A DNA stretch of 21,570 bases from a virus. The notes under the pieces are model-generated. The model was not told the origin of the DNA. It saw only the letters and a list, made by a program, of their open reading frames with translations, and did no database searches. Shown piece by piece: positions 1 through 21,570 of the stretch. The stretch spans positions 1 through 21,570 of the IMG/VR virus record IMGVR_UViG_3300030328_003240; one strand, written 5' to 3'. The position numbers were made by a program, and so were the translations under genes. How positions within the stretch are numbered: the stretch's first letter is position 1; the number at the start of each line of letters is the position of its first letter.

Positions 1-1
1 A

Positions 2-163
2 ATAGAAGTTTTTGTTGATTTAGACAATTTAGAAGATATAACCATTTCAAACATAGGTGACGACATGAGTAGCGACCAGCGAGAAAAAGCCCAAGAAGTT
101 GTAGTGCCGGTTATTTTGACTAGAATAGCTAGTATGGCTGCATTTATAATGAGGAAATCATAA
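2..163 (+). CDS. Partial hypothetical protein (C-terminal end)
   Basis: An open frame enters from the left edge and ends at a TAA at 161-163, leaving 53 codons. The visible part begins IEVFVDLDNLED and ends in AAFIMRKS. The stop overlaps the start of the next gene (TAATG), which is typical of translationally coupled phage genes and supports real coding. The N-terminus is outside the window, so no family can be assigned. Its position in front of the lysis genes suggests a late gene, perhaps a structural or accessory protein. That is inference from order only. Confidence 0.6.
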   Translation: MEVFVDLDNLEDITISNIGDDMSSDQREKAQEVVVPVILTRIASMAAFIMRKS

Positions 164-381
164 TGTTTAAAAAGATATGGAATTGGTTCATTGAGATAGT
201 TAAAGAAACTTTAAATCTTAGTTGGACTTTAGTAGGTTTAGTTATTGCTACGCTTACTCTAACTGGTTCAGCACAACAAGTAACTGGATTAGCTACGGTA
301 ATTACATTATGTGTATGGTTACTTACAATAGGATTTAGAAAAGGTAAGGATGAAGTTGTCAAAAAATCAGCAAGTAGATAG
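163..381 (+). CDS. Small two-helix membrane protein, possible lysis accessory
   Basis: A 72-residue protein with an amphipathic N-terminus (MFKKIWNWFIEIVKE), two hydrophobic segments at about residues 20-36 and 42-58, and a charged tail (RKGKDEVVKKSASR). Two short helices, a short turn and a basic C-terminus resemble the general plan of class II holins. No specific family is recognisable. It sits just upstream of a DUF5675 protein and an r1t-type holin, so a lysis role (second holin, antiholin or pinholin) is plausible but inferred. The start is coupled to the upstream stop by a TAATG overlap. Confidence 0.7.
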   Translation: MFKKIWNWFIEIVKETLNLSWTLVGLVIATLTLTGSAQQVTGLATVITLCVWLLTIGFRKGKDEVVKKSASR

Positions 382-454
382 TAAATGTATCTCATATAAA
401 AATGAGAAAGGTACTCATGTTACAATTTGTAACTGTCTGTACCCAAAAAGATAG
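350..454 (+). CDS. 34-aa putative mini-protein overlapping the membrane gene
   Basis: An ATG at 350 opens a 34-codon frame inside the last codons of the preceding membrane-protein gene and stops at 452-454, directly before the ribosome binding site (GGAG) of the DUF5675 gene. The product starts MKLSKNQQVDSKC and has three cysteines, two of them spaced CNC near the end. Support is the exact filling of an otherwise empty gap. Against it, there is no clear Shine-Dalgarno before the ATG, although AAGG lies a few bases upstream. Nested overlaps of this type occur in phage lysis cassettes. Function unknown. Confidence 0.35.
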   Translation: MKLSKNQQVDSKCISYKNEKGTHVTICNCLYPKR

Positions 455-462
455 GAGCTAAT

Positions 463-966
463 ATGAAACTAAATGTGATAAGACACCAATTTGGAGAGGA
501 AGCAACAAATGGTTTGTTGTTTATTGATGGGGTTTTTGAGTGCTATACTCTCGAAGACCAATATCAGGAAGTTAAAGTAATGCATGAAACATGTATTCCT
601 GAAGGTAAATATCAAATAAAATTAAGAGATGCAGGTGGTTTTTCAAGCAGATACCTACAGAAATACGGCCCTGAGTTTCATAAAGGTATGCTTCATATAC
701 AAGATGTTCCTGGATTTGAGTGGATTTTGGTTCACCAGGGGAATACCGACCTCCATACCTCAGGTTGTTTGATTTTGGGTGATACTCAACAGGATTTAGA
801 CAGGAGTAAACGAGGATTTATTGGTAATTCTAAGGATGCGTACAAGAAAATGTACGCTAAAGTACGAGATGCTTTATTAAATGATGAGATAGTTACCATA
901 GAATATAGTAAAATAAACTTAAGCAAAAAACAGAAAGCTAAATTGAAGTGGAGGATGTTAAGTTAA
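463..966 (+). CDS. DUF5675 family protein, candidate peptidoglycan-active enzyme
   Basis: A 167-residue protein. The N-terminal half shows the β-rich pattern of DUF5675 (CYTLEDQYQE at about 27-36, IPEGKYQIKLR at about 45-55). The core motif is HIQDVPGFEWILVHQGN followed by TSGCLILG at about 99-106, with His91 and the Gly-Cys pair at 101-102. That H...GC arrangement recalls the active site of YkuD-type L,D-transpeptidases. A peptidoglycan role is inferred from this resemblance and from the adjacent holin, not proven. The gene has a GGAG site 5 bases before its ATG and overlaps the holin start by TAATG. It could be the endolysin, or a wall-modifying accessory if the transglycosylase at 3216-3614 is the main lysin. 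Confidence 0.8.
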   Translation: MKLNVIRHQFGEEATNGLLFIDGVFECYTLEDQYQEVKVMHETCIPEGKYQIKLRDAGGFSSRYLQKYGPEFHKGMLHIQDVPGFEWILVHQGNTDLHTSGCLILGDTQQDLDRSKRGFIGNSKDAYKKMYAKVRDALLNDEIVTIEYSKINLSKKQKAKLKWRMLS

Positions 967-1244
967 TGTTAAACAAGATAAGAGCAAGAACCTCTAAAGG
1001 TACATTCAAGAAGGATGTGGCGTGGACCCCTTGGAACGAAGCATGGAGTTATAAAATGAGTGAAGACTTGAAAGATATGATTGAGCGAACAGCTTGGACA
1101 TTCGTTGAAGCCTTTATCGGCGCCTTAACTGTCGCTCCATTAGTTGGTATAGACGCTGGAGCGCTCCAGTTGGCTGCATTAGCTGGTGGTGGTGCTGCAT
1201 TAGCAGTAGTTAAGACATACGCTAAGAAGCAAATTAGTAAGTAG
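966..1244 (+). CDS. r1t-like phage holin
   Basis: A 92-residue protein. A charged N-terminal part is followed by DLKDMIERTAWTFVEAFIGA, the typical entry of the Phage_r1t_holin family (ERA.TF.QAF). Two hydrophobic stretches at about residues 48-62 and 66-82 (rich in Ala, Gly, Leu) and a basic tail (KTYAKKQISK) follow. Holins form membrane lesions that time lysis and release or activate the endolysin. I chose the ATG at 966 over an upstream GTG at 948 because 966 overlaps the upstream stop (TAATG) and has GGAGGA about 10 bases before it. This family is common in phages of actinobacteria and other Gram-positives. Confidence 0.85.
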   Translation: MLNKIRARTSKGTFKKDVAWTPWNEAWSYKMSEDLKDMIERTAWTFVEAFIGALTVAPLVGIDAGALQLAALAGGGAALAVVKTYAKKQISK

Positions 1245-1249
1245 GATTA

Positions 1250-1648
1250 ATGGCTAAACCTAAAGGACATAGTAAATCAACTATATATAATAATCATGCT
1301 AAAACTGGGACTGATATACCTGGTGGTTGGGAATATGTAGCAGAACAAATTAAAGATGCTAAACATTATGTTAAAGCTTTAAGTTCATGGACTCATGCTG
1401 TATCAACTAAAGGTATGTCTAGAGATAGAGGCGATGCTATAAATGAAATGACACCAAGTAAAGACTTTGAAGGTTTCAAACCAAGTTGGGAATGGTATCA
1501 AAAAGAACAGACTCAAGCTTATAGTAGAAGACATAGTGCTAGTCCATTTGAAGTTGCTCCTGGTGGAGATAGGCATTGGACTGCAATAGATAGGAATTAT
1601 GGAACATCATCCAAACCTAAATATAAAAATCCAAGGAGGATAAGTTAA
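1250..1648 (+). CDS. Hypothetical basic late protein
   Basis: A 132-residue soluble protein that I do not recognise. It is rich in Lys, Ser, Tyr and Trp, starts MAKPKGHSKSTIYNNHAK, and has no membrane segment or signal peptide. Trp-rich patches (PGGWEYVAEQ, PSWEWYQKEQ, DRHWTAIDR) suggest a folded domain. It begins five bases after the holin stop and overlaps the next start by TAATG, so it belongs to the same late transcript. A DNA-binding or virion role is possible from its charge but unsupported. Confidence 0.75.
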   Translation: MAKPKGHSKSTIYNNHAKTGTDIPGGWEYVAEQIKDAKHYVKALSSWTHAVSTKGMSRDRGDAINEMTPSKDFEGFKPSWEWYQKEQTQAYSRRHSASPFEVAPGGDRHWTAIDRNYGTSSKPKYKNPRRIS

Positions 1649-1953
1649 TGGCTAAGAAAAAAAATATAAAACACATTTTAGGTGCTAGTAAGATTATTGC
1701 TGAAAGTAGTACATTTCTAACACCTGAAGATTATATGAGAGCTTTAAAATTAACTGATACTAGGACCACAAAATCTGGTACAAAAGTAACAGGTGAAAGC
1801 AAATTTGGAAGTCAGGCAACTGATAAAGTAGCTAAAGATTTTGACAAAGGACTAAGAAGAAAAGCAATTTCTCATAGAAATAAGCGAGGTTATGTTTCTT
1901 CGTACTTAGATTTAAGTGTTAAGACCCCAGGTAAGTATGGTGTTGATTACTAA
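1648..1953 (+). CDS. Hypothetical basic late protein
   Basis: A 101-residue, strongly basic protein (MAKKKNIKHILGASKIIAES...) with an FLTPEDYMRALKLTD helix-like stretch and a C-terminal half rich in Lys and Arg. No family is recognised. A strong AGGAGG site lies about 9 bases before the ATG, and both ends overlap neighbours by TAATG. Its N-terminus resembles those of the adjacent MAKPKG and MAKKKK ORFs, so part of this tail may have arisen by local duplication of gene starts; that is inference. Confidence 0.75.
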   Translation: MAKKKNIKHILGASKIIAESSTFLTPEDYMRALKLTDTRTTKSGTKVTGESKFGSQATDKVAKDFDKGLRRKAISHRNKRGYVSSYLDLSVKTPGKYGVDY

Positions 1954-1985
1954 TGGCTAAGAAAAAGAAACAAATAAGTAAGTAA
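1953..1985 (+). CDS. Very short lysine-rich ORF (10 aa), doubtful
   Basis: A ten-codon frame (MAKKKKQISK) starts in a TAATG overlap with the preceding gene. The sequence echoes both the start of the previous protein (MAKKKN) and the end of the holin (KKQISK). It may be a decayed gene start, a leader peptide or chance. The overlap geometry is its only support. Confidence 0.2.
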   Translation: MAKKKKQISK

Positions 1986-2025
1986 TCTTTATCGTCGTCT
2001 ATTTTTAGATTTAGATTTAGATTAC
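1982..2025 (+). repeat. Inverted repeat with TTTAGA tandem
   Basis: GTAATCT at 1982-1988 pairs with AGATTAC at 2019-2025, with a 30-base loop containing an ATCGTCGTCT stretch and a short TTTAGA tandem (three to four units). The 5' arm covers the stop codon of the ten-codon ORF. A long A-run follows, then the site of the next mini-gene. The stem is weak alone, but the position matches the stop-anchored hairpins of the leftward operon. Confidence 0.35.
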
Positions 2026-2048
2026 AAAAAAAAATACAAAGGATAAAT

Positions 2049-2117
2049 ATGCCCATAACAAAAAAAGGTCGTAAGAAAGCGTACAAAGTAAAAAAAGGTA
2101 AACGTTACAACAAATAG
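2049..2117 (+). CDS. 22-aa highly basic mini-protein
   Basis: A 22-codon ORF, MPITKKGRKKAYKVKKGKRY plus two residues, with 10 Lys or Arg. AAAGGA lies 4-5 bases before its ATG, which favours translation. It is the last plus-strand gene before the convergent operon. Very short Lys/Arg-rich proteins near the end of late operons are seen in other marine and freshwater phages; a nucleic-acid-binding role would fit the charge but is not shown here. Confidence 0.5.
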   Translation: MPITKKGRKKAYKVKKGKRYNK

Positions 2118-2176
2118 ATACCTGTATTTTACTTCTATAAGACGTTTAGAGACGATTTAAGAGATAGTTTAATATA

Positions 2177-2812
2177 TTATGCTACCCTGTCCCATACTGT
2201 TTCAGGGACAAAGTAGTCATCATGTCTGCTAGGTAAGAAACCCCAAGATTTAATTACATGTTCAAAGTTAGGTTCTCCATTATTAGATAGTCCTACATGT
2301 ATAGCATGAGCTAACATTCTTATGAAGTATCTAGTAGGTTGTCCTTTATTAAAAGCAACATGGTATTTTATATCTGAAATTTCTTTTAATCTTTGTAAAT
2401 ATTTCAGCTTTCTTTCAGTTACATGCATACCTGCGTCTTTATTTGGTCTTAATAACCATGCATCAGTATCTTTTATTTGTGCATTAAGATTTACACTTGT
2501 TCTTACTTCTGCTAATTTTGCACCTTCTTTAAGTAATATATCTAAATCATGTGTAGTTGATACCTCAACAGACATATCCTGTCTATTAAGTTTATATGAT
2601 ATAAATACTCTTTTACCTTTAGGTGTAAGACCTAGAAATCTTTTACCACCATAAATTACAATTGTATCTGCAGTTTCAAGAGCGTCAATTTCCATTTCCT
2701 TTCTTTTAACTTCTTCCATTTCACGTGCATAGGCATACTTATTATCAAATGTGCCTCTTTTTTCTATAGCAGTAAACTTATCATTACCACCTTTACTCAT
2801 ACGTTGTAACAT
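2177..2812 (-). CDS. Hypothetical protein, last gene of the leftward operon
   Basis: A 211-residue soluble protein that I do not recognise. It has a charged helical N-terminal part (YAREMEEVKRKEMEIDALE), a central β-like segment (DTIVIYGGKRFLGLTPKGKRVFISY) and a C-terminal part with HVAFNKGQPTRYFIRMLAHA and a final FVPETVWDRVA. No membrane segment or catalytic motif is evident. The ATG is coupled to the upstream mini-gene by TAATG and has GGAGG at good spacing inside that gene. It is the most promoter-distal gene of the minus-strand operon and converges with the late genes; no convincing terminator is visible in the 59 bases between them. Confidence 0.75.
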   Translation of the reverse strand: MLQRMSKGGNDKFTAIEKRGTFDNKYAYAREMEEVKRKEMEIDALETADTIVIYGGKRFLGLTPKGKRVFISYKLNRQDMSVEVSTTHDLDILLKEGAKLAEVRTSVNLNAQIKDTDAWLLRPNKDAGMHVTERKLKYLQRLKEISDIKYHVAFNKGQPTRYFIRMLAHAIHVGLSNNGEPNFEHVIKSWGFLPSRHDDYFVPETVWDRVA

Positions 2813-2961
2813 TATTCATCTACCTCCTGTTGACTTAATATTGCAAGTCCTTCCAATTCCTCTGCACACTTTGTGCAGTACCAATTATCTCCTACAAAGA
2901 TACCTTTATTCATTAGTATTGCTTTGTATGTTACGTCACATTTATTACAAAATTCATACAT
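2812..2961 (-). CDS. 49-aa zinc-ribbon mini-protein
   Basis: A 49-residue frame with CNKC at residues 5-8 and CTKC at 29-32, a CxxC...CxxC pattern typical of small zinc ribbons, followed by an acidic helix (AEELEGLAILSQQEVDE). Both ends overlap neighbours by TAATG, so it fills an otherwise unexplained gap exactly. Zinc binding is inferred from the cysteines. Such small phage zinc ribbons may bind DNA, RNA or a host protein; nothing here says which. Confidence 0.7.
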   Translation of the reverse strand: MYEFCNKCDVTYKAILMNKGIFVGDNWYCTKCAEELEGLAILSQQEVDE

Positions 2962-3023
2962 TATTCTTCTTCCAAATAAAATTCAGCGTATTTGTTATCA
3001 TATCCATTAGCTTCATCTCGCAT
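2961..3023 (-). CDS. 20-aa acidic mini-protein
   Basis: A 20-codon frame, MRDEANGYDNKYAEFYLEEE. It starts in a TAATG overlap with the gene above it, with GGAGGAAGAATA before the ATG, and ends in another TAATG. The excellent ribosome binding site and double coupling favour translation, although it could be only a coupling device between genes. Function unknown. Confidence 0.45.
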   Translation of the reverse strand: MRDEANGYDNKYAEFYLEEE

Positions 3024-3214
3024 TATTCTTCCTCCAATGAGTTATATTCTGATAACATTTCGTTATAGTCTTTAGACATTTGTTCTACAAGAGAATTAAC
3101 TCTACTTAGATTTGGTTTTTTATTTGTAATTTTACTACCACATGCGTCTGATAATTCTAACGCCCAGACTTTTAAGTCTTGTGGTGTCTTAAATATATTA
3201 GCTTTTTTACTCAT
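3023..3214 (-). CDS. Hypothetical 63-aa protein
   Basis: A small soluble, mostly helical protein (MSKKANIFKTPQDLKVWALE... ending SEYNSLEEE). The frame is open further upstream to 3274, but I chose the ATG at 3214: AAAGGA precedes it by a few bases, and the longer version would overlap the transglycosylase gene by about 60 bases. A lone Cys and a KPNLSRVNSLVEQM helix give no family. It ends in an acidic EEE tail, as do several neighbours. Confidence 0.65.
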   Translation of the reverse strand: MSKKANIFKTPQDLKVWALELSDACGSKITNKKPNLSRVNSLVEQMSKDYNEMLSEYNSLEEE

Positions 3215-3215
3215 T

Positions 3216-3614
3216 TTATCCTTTCCAACAATGCTTACTACTATTCCAATGGTACCACCCGTCATTGTAAACAAGCCAACTTGCTACAGCAGTTGATACT
3301 CTTGGATTAGTTCTTGGGCTAGTGATATTTAATTTATCTTTTAACCAAGCCCATGTGTCATCATTAAATTGCCAAAGACCTACGTCTTTAGTTCCGTTTG
3401 TATTTATACCTACTGCATTAGGTTTACCTTTGCTTTCACAATAAATAATTTTTAATGCTTTAGGTATATCTTCTTCTTCAAAATATTCCGAGATTAAATC
3501 TTCCCATTGAGATACATACTCAATCATAATTTTATCCTCTCTACATTGGATATAATTATCCATGTCTGCTACTGTAGGCAGAAACGAAAGAGAACAAATC
3601 AATAAAGATAACAT
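3216..3614 (-). CDS. Exported lysozyme-like transglycosylase (SLT fold)
   Basis: A 132-residue protein with an N-terminal hydrophobic segment (residues 1-16, MLSLLICSLSFLPTVA) that looks like a signal peptide or signal-anchor. The SLT/lysozyme-like core follows: IIYCESKGKPNAVG with the predicted catalytic Glu60, then KDVGLWQFNDDTWAWL (GLWQ at 79-82) and an AVASWLVYNDGWYHW C-terminus. The family cleaves the β-1,4 bond between MurNAc and GlcNAc. A signal sequence on a phage muralytic enzyme suggests export through the host Sec pathway (a SAR-type or secreted endolysin). Its place in the leftward operon, far from the holin, is unusual. It could alternatively act early on the wall. Family call firm, role inferred. 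Confidence 0.85.
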   Translation of the reverse strand: MLSLLICSLSFLPTVADMDNYIQCREDKIMIEYVSQWEDLISEYFEEEDIPKALKIIYCESKGKPNAVGINTNGTKDVGLWQFNDDTWAWLKDKLNITSPRTNPRVSTAVASWLVYNDGWYHWNSSKHCWKG

Positions 3615-3904
3615 TATATTAATCTCATATTCTTGTTAATATTTTGTCTTACTTCACTTGGTGTTGCTATTAAATAATATTTATAATGTCCTTTATCTTT
3701 TGTAGGAACAGTAACTATTTCATAACCTTCTTCTCTTAGGTCATGTATAACTCCACCAAAGCGTGTACACATTAAATCATAAACAAACTCTCCATTACTT
3801 ATTGGTTCGTTTTCTCTTTCATTAACTAGCACATATTCTATTAACTGTGATTTACTTTTTATATAACTAGGGATAGATTTACCCCTAAAAGAATTAACAA
3901 CCAT
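3614..3904 (-). CDS. Winged-helix DNA-binding protein (HTH_39-like)
   Basis: A 96-residue protein. The segment SQLIEYVLVNERENEPISNG, then VYDLMCTRFGGVIHDLREEGYEI and finally the wing-like PTKDKGHYKYYLIATP, matches the pattern of small phage winged-helix proteins of the HTH_39 type, in which R..G.IHDLR..GY is the hallmark. It probably binds DNA, perhaps as a regulator; the target is unknown. A hairpin (3905-3922) carrying its Shine-Dalgarno lies directly before the ATG, so translation may be controlled. Confidence 0.75.
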   Translation of the reverse strand: MVVNSFRGKSIPSYIKSKSQLIEYVLVNERENEPISNGEFVYDLMCTRFGGVIHDLREEGYEIVTVPTKDKGHYKYYLIATPSEVRQNINKNMRLI

Positions 3905-3922
3905 ATTCCTCCTTTCAGGAAT
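3905..3922 (-). promoter_or_regulatory. Hairpin containing the Shine-Dalgarno of the winged-helix gene
   Basis: On the minus strand ATTCCT-GAAAGG-AGGAAT forms a 6-bp stem ending directly before the ATG. The AAAGGAGG binding site is split between loop and 3' arm. It lies right after the upstream stop codon. It could dampen or gate initiation of the winged-helix gene. Confidence 0.45.
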
Positions 3923-3924
3923 TA

Positions 3925-4254
3925 TTATTCTTCTTCTTGTGCAGGTTTCTTGTATACTCTACCTTGTACATGCATGTAATATGCAGTACAAAATTCATCT
4001 AAGTCTTTGATGTTAAAGCATACAAGACCTTCACTTGTTCCGTCTGGTTTAGCAATAAATACAAAAGGTCTTTCATCATTAGGTAAGTTATTGTCGTTTT
4101 GTTCTTTTGCTTTTAGGTATCTGCTCCATAAAGTTTGAACTTGTTTACCTGCTTTTACTTCACATCTTATAAATGCTTCAGACCAACCCTCTTCATGTAC
4201 ACGTAAATGGTGTAATGAAGGTTCAGGCATGTGCATTTGTCTTAATGCTTCCAA
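3925..4254 (-). CDS. Putative small nuclease-like protein (PD-(D/E)XK-like?)
   Basis: A 109-residue frame from a TTG at 4254. The core RVHEEGWSEAFIRCEVKAGKQV, with an E-x-K signature (EVK), followed by LWSRYLKAKEQND and RPFVFIAKPDGTSEGLVCF, resembles small PD-(D/E)XK resolvase or nuclease-like phage proteins. The frame stays open upstream to the end of the annealing-protein gene and encodes a basic stretch (KRQGSRNKRKGRRKQ) typical of such N-termini. The true start may therefore be a CTG at 4320 overlapping that gene's stop, giving 131 residues. Position next to a single-strand annealing protein would suit a recombination nuclease. Fold and activity are inferred. Confidence 0.6.
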   Translation of the reverse strand: MEALRQMHMPEPSLHHLRVHEEGWSEAFIRCEVKAGKQVQTLWSRYLKAKEQNDNNLPNDERPFVFIAKPDGTSEGLVCFNIKDLDEFCTAYYMHVQGRVYKKPAQEEE

Positions 4255-4312
4255 TTGCTTTCGCCTACCTTTTCTTTTATTGCGACTACCTTGACGTTTA
4301 TAGTCTATCTTT

Positions 4313-5254
4313 TTACTCAGAGAAACCCCACTCTTCGGGCAAGTCTGAGCTATTCAACCACCATGATTTTCTCCACTTTCCTGTATGACCACCACATATA
4401 GCAGGGTCATTATTTGCGCATACAAAATCAGGGGACTTAGGTGTCTTTTTATTGTCTCTATTATCAAACACTTTTTCACTACAATAAGGACATTTCAAAT
4501 CTGTCTTTATCTTATTTAGTTCGTGTGATTTATCCACAACATCTCCTAAAATAGCTTGTACATCATCCATTATATCTTCTTTTGGCTCAAATTGTGGTAA
4601 AGCACCTCTTTCAATCTGTTCAAAGAACTTATTTACCTGTTCACTTGTCCAAGAGTTCATATCTTGTGGATATTTTTTAACCTTTGAGTACATGCGCCCC
4701 TGTTCTATAGCAAATTCTCTATGTGCAGGTGTTAAATCCTTACACATAACATCAATTGTGTCTTGAATAAAATCAGACTTAGAACGGGACGCCTCCACTT
4801 TTGGGCTATCATCTGTTTCCTTTACTTCAGTTGCAGGTGTTTCCTCAACTTCCATACTCGCTTCTTCTTCTGATTGAGTAGAACCAGACCATAACTCTAC
4901 ACCGAGACCAAATCTCATACATGCTCTTTTAAAAGCATCGCTCTCTGCGTCTTTGAGATTAGTTCCGTCATTAAGTTTTGGACTATCTAGCTTAAAGGTA
5001 TCAATGTCTCCGACACCCATATAGCTACCCATATCTTCAATAGTTATGGTACCTATTGCACCAACTATTCTTTTCTCTCCCTTGTGCATACCATATATTG
5101 GTTCACATGCCCAAGAGTATTTAACACCACTATCACGTAGTCTTTCTACGTAATGTGCGTGTGGAACGTAATCCCCAAACTTCCCTGAAGGTGCAGGACG
5201 CACCAACTTTTTGGGAAAAGGGGACAACAATTTAATAGCTTTTTTCTCAGCCAT
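4313..5254 (-). CDS. Rad52/Sak-like single-strand annealing protein with C-terminal zinc motif
   Basis: A 313-residue protein. The N-terminal domain (about 10-122) has the Rad52/Sak-type pattern: YVPHAHYVERLRDSGVKYSW, then a β-rich RIVGAIGTITIED, and the signature DGTNLKDAESDAFKRACMRF followed by GLGVELW. These proteins bind and anneal complementary single strands during phage recombination and replication. A long acidic linker follows, then a C-terminal cysteine cluster (CPYC at 255-258, C279, C287 and a nearby His) that should bind zinc and resembles the C-termini of some phage ssDNA-binding proteins. The ATG has GGAGAG at good spacing. No recombination exonuclease is evident except the possible nuclease immediately downstream. 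Confidence 0.85.
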   Translation of the reverse strand: MAEKKAIKLLSPFPKKLVRPAPSGKFGDYVPHAHYVERLRDSGVKYSWACEPIYGMHKGEKRIVGAIGTITIEDMGSYMGVGDIDTFKLDSPKLNDGTNLKDAESDAFKRACMRFGLGVELWSGSTQSEEEASMEVEETPATEVKETDDSPKVEASRSKSDFIQDTIDVMCKDLTPAHREFAIEQGRMYSKVKKYPQDMNSWTSEQVNKFFEQIERGALPQFEPKEDIMDDVQAILGDVVDKSHELNKIKTDLKCPYCSEKVFDNRDNKKTPKSPDFVCANNDPAICGGHTGKWRKSWWLNSSDLPEEWGFSE

Positions 5255-5270
5255 ATTACTCTCCTTTTTA

Positions 5271-5318
5271 TTTATTTTTAATTGTCAAACTAATAATGTT
5301 TTGACAATTTAAAATAAT
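5271..5318 (-). repeat. Long AT-rich hairpin before the annealing-protein gene
   Basis: AATTGTCAAA (5280-5289) and TTTGACAATT (5300-5309) form a perfect 10-bp inverted repeat around a 10-base loop; after one mismatch, seven more pairs follow (5272-5278 with 5311-5317). It occupies nearly the whole spacer between a stop codon (5325-5327) and the AAAGGAG of the annealing-protein gene. Each arm contains TTGACA on one strand, but I find no -10 box at proper spacing, so it is more likely an operator or an RNA structure than a promoter. Confidence 0.65.
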
Positions 5319-5324
5319 TTATAG

Positions 5325-5489
5325 TTATTCTTCTTCTTCAGTTAATTGGTCTATACGATTTATACCTGTCTTAATAGGTATATATTTGTATTCTCCATCA
5401 AGTTTTATAACAAAGTGTGGAATAGTTCCAACACCTGCATACTCAACAGCGACCACTTCAACTGTATCATTGACATTTATATTTGCCAT
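5325..5489 (-). CDS. 54-aa hypothetical small protein
   Basis: A 54-codon frame (MANINVNDTVEVVAVEYAG... ending TEEEE) alternating hydrophobic and polar residues in a β-strand pattern (TVEVVAVEY, HFVIKLDG, YKYIPIK), suggestive of a small β-barrel. It starts 16 bases after the phosphoesterase stop with only a weak purine site. It fills the gap between two well-supported genes. No family recognised. Confidence 0.65.
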   Translation of the reverse strand: MANINVNDTVEVVAVEYAGVGTIPHFVIKLDGEYKYIPIKTGINRIDQLTEEEE

Positions 5490-5505
5490 ATACTATCCAA
5501 TTGTT

Positions 5506-6564
5506 CTATACATTATCTAGTTTAACAAGATATTCTGCAGTTATCCCATGTTTTGGCTTACAAAATAGTAACCATTGACATGGTCTACCCATACTTGCTA
5601 ACTGTTCTAGGGCAAATGTATTGTAACTTTCGGTACTACCATTAACCCATAAACGTATATCATTCACATACATTGTTGTTGGTGTATGAAAATGACCTGC
5701 TATTGCATAATCAAAGTCAGGCATTAAGCCATTACTTGCTAATGTTTTCCAACCCATGAGCTTTTTACCAAAGCCATACCATGGAAAGCCACTAAATCCT
5801 CTGATATTATCTCCATGCCATATTAGGAACTTACAATCTTTTCCTAAATCAGCTATATCAAACCAATGATTATCGCCTGTGCTATCTGGAATAGTCCATG
5901 ATATACGTTGTTCATCTTCATATATCATTGACATTATTCGTCCTAGCATTCTATCTGCGTTACTATCTGGATGATAGTCTTTTCTGCTTCTACCACCTAG
6001 ATGTCCATGATTTCCTATAACCCAATGAACGTCTACTTCATTGAAATTGGCTAGCAATATATCAAAGAACTGTCTCATAATCCTTGGTGCGTCTAAAGTC
6101 ACTTGCTTGTACAATGAACTGTCAATCAAATGGCTTTGCCCAGGGAATATAAGCTCTCCTTCAATGATATCTCCTGCTACAAATACAGCACATTTGTTTA
6201 TAGGATGTGCATTTCGTTGAATATTAGTCAATTCAACTATCTTTTTTGCATACTCTACAACACGTAGCTCTGCTATCTCTGTATTATAAGTAGGTGTTAC
6301 CTTTGCTAATTGTACGTCGGACAAAACTGCAATAGCTATTTCTTCGTCCTTCGTCTTTTTGCTTTTAATCGGCTTAGGGATTTTTGGTTTATCCCATAAC
6401 TTTAAGTTGACAGATACAGCGTCGTATACTGAATTTACCATGTCCTCTTTTTTGTTATTAGCTTTGTCAAGTCGCTTTAGCAACTTTAGATTATCAGCTT
6501 TTAAGTCACGAATAACTTGGCTCTCTGCCTCAGCAAGTAGCTTTTCTACTTCTTTGTTTGCCAT
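5506..6564 (-). CDS. Calcineurin-like metallophosphoesterase with variant first motif
   Basis: A 352-residue protein. A charged coiled-coil-like N-terminus (about 1-45) precedes the metallophosphoesterase domain with its motifs in order: LSDVQLAK (82-85, the usual D-x-H has Gln for His), GDIIEG (131-136), GNHGHLG (184-190), WHGDN (249-253) and GHFHTP (290-295). The fold binds two metals and cleaves phosphoester bonds; relatives include nucleases such as Mre11/SbcD and many phage phosphoesterases. A changed first motif is seen in other members and may alter metal binding. Location near the annealing protein and possible nuclease hints at DNA metabolism. Substrate unknown. Confidence 0.85.
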   Translation of the reverse strand: MANKEVEKLLAEAESQVIRDLKADNLKLLKRLDKANNKKEDMVNSVYDAVSVNLKLWDKPKIPKPIKSKKTKDEEIAIAVLSDVQLAKVTPTYNTEIAELRVVEYAKKIVELTNIQRNAHPINKCAVFVAGDIIEGELIFPGQSHLIDSSLYKQVTLDAPRIMRQFFDILLANFNEVDVHWVIGNHGHLGGRSRKDYHPDSNADRMLGRIMSMIYEDEQRISWTIPDSTGDNHWFDIADLGKDCKFLIWHGDNIRGFSGFPWYGFGKKLMGWKTLASNGLMPDFDYAIAGHFHTPTTMYVNDIRLWVNGSTESYNTFALEQLASMGRPCQWLLFCKPKHGITAEYLVKLDNV

Positions 6565-6565
6565 G

Positions 6566-6796
6566 TTATTCCTCTAAGCTACGCAAGTAGCGTCGCATAG
6601 CTGTCTCGGATATATTAATTCCAAAATTATCTTGTAATAACCTACATACAACGTAAGGTTTTACTTCAATTTTGTCTTTAACAACCCTGTCCTTTAAAGC
6701 AATCCAGAAAGGCATTGCGTCTTTAGTAATTCTACTTTCAACTAAATTTCCTCTCTTACCATGCTCTGCTTCTATAAGCATTTCTTCTATATCCAT
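6566..6796 (-). CDS. Hypothetical 76-aa helical protein, leaderless start
   Basis: A small helical protein; its end (PYVVCRLLQDNFGINISETA, then MRRYLRSLEE) looks like a helix-turn-helix-type fold, but I cannot name a family. Its ATG at 6796 has no Shine-Dalgarno. Instead a consensus TATAAT ends six bases before it (6803-6808 on the plus strand), so transcription probably starts at or next to the ATG and the message is leaderless. It opens the sub-operon with the phosphoesterase, annealing protein and downstream genes; the next gene follows with one base between stop and start codons. Confidence 0.7.
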   Translation of the reverse strand: MDIEEMLIEAEHGKRGNLVESRITKDAMPFWIALKDRVVKDKIEVKPYVVCRLLQDNFGINISETAMRRYLRSLEE

Positions 6797-6802
6797 AACA
6801 AG

Positions 6803-6831
6803 ATTATAACATAATAGAGATGAACTCGGAA
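6803..6831 (-). promoter_or_regulatory. Probable leaderless promoter (TATAAT six bases before ATG)
   Basis: On the minus strand a perfect TATAAT (6808 to 6803) is followed by CTTGTT and then the ATG of the 76-aa gene. Seventeen bases upstream of the box is TTCCGA, a weak -35 match. With normal spacing the first transcribed base falls on or beside the A of the ATG. This arrangement is common in actinobacteria and their phages. Confidence 0.65.
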
Positions 6832-6846
6832 GGTTATAGAAGAATT

Positions 6847-6996
6847 GAAGTGGTGTTCACTAAGGTAATTATATATAACGTGAGTGTCATTACCCGTTCG
6901 TAGCTCTCTTACGACTCTATTCCACTTCTAGTGAGAGTAACCATAAACTAGGAAAGGAGAACTAGCCATATCAGTTGCCTGATATAGATTACTCTC
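6847..6996. ncRNA. Two adjacent multi-helix structured elements (candidate RNA)
   Basis: This roughly 200-base spacer holds no gene but two nested inverted-repeat domains. Domain 1: GAAGTGG (6847-6853) pairs CCACTTC (6922-6928), enclosing GGTAAT/ATTACC (6864-6869, 6889-6894) and TCGTA/TACGA (6898-6902, 6910-6914). Domain 2: GAGAGTAA (6933-6940) pairs TTACTCTC (6989-6996), enclosing a CTAG-CTAG pair (6949-6952, 6963-6966 approximately) and the perfect hairpin ATATCAG/CTGATAT (6968-6974, 6979-6985). On the minus strand that last loop is GCAA, a stable GNRA tetraloop, favouring a minus-strand RNA. It lies between the VWA-gene stop and the leaderless promoter, so it would be a 3' UTR or independent RNA. 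No known class recognised. Confidence 0.5.
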
Positions 6997-7000
6997 CTAA

Positions 7001-8530
7001 TTATTGTACCTTATTCAATTCCAATGCGAAACGTTTTACCTCATCAATATCAGCAAGTCGCATTATTCCATTTCTTAGCATAATTTGTTTACAATCCTGT
7101 AGTAATCCATATGCATTAGAATTATTTCTACCAAATACATACATATCCGATACCCATATTCTTTTAGGTGGTTGTTTTGCTAACCAACGTAAAGCCATGC
7201 CGTCTATAACATTTCCTTCACCACTATGTAAATCAAGATAATTTTCATCTACACGTTTACCATTTTTAGCTATGATACGTAAGTTTCCTTTATCGTAACT
7301 TCCGTTATACATAGCAATAGTAACAGCAGGAACTTCTTGCATGATATCTAGTATGTCCTGTCCATTAAAACTCATTGAACCACTTGCGTCAATGAGAACA
7401 GTACCACCATATACACGTTGCTTTTGTGAAAAGACTTGCTTATCTATACAATATCTATTCATATATCTAGGTATAGTCCCATAATCCATTGGTCTATATT
7501 TACGACCACCTTTTATGCGACCTTGTAGATTAACTGTAAGCTCGGGATTATGTGTTTTCATATCTCCCCATGCAGTTTTGTAATTATCTTTATCTACTTG
7601 ATAATCCATACCTCTACGTGTTGTATTACCTTTTTCTAACCTATCAAATATTTCCTTTTTATTACGTGAATATAAGTCATCAACAGTTAACTCTTTATCA
7701 CGTCTATTATAAGACCTATTGTTTTGTTCCTTTTCTTCTTCTTCAAGACAAGGCTCACACTCACATTCTTCCTCATGTCTTTCAGAATTAGGTTGTTGTT
7801 CTCTAAGGCTTTCCAACACTTCTTCAGGTGTTGGTTTATCTGCAAACTCAGCAAGTAAAGGCGCTAATTCTTTAGCAACGTTTCTTGTATGGTTGTAAGA
7901 TATTTTAGCTCTTAGAGTATATCCCGTATGATTTTTAATCATTTTGAGATAAAAGTATTTAGCTTTTTGAATAGCCCAATCAATATCCAACTCTCTTGCA
8001 TATGTAAGCTCTTTTCTTTCAAGAACTTCTTGATATACGTCCATAAAGATATTCCACTCAATGCCATCAGGTTCTTTCACACCCCAAGAACTTCTATGTA
8101 AAGTTTCATAATCCCATGCGCATGCTAGTAAATATTTAACTATGTCTGCAACAGAAGATGTATAAATTAGTTTTGCTACTAAACGTTTAGTATCTTCCAC
8201 ACATCTGACAGGTTTATTTATAAACAAACCATGTCTGTTAAGTAAATAGTGAACTCTCACTTCTTCACATAACTCTACTGCCATAGCACTTTCATTTTCT
8301 TTTAGCCTACCCATAGTTTTGGGAGACCACTTAACGTGTCCTAATTCGTGCCTTCTAATCATTTTGCTATGATTTTCTCCACACTCAATACATTTTCCGT
8401 CAAGTGGAACATACATCTTTCTGTCAAGATTGTTTGTTGCAGGTTGGTCATACTCTTCATGTATAGTCCAACCTGTTTCTCCTGAAACTATTTCGGGATA
8501 AGGAACGTGTTTTCTAGTATTCCTCGTCAT
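7001..8530 (-). CDS. VWA-domain protein with HExxH metallopeptidase-like motif (MoxR partner)
   Basis: A 509-residue protein. N-terminal part: a CIEC pair (about residue 47), then RRHELGHVKW with an HExxH zinc-peptidase motif (61-65) and, about 20 residues on, an acidic ELCEEVRVHYLL helix able to supply a third ligand. The middle is helical, with a CECEPCLEEEEKE acidic cysteine-rich linker near 256-268. The C-terminal VWA domain has an intact start of the metal-binding site, LIDASGSMS (about 379-387). This resembles cellular DUF2201-type and CobT-like partners of MoxR ATPases. I prefer the ATG at 8530 (17-base overlap with the ATPase gene); an ATG at 8551 is also possible. Substrate unknown; peptidase activity is inferred from the motif only. 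Confidence 0.8.
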   Translation of the reverse strand: MTRNTRKHVPYPEIVSGETGWTIHEEYDQPATNNLDRKMYVPLDGKCIECGENHSKMIRRHELGHVKWSPKTMGRLKENESAMAVELCEEVRVHYLLNRHGLFINKPVRCVEDTKRLVAKLIYTSSVADIVKYLLACAWDYETLHRSSWGVKEPDGIEWNIFMDVYQEVLERKELTYARELDIDWAIQKAKYFYLKMIKNHTGYTLRAKISYNHTRNVAKELAPLLAEFADKPTPEEVLESLREQQPNSERHEEECECEPCLEEEEKEQNNRSYNRRDKELTVDDLYSRNKKEIFDRLEKGNTTRRGMDYQVDKDNYKTAWGDMKTHNPELTVNLQGRIKGGRKYRPMDYGTIPRYMNRYCIDKQVFSQKQRVYGGTVLIDASGSMSFNGQDILDIMQEVPAVTIAMYNGSYDKGNLRIIAKNGKRVDENYLDLHSGEGNVIDGMALRWLAKQPPKRIWVSDMYVFGRNNSNAYGLLQDCKQIMLRNGIMRLADIDEVKRFALELNKVQ

Positions 8531-9269
8531 CTTCAACTTCACTTTCCACATTCAAGTCAACGTTTTCAGCTAACTTAATTGCGTCCATAAGTTCCTCTCC
8601 CCTATCTCCGAAGATAAGGATTGAGGCAGTATCTATATCGATACCTTTCTTTTGTAAGTCGAAGAACTCTTTCCATGCTCTAATGGAAATTCTTTCTTCA
8701 TTATCCTCACTAAGTGAAGTATCAACGATTACCTTATGCCAGCTTTCTGGAAAAGGTCTTATAGCTTCTGGGTGTATACTATCAACATGTATCTTTACAG
8801 GGAACCTATCCTTTAAAGCCATAGGTAAGCTCTCTGGTAAAGAGTTCGTTGTTGCAATAACCTGAAAGCCTTCGGCAGGCTTAACAGTTTCCTTTGTGTC
8901 ATTGTTAAGTGTCAATTGTGCAATAGCTTTGTCATCAAGTATTGCATGTAGGAATGTCATTGCGTCTGGAGAGGCATGGTCAATCTCATTTATAATCAAT
9001 CTTCCACCATTTCTCCACGCTTGTATAGCAATTCCGTCATGCCACTCAAACTGACCTGTATTAGAAGGTTTATAAAATCCTTCCAAGTTAGCGCTTGCCG
9101 TATCTTCGGTCATTGTTATTTGATAGACATTAGGCTCTCCGTCTATCCCAAGTGGTGCTTTTTCTTTTACTGCTGAGTAGGTCTTACCCGTACCAGGCGC
9201 ACCATAAAGCAATACTCTATCGCTTTTTCCTATAACAGCATTCACTAATTTCCAACAATCGTTGTCCAT
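8514..9269 (-). CDS. MoxR/CobS-type AAA+ ATPase
   Basis: A 251-residue AAA+ protein with Walker A GAPGTGKT (23-30), Walker B LIINEID (91-97), sensor 1 ATTN (139-142) and an ALKDRF arginine-finger region (151-156), ending in an acidic tail (VESEVEDDEEY). The arrangement matches the MoxR/CobS group (AAA_5), which remodel or load substrates together with a VWA-domain partner. The partner is the next gene, overlapping this one. The start is coupled by TAATG to the upstream 100-aa gene. In phages such pairs are known but poorly understood; roles in assembly, chelation or host-protein remodelling are only guesses. Confidence 0.9.
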   Translation of the reverse strand: MDNDCWKLVNAVIGKSDRVLLYGAPGTGKTYSAVKEKAPLGIDGEPNVYQITMTEDTASANLEGFYKPSNTGQFEWHDGIAIQAWRNGGRLIINEIDHASPDAMTFLHAILDDKAIAQLTLNNDTKETVKPAEGFQVIATTNSLPESLPMALKDRFPVKIHVDSIHPEAIRPFPESWHKVIVDTSLSEDNEERISIRAWKEFFDLQKKGIDIDTASILIFGDRGEELMDAIKLAENVDLNVESEVEDDEEY

Positions 9270-9571
9270 TATTTACCCTCCTTTTTAGGTACGAACCTGC
9301 AGTATATATCTACAAGTCCGTCGTTATTTTTCCTTTGCTTTATCTCAAACTTACCTTTGTCTGCAAGATGAGATATATTTTGTTGCGACATACTTTCTAT
9401 GTTCGCTTTACTACCACTAATCCACTTGTCAGTAGTTGCAATTACATACCATTCACTAGGTGTACTCAAAAGTATTTTTACTTTATCATCATCTAGTAGC
9501 TTTGGCTTTTTGCCTGTACTTTTACGTGGTTCAGGTGGCATTTGTCTTATCATACCTTCAGGTAGAGACAT
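9269..9571 (-). CDS. Hypothetical 100-aa protein coupled to the MoxR gene
   Basis: A soluble basic protein with a Pro/Lys-rich N-terminus (MPPEPRKSTGKKPK) and a compact domain starting at about residue 28 (DKVKILLSTPSEWYVIATTD, later SMSQQNISHLADKGKFEIKQ and IYCRFVPKK), which reads like a small winged-helix or α/β fold. Two Shine-Dalgarno-like sites (AGGAG) precede the ATG. Its stop overlaps the ATPase start by TAATG, suggesting a stoichiometric third member of the MoxR-VWA set. No family recognised. Confidence 0.7.
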   Translation of the reverse strand: MSLPEGMIRQMPPEPRKSTGKKPKLLDDDKVKILLSTPSEWYVIATTDKWISGSKANIESMSQQNISHLADKGKFEIKQRKNNDGLVDIYCRFVPKKEGK

Positions 9572-9588
9572 TTTTATCTCCTTTTCTC

Positions 9589-9645
9589 CTAACGTATTTG
9601 CTTATCTTTACCTCTATAAAATAAAGGTATTCTTCTATCTTCCAT
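9589..9645 (-). CDS. 18-aa possible mini-gene, doubtful
   Basis: An 18-codon frame (MEDRRIPLFYRGKDKQIR) lies in the 99-base gap between two larger genes. Its stop is immediately before the AGGAG of the 100-aa gene. No convincing ribosome binding site precedes the ATG, only an AAAGA stretch. It may be a leader peptide or chance. The same gap holds a short imperfect inverted repeat (TACCT...AGGTA, about 9609-9629). Confidence 0.2.
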   Translation of the reverse strand: MEDRRIPLFYRGKDKQIR

Positions 9646-9670
9646 AGAAATCTTTTAGTTCTTTTAAAAA

Positions 9671-10180
9671 TTATTCCTCCTCCCGTGCGTGTTCTTTTAG
9701 AAATTCTGATATTTCATCACTTATACCACCAATGTTTTCATTGACAGCTTCTTCTGTTTGCCTTCTCAATAATGGTTCGTTTTGCTTTATAAACGCTTGT
9801 ACAGAAGTTGGTTCTTGCATCATGTATTCCTGTAAAAGACCTTCATGTGTTAACCATTGACGGAAATCATCTAATATCTCTATATCAAATTCGTCTCCTT
9901 TATCAAGTACAAAGTCATGAAGTACCAAAGGATATTTCATCATAACCTCTGTCTTTCTTGCCATGTCTATTGTCAAGGCTCTGTTTATAGCATTTTGTAG
10001 AGACGTCTCTTGTAATTCGTATCTTGAAACCAAAATTTTTCTTTTCTTAAACATATCTCCTATGCTCATATGAACTTCGTTAAATTTATCTTCAAGAAAG
10101 TAAGCAACTTCTACATTATATGTATGCATTGTTCCTGTACTGACCTCTACAAAGTCTCTTTCTACTTCTTTTTCACTCAA
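9671..10180 (-). CDS. Hypothetical 169-aa protein, TTG start
   Basis: A soluble, acidic protein. It begins MSEKEVERDFVEVSTGTMHT, has a β-like stretch (HTYNVEVAYFLEDKFNEVHM), a helical centre (NAINRALTIDMARKTEVMMK) and an acidic helical C-terminus ending EFLKEHAREEE. No family recognised. The start codon is TTG with AAAAGGAG six bases upstream; no ATG fits. A multi-helix structured element (10203-10308) occupies the spacer just upstream of the ribosome binding site, so expression may be RNA-controlled. Confidence 0.7.
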   Translation of the reverse strand: MSEKEVERDFVEVSTGTMHTYNVEVAYFLEDKFNEVHMSIGDMFKKRKILVSRYELQETSLQNAINRALTIDMARKTEVMMKYPLVLHDFVLDKGDEFDIEILDDFRQWLTHEGLLQEYMMQEPTSVQAFIKQNEPLLRRQTEEAVNENIGGISDEISEFLKEHAREEE

Positions 10181-10202
10181 TGTTTTCTCCTTTTAATAAT
10201 TT

Positions 10203-10308
10203 GTAGTGCTGTGCAGAGCTAGACGTTCCTTTCAACGTTTTGTATTCTGCTTTTTATCGGTTGCCCGACACTAGACCTAATCTACCTATGTAGACCGACA
10301 AGCACTAC
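10203..10308 (-). ncRNA. Five-helix structured leader element (candidate cis-RNA)
   Basis: The spacer between two minus-strand genes holds five nested inverted repeats. P1 closes it: GTAGTGCT (10203-10210) with AGCACTAC (10301-10308), the latter overlapping the upstream stop codon. Inside, as read on the minus strand: P2 TCTAC-ATAG-GTAGA; P3 TCGG-GCAA-CCGA with a GNRA tetraloop; P4 GCAGA/TCTGC (10246-10250 with 10213-10217) enclosing P5 ACGTT-GAAAGG-AACGT. After P1 come AAATTATTAAAAGGAG and the TTG start. This compact multi-branch plan resembles riboswitches or other cis-acting RNAs in general form; I cannot match it to a known class. Confidence 0.6.
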
Positions 10309-10535
10309 TTTGCTTCCTGCTGGGTTGCTTTGTGTTTAATTTCGTCTATCACCACGTAATCATTTGCACCATACACTTTTTGCTTAGGTGTATTGTCATC
10401 TCCATATGTAATGGTTATTCGTCCAAATGCTTTTGATATACTAATGATAGGTAAACTTTCATACCCAACAGTAATCACATAATCCTCATTAGTTATATCT
10501 TTTGCACGTTTTGATAACATTTTAGGCTTTTTCAT
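10305..10535 (-). CDS. Hypothetical 76-aa protein
   Basis: A small basic protein (MKKPKMLSKRAKDITNEDYV... ending HKATQQEAK). It is β-rich in the middle (VITVGYESLPIISISKAFGR, then ITITYGDDN and YVVIDEI), which suggests a small β-barrel. Its ATG directly follows the stop of the 139-aa gene (TAAATG) with only a weak GGTGG site, so translation is probably coupled. Its stop codon lies in the 5' arm of the structured element downstream. No family recognised. Confidence 0.7.
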   Translation of the reverse strand: MKKPKMLSKRAKDITNEDYVITVGYESLPIISISKAFGRITITYGDDNTPKQKVYGANDYVVIDEIKHKATQQEAK

Positions 10536-10955
10536 TTACCACCAACAATATATTTTATAGTTCTTTTCAAAACATATATCAAATATTCTAGCTAAGTCAA
10601 GCAGTTCTGTTCTGCTTACTTTTTCACATGCCCACCATTCTCTATTTGGTGGTGCATTAAAGTACTCAGCTGTATTGTCTGTTGTGAAATCATCAATATC
10701 AGCAATTCTTTTGTCTCTCAGAAAATTCATAATTCCAATTGAAAGAGCATGTAAAGTTGCTCTCTCTATATAATTATCTTCATTCCCATATAAGACACTA
10801 TCTATACTTGTAATTTCACTTAACAAGCTATCAAATACTTTACCTCTGAAAGCATTTTCGCCTGTCATTATGCCACCAACTAAGTCTTGCGTTAGCGTCA
10901 AGACATTTGTATCTGTACAAGGACTTTCCTCGTATATAATGTTGTCAAGTCCCAA
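10536..10955 (-). CDS. Hypothetical 139-aa protein, TTG start
   Basis: A soluble acidic, mainly helical protein with several Cys and Trp residues (NREWWACEKVSRTELLDLAR, FDICFEKNYKIYCWW at the end). No family recognised. The start is a TTG six bases after a strong GAGGAGG site; no ATG is in place. It follows a spacer holding a perfect 16-bp inverted repeat and is coupled to the next gene. Confidence 0.7.
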   Translation of the reverse strand: MGLDNIIYEESPCTDTNVLTLTQDLVGGIMTGENAFRGKVFDSLLSEITSIDSVLYGNEDNYIERATLHALSIGIMNFLRDKRIADIDDFTTDNTAEYFNAPPNREWWACEKVSRTELLDLARIFDICFEKNYKIYCWW

Positions 10956-10983
10956 TTGAGACCTCCTCTCTCACATAATATTT

Positions 10984-11025
10984 ATATTAAATATGTTTAT
11001 CAATATGACTAAACATATTTAATAT
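10984..11025 (-). repeat. Perfect 16-bp inverted repeat hairpin
   Basis: ATATTAAATATGTTTA (10984-10999) is exactly complementary to TAAACATATTTAATAT (11010-11025), separated by a 10-base loop. It lies between the stop of the 76-aa gene (11065) and the GAGGAGG of the TTG-start gene. The rest of the spacer (11026-11064) is AT only, with a 12-bp tandem of the type TATTAATATATT. There is no GC core or T-run as in a standard terminator. Confidence 0.7.
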
Positions 11026-11064
11026 TATTTTTTATTAATATATTTATTAATATATTTATATTTG

Positions 11065-11295
11065 TTATTCTTCTTCTAATATTCCTAGCTCTTTTAGTTC
11101 AGCGTAGGTTTCTGGCGACGTGATAGCCATGAGGTTAATGATAAGCTGATTATTCATCTTTATCATTTCCATCATGTTTTGTATGGTCTCAACTGTCGCT
11201 TGTAAAGCTGTTGCCAACTCTATATTTACTTCATGTTGGTTATACTCTACGTTTTCCCCACCCGAAAAGTCAGGAATTTTTATGCCTTCGTCCAC
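11065..11295 (-). CDS. Hypothetical 76-aa helical protein, GTG start
   Basis: A small protein (MDEGIKIPDFSGGENVEYNQ...) whose centre (ATALQATVETIQNMMEMIKM, then NNQLIINLMA) is a single amphipathic, coiled-coil-like helix. It ends ILEEE. The start is GTG with AAGGAG about 7 bases upstream and overlaps the end of the membrane-protein gene by 26 bases. It may oligomerise through its helix. No family recognised. Confidence 0.65.
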   Translation of the reverse strand: MDEGIKIPDFSGGENVEYNQHEVNIELATALQATVETIQNMMEMIKMNNQLIINLMAITSPETYAELKELGILEEE

Positions 11296-11488
11296 TATTT
11301 TCTCCTTCGTTAAATTCGTTCTGTATTTTTACAGCACGTCGTCTCATATTTATAAGAGACTTTTCTATATTCCACTTTAGCTTGATTACTTCGCCAAGAT
11401 ACTGACCAAATGCCCATGCTATTGCGCATATATATAGAAAGAATAAAAAGAGCAATACAAATGCGTGAAATGGTATTATTTCATTCAT
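11270..11488 (-). CDS. Small single-span membrane protein
   Basis: A 72-residue protein with one transmembrane helix at about residues 9-29 (AFVLLFLFFLYICAIAWAFG) and a long basic, helical cytoplasmic tail (KLKWNIEKSLINMRRRAVKI). I chose the ATG at 11488, which overlaps the previous stop (ATGA); another in-frame ATG lies two codons earlier. It could be an early inner-membrane protein, for example for superinfection exclusion or host takeover, but nothing specific identifies it. Confidence 0.65.
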   Translation of the reverse strand: MNEIIPFHAFVLLFLFFLYICAIAWAFGQYLGEVIKLKWNIEKSLINMRRRAVKIQNEFNEGENSGRRHKNS

Positions 11489-11672
11489 CTTCATGCAAAC
11501 TGCGTCGTTTCAGGGCTTTTTCAACCTGATAAAGAACGCTTTCTTTATGCATAGCAACATAACTTTGCACAGGTGTACTACCTTTTTCTTTCCACATATC
11601 TAAGTCATTAACAATCCATGTAAGAATTTCTACAAGGTCGTCTTTACTTAGACTTTTGAGTATTTCTCTCAT
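11481..11672 (-). CDS. Hypothetical 63-aa helical protein
   Basis: A small soluble protein beginning MREILKSLSKDDLVEILTWI, with helices to the end (YQVEKALKRRSLHEDE). The ATG at 11672 is chosen because AAAGGAGG precedes it at good spacing; an upstream in-frame ATG at 11708 would lie inside the structured spacer. It is coupled by ATGA to the membrane-protein gene. No family recognised. Confidence 0.65.
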   Translation of the reverse strand: MREILKSLSKDDLVEILTWIVNDLDMWKEKGSTPVQSYVAMHKESVLYQVEKALKRRSLHEDE

Positions 11673-11691
11673 ATTTCCTCCTTTGCTATTA

Positions 11692-11873
11692 TAAATAGCT
11701 TGTAACACACAAACTTGTAAGCGTTTCTATCGCCCTACTTACAATTACACCTTTTATCTAGCGTTAGCGTTTCTTGATATCACAGTATCAATCAGCGTCT
11801 TGTTTCAGCATTTGTCACAATACTAGAATTTACTGATATACCTCAGGTATATTTATGTGCTACAAGCTATTTA
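11692..11873 (-). repeat. Terminal-inverted-repeat spacer element, copy A
   Basis: TAAATAGCTTGTA (11692-11704) is exactly complementary to TACAAGCTATTTA (11861-11873); after one A-C mismatch CACA pairs with TGTG. The right arm includes the stop codon of the upstream 37-aa gene. Inside lie further hairpins (minus strand): TTGTAAG/CTTACAA, TTGATA-CTGTGA-TATCAA and ATATACC-TGA-GGTATAT. The arms share a 17-base and a 15-base exact repeat with copy B (12006-12080), while the interiors differ in length and sequence. The region is otherwise non-coding. Confidence 0.7.
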
Positions 11874-11984
11874 CTCTACATCTAATATTTCATAGATGTC
11901 TTTTTCTGAAACATTCCATAATATTGATAACCATTTTATTATTTTTGCTCTTTTATCGCTTATAGTATTTTTTGTTTTAGCCAT
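11871..11984 (-). CDS. 37-aa small protein between structured spacers
   Basis: A 37-codon frame, MAKTKNTISDKRAKIIKWLS and then ILWNVSEKDIYEILDVE. AAGGAG lies 8 bases before the ATG. It reads as two short helices, like a minimal helix-turn-helix, but is too short to be sure. It is flanked on both sides by the paired terminal-repeat elements (copies A and B), and its stop is part of the copy A stem. Confidence 0.6.
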   Translation of the reverse strand: MAKTKNTISDKRAKIIKWLSILWNVSEKDIYEILDVE

Positions 11985-12005
11985 TTATTTATTCTCCTTA
12001 ATAGA

Positions 12006-12080
12006 TAGCTTGTAACACACAATTACACAACCTATTCGGTTACCTTACCAGCCATTAACCTCGTCATGTGCTACAAGCTA
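12006..12080 (-). repeat. Terminal-inverted-repeat spacer element, copy B
   Basis: TAGCTTGTA (12006-12014) pairs with TACAAGCTA (12072-12080), then A-C mismatch, then CACA/TGTG, exactly as in copy A. Inside, GGTTA (12038-12042) pairs with TAACC (12056-12060). TAGCTTGTAACACACAA (12006-12022) and ATGTGCTACAAGCTA (12066-12080) are identical to copy A termini. It precedes the AAGGAG of the 37-aa gene. Confidence 0.7.
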
Positions 12081-12096
12081 CCTACATAGTACGTAT

Positions 12097-12119
12097 AGCA
12101 ACAGGGCAATTGCTTTTTT
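12097..12119 (+). terminator. Weak terminator-like hairpin, plus orientation
   Basis: AGCAA (12097-12101) pairs TTGCT (12110-12114), followed by a run of T on the plus strand. The stem is only 5 bp. If functional it would stop antisense transcription entering the leftward operon. The surrounding spacer 12081-12145 has also a half copy of the type II motif (TAATTATATTAAGC at 12132-12145) and no gene. Confidence 0.25.
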
Positions 12120-12145
12120 ATGTAAGTAGCTGTAATTATATTAAG

Positions 12146-12304
12146 CTAAAAAGGTGCCTCGTCGTAAAACACCTCGTTTAAGTCATGTTCCTTTGCTATA
12201 TTATACGTCATTTTATCCAAATCACGTAATTGTTTTTCTGCCCATTTTTCTACAAAGAAACGAGACAATATCTTGTCATAGATAGTGTCAATTAAAGTTA
12301 TCAT
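12146..12304 (-). CDS. 52-aa hypothetical small protein
   Basis: A 52-codon frame beginning MITLIDTIYDKILSRFFVEK and ending NEVFYDEAPF. GAGGAGAG lies about 8 bases before the ATG. The pattern is helical with an acidic C-terminus; no cysteine pair or membrane segment. It follows a strong hairpin spacer. No family recognised. Confidence 0.65.
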   Translation of the reverse strand: MITLIDTIYDKILSRFFVEKWAEKQLRDLDKMTYNIAKEHDLNEVFYDEAPF

Positions 12305-12322
12305 AAATCACTCTCCTCTCTA

Positions 12323-12368
12323 TAATAACTTCGCAAGGGATACCTTAATATCCCCTACGAAACTATTA
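12323..12368 (-). repeat. Stop-anchored long hairpin
   Basis: On the minus strand TAATAGTTTCG, directly after the TAG stop of the 142-aa gene, pairs with CGAAGTTATTA (11 bp, two of them G-U wobbles that work only on this strand). After a 3x3 internal loop GGGATA/TATCCC... in minus reading GGGATA-TTAAGG-TATCCC closes the top. The element ends where the next ribosome binding site begins. Wobble pairs favour a minus-strand RNA. Confidence 0.7.
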
Positions 12369-12797
12369 CTAGCTCTTATCTTCAAAGGTTGCAGGTGTAG
12401 TCTCATCAGCAGGAAAAGTTAAGCCACTTGGCACTACAACTTCTGTTTTAGGTGCAGGTGTCTTTTTAGCAGGTGTTTTACCACCATTTCTCTTTGCCCA
12501 TGCTTTCTTACTACGTTCAGACCTTATATTAAATAAGTCCTTTTCCGTAACCTCTGATGTTTCAGAGTTAGCAAGTAATACAACCATATCCATTCCGTCT
12601 CTAAAATTCTTAGACATAGGGGAAACTATGTTATAACTTGCGTTATCTCCCTCTACAATTTTTTGAACTGCAAAGTAATGCTTTGGTTGTGTAGTATTAT
12701 CCCTAAGGACAAAATACTCATCACTCACAAGAGCATTGTCGTTTTCTCTATCTCTAATATCATAGATTGTTACTTGGTCGTTTTCGATTACTTTCAA
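12369..12797 (-). CDS. Hypothetical 142-aa protein with Ala/Pro/Lys tail, TTG start
   Basis: The N-terminal ~105 residues form a β-rich domain (DQVTIYDIRD, DEYFVLRDNTTQPKHYFAVQ, MDMVVLLAN) followed by a basic, disordered-looking stretch (KKAWAKRNGGKTPAKKTPAPK) and a short tail. No family recognised; the plan of a folded domain with a Lys/Ala/Pro tail is common in phage nucleic-acid-binding proteins. The start is TTG, 4-5 bases after GAGGAGG; this is the first sizeable gene after a run of mini-genes. Confidence 0.7.
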   Translation of the reverse strand: MKVIENDQVTIYDIRDRENDNALVSDEYFVLRDNTTQPKHYFAVQKIVEGDNASYNIVSPMSKNFRDGMDMVVLLANSETSEVTEKDLFNIRSERSKKAWAKRNGGKTPAKKTPAPKTEVVVPSGLTFPADETTPATFEDKS

Positions 12798-12836
12798 AAT
12801 ACCTCCTCAGTATTTTTGTCGTCGTCAGACTATTTA

Positions 12837-12882
12837 GATTAATAAATAATCCCTCTACTCCGTAGAGGGTTATTTATTAATC
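12837..12882 (-). repeat. Type I hairpin, copy 1 (CCCTCTAC core)
   Basis: CCCTCTAC (12851-12858) pairs GTAGAGGG (12862-12869) around a 3-base loop; one unpaired T (12850), then 13 more pairs of AT-rich sequence (12837-12849 with 12870-12882). It precedes the ribosome binding site of the 142-aa gene, with GACGACGACAAA between. The strong GC-core stem could act as a terminator, but there is no T-run. Confidence 0.75.
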
Positions 12883-12932
12883 GATATTAATTAATATTAA
12901 TTAGTATCTCTAGCCATGCTGTCTGCTGAACA

Positions 12933-12977
12933 TAACTATATTTAAGCCCTCACTTGCGCAAGAGCTTAATATAATTA
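12933..12977 (-). repeat. Type II stop-codon hairpin, copy 1 (degenerate)
   Basis: Outer arms TAACTAT (12933-12939) and ATAATTA (12971-12977, containing the stop codon of the 46-aa gene) with inner AAGC/GCTT. The outer arms pair through one G-U wobble on the minus strand. The inner stem is weaker than in copies 3 and 4 and contains the palindrome CTTGCGCAAG. Confidence 0.55.
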
Positions 12978-13115
12978 CAATCCCCCAACTATGTATCCTG
13001 CTACATGGTCTGGACTATTGTCTATACATGCGTCGCAAAATTTATATTTAATATCTTTATATATTTTGTCCACATATATTTTTCCATTTTTTCTAGTACA
13101 ACAAGTATTTTGCAT
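12975..13115 (-). CDS. 46-aa cysteine-containing mini-protein
   Basis: A 46-codon frame (MQNTCCTRKNGKIYVDKIYK...) with Cys5, Cys6 and a CDAC pair near residue 27, a possible zinc site. AGGAAAGGAA lies about 7 bases before the ATG. Its TAA stop is the first element of a type II hairpin. It is the last of four tightly packed mini-genes (13577 to 12975). No family recognised. Confidence 0.65.
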   Translation of the reverse strand: MQNTCCTRKNGKIYVDKIYKDIKYKFCDACIDNSPDHVAGYIVGGL

Positions 13116-13129
13116 ACTTATTCCTTTCC

Positions 13130-13288
13130 TTAGAATTTTTTGTACCCATTAACATATTGTTTCTTGTAACAACCCCAACAATATTCCCATGTATACATAA
13201 ATTCCTTGAATTTATAATTCCATTGTTTTATTGCTTTTACAGGTTGTTTGCAATGATTACAAGTAATAAGTACTTTTTCACTTATCAT
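13130..13288 (-). CDS. 52-aa zinc-ribbon-like mini-protein
   Basis: A 52-codon frame with CNHC at residues 10-13 and CWGC at 37-40, a CxxC...CxxC spacing that fits a treble-clef or zinc-ribbon knuckle, rich in Lys, Trp and Tyr. AAAGGA precedes the ATG. It starts 3 bases after the stop of the basic 55-aa gene. Zinc binding is inferred. Phage mini-proteins of this type may bind RNA, DNA or host enzymes. Confidence 0.7.
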   Translation of the reverse strand: MISEKVLITCNHCKQPVKAIKQWNYKFKEFMYTWEYCWGCYKKQYVNGYKKF

Positions 13289-13290
13289 TT

Positions 13291-13458
13291 CTATTCCTTT
13301 TCGCCTAGCTTTTTGAATACCTTACGTCTGCGCCTTTGGTCTTTTGTCCACCTCAACAAAAAATACCAATTAAACCATTTGATAATTTTGTTTTGTCCAT
13401 AGACATAGTTGTACCACTCTGCGCGACTAAGTATTTTGCTCCTTCTATATCCATTCAT
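13291..13458 (-). CDS. 55-aa very basic, aromatic mini-protein
   Basis: A 55-codon frame starting MNGYRRSKILSRAEWYNYVY with WFNWYFLLRWTKDQRRRRKV towards the end. About 15 Lys or Arg and many Trp/Tyr residues suggest binding to nucleic acid or membrane surface. It is coupled to the upstream 40-aa gene by an ATGA overlap, and GGAGC-like sites are absent, so translation probably relies on coupling. No family recognised. Confidence 0.6.
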   Translation of the reverse strand: MNGYRRSKILSRAEWYNYVYGQNKIIKWFNWYFLLRWTKDQRRRRKVFKKLGEKE

Positions 13459-13577
13459 AGTATTTTGTAATAATTGGCATAAAAATTGCCTATTATATTA
13501 CCTAACTTGTTGTTAGGCAATCTATCTACTATGTATTGAAAAAGAATATGCTTGTACATATTTAGTTTTCGTCTCAT
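13455..13577 (-). CDS. 40-aa mini-protein
   Basis: A 40-codon frame (MRRKLNMYKHILFQYIVDRL then PNNKLGNIIGNFYANYYKIL). GGAG lies 6 bases before the ATG. It opens the four-gene mini-cluster and follows a type I hairpin plus an ACGACGACGACAAACGACG stretch. A basic, aromatic helix is the only feature. No family recognised. Confidence 0.6.
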   Translation of the reverse strand: MRRKLNMYKHILFQYIVDRLPNNKLGNIIGNFYANYYKIL

Positions 13578-13607
13578 ATTTCTCCAATCGTCGTTTGTCG
13601 TCGTCGT

Positions 13608-13649
13608 TAACTAATTAACCTCTCTACTCTGTAGAGAGTTAATTAGTTA
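13608..13649 (-). repeat. Type I hairpin, copy 2
   Basis: CTCTCTAC (13620-13627) pairs GTAGAGAG (13631-13638), loop of 3, one unpaired C (13619), then 11 more pairs (TAACTAATTAA/TTAATTAGTTA). Compared with copy 1 the core has a compensated change (CCC/GGG to CTC/GAG) and an entirely different but still fully paired AT stem. As in copy 1 it is followed on the minus strand by a GACGACGAC stretch and a ribosome binding site. Confidence 0.75.
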
Positions 13650-13667
13650 TATTTTCATAGTTACGTA

Positions 13668-13712
13668 TAACTATGTCCAAGCGCCCAATTTCTCGGACGC
13701 TTAATATAGTTA
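13668..13712 (-). repeat. Type II stop-codon hairpin, copy 2
   Basis: Outer TAACTAT (13668-13674) pairs ATAGTTA (13706-13712, including the stop of the 59-aa gene); inner AAGCG/CGCTT with a mismatch then CC/GG. The outer arms differ from copy 3 by a compensated base pair. A second palindrome (CATAGTTA/TAACTATG) overlaps it on the left, allowing an alternative fold. Confidence 0.7.
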
Positions 13713-13889
13713 CCTACAATACCTATGCCTACCTGCGCACCTATTACAAACTGCGTAGTCTGTAAAGCTGTATCGTCTACATCTGATACACCTATTTGCG
13801 CCCATTAGCATAGCTTGGCGTTGCCTTGCTTTATATTGTAAATGAAGGTCAAAATCCCCCTCTACGAACGGGCTTTCATAATTATTCAT
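13710..13889 (-). CDS. 59-aa zinc-finger mini-protein
   Basis: The C-terminal half has CIRCRRYSFTDYAVCNRCAG with two CxxC pairs, followed by an Arg/His-rich end that adds a further Cys: a clear zinc-binding knuckle. The acidic N-terminal half (MNNYESPFVEGDFDLHLQYK) is separate. I chose the ATG at 13889 because the AAAGGAG site lies just before it; a GTG at 13910 would put that site inside the gene. The Shine-Dalgarno sits in the loop of a 6-bp hairpin. A nucleic-acid-binding or host-modulating role is plausible. Confidence 0.7.
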   Translation of the reverse strand: MNNYESPFVEGDFDLHLQYKARQRQAMLMGANRCIRCRRYSFTDYAVCNRCAGRHRYCR

Positions 13890-13906
13890 AACGAACTCCT
13901 TTCGTT
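13890..13906 (-). promoter_or_regulatory. Shine-Dalgarno displayed in a hairpin loop
   Basis: On the minus strand AACGAA-AGGAG-TTCGTT forms a 6-bp stem whose 5-base loop is the ribosome binding site; ATG follows at once. Similar loop-displayed sites occur before the 87-aa gene (14510-14523). Confidence 0.5.
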
Positions 13907-13913
13907 TCACTTA

Positions 13914-13958
13914 TAATTATGGCAAAGCGCCCAATTTCTCAGGCGCTTAATATAATTA
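13914..13958 (-). repeat. Type II stop-codon hairpin, copy 3 (best example)
   Basis: Outer TAATTAT (13914-13920) pairs ATAATTA (13952-13958), inner AAGCGCC (13925-13931) pairs GGCGCTT (13942-13948), with a 10-base loop. The right outer arm starts with the stop codon of the 23-aa gene. The element fills most of the gap to the next gene. Confidence 0.75.
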
Positions 13959-14027
13959 CACGTGGTATTTTTTCCACAATGTTCTGTCGTTACGACACAT
14001 ACAACGAGTATTTTTGCAAATTTTCAT
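13956..14027 (-). CDS. 23-aa cysteine/arginine mini-protein
   Basis: A 23-codon frame, MKICKNTRCMCRNDRTLWKK and YHV, with three cysteines (C...CMC). It is coupled to the 41-aa gene by an ATGA overlap and ends exactly in the type II hairpin, the position at which other genes of this region end. That placement is the main argument for it being real. Function unknown. Confidence 0.45.
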   Translation of the reverse strand: MKICKNTRCMCRNDRTLWKKYHV

Positions 14028-14149
14028 GCTTTTACTCGGTCTCGGTTGTATTGTTCGGCGAGTTGATATAACAATGCACGTGCTATATCGTCTCGTCGTG
14101 GTCGTTCTTTGCCTACTACATAGTAAGCGATTGTTTTAGTTTTAGGCAT
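14024..14149 (-). CDS. 41-aa hypothetical mini-protein
   Basis: A 41-codon frame, MPKTKTIAYYVVGKERPRRD and then DIARALLYQLAEQYNRDRVKA, with a clear amphipathic C-terminal helix. AGGGGG lies 6 bases before the ATG. Its MxKTKT start resembles that of the 87-aa gene upstream, as does its GC-richer codon use. A hairpin CGCAC/GTGCG (14166-14185) lies in its leader. Confidence 0.6.
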   Translation of the reverse strand: MPKTKTIAYYVVGKERPRRDDIARALLYQLAEQYNRDRVKA

Positions 14150-14165
14150 ATCTGCCCCCTTCTAT

Positions 14166-14185
14166 CGCACACACTCACACGTGCG
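14166..14185 (-). promoter_or_regulatory. Leader hairpin with GTGTGAGTGT loop
   Basis: CGCAC (14166-14170) pairs GTGCG (14181-14185); on the minus strand the loop contains TGTGAGTG, a word also found in the loop of the GCTCG/CGAGC hairpin (14525-14542) before the 87-aa gene. Both precede an AGGGGGC ribosome binding site. Confidence 0.5.
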
Positions 14186-14199
14186 CAATTCTTGAAACA

Positions 14200-14246
14200 T
14201 AGTTATAACCAAGCGCCCACACACTCGCAGGCGCTTAATATAATTA
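14200..14246 (-). repeat. Type II stop-codon hairpin, copy 4
   Basis: Outer TAGTTAT (14200-14206) with ATAATTA (14240-14246, includes the stop of the 87-aa gene; one wobble or mismatch depending on strand) and inner AAGCGCC (14211-14217) with GGCGCTT (14230-14236). The loop differs completely from copy 3 while both arms are kept. Confidence 0.7.
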
Positions 14247-14507
14247 CGCGTTAGCTTTTTCGGTCAATTCTCTGCCCTTTGCGTGCAGTTCCCAAAACGC
14301 CTTCGCACTCACGTATGAGCGAATTGCTTTGCCATTCACCATAACAGGCAGGCGCTCTATGTACGTGAGTTCCTCGCCTGTCATTCCGCACACGACTACC
14401 TTCGCAGGCTCTTTCGCCTTCGCCTCATGCTTTTTGAGTTCTGCCAAAAGCTCTGCTTTTGTGTAGTCGCCGATATTCTTCGTAGTTTTTGTCTTGGTTT
14501 TTCCCAT
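14244..14507 (-). CDS. 87-aa hypothetical protein, first gene of the leftward operon
   Basis: An 87-residue protein starting MGKTKTKTTKNIGDYTKAEL, with a short charged helix (LLAELKKHEAKAKEPAK) and a compact domain (VVVCGMTGEELTYIERLPVM to ELHAKGRELTEKANA). The frame is open much further upstream, but the ATG at 14507 is the only start with a good site (AGGGGG) and the upstream part is Cys-rich, low-complexity and full of hairpins. Base composition is richer in G+C than the other minus-strand genes, which may mean recent acquisition. As the promoter-proximal gene it is probably expressed very early. No family recognised. Confidence 0.65.
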   Translation of the reverse strand: MGKTKTKTTKNIGDYTKAELLAELKKHEAKAKEPAKVVVCGMTGEELTYIERLPVMVNGKAIRSYVSAKAFWELHAKGRELTEKANA

Positions 14508-14509
14508 AG

Positions 14510-14568
14510 GGAAGCCCCCTTCCTGCTCGCACTCACACGAGCAACTTGCAACTCGACACTTTGCCGAG
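14510..14568 (-). promoter_or_regulatory. Structured leader of the first leftward gene
   Basis: Three successive hairpins on the minus strand: CTCG/CGAG (14552-14555, 14565-14568), GCTCG-TGTGAGTG-CGAGC (14525-14542) and GGAAG-GGGG-CTTCC (14510-14523), the last displaying the ribosome binding site in its loop four bases before the ATG. This may regulate translation of the first early gene. Confidence 0.5.
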
Positions 14569-14582
14569 CTGAGAGGTTTATT

Positions 14583-14618
14583 GTAATATATCCCTCTACC
14601 TTGTAGAGGGTATATTAC
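14583..14618 (-). repeat. Type I hairpin, copy 3
   Basis: CCCTCTAC (14592-14599) pairs GTAGAGGG (14603-14610), loop of 3, one unpaired T (14591), then 8 pairs (14583-14590 with 14611-14618) of yet another AT sequence. The unpaired base is at the same place in all three copies. Confidence 0.75.
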
Positions 14619-15140
14619 TAATACTTTCCCGAAATCAGACCTTGTGCAATTGTGAAACCTCAATGATTTTATAGGCGTACACGTAGCGAGTGCTACCTGC
14701 ACAGGAATAATATTCCCATGCACACACACATGGATATGCGTACACACGTAAGGTATCAAACACCACTATATGTTGTGCATATCAAAACAAACCATACCAT
14801 ATCTTGTGGTGTCTCTCGCACATGCGTACAGGTACACGCAATTACGCACAGTACCACCCATGCATTATGCGCACGCAGTACTACGCACGCGTATGACCTG
14901 CAGGTATCAATGTGGCGTCCCCTCTTGGATATATGTAAGTAGAAAATAATATTCTGGTAATATCTAAGTGTTATTGGGATATATTGAACATAGCGGGCTA
15001 TTACTATGAGAGGTCTGATTAAAAATTTTTAATAGGTCTTGGGTACTTAGTTTGCGTTTCTACGTTATAGTCGTTACTATCCTAAGCTTTTTGCATCCCG
15101 ATTGCATCTTTACCTGTGCCTACTTACTAGCTCCTAATGT
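14619..15140. other. Divergent control region, no gene; repeats, possible origin
   Basis: About 520 bases between the leftward and rightward operons without a credible gene. It contains GCGTACA three times (14675, 14738, 14824), AGGTATCAA twice (14751, 14902), the inverted pair ACACCAC/GTGGTGT (14760, 14806), a 16-base palindrome ATTAAAAATTTTTAAT (15018-15033), and AATCAGACCT (14633-14642) against AGGTCTGATT (15011-15020). The part 14660-14910 is rich in alternating purine-pyrimidine CAC/GTAC/GCGC words, unlike the rest of the window. Operators, early promoters or a replication origin would fit; none is proven. Confidence 0.45.
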
Positions 15141-15169
15141 TTGTAATTATTCTTAATATAGCATATAAT
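15141..15169 (+). promoter_or_regulatory. Probable promoter of the packaging/virion operon
   Basis: TTGTAA (15141-15146), a 17-base spacer, and a perfect TATAAT (15164-15169). Transcription would begin near 15176, giving a leader of about 33 bases that includes a GAAGGG site before the terminase ATG. Confidence 0.7.
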
Positions 15170-15208
15170 AAACCCAACGCAAATAACTACTATTTATGAA
15201 GGGTTTTA

Positions 15209-17119
15209 ATGTCAAGAGTAATTTGTCACGCTGATAAATGTAATAAGAGATTACAGTCAGGTAGGCGCAAATACTGTTCAGATACTTGTCAAAGAAAACA
15301 ATGGCAAAGAGATTATAGGCACAATAAGAAGGTGTCTGAGAAACCAATTAATCAAGAGTTCAAAGCAGATGAAGGCGATTACGCATCTGTACGTAGAGGT
15401 CAGTATTATAATCAATTTAAATCAGAAGGTTATGCAGAGCAACTAGCTAACGGAGACATCAAAGTAGCAGAGGTGGCTGCTCAACTAGAGACAACTTCAG
15501 CGACTGTTTCTCGTATGCTTGCTGCCTACAAGGTAGATACAAGAAATGAAGTGGCTGCAGATGATTGGTCTTTGTCTAAGGAGGCAAAAGGAAACTTAAA
15601 AAATTTTTCGGCGTTCCGCCGAAAGTACTTTGCTACAGAAACAGGGGAGAAATATGAAACAGCAGACTTCCATGAGAAATGGATAAATAATATTATCCAT
15701 GCTATAGACCATGGGGAGGAACTATTGATATTATCTCCTCCAAGACATGGGAAGACAGAGCTGTTAATACATTTCGCAGTGTATCAAATAATGTTAAATC
15801 CGAATGTAAGAATTATGTGGGTAGGTGGAAATGAAGATATAGCAAGGAATGCTGTATCAGCAGTATTAGACCATCTAGAAACAAATGAAAGACTTCAAGA
15901 AGATTACTGTGTACCAGGAACAACCTTTAGACCTGATAACAGGAGCGGAAAGAACTGGTCACAAAATCAATTTACTGTAGGAACCAGGACAGTTCCAGGT
16001 ATTAAGTCTCCAACTATGGTAGCTGTAGGTAAAGGTGGAAAGATTTTATCAAGAGACTGTGATATAATAATTGCAGATGACATTGAAGACCACCAAACCA
16101 CGATGCAACCTGGTGCAAGAGAAAATACCAGACAATGGTGGACTACTACCTTATCATCAAGAAAAGAGGAACATACTGCTGTAGTAGTAATTGGTTCTAG
16201 ACAGCACTCTGACGATTTATATAATCACTTATTAGATAACGATAATTTTGTTTCTATTGTTGAAACAGCACATTCAATGGAATGTACTATTCCAGAACAT
16301 TCAGAAGAAGAACATACAGATTGTATGCTCTGGGGTTCTAAAAGAACGTTCCCTTGGTTAATGTCAAGAATGAAAGCTGCAGAGACAACTGGTGGTAGAC
16401 AGATATTTGAAATGGTTTATTACAACCAAGCATATGTAGAAGGTACACAGATATTTACTATGGACATGATTGACCAATGTATGAGACCAGATTTAGAAGT
16501 TGGCTATGTACATCCTAATTTTTATTTAGTAGCTGGATTAGACCCAGCGTCATCAGGTTATCAAGCAGCAGTTCTTTGGGGTATAGATGTTGTAAGAGGA
16601 GAACTTTATTTAGTAGATGTAGAAAACAGACAAGGTGGTGGAGTTAAAGCAGCTCTTAACATTATGTCTGATTGGTTACAAAAATATGATTTGTTACATT
16701 GGATAGTAGAAGAAAATGGTTTTCAAACTGCTATTAGACAAGATGATGGAATAAAAGAATTTAGTTTGAATAGTGGAATATTGATTCAAGGACATTTAAC
16801 AGGAAAAAATAAACATGACCCTATGTATGGTGTTGGTGCTATGGCACAACTCTTTGAAAATAGAAAAGTTCATTTACCGACAGGAAGTCCTGAAAGTATT
16901 GCTAAGATAAATGCTTATAGAACACAACTGTTATATTTTGACGGAAAGCCTGTTTCACAGCGAAACAAGGAAAAAACTGATATAGTTATGGCAGGGTGGT
17001 TCCCAATGAAAGTATTTAGAAGAATGACAAAAGAAAGAATGGCTGAAGCAGGTATAGAATACGAACCAAGCTATACAGACTATGAGCCTAGTGATATGGA
17101 TTCACCATCATGGGGATAG
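15209..17119 (+). CDS. terL: Terminase large subunit with N-terminal zinc/HTH extension
   Basis: A 636-residue protein. Residues 6-27 hold four cysteines (C6, C11, C23, C27; KYCSDTCQRKQWQ), a small zinc finger. Residues about 83-108 (IKVAEVAAQLETTSATVSRM) form a helix-turn-helix. The ATPase follows: Walker A SPPRHGKT (176-183), Walker B CDIIIADDIED (284-294), and a motor signature near 327-335 (VVIGSRQHSDD). The nuclease domain begins with GLDPASSG (443-450) and continues with an acidic LVDVEN and IVEENG. It packages DNA into the prohead and cuts concatemers. The first ~130 residues are unusual and could supply the DNA-recognition role of a small terminase, none of which is seen nearby. It overlaps the portal start by 10 bases. 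Confidence 0.95.
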   Translation: MSRVICHADKCNKRLQSGRRKYCSDTCQRKQWQRDYRHNKKVSEKPINQEFKADEGDYASVRRGQYYNQFKSEGYAEQLANGDIKVAEVAAQLETTSATVSRMLAAYKVDTRNEVAADDWSLSKEAKGNLKNFSAFRRKYFATETGEKYETADFHEKWINNIIHAIDHGEELLILSPPRHGKTELLIHFAVYQIMLNPNVRIMWVGGNEDIARNAVSAVLDHLETNERLQEDYCVPGTTFRPDNRSGKNWSQNQFTVGTRTVPGIKSPTMVAVGKGGKILSRDCDIIIADDIEDHQTTMQPGARENTRQWWTTTLSSRKEEHTAVVVIGSRQHSDDLYNHLLDNDNFVSIVETAHSMECTIPEHSEEEHTDCMLWGSKRTFPWLMSRMKAAETTGGRQIFEMVYYNQAYVEGTQIFTMDMIDQCMRPDLEVGYVHPNFYLVAGLDPASSGYQAAVLWGIDVVRGELYLVDVENRQGGGVKAALNIMSDWLQKYDLLHWIVEENGFQTAIRQDDGIKEFSLNSGILIQGHLTGKNKHDPMYGVGAMAQLFENRKVHLPTGSPESIAKINAYRTQLLYFDGKPVSQRNKEKTDIVMAGWFPMKVFRRMTKERMAEAGIEYEPSYTDYEPSDMDSPSWG

Positions 17120-18891
17120 AAAATTTAGACATAAAAAATTATCAAGAGATAGTTGATAATGCTGTACAGCTAGTTTCAGGCAAGCCTACAAAAGTAAGGC
17201 AAATGCAGAAAGCTAGAATTAAAGCCATTATGAATGGTGGTGCTGATGGTATAAAAGCATTACTTGGAAATAAGATGGAAACTTCAGATGCTGATTTATT
17301 ACCAGCTCCTAATATGCTTCAATCAGGTATTGATAGACTCGCACAGAAAATATCGGGTATACCTCAAGTTAGAGTAGATATAAATAATTTCAATACTTCA
17401 GACAGGTCAAAAATCAGAGCAGAGAAGCTAGAACGTATTATTACATCTTATGATGAAAAACAAAATTTAACTTTACAATTAGGACAAGCAGCTAGATGGT
17501 TGCCTGGTTATGGATACTGTGCTTGGATTATAACAACTAAGACTGACAAAAATGGTTATGTATATCCTTGTGCAGAATTAAGAGACCCATATGATACCTT
17601 CCCTGGAAACTATGGACCTGACCAACAACCAAGAGAGTTAGCTGTTTTAAGAAGAGTACCTAGATATAAATTAGCTCAGATATATCCTGAATATGCAAAA
17701 GATATATTAAATCCAGATGAAGATGAATCTTCAGGAAATCAACATTATACAAATAATATAGGTGTCAACATTGATACTGGTAGTGGAAAGAATTGGGAAG
17801 ATAATACTGGTCAAGGAGTAAGGGTAGTTGAATATTATGACCAAGGCGGTACTTATGTAGTATTCCCTGAAAAGAAAATTATCTTAGATTTTATTCCTAA
17901 TTATTTAAGTACACCTCCTTTTGTATTTATGAAGAGACTTTCTTTTGATGAACTCAAAGGTCAGTATGACCATGTTATAGGTTTGATGGGAATGATGGCA
18001 AAGATTAATATCATGTCAGCAATAGCTATGGAAGATTCAGTATTTACTGAAACTAATATATCTGGTGAACTTGAATCAGGACAATATAGAAAAGGTAGAT
18101 TTGCAATTAACTATCTTGCTCCTGGTACTCAGGTATCTAAACCACAGAACAATATTCCTTATCAATTATTTCAACAAGTAGATAGATTAGAAAGACAACT
18201 TAGATTAGTTGGTGGTTATCCAGTAACTGATGACGCTCAAGCTCCTTCTAGTTGGACTACTGGTGCTGGAGTTCAAGAATTAAATGCATCTATGTCGTTA
18301 ATGATAAATGAATATAGAGAAGTAATTAAACATGGTCTAATTGAAATGGACGAAAAAAGATTAGAGCTTGATGAATTATTAAGTATTCAAACAGAGATAA
18401 TGAGTAAACCAATGGCAGGATTTATTAATGGTTCTGCTTTCTCAGAGAATTATAAACCATTATCTGATATTGGTGGTGACTACAGAACAAGACGTGTATA
18501 TGGTGTTATGGCTGGTTTTGATGAACCACAAAAGATTGTTACTGGTTTGCAATTACTACAAGCAGGTGTTATAGACGTAGAGACCTTACAAGATAATATT
18601 GATGGTCTTGATAATATAGCTAAAGTACAAGAACGTATAAGAAAGAACAAAGCAGAAAATGTTTTATTTGAATCTGTACTTGCTAGAAGTGCTGAAGGAG
18701 ACCCTGCAGCAACTATGGCTGTTATAGCTATATATGAATATCCAAACGATATGACAGAAATATTAAAACAATTTTATACACCAGAAGAACCACAAATGAC
18801 TCCTGAACAAGAAGCGATGATTCAACAACAAATGGCAGCACAAGCTCCAGTAGGACCACCGCCTTCAATAGCTCAGGCATTAGGAGGATAA
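17110..18891 (+). CDS. Portal protein
   Basis: A 593-residue protein directly after the terminase. Sequence features of phage portals are present: MLQSGIDRLAQKISGIPQVR (about 74-93) near the N-terminus, LQLGQAARWLPGYGYCAWII, ELRDPYDTFPGNYG, a central FDELKGQYDHVIGLMGMMAK segment and a helical crown-like C-terminus with MTPEQEAMIQQQMAAQAP. It forms the dodecameric ring through which DNA enters and leaves the capsid. The ATG overlaps the terminase stop; the stop overlaps the next start by TAATG. Gene order and sequence make the call firm; the exact portal subfamily is not assigned. Confidence 0.88.
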   Translation: MGIENLDIKNYQEIVDNAVQLVSGKPTKVRQMQKARIKAIMNGGADGIKALLGNKMETSDADLLPAPNMLQSGIDRLAQKISGIPQVRVDINNFNTSDRSKIRAEKLERIITSYDEKQNLTLQLGQAARWLPGYGYCAWIITTKTDKNGYVYPCAELRDPYDTFPGNYGPDQQPRELAVLRRVPRYKLAQIYPEYAKDILNPDEDESSGNQHYTNNIGVNIDTGSGKNWEDNTGQGVRVVEYYDQGGTYVVFPEKKIILDFIPNYLSTPPFVFMKRLSFDELKGQYDHVIGLMGMMAKINIMSAIAMEDSVFTETNISGELESGQYRKGRFAINYLAPGTQVSKPQNNIPYQLFQQVDRLERQLRLVGGYPVTDDAQAPSSWTTGAGVQELNASMSLMINEYREVIKHGLIEMDEKRLELDELLSIQTEIMSKPMAGFINGSAFSENYKPLSDIGGDYRTRRVYGVMAGFDEPQKIVTGLQLLQAGVIDVETLQDNIDGLDNIAKVQERIRKNKAENVLFESVLARSAEGDPAATMAVIAIYEYPNDMTEILKQFYTPEEPQMTPEQEAMIQQQMAAQAPVGPPPSIAQALGG

Positions 18892-19085
18892 TGGAAGAAG
18901 ATATAAATCACGAGTTCTGGGATATTATGACTGAAGAATTTGGTGACATAGGAAATATAGAGTTTACAGATGAAGAAGTTATAGATATGAACTCAATATT
19001 AAGTGTGTTTAAAGTTGTTCCAATTAAACCTGGAATATTTGTATTAATAAGCGAGGATAGATATTATGGCGAAGAAACGTTCTAA
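18891..19085 (+). CDS. 64-aa acidic hypothetical protein
   Basis: A small, very acidic protein (MEEDINHEFWDIMTEEFGDI...) with a β-like second half (FKVVPIKPGIFVLISEDRYY). Strong AGGAGG precedes the ATG, which is coupled to the portal stop. Its end overlaps the next gene by 20 bases. No family recognised; it may be a small virion or assembly factor. Confidence 0.7.
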   Translation: MEEDINHEFWDIMTEEFGDIGNIEFTDEEVIDMNSILSVFKVVPIKPGIFVLISEDRYYGEETF

Positions 19086-19455
19086 TAGAGGTGGCTATAG
19101 GAAACCAAGTAAACCTGCAGCTGTAAGTGGACCTGGTTCACTAAGTAAAAGAACAGATGGAAAACAACCAGTTGTAAGAATGCCTGATGTTGCACATGGA
19201 GAGCAAAAAGCTTTAACAGAACAACAACAAGCAGCTCCACTTGGTGGCGCTCCAAATCCAGCAGCTAGTCAAGCCGCAAATATATTTGCTCCTACTAATA
19301 GACCTGGAGAACCATTAACAGAAGGCGCTCCAATAGGTCCAGGTAGAGGTAGTGTTAATCAATTACAAAATGATAAGAATGTTTTACTACAAGCAATGTA
19401 TGCAATTAATCCACATCCACTAATAGCTGAGTTAATTAATACAGATAGTCAATAA
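19066..19455 (+). CDS. Basic Gly/Pro/Gln-rich protein after portal (actinophage type)
   Basis: A 129-residue protein with the N-terminal pattern MAKKRSNRGGYRKPSKPAAV, then SGPGSLSKRTDG, a low-complexity Ala/Pro/Gln-rich centre (TEQQQAAPLGGAPNPAASQA) and a helical C-terminus (NVLLQAMYAINPHPLIAELI). From memory this N-terminal pattern recurs in small proteins next to the portal in actinobacterial phages; I could not check this. It probably belongs to the virion or its assembly; function unknown. Confidence 0.7.
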   Translation: MAKKRSNRGGYRKPSKPAAVSGPGSLSKRTDGKQPVVRMPDVAHGEQKALTEQQQAAPLGGAPNPAASQAANIFAPTNRPGEPLTEGAPIGPGRGSVNQLQNDKNVLLQAMYAINPHPLIAELINTDSQ

Positions 19456-19457
19456 TA

Positions 19458-21570
19458 ATGTGGATAGAAGACCCAGCTCAAGAAGCAAGGATGATGCATT
19501 ATATTGCATCGAATCAACAAAAATTTGATACTGCAAAAAAAGCAGTAAATGAAAATCCTTGGTGGATTGATAACGTAATAGATATAACTAGAAAATATCC
19601 AAACTTAAGTAAAACAATAGTTGGTACATTAGCAATGACATTACCTGCTGGTGGTAGAGTTGCTGCTGAAAAAGCAATTGCAGAGATTGCTGATTCTTAT
19701 TCAGTAAAACAATTAAAAGGTAATGACTCAAACTTACCTACAGACTATGATTCTCCAACAACTGCACAAGAAGATGCAGATTGGAATAAAGCTAAAGAAG
19801 TAATTAATAATCCAGATAATGCTAAGTATCGTAGAAAAACAAATCCTTCAGGAATATTTAGAGGACAAATTTATAACAGACTTCCTTCACAAGTAAGTAA
19901 ATATTTAGCAGCACCAGATGACATGAGAATGGGAAGCTGGAAAGGTCAAGATAGTGGAGCTAATGCATGGGCTAACTTTTTTACTGCTGGTCTAGCGCCA
20001 GGTGGTGCCAAACCATTTGCTGTCCAATATGGTGTATGGGGATTGTTAGCTTGGGAAGGTATGGGAGAAGCTGTAAGAAAAACAGCTAGAGTTTGGAAAT
20101 ATACTCAAGCATTAAATTTATATGATAGATATCTAGAAGAAGGGTTTACTAGAGAACAAGCACAACAAAGTATAAATATGCATGTAATGAATGCTGATAT
20201 ACCAAACATAGGTACTGATAAAGGTTTAGTAGGAGAATTAGATGAGTGGATTAAGATGTGGGATACAGCATGGGAAATGGGTGGAGAAAATCAATTTCAT
20301 GCTGCAGCAAGTGCTGCATTTAGTGGAGAAGCAGTAAACTTTGATAGAAATAGAAAATTTTTATTTGAAAGTATAGCTGCTGAAGAGTCTCCTGAATATG
20401 AGAGATTAAGAATTATGGGTTATACAGAGAAAGAAGCAGCAGATATATTTTATAAAAAGATGGGTAAACCTATTAAGTTTGATGCTTATACAGGGACATT
20501 AAATTATACATCTGTATTAAATCCAAATAAGATTTTATTTTACGCAGGTAGAGATAATAATTTTAGGTCTGATAAAGTTTTAGAACTATGGGAAACTAAA
20601 GCTAATGACCAAATGTATATTCATGGTCAAGCTATCCCAGGTACATCTCTTTTTACTGATACATTAGGTTGGGGAAAGAATATGAAAAAAGCTCAACCTA
20701 GATTGTTACCTTATTCTGCAGGAAGAGTTATGGCATCAGAAGTCTTTGAACCTGGAACAAAAAGATACAATGTTTTATCAGGCTTAATAGATGGTGGAGT
20801 TAACTTAGCTTCTGAATTAGGTGTAGGTGCAATTAAAAAATTCTTTACTACTCCAGCAAAGATGGCTACTAAAATTACAAAGTTTACTGATGAAGATATT
20901 GCTGGAAGAATTAAATGGATGAATGATTACTGGGGTAAAGGTCCACAATTATTTAAATCAGTTAATAGTTATAAAAAAGAATTAGCTGCTGAAGGTACAA
21001 AATTACTTGCTAAAGGTTATGCAATAGGAGATGATGCATTAATTCAACAAGGTAAAGCAATGAAGAAAGAAGCTTTAGTAGATGCAAGTGACATTAGAAC
21101 AAGACTTAAAGTAGCTCAACAACTTAAGAGAGAACAGTTCTTTATGAAAGGTGCAACTAGAAGTTCTATATTAAAAAATGATGCTAGAAGTTTAATAGAT
21201 TCTCCTTGGGGTAGAAAAATTGTAGATGGTATAGCAGAAATTCCTAAAGATGAATTACTTGCAAGATTACAAGGAACTCCTGGTTTGAATATTTTATTTG
21301 AAATGGAGGACGGATATAAATTTTCTAAAATGTTTATAGATGCAAGTGGTAATGCAAATAAAATAAGAAAAATTCTTCTTGAGGCATTAGAACTGGGAGT
21401 TATAGATAGTTTACCTGGAAAACAATCAGCCGTAATTAATACAATACTTAGAGGTGTTTCAGCTAAAGGTAAAGAACTTACTAAATCAGGAAAACTTGGT
21501 GGCAGAGCTTTATCCGCTTTAGGAAAAGAAGATGCTGCATATAGAAGTTTAGGAAGTTATTTAGGTGGTG
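19458..21570 (+). CDS. Large virion-associated protein (partial, C-terminus beyond window)
   Basis: An ATG at 19458, two bases after the previous stop, opens a frame that stays open for 704 codons to the right edge. It begins MWIEDPAQEARMMHYIASNQ and continues through Ala/Gly-rich, mostly helical sequence (TIVGTLAMTLPAGGRVAAEK, AKPFAVQYGVWGLLAWEGMG, a long Lys-rich helical region, and SAKGKELTKSGKLGGRALSA). No enzymatic motif is evident. Size, position after the portal and composition fit a large structural or DNA-ejection protein; a tape-measure-like role is less likely this close to the portal. Family not recognised. Confidence 0.8.
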   Translation, partial: MWIEDPAQEARMMHYIASNQQKFDTAKKAVNENPWWIDNVIDITRKYPNLSKTIVGTLAMTLPAGGRVAAEKAIAEIADSYSVKQLKGNDSNLPTDYDSPTTAQEDADWNKAKEVINNPDNAKYRRKTNPSGIFRGQIYNRLPSQVSKYLAAPDDMRMGSWKGQDSGANAWANFFTAGLAPGGAKPFAVQYGVWGLLAWEGMGEAVRKTARVWKYTQALNLYDRYLEEGFTREQAQQSINMHVMNADIPNIGTDKGLVGELDEWIKMWDTAWEMGGENQFHAAASAAFSGEAVNFDRNRKFLFESIAAEESPEYERLRIMGYTEKEAADIFYKKMGKPIKFDAYTGTLNYTSVLNPNKILFYAGRDNNFRSDKVLELWETKANDQMYIHGQAIPGTSLFTDTLGWGKNMKKAQPRLLPYSAGRVMASEVFEPGTKRYNVLSGLIDGGVNLASELGVGAIKKFFTTPAKMATKITKFTDEDIAGRIKWMNDYWGKGPQLFKSVNSYKKELAAEGTKLLAKGYAIGDDALIQQGKAMKKEALVDASDIRTRLKVAQQLKREQFFMKGATRSSILKNDARSLIDSPWGRKIVDGIAEIPKDELLARLQGTPGLNILFEMEDGYKFSKMFIDASGNANKIRKILLEALELGVIDSLPGKQSAVINTILRGVSAKGKELTKSGKLGGRALSALGKEDAAYRSLGSYLGG

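Follow-up and report, generated by a model that had tools for sequence, protein, structure and literature searches.

Covarying intergenic helices with exchangeable payloads in the early operon of an uncultured, apparently marine phage

Features of the early operon

The DNA analysed here, referred to as the window, is a stretch of 21,570 nt from IMG/VR record IMGVR_UViG_3300030328_003240. It carries a hairpin-rich early operon on the minus strand, which, judging from gene order, is probably transcribed as one multi-gene message. An earlier note had described the hairpins in the long spacers of this operon as one kind of structure. All those it listed are present, at most a few bases from where it placed them, yet they fall into several unrelated families and represent three different things: type C elements, short stop-codon hairpins (families A and B and several single hairpins) and a separate RNA, here called S RNA. 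The hairpins, RNA elements and small genes of the window located below lie on the minus strand.

Family A comprises four hairpins (14200-14246, 13914-13958, 13668-13712 and 12933-12977), and a small gene (13710-13889) lies between the second and third. All four hold a stop codon inside the 5' arm, and so do the type C element at 11691-11874 and a branched structure at 10203-10308 closed by GUAGUGCU/AGCACUAC. Family B consists of a hairpin at 14583-14618, with an AT-rich outer stem and CCCUCUAC/GUAGAGGG, and two further hairpins (13608-13649 and 12837-12882) that are each followed by a common GACGACGAC stretch; these three sites (near 14600, 13630 and 12860) were missing from the earlier list. 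The remaining single hairpins are a 22-bp hairpin with a 4-nt loop between the genes for 142-aa and 52-aa proteins (12322-12369), an AT-rich 16-bp intergenic hairpin (10984-11025) and an AT-rich hairpin between two genes (5271-5318). No T-run follows the hairpins, except for a weak one after 12851-12869.

Among the fetched loci, families A and B and the single hairpins are shared only by a sister contig (L231), in which the hairpins are 99.0% identical and the genes 92.3% (p = 2e-9). The hairpins at 12322-12369 and 10984-11025 are 100% identical there, as are 106 of 106 bases of the branched structure. L231 lacks the small gene at 13710-13889, its flanking family A hairpins being collapsed into one hybrid hairpin, and also a three-gene block that has the fourth family A hairpin as one edge. 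It further lacks a 37-aa gene (11871-11984) located between the two type C elements of the window; one different type C element replaces both elements and the gene. Two small-gene gains or losses relative to L231 are bounded by hairpins, and one of the four small-gene indels examined is not.

Folding stability and terminators

The minus-strand folding energy of each spacer was compared with 300 dinucleotide shuffles of that spacer. In 11 of the 13 spacers z ranged from -2.5 to -8.8, with 0-6 of the 300 shuffles as stable as the real sequence, while the spacers at 6797-7003 (z -1.7) and 9572-9673 (z -1.5) are not outstanding by energy alone. The latter spacer was absent from the list in the earlier note. 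The mean z for coding segments of this operon is -1.7, so the excess of the spacers over this background is smaller than over the shuffles. The number of long hairpins per kb is approximately six-fold higher in the early than in the late regions.

Stable hairpins 3' of stop codons might be taken for intrinsic or attenuating transcription terminators, a reading that we consider very improbable. Nearly all lack a T-run, the combination of a G+C-rich stem and a following T-run was not found, and terminator-like sites occur at the shuffled level (8 versus 5.6), while a genuine T-run terminator stands separately in locus L140. Intrinsic terminators were rejected on the lack of T-runs and of an excess over shuffles.

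Type C elements

The earlier note had treated 12006-12080 and 11692-11873 as separate items; they are copies of one element type with differing payloads. Type C element 1 (12001-12085) has a 22-bp conserved helix (GUAGGUAGCUUGUAGCACAUGA ... UUGUGUGUUACAAGCUAUCUAU) enclosing a 41-nt payload related to L114, and its 3' arm stops just short of the ribosome binding site of the 37-aa gene. Just upstream of it lies a small hairpin, GCAAUUGCCCUGUUGC (12098-12113), and similar GCCCUGU-loop hairpins occur upstream of type C elements in other phages. Type C element 2 (11691-11874) has the helix of element 1 and a far longer branched payload, the final 40 nt of which are 95% identical to L179. Its 5' arm contains the stop codon (11871-11873) of the 37-aa gene, and AAAGGAGG, which belongs to the gene at 11481-11672, comes after its 3' arm.

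Thirty terminase relatives have at least 7.5 kb of upstream sequence, and 28 of them contain type C elements, 46 copies in total and without exception on the early strand. The elements also occur in more than 119 IMG/VR contigs. A reversed-pattern control matched 0 of 44 contigs, against 29 of 44 for the true pattern. Bacterial genomes contained no type C element; a single match there was dismissed as a short palindrome hitting both strands. A seeming copy in Rhodococcus phage ReqiPepy6 was attributed to chance, as it had no score in the helix scan.

None of the copies overlaps a gene of at least 60 aa with a ribosome binding site, and the start of such a gene lies 10-27 nt downstream in 70 of 212 copies. 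For many others the next start is over 60 nt away, and clusters of elements occur in noncoding stretches (L140), so these copies are not explained by simple gene separation. The hairpins might instead insulate translation, blocking read-through or hiding and releasing the next ribosome binding site so that the small genes are translated independently. This idea fits the stop codons that family A, element 2 and the branched structure carry in their 5' arms, and also the many cases in which the 3' arm abuts the next ribosome binding site. We nevertheless regard it as improbable: the ribosome binding sites lie outside the stems, many copies have no gene nearby, and conserved G.U positions and payloads would be left unexplained.

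The helix is uninterrupted over 22 bp, with a strongly conserved sequence and a sharp boundary, and it contains wobble pairs (G.U at -6, -2 and +8, U.G at +13) in 82-92% of copies. Covariation was assessed in 115 unique arm pairs gathered by arm similarity alone, in which 97.4% of cells are paired. They contain 142 compensatory double changes (mean 24 and maximum 44 with shuffled partners). Broken pairs number 62, against a mean of 243 and a minimum of 212 when partners are shuffled. A terminase-linked set of 33 rows gave 41 both-side changes versus 7.9, a value reached by 0 of 500 shuffles, and was also far above slid partners, a control that keeps relatedness. Compensatory change of this kind strongly supports pairing of the type C helix in RNA, as judged from the compared sequences, and the maintained G.U positions disfavour a DNA-only palindrome, which would not keep them.

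The earlier note had proposed a layer of RNA processing, stability or coupling control, and had held that equally stable shuffled spacers, or homologous phages lacking paired substitutions, would speak against it. Shuffled spacers fell short of the real ones in 11 of 13 cases and homologous phages have many compensatory changes; together with the fixed G.U positions, the transcript orientation and the early-region hairpin excess, this strengthens the RNA part of the proposal.

Payloads and their exchange

Type C payloads have a median length of 42 nt (typically 35-60 nt), and those of 258 elements form 127 clusters. At orthologous spacers with both flanks homologous, the payload is unrelated in 24 of 67 contig comparisons; in the pair L060/L118, unrelated payloads lie between flanks that are 99% and 100% identical over 200 nt. 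Identical payloads are also found within unrelated flanks, and payload families are conserved across phages. In these comparisons the payload is swapped as a whole unit within a constant helix.

Payload family F1 has 28 distinct copies with covarying stems of their own; 20 are inside a high-scoring type C helix, and the majority of the remaining copies sit in one that is shorter or broken. As a group, payloads are only slightly more stable than shuffled sequences (mean z -0.6), so some may be unstructured. ARAGORN detected no tRNA, either in the window or among 60 loci, and the window had no match to the Rfam 15 covariance models at the curated threshold. Among 13 element-bearing loci the only Rfam match was a tmRNA-like piece outside the elements, and the L193 region, which holds payload F1, gave only a sub-threshold chance match. 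A tRNA, tmRNA or known Rfam RNA was rejected as payload on these grounds, and neither helix nor payloads match any RNA family catalogued in Rfam 15.

These data bear on a reading that we regard as possible, if tentative: the helix may be mainly a scaffold, type C elements being small functional RNAs displayed on a shared stem that a single protein, of phage or host origin, recognises. The payload would be a protein-binding, antisense, decoy or ligand-sensing domain, and swaps would reflect selection for new specificities, for example against host defences or competing phages. The conservation of payload families across phages, their internal covariation, their replacement at otherwise identical loci, the number of clusters at a typical length of 35-60 nt and the noncoding clusters of elements all agree with it. 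It is weakened by small-loop copies with almost no payload (L010, L022 and L029) and by the short hairpins of families A and B and others that fill like spacers without one, and no binding protein was identified.

Comparison with known systems

Y RNAs and YrlA present a variable remainder on a common Ro-binding stem; type C shares this arrangement, but no Ro-type partner was found for it. According to Dunn and Studier, the early multi-gene transcript of phage T7 is reportedly cut at intergenic RNase III hairpins into gene-size messages. Type C elements are likewise hairpins in the spacers of early phage genes that are probably transcribed together, with base pairing kept by compensatory change. 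The T7 sites are cleaved by RNase III, whereas cleavage at type C is only predicted, and we know of no exchangeable payloads at T7 sites, nor of a helix sequence conserved across phages there.

The extended start-associated sequences (ESAS) of Cluster K mycobacteriophages are 17-bp inverted repeats with a variable spacer of 4-13 bp, located just upstream of the translation starts of non-structural genes (PMC3203893); base changes in their two halves give no support to pairing in RNA, and protein binding to the DNA is the preferred explanation. Type C resembles them as a repeated inverted repeat upstream of phage gene starts and differs in its strongly supported pairing.

Correia elements (CREE/NEMIS) of Neisseria are intergenic, with inverted repeats of ~26 bp around a core, and in mRNA they fold into a hairpin that RNase III binds or cuts (PMC2649163). 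Type C shares the intergenic position and the inverted repeats enclosing a sequence. Correia elements are bacterial, with a conserved core and target-site duplication, and as insertions would leave empty sites and lie in either orientation; type C is phage-borne, its arms covary, the enclosed sequence is unrelated between copies even at orthologous sites, no duplication was seen, and orientation is fixed. Integron attC sites are inverted repeats between small cassettes, with a terminal structure ranging from 3 nt to a branched fold (PMC2727003). They resemble type C in the variable tip and the small cassettes between them, but they act as folded single-stranded DNA, require an integrase and have extrahelical bases, an unpaired central spacer and little sequence conservation, in contrast to the uninterrupted, conserved helix with fixed G.U pairs seen here.

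These likenesses, namely the variable terminal structure of attC (PMC2727003) and the mobility of inverted-repeat-bounded Correia elements (PMC2649163), together with payload and gene exchange at joints formed by hairpins, would suit hairpins that are DNA-level exchange sites with RNA folding as a by-product. Fixed G.U wobbles and the single transcript orientation make this unlikely in our view. A tyrosine integrase such as IntI (PF00589) was encoded in 0 of 44 contigs, which may be incomplete, and integron-like recombination was rejected accordingly. Homologous type C sites are occupied in 292 of 302 cases, and the 7 inspected of 10 apparently empty sites showed no clean insertion with target duplication, so a transposable miniature element was also rejected. 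The cassette exchange suggested in the earlier note is supported as a pattern, with payloads and small genes differing between near-identical phages at hairpin joints, and fails as attC-like recombination.

Proposed function

No counterpart of a conserved covarying helix with a replaceable RNA module was found in Rfam or in the literature searched. Our preferred reading, to which we assign a probability of about 0.45, is that the helices are RNA processing or protection sites in the early mRNA that double as joints for payload and small-gene exchange. The RNA elements would punctuate the early operon and act in the transcript, where a double-strand-specific host factor, with RNase III as the leading candidate, may cut or bind them. 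This would separate the very small genes and leave defined, protected ends at the next ribosome binding site. The short hairpins would do a related job with small loops, and at type C elements the same event would set the payload free, or present it, as a small structured RNA. RNase III was encoded in 0 of 50 contigs, so a phage-encoded enzyme was rejected and the host would have to supply it. The arms are alike between copies and phages and thus offer short homologies for recombination, possibly through the phage's own annealing protein, by which payloads and single small genes could move as cassettes. The strong sequence conservation of the helix exceeds what a single-purpose processing site needs, and this counts against the processing model.

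Should the modules function as RNAs in their own right, the phages would carry a large natural library of small structured RNAs already mounted on a stem, and the complete turnover of modules at loci that are otherwise the same would suggest selection for diversity. Should the helices alone matter, the RNA punctuation of this phage operon would still be unusually complete, and it would offer a test, defined by sequence, of how very small genes are kept apart within a polycistronic message. More speculatively, and rather doubtful when taken as a whole, one large, apparently marine phage lineage might use a standard RNA stem as a socket into which small RNA devices are fitted and exchanged. The devices would come from a common pool, probably of hundreds of families, and be swapped at fixed loci between near-identical genomes; they would form a fast-evolving arsenal of decoy, antisense or protein-binding RNAs directed at host defence or at rival phages.

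Phage lineage and host

The carriers are a group of uncultured, apparently marine phages. Related isolate phages gave no nucleotide match, the terminase is only 25-30% identical to those of Streptomyces phages and an uncultured phage, and searches with a 516-aa protein found no close relatives. The host is possibly actinobacterial; WhiB was found in only 1 of 100 element-bearing contigs and does not settle the question.

S RNA and the VWA-domain gene

The VWA-domain protein encoded at 7001-8551 contains a HELGH motif, and its partner is an ATPase (phrog_16448, phrog_249). On account of these two features it was not taken for a Ro homologue, and a Ro-like RNA-binding role for it was dropped. 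The sequence 3' of this gene, which the earlier note had listed with the other spacer hairpins as 6847-6996, holds the separate, conserved S RNA (6847-6928). Its region gave no Rfam match at E<=1; S RNA covaries strongly and is an independent RNA class absent from Rfam. It is widespread and single-copy, with a closing helix (GAAGUGG/CCACUUC), a hairpin (UCGUA/UACGA) and the near-invariant segments AAUAGAG, GAGAR and AGUGAACA.

Gene content and relatives

The window, a 21.6-kb IMG/VR virus record, has its early operon of very small genes on the minus strand; next on that strand come genes for a CobS/MoxR-like ATPase, a VWA-domain protein bearing a HELGH motif, an exonuclease and a single-strand annealing protein. 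On the plus strand the terminase large subunit comes first. Neither a tRNA nor an Rfam match was detected in the window, and no nucleotide relative was found among 50,697 phage records. The terminase, which bears a distant likeness to those of Streptomyces phages, relates the window to 330 IMG/VR stretches, 80 of which (L003-L082, 72-79% identity) were used as terminase relatives. The relatives are metagenomic contigs throughout, often fragments. A divergent noncoding region (14640-15208), rich in alternating TGTG/GCGT stretches and in inverted repeats, separates the early operon from the terminase and is about 87% identical in the sister contig L231.

Hairpins in the early operon

The stop-codon-anchored hairpins that an earlier note had named in the operon spacers were all found in the window, and in 11 of 13 spacers the fold is more stable than in dinucleotide shuffles, with z from -2.5 to -8.8. 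The mean z for coding sequence in this operon is -1.7, so the genes are somewhat structured themselves. In the terminase relatives the density of long uninterrupted hairpins is 0.18 per kb for the early region, 0.03 for the late region and 0 for shuffled sequence. Between the window and L231 the hairpins are 99.0% and the genes 92.3% identical (Fisher p = 2e-9); it follows that constraint is stronger on the hairpins than on the adjoining proteins.

By sequence, the hairpins fall into three classes. Type C, a 22-bp conserved helix around a payload, has two window copies, C1 (12001-12085) and C2 (11691-11874). Short hairpins 3' of stop codons comprise family A (four copies, A1-A4), family B (three copies) and singles; among the fetched loci, these were confined to the window and L231, and a helix scan revealed hairpins of similar plan and different sequence in other phages. 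The third class, the S RNA (6847-6928, minus strand), is separate from both. A repeated leader sequence, GACGACGAC, lies 3' of two family B hairpins (13605 and 12826, minus strand), directly ahead of the next ribosome binding site.

The type C helix

Both window copies end in AGCUUGUAGCACA and UGUGUUACAAGCU, ends found again in most terminase relatives and in at least 119 IMG/VR contigs. The outer boundary of the helix is sharp, pairing being 97% at the last pair and 52% one step beyond, and G.U pairs occupy fixed positions (-6, -2, +8 and +13, numbered from the first base of AGCUUG). Since a pattern search fixes the core, copies were also gathered by arm similarity alone, with no pairing criterion. 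The 115 unique arm pairs so obtained contain 142 compensatory double changes, compared with 24 (maximum 44) when partners were shuffled, and 62 broken pairs, compared with 243 (minimum 212). The terminase-linked subset covaries likewise, and loses this when partners are slid, a control that keeps the relatedness ignored by partner shuffles. A pair-scoring matrix scan returned 327 copies, some with the inner ten pairs wholly exchanged for other complementary bases, and 323 kb of shuffled sequence gave none; the 327 copies were excluded as covariation evidence because they were chosen for pairing.

Type C lies on the early strand in all 46 copies in terminase relatives, and at least one copy is present in 28 of the 30 relatives having at least 7.5 kb upstream. 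No copy overlaps a convincing gene, and in 70 of 212 a start codon with ribosome binding site follows 10-27 nt downstream. Type C is an RNA-level helix that selection maintains; it follows the direction of the transcript, sits at gene borders and has exchangeable contents. The RNA layer that the earlier note had proposed is supported by pairing kept through compensatory change in homologous phages, by the fixed G.U pairs and by the orientation.

Among 44 long element-bearing contigs, 31 have a terminase of the window's family (51-78% identity); the remainder, including one of 71.8 kb, gave no match to it, though contigs may be incomplete. The true pattern occurs in 29 of 44 contigs and the reversed pattern in none, and the search of bacterial genomes turned up a single short palindrome. 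One of 100 element-bearing contigs (L136) encodes a WhiB regulator (75 bits, G033:20078-20260), which suggests that this phage has an actinobacterial host; the carriers are apparently marine. Some phages have noncoding stretches with type C clusters; L140:3550-4660 (minus strand) is about 1 kb of noncoding sequence with five elements and, between them, a true T-run terminator and then promoter-like sequence.

Payloads and their exchange

Payloads measure 3 to 198 nt (median 42), and 258 distinct elements form 127 payload clusters, 62 of them singletons. As a group their stability is weakly above shuffled sequence (mean z -0.6); within payload families, loops are conserved and stems covary. One family, F1, occurs in 35 contigs, with 20 of 28 distinct copies inside a high-scoring type C helix (score of at least 46) and most others still enclosed by a shorter or broken one. 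Two stems within F1 itself are 99% paired, and their both-side changes number 25, where shuffles give 7.5; a third, pseudoknotted helix is proposed and never varies. Hairpins like the T-arm of tRNA, such as GUAGGUUGAAUUCCUAC and AUAGGUUGGAAUCCUAU, occur in several unrelated payloads (L039, L014, L016, L104). A stem capped by UAGG..G.UGGAAACG, common to payloads at L140:3575, L179:3134 and 3303 and window 11710-11750, is a possible recurrent RNA motif in otherwise different payloads.

Where both element flanks were homologous (67 contig comparisons, not all independent since some share a contig or lineage), the payload was the same in 41 and unrelated in 24; L060 and L118, with unrelated payloads, have flanks that match at 99% and 100% over 200 nt on either side. 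In the other direction, flank similarity within 300 nt is absent from 142 of 237 pairs with the same payload, several of these payloads being 98-100% identical. Homologous sites were occupied in 292 of 302 comparisons, and seven of the ten apparent empty sites, when inspected, showed no clean insertion with target duplication, several keeping outer helix remnants or another element.

The alignment of the window with L231 contains four small-gene differences. L231 has one type C element, with unchanged outer ends but other inner arms and payload, in place of C1, a 37-aa gene and C2; one hybrid hairpin stands where the window has A2, a small gene and A3; a three-gene block, one edge of which adjoins A4, is missing; and an extra gene is not hairpin-bounded. 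Three of these differences agree with the suggestion that hairpins let gene cassettes be exchanged and the fourth does not, which supports the hairpins as frequent but not sole exchange joints. At L034:2709-3069 two type C elements stand head to tail, compared with one in the sister contig L033, the junction falling within the repeated CUAUCUAU end.

Possible function and known systems

The most economical reading is that the helix would be a processing or protection site within a long early message. T7 early messages, studied by Dunn and Studier, are reportedly cut by RNase III. A 22-bp helix would fit this enzyme, whose distal contacts are present with substrates longer than 11 bp (PMC4858673). 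As 50 contigs yielded no phage-encoded RNase III, we infer that the host enzyme would be used. Nearly as likely, type C would be a common stem presenting diverse functional RNAs, a reading that accounts better than processing for the conservation and replacement of payloads; both may be true together.

Type C may belong with the T7-type processing sites. Correia elements are closest in plan but have their own conserved core and transposon-like insertion (PMC2649163). Integron attC sites share the variable tip, whereas they are DNA structures needing an integrase (PMC2727003), which was sought and not found in 44 element-bearing contigs. The ESAS of Cluster K mycobacteriophages agree in position and inverted repeats (PMC3203893), but RNA pairing is not supported in them. 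Novelty was judged against Rfam and the open-licence literature.

The S RNA and a tmRNA-like RNA

Among the fetched loci the S RNA has 30 relatives; Rfam gives no match to it at E up to 1. In 20 aligned rows, 12 pairs are 100% paired, and both-side changes number 64, compared with 17 for shuffles. A pattern search gave at least 119 stretches; among the matches listed, 85 of 92 distinct ones have the expected 3' arm, a few of those lacking it being clearly unrelated, and the 52 distinct arm pairs are paired in 96% of cells. The RNA lies 3' of the VWA-domain gene in 45 of the 77 listed matches having an upstream gene.

An 80-nt RNA at L005:4769-4848 (minus strand) separates a type C element from the gene that follows. 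It matches tmRNA in the tRNA-like domain (Rfam RF00023, 50 bits) and has one hairpin in place of the whole message part.

Follow-up and report, generated by a model that had tools for sequence, protein, structure and literature searches.

In T7-type phages, RNase III hairpins lie between the genes of the mRNA; their stems are long, stop codons fall near or inside the stem, and a stem of about 21 bp is long enough for the enzyme. GOLLD and ROOL RNAs are likewise found in phages. In integrons, arrayed gene cassettes are exchanged between conserved stem-forming ends. Comparative genomics has further yielded orphan structured RNA candidates, among them riboswitch-like RNAs and phage RNA motifs, as described in PMC2864571.

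The locus considered here belongs to a 21,570-nucleotide stretch of viral DNA (IMG/VR record IMGVR_UViG_3300030328_003240), termed the window. Positions 10203–10308 hold a real RNA-like element, unique to date, that lies between two genes of the phage. The novelty lies in the cassette system described below rather than in this element, which taken alone is one orphan RNA.

A five-helix RNA between two genes

Read on the minus strand from 10308 to 10203, the element folds at −34.0 kcal/mol (z −3.9), a stability matched by none of 200 shuffles. Pair probabilities of its helices mostly exceed 0.95 in a 211-base context. In a 241-base context the minimum free energy structure favours another outer pairing, and the centroid retains the element. 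An identical copy of the element lies in the related contig L001. The element, its helices (from pair probabilities) and its neighbours are as follows.

10203–10308, minus strand: whole element, a five-helix intercistronic RNA (P1 to P5); predicted fold, identical copy in L001, no Rfam match
10301–10308 with 10203–10210, minus strand: P1, closing stem, 8 bp
10298–10299 with 10211–10212, minus strand: extension of P1, 2 bp
10290–10296 with 10279–10285, minus strand: P2, 7 bp
10265–10270 with 10255–10260, minus strand: P3, 6 bp, GCAA tetraloop
10246–10250 with 10213–10217, minus strand: P4, 5 bp
10234–10238 with 10223–10227, minus strand: P5, 5 bp
10305–10535, minus strand: 76-aa ORF (p76) upstream of the element, with homologues in L001, L065, L066, L068 and L214
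10187–10192, minus strand: Shine-Dalgarno-like (SD) AAGGAG of p169, predicted unpaired
9671–10180, minus strand: 169-aa ORF (p169) with a TTG start, a conserved family of 98 ORFs

An earlier note on this DNA had described an 8-bp closing stem with four internal helices, a GCAA tetraloop helix on the minus strand and an overlap with a stop codon. Minus-strand folding and the pair probabilities bear out this architecture, the tetraloop is that of P3, and the TAG of the 76-aa ORF (10305–10307) lies inside the 5′ strand of P1, whose strands are GUAGUGCU and AGCACUAC. Between the 3′ end of the element (10203) and the TTG at 10180 lie 22 bases, where the note gave 25. The same note considered the density of helices high for spacer DNA. 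The fold is indeed well defined, but its energy is unexceptional: of 2147 minus-strand tiles scanned in the window, 5.6% reach a z of −3.9 or lower, as do 4.4% of the coding tiles, and many intergenic tiles fold better than the element. Because 5.6% of the tiles are equally stable, the folding energy does not by itself establish a function.

Rfam (release 15) gave no match in the window at the gathering threshold, and at E ≤ 10 the only match in the region of the element was a sub-threshold CRISPR-DR40 located outside it. This agrees with the earlier note, which recognised no known riboswitch class, and a structured RNA outside the known classes is supported as far as possible. The only homologue, at 4834–4939 of L001, is identical to the element and so offers no variation within its helices. 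For the RNA classes around it, described below, pairing does prove to be conserved in homologues, the point on which the earlier note had let its proposal hang. An identical run of 161 bases spans the element in the two phages, and the surrounding genes differ by about 6%. The 76-aa gene has 3 differences between them, so that the 161-base identity forms part of a generally conserved block; it could stem from recent recombination. A covariance model of the element (R1), run on 96 sources comprising 1.0 Mb of related loci, recovered the window and L001 only. Sequence and loop-pattern scans of a viral collection returned L001 and otherwise chance-like matches; 18 further loop-pattern matches were rejected as relatives, since they are chance-like and none fits the model of the element significantly. 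For the surrounding 1.1 kb, a search of 50,697 phage records turned up no similar DNA.

The gene downstream

The SD of p169 is predicted to be unpaired with a probability of 0.78–0.98. No terminator-like site was found 3′ of the element and no anti-SD segment was seen, leaving the element with neither form of riboswitch expression platform, SD sequestration or terminator. Nor is it an aptamer bound to one gene type, as the contents of the slot vary in relatives, with at least 28 different interiors before p169. A free SD and a slot indifferent to the gene disfavour a dedicated sensor regulating p169. These observations speak against the earlier proposal of a cis-regulatory RNA of the TTG gene. 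Of the broader wording in that note, a cis-regulatory or small stable RNA of the phage, the phage origin stands, given the terminase and the virus record, while cis regulation of the TTG gene is not supported; a small stable RNA is possible.

The p169 family has no Pfam or PHROG match common to several members. An AlphaFold model of p169 (pLDDT 80) gave no fold match, and a known RNA-binding fold was rejected on that ground.

The same slot in related phages

Contigs from uncultured phages, about 170 of them, were reached through the neighbouring genes. An AAA-type gene (AAA_5) located downstream recruited 76 contigs, a tblastn search with the 169-aa protein gave matches to 42 sequences, and an iterated profile of p169 collected the 98 family ORFs across all fetched loci. 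It was p169 that led to L001 as one close relative. The window terminase was found in 11 of 12 related records searched, at 51–76% identity, so the cassette carriers look like one phage family. Its relatives also include L215 and L216, contigs binned with a MAG of the Gammaproteobacteria (63%) and one of the Actinomycetota (79%), respectively.

The gap upstream of p169 homologues is commonly 90–390 bases long and strongly folded. Of 78 contigs, 59 have a 110-base tile with z ≤ −3 in the 330 bases that precede p169 (5 tiles each), and 13 have one inside p169 (3 tiles each). In L065, L066 and L068, which carry p76, cassette arrays occupy the slot after this gene. L214 also has p76 and was set aside as a slot relative, other genes sitting in its slot.

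Other contents were seen as well. In L006, L007, L009 and L010, G-rich repeats (..AAGTTTTTATTT..GGTCAGGATAGGTGGGG..) that are not cassettes lie upstream of the 169-aa homologue. At L028 4321–4624 and in the L056 slot, the 5′ arm of the last hairpin recurs at the SD (ACAAAGAAAGA..GGAG and ACAAAGAAAGAAAGGA), an arrangement that would allow SD sequestration.

A class of exchangeable RNA cassettes

Many gaps before p169 homologues contain the stem GTAGGTAGCTTGTAGCACATA...TGTGTGTTACAAGCTATCTAT. This stem defines the cassette class: GUAGRUAGC...GCUAUYUAU, with a covarying inner stem, encloses one of about 99 interchangeable interiors. A scan for the 5′ arm gave at least 120 stretches, and 268 cassette elements were collected in 152 contig pieces. 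The stems are about 21 bp long; a structure search showed that their sequence-constant part is mainly the outer nine base pairs and that the inner stem is freely rewritten. In a set of 40 different arm pairs, 98.6% of cells are paired. Selection of arms at 10 or more of 12 inner pairs biases this figure and has far less effect on the range of pair types. Double changes occur in 13 of 21 pairs, and stem covariation is 0.572, against 0.183 in shuffled data and no more than 0.134 when partners are slid.

Several properties bear on whether the cassettes act as DNA or RNA. Both flanking large genes lie on the same strand as the cassette in 157 elements and on the opposite strand in 11, and G-U pairs are conserved on the gene strand. 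The strand bias and the G-U pairs point to RNA and, together with the covariation, disfavour hairpins acting at the DNA level, such as an origin or transposon ends. Exchange of cassettes at the stems is nevertheless a DNA-level event.

The interiors vary greatly in length and form 99 clusters, 38 of which comprise two or more different sequences. Sequence conservation across diverged phages is seen for many types, and covariation was present in the one cluster examined. A single interior can precede unrelated genes of different families, and the 28 interiors directly before p169 are as many clusters. Hairpins resembling a tRNA T arm (e.g. GTAGGTTCAAATCCTAC) occur at L057 3648–3792, L097 3224–3367 and L054 1326–1440, with further ones at L018 1473–1627 and L004 4450–4553. 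Only few interiors have them, so tRNA mimicry was rejected as a general property of cassettes; ARAGORN, run on the window only, reported no tRNA. Palindromic self-dimerising loops were likewise discarded, being only modestly enriched (7 versus 1.7 at 12 nt or longer).

An exact 18-mer of the stem occurs in none of 84,980 bacterial and archaeal species genomes, Rfam matched nothing in 23 relatives at gathering or relaxed thresholds, and blastn of one 304-nt cassette region found it absent from 50,697 annotated phage records. A literature search, thin on subscription journals, found no paper describing the stem sequence.

Cassettes and other folded RNAs of the window

A search of the window for the cassette core identified two cassettes and did not return 10203–10308.

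12077–12130, minus strand: leader hairpin before cassette 1, read from the sequence
12001–12085, minus strand: cassette RNA 1, stem GTAGGTAGCTTGTAGCACATG / TGTGTGTTACAAGCTATCTAT, 43-nt interior (core search, class covariation)
11691–11874, minus strand: cassette RNA 2, similar stem arms, 142-nt interior (core search)
11691–12085, minus strand: block of cassette 1, a 37-aa ORF and cassette 2 (alignment with L001)

L001 has one different cassette in place of the 11691–12085 block. Alignment puts the breakpoints at the stem cores, which is direct evidence of cassette exchange. Cassette 2 ends just before an SD and ATG within the ORF listed as 11481–11708. The arms of the leader hairpin are GCTACTTACAT (12120–12130) and ATGTAGGTAGC (12077–12087), with an inner hairpin that has a CCCU loop. 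Its 3′ arm overlaps the core of cassette 1, so the two pairings would be expected to compete. Leader hairpins preceding cassettes seem in general to draw on this core.

The element shares some of these properties. It lies on the gene strand in an intercistronic slot and forms a stem-closed folded domain. Its 5′ end differs from the cassette core at 5 of 9 positions, and among the 96 sources its interior occurs in the window and L001 only rather than being common to other phages. Without a cassette core or a common interior, the element is not in the cassette class. Cassette arrays follow p76 in L065, L066 and L068, and the element is therefore read as another intercistronic RNA occupying this slot. 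It appears to be a further occupant with a closing stem of its own, linked to the cassettes by position and style only.

A weak match of the GCAA hairpin led to a second RNA class of about 160 bases.

6844–7001, minus strand: new conserved RNA directly 3′ of a 516-aa gene (covariation, 48 contigs)

This RNA consists of a GCAA hairpin, a UCCUUUCC loop, a hairpin with a nearly invariant RGAGARY loop and a closing stem; a pseudoknot of CUC..UUCC with GGAA..GAG is possible. Among 14 sequences, covariation is 0.672 against 0.182 in shuffled data, and both sides have changed in 13 of 17 pairs. A model of the class (R2) found 48 sources with E values from 4e-27 to 7e-10, and Rfam gave no match to it. 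The element scores 12.2 bits against R2 (E 0.32), which is not significant.

Many intercistronic gaps in the leftward region of the window hold a strong fold. Four copies of one hairpin (TAAYTATATTAAGC...) lie on the minus strand at about 14246, 13958, 13712 and 12977, and this hairpin appears to begin at the TAA that ends the ORF upstream. Strong hairpins of the CTCTCTACAGAGTAGAGAG type, with z down to about −7, lie on the same strand at about 14610, 13640 and 12868; in two of these three, GACGACGACAAA-like sequence lies between the hairpin and the next gene.

What the element may do

The reading tentatively preferred here is that such slots carry folded RNA payloads whose function is independent of the flanking gene and which are exchanged at conserved stems, the element being one slot occupant. 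The element would be a structured domain within a leftward polycistronic mRNA, assuming that the two genes share one transcript, and its slot is one filled in this lineage by exchangeable folded RNA pieces, which in many relatives are cassettes. Once ribosomes leave the p76 stop codon in P1, the domain could close and offer its internal loops to a partner, and p169 would be translated independently from its free SD. The payload would most likely bind a host or phage factor, either within the mRNA or after processing, and payloads would be gained and lost by recombination at the conserved stems. The element presumably works like the cassettes. Rather unlikely, if conceivable, is that the lineage maintains a combinatorial library of RNA payloads on a common stem, used as decoys or aptamers against host or defence factors, with the element as a payload of this kind whose closing stem differs.

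The main rival is somewhat unlikely as well. It holds that the element is a generic cis element of the polycistronic mRNA, a folded spacer for processing, stability or translational insulation whose interior has no function of its own, comparable to the RNase III sites or stabilising hairpins that separate genes in phage early mRNAs. The strong folding of many leftward gaps fits this, as do cassettes that keep the strand of their genes and have stems of about 21 bp, sufficient for RNase III. A generic hairpin, however, has no need of interiors that covary and are conserved across diverged phages, and P1 has merely 8+2 bp, short of the roughly 20 bp of continuous duplex that characterizes an RNase III site. 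A purely structural role in the mRNA accounts for the stems and not for the sequence conservation of the interiors.

A fold without function is improbable. It would be a chance structure in an AT-rich spacer, undiverged between two near-identical phages, and both the proportion of window tiles that are as stable and the failure to find a diverged homologue are in keeping with it. Against chance stand five long helices whose probabilities approach 1 and which form a single closed junction, the 200 shuffles, a slot that is structured in most relatives, and the lack of any substitution in the element where both flanking genes have changed between the window and L001. Improbable too is a riboswitch or protein-binding autoregulatory leader of p169. 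In its favour, the junction is compact, has several helices and a GNRA loop, and lies immediately before a gene that starts with TTG and has a good SD. But the SD is free, there is no terminator, and no aptamer is conserved beyond one identical copy; moreover, relatives show many unrelated RNAs before p169 and one RNA before unrelated genes.

This phage family apparently shuffles structured RNA modules between genes as other phages shuffle protein-coding genes. The folded pieces make up a large set not catalogued before and point to a new RNA layer in phages. If the interiors act on host factors, they would be a new kind of RNA phage weapon or regulator; if they act on their own mRNA, they would add up to a large body of phage mRNA elements still to be explored. 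In both cases, the roughly 99 interiors are directly testable.

Comparison with known systems

Long stems, a position between genes and stop codons near or inside the stem recall the RNase III hairpins of T7-type phages. The interiors here are conserved and swapped, unlike those hairpins, and the closing stem of the element falls short of the length typical of an RNase III site. The orphan candidates of comparative genomics, as PMC2864571 presents them, are similarly compact, intergenic, gene-strand RNAs with covarying multi-helix structures and no known ligand. In contrast, about 99 exchangeable interiors here share a common stem and stand before unrelated genes, and no Rfam model matches. 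GOLLD and ROOL are also elaborately folded noncoding RNAs, according to PMC12286853. They are far larger than the RNAs here, which have no Rfam match.

TIGR-Tas guide RNA arrays, as outlined in PMC12045711, share with the cassettes repeated RNA units that have constant and variable parts and occur in phages. Unlike their short guides, the variable parts here are recurrent folded domains of tens to more than 100 nt. TIGR-Tas itself was rejected because PF01798 (Nop domain) is absent from 12 related records, with control genomes positive, and retron- or DGR-type systems because 12 relatives have no RT domain. The present cassettes resemble those of integron arrays in that units with conserved stem-forming ends are exchanged; here, unlike in integrons, these units consist chiefly of RNA structure, with gene-strand G-U pairs.
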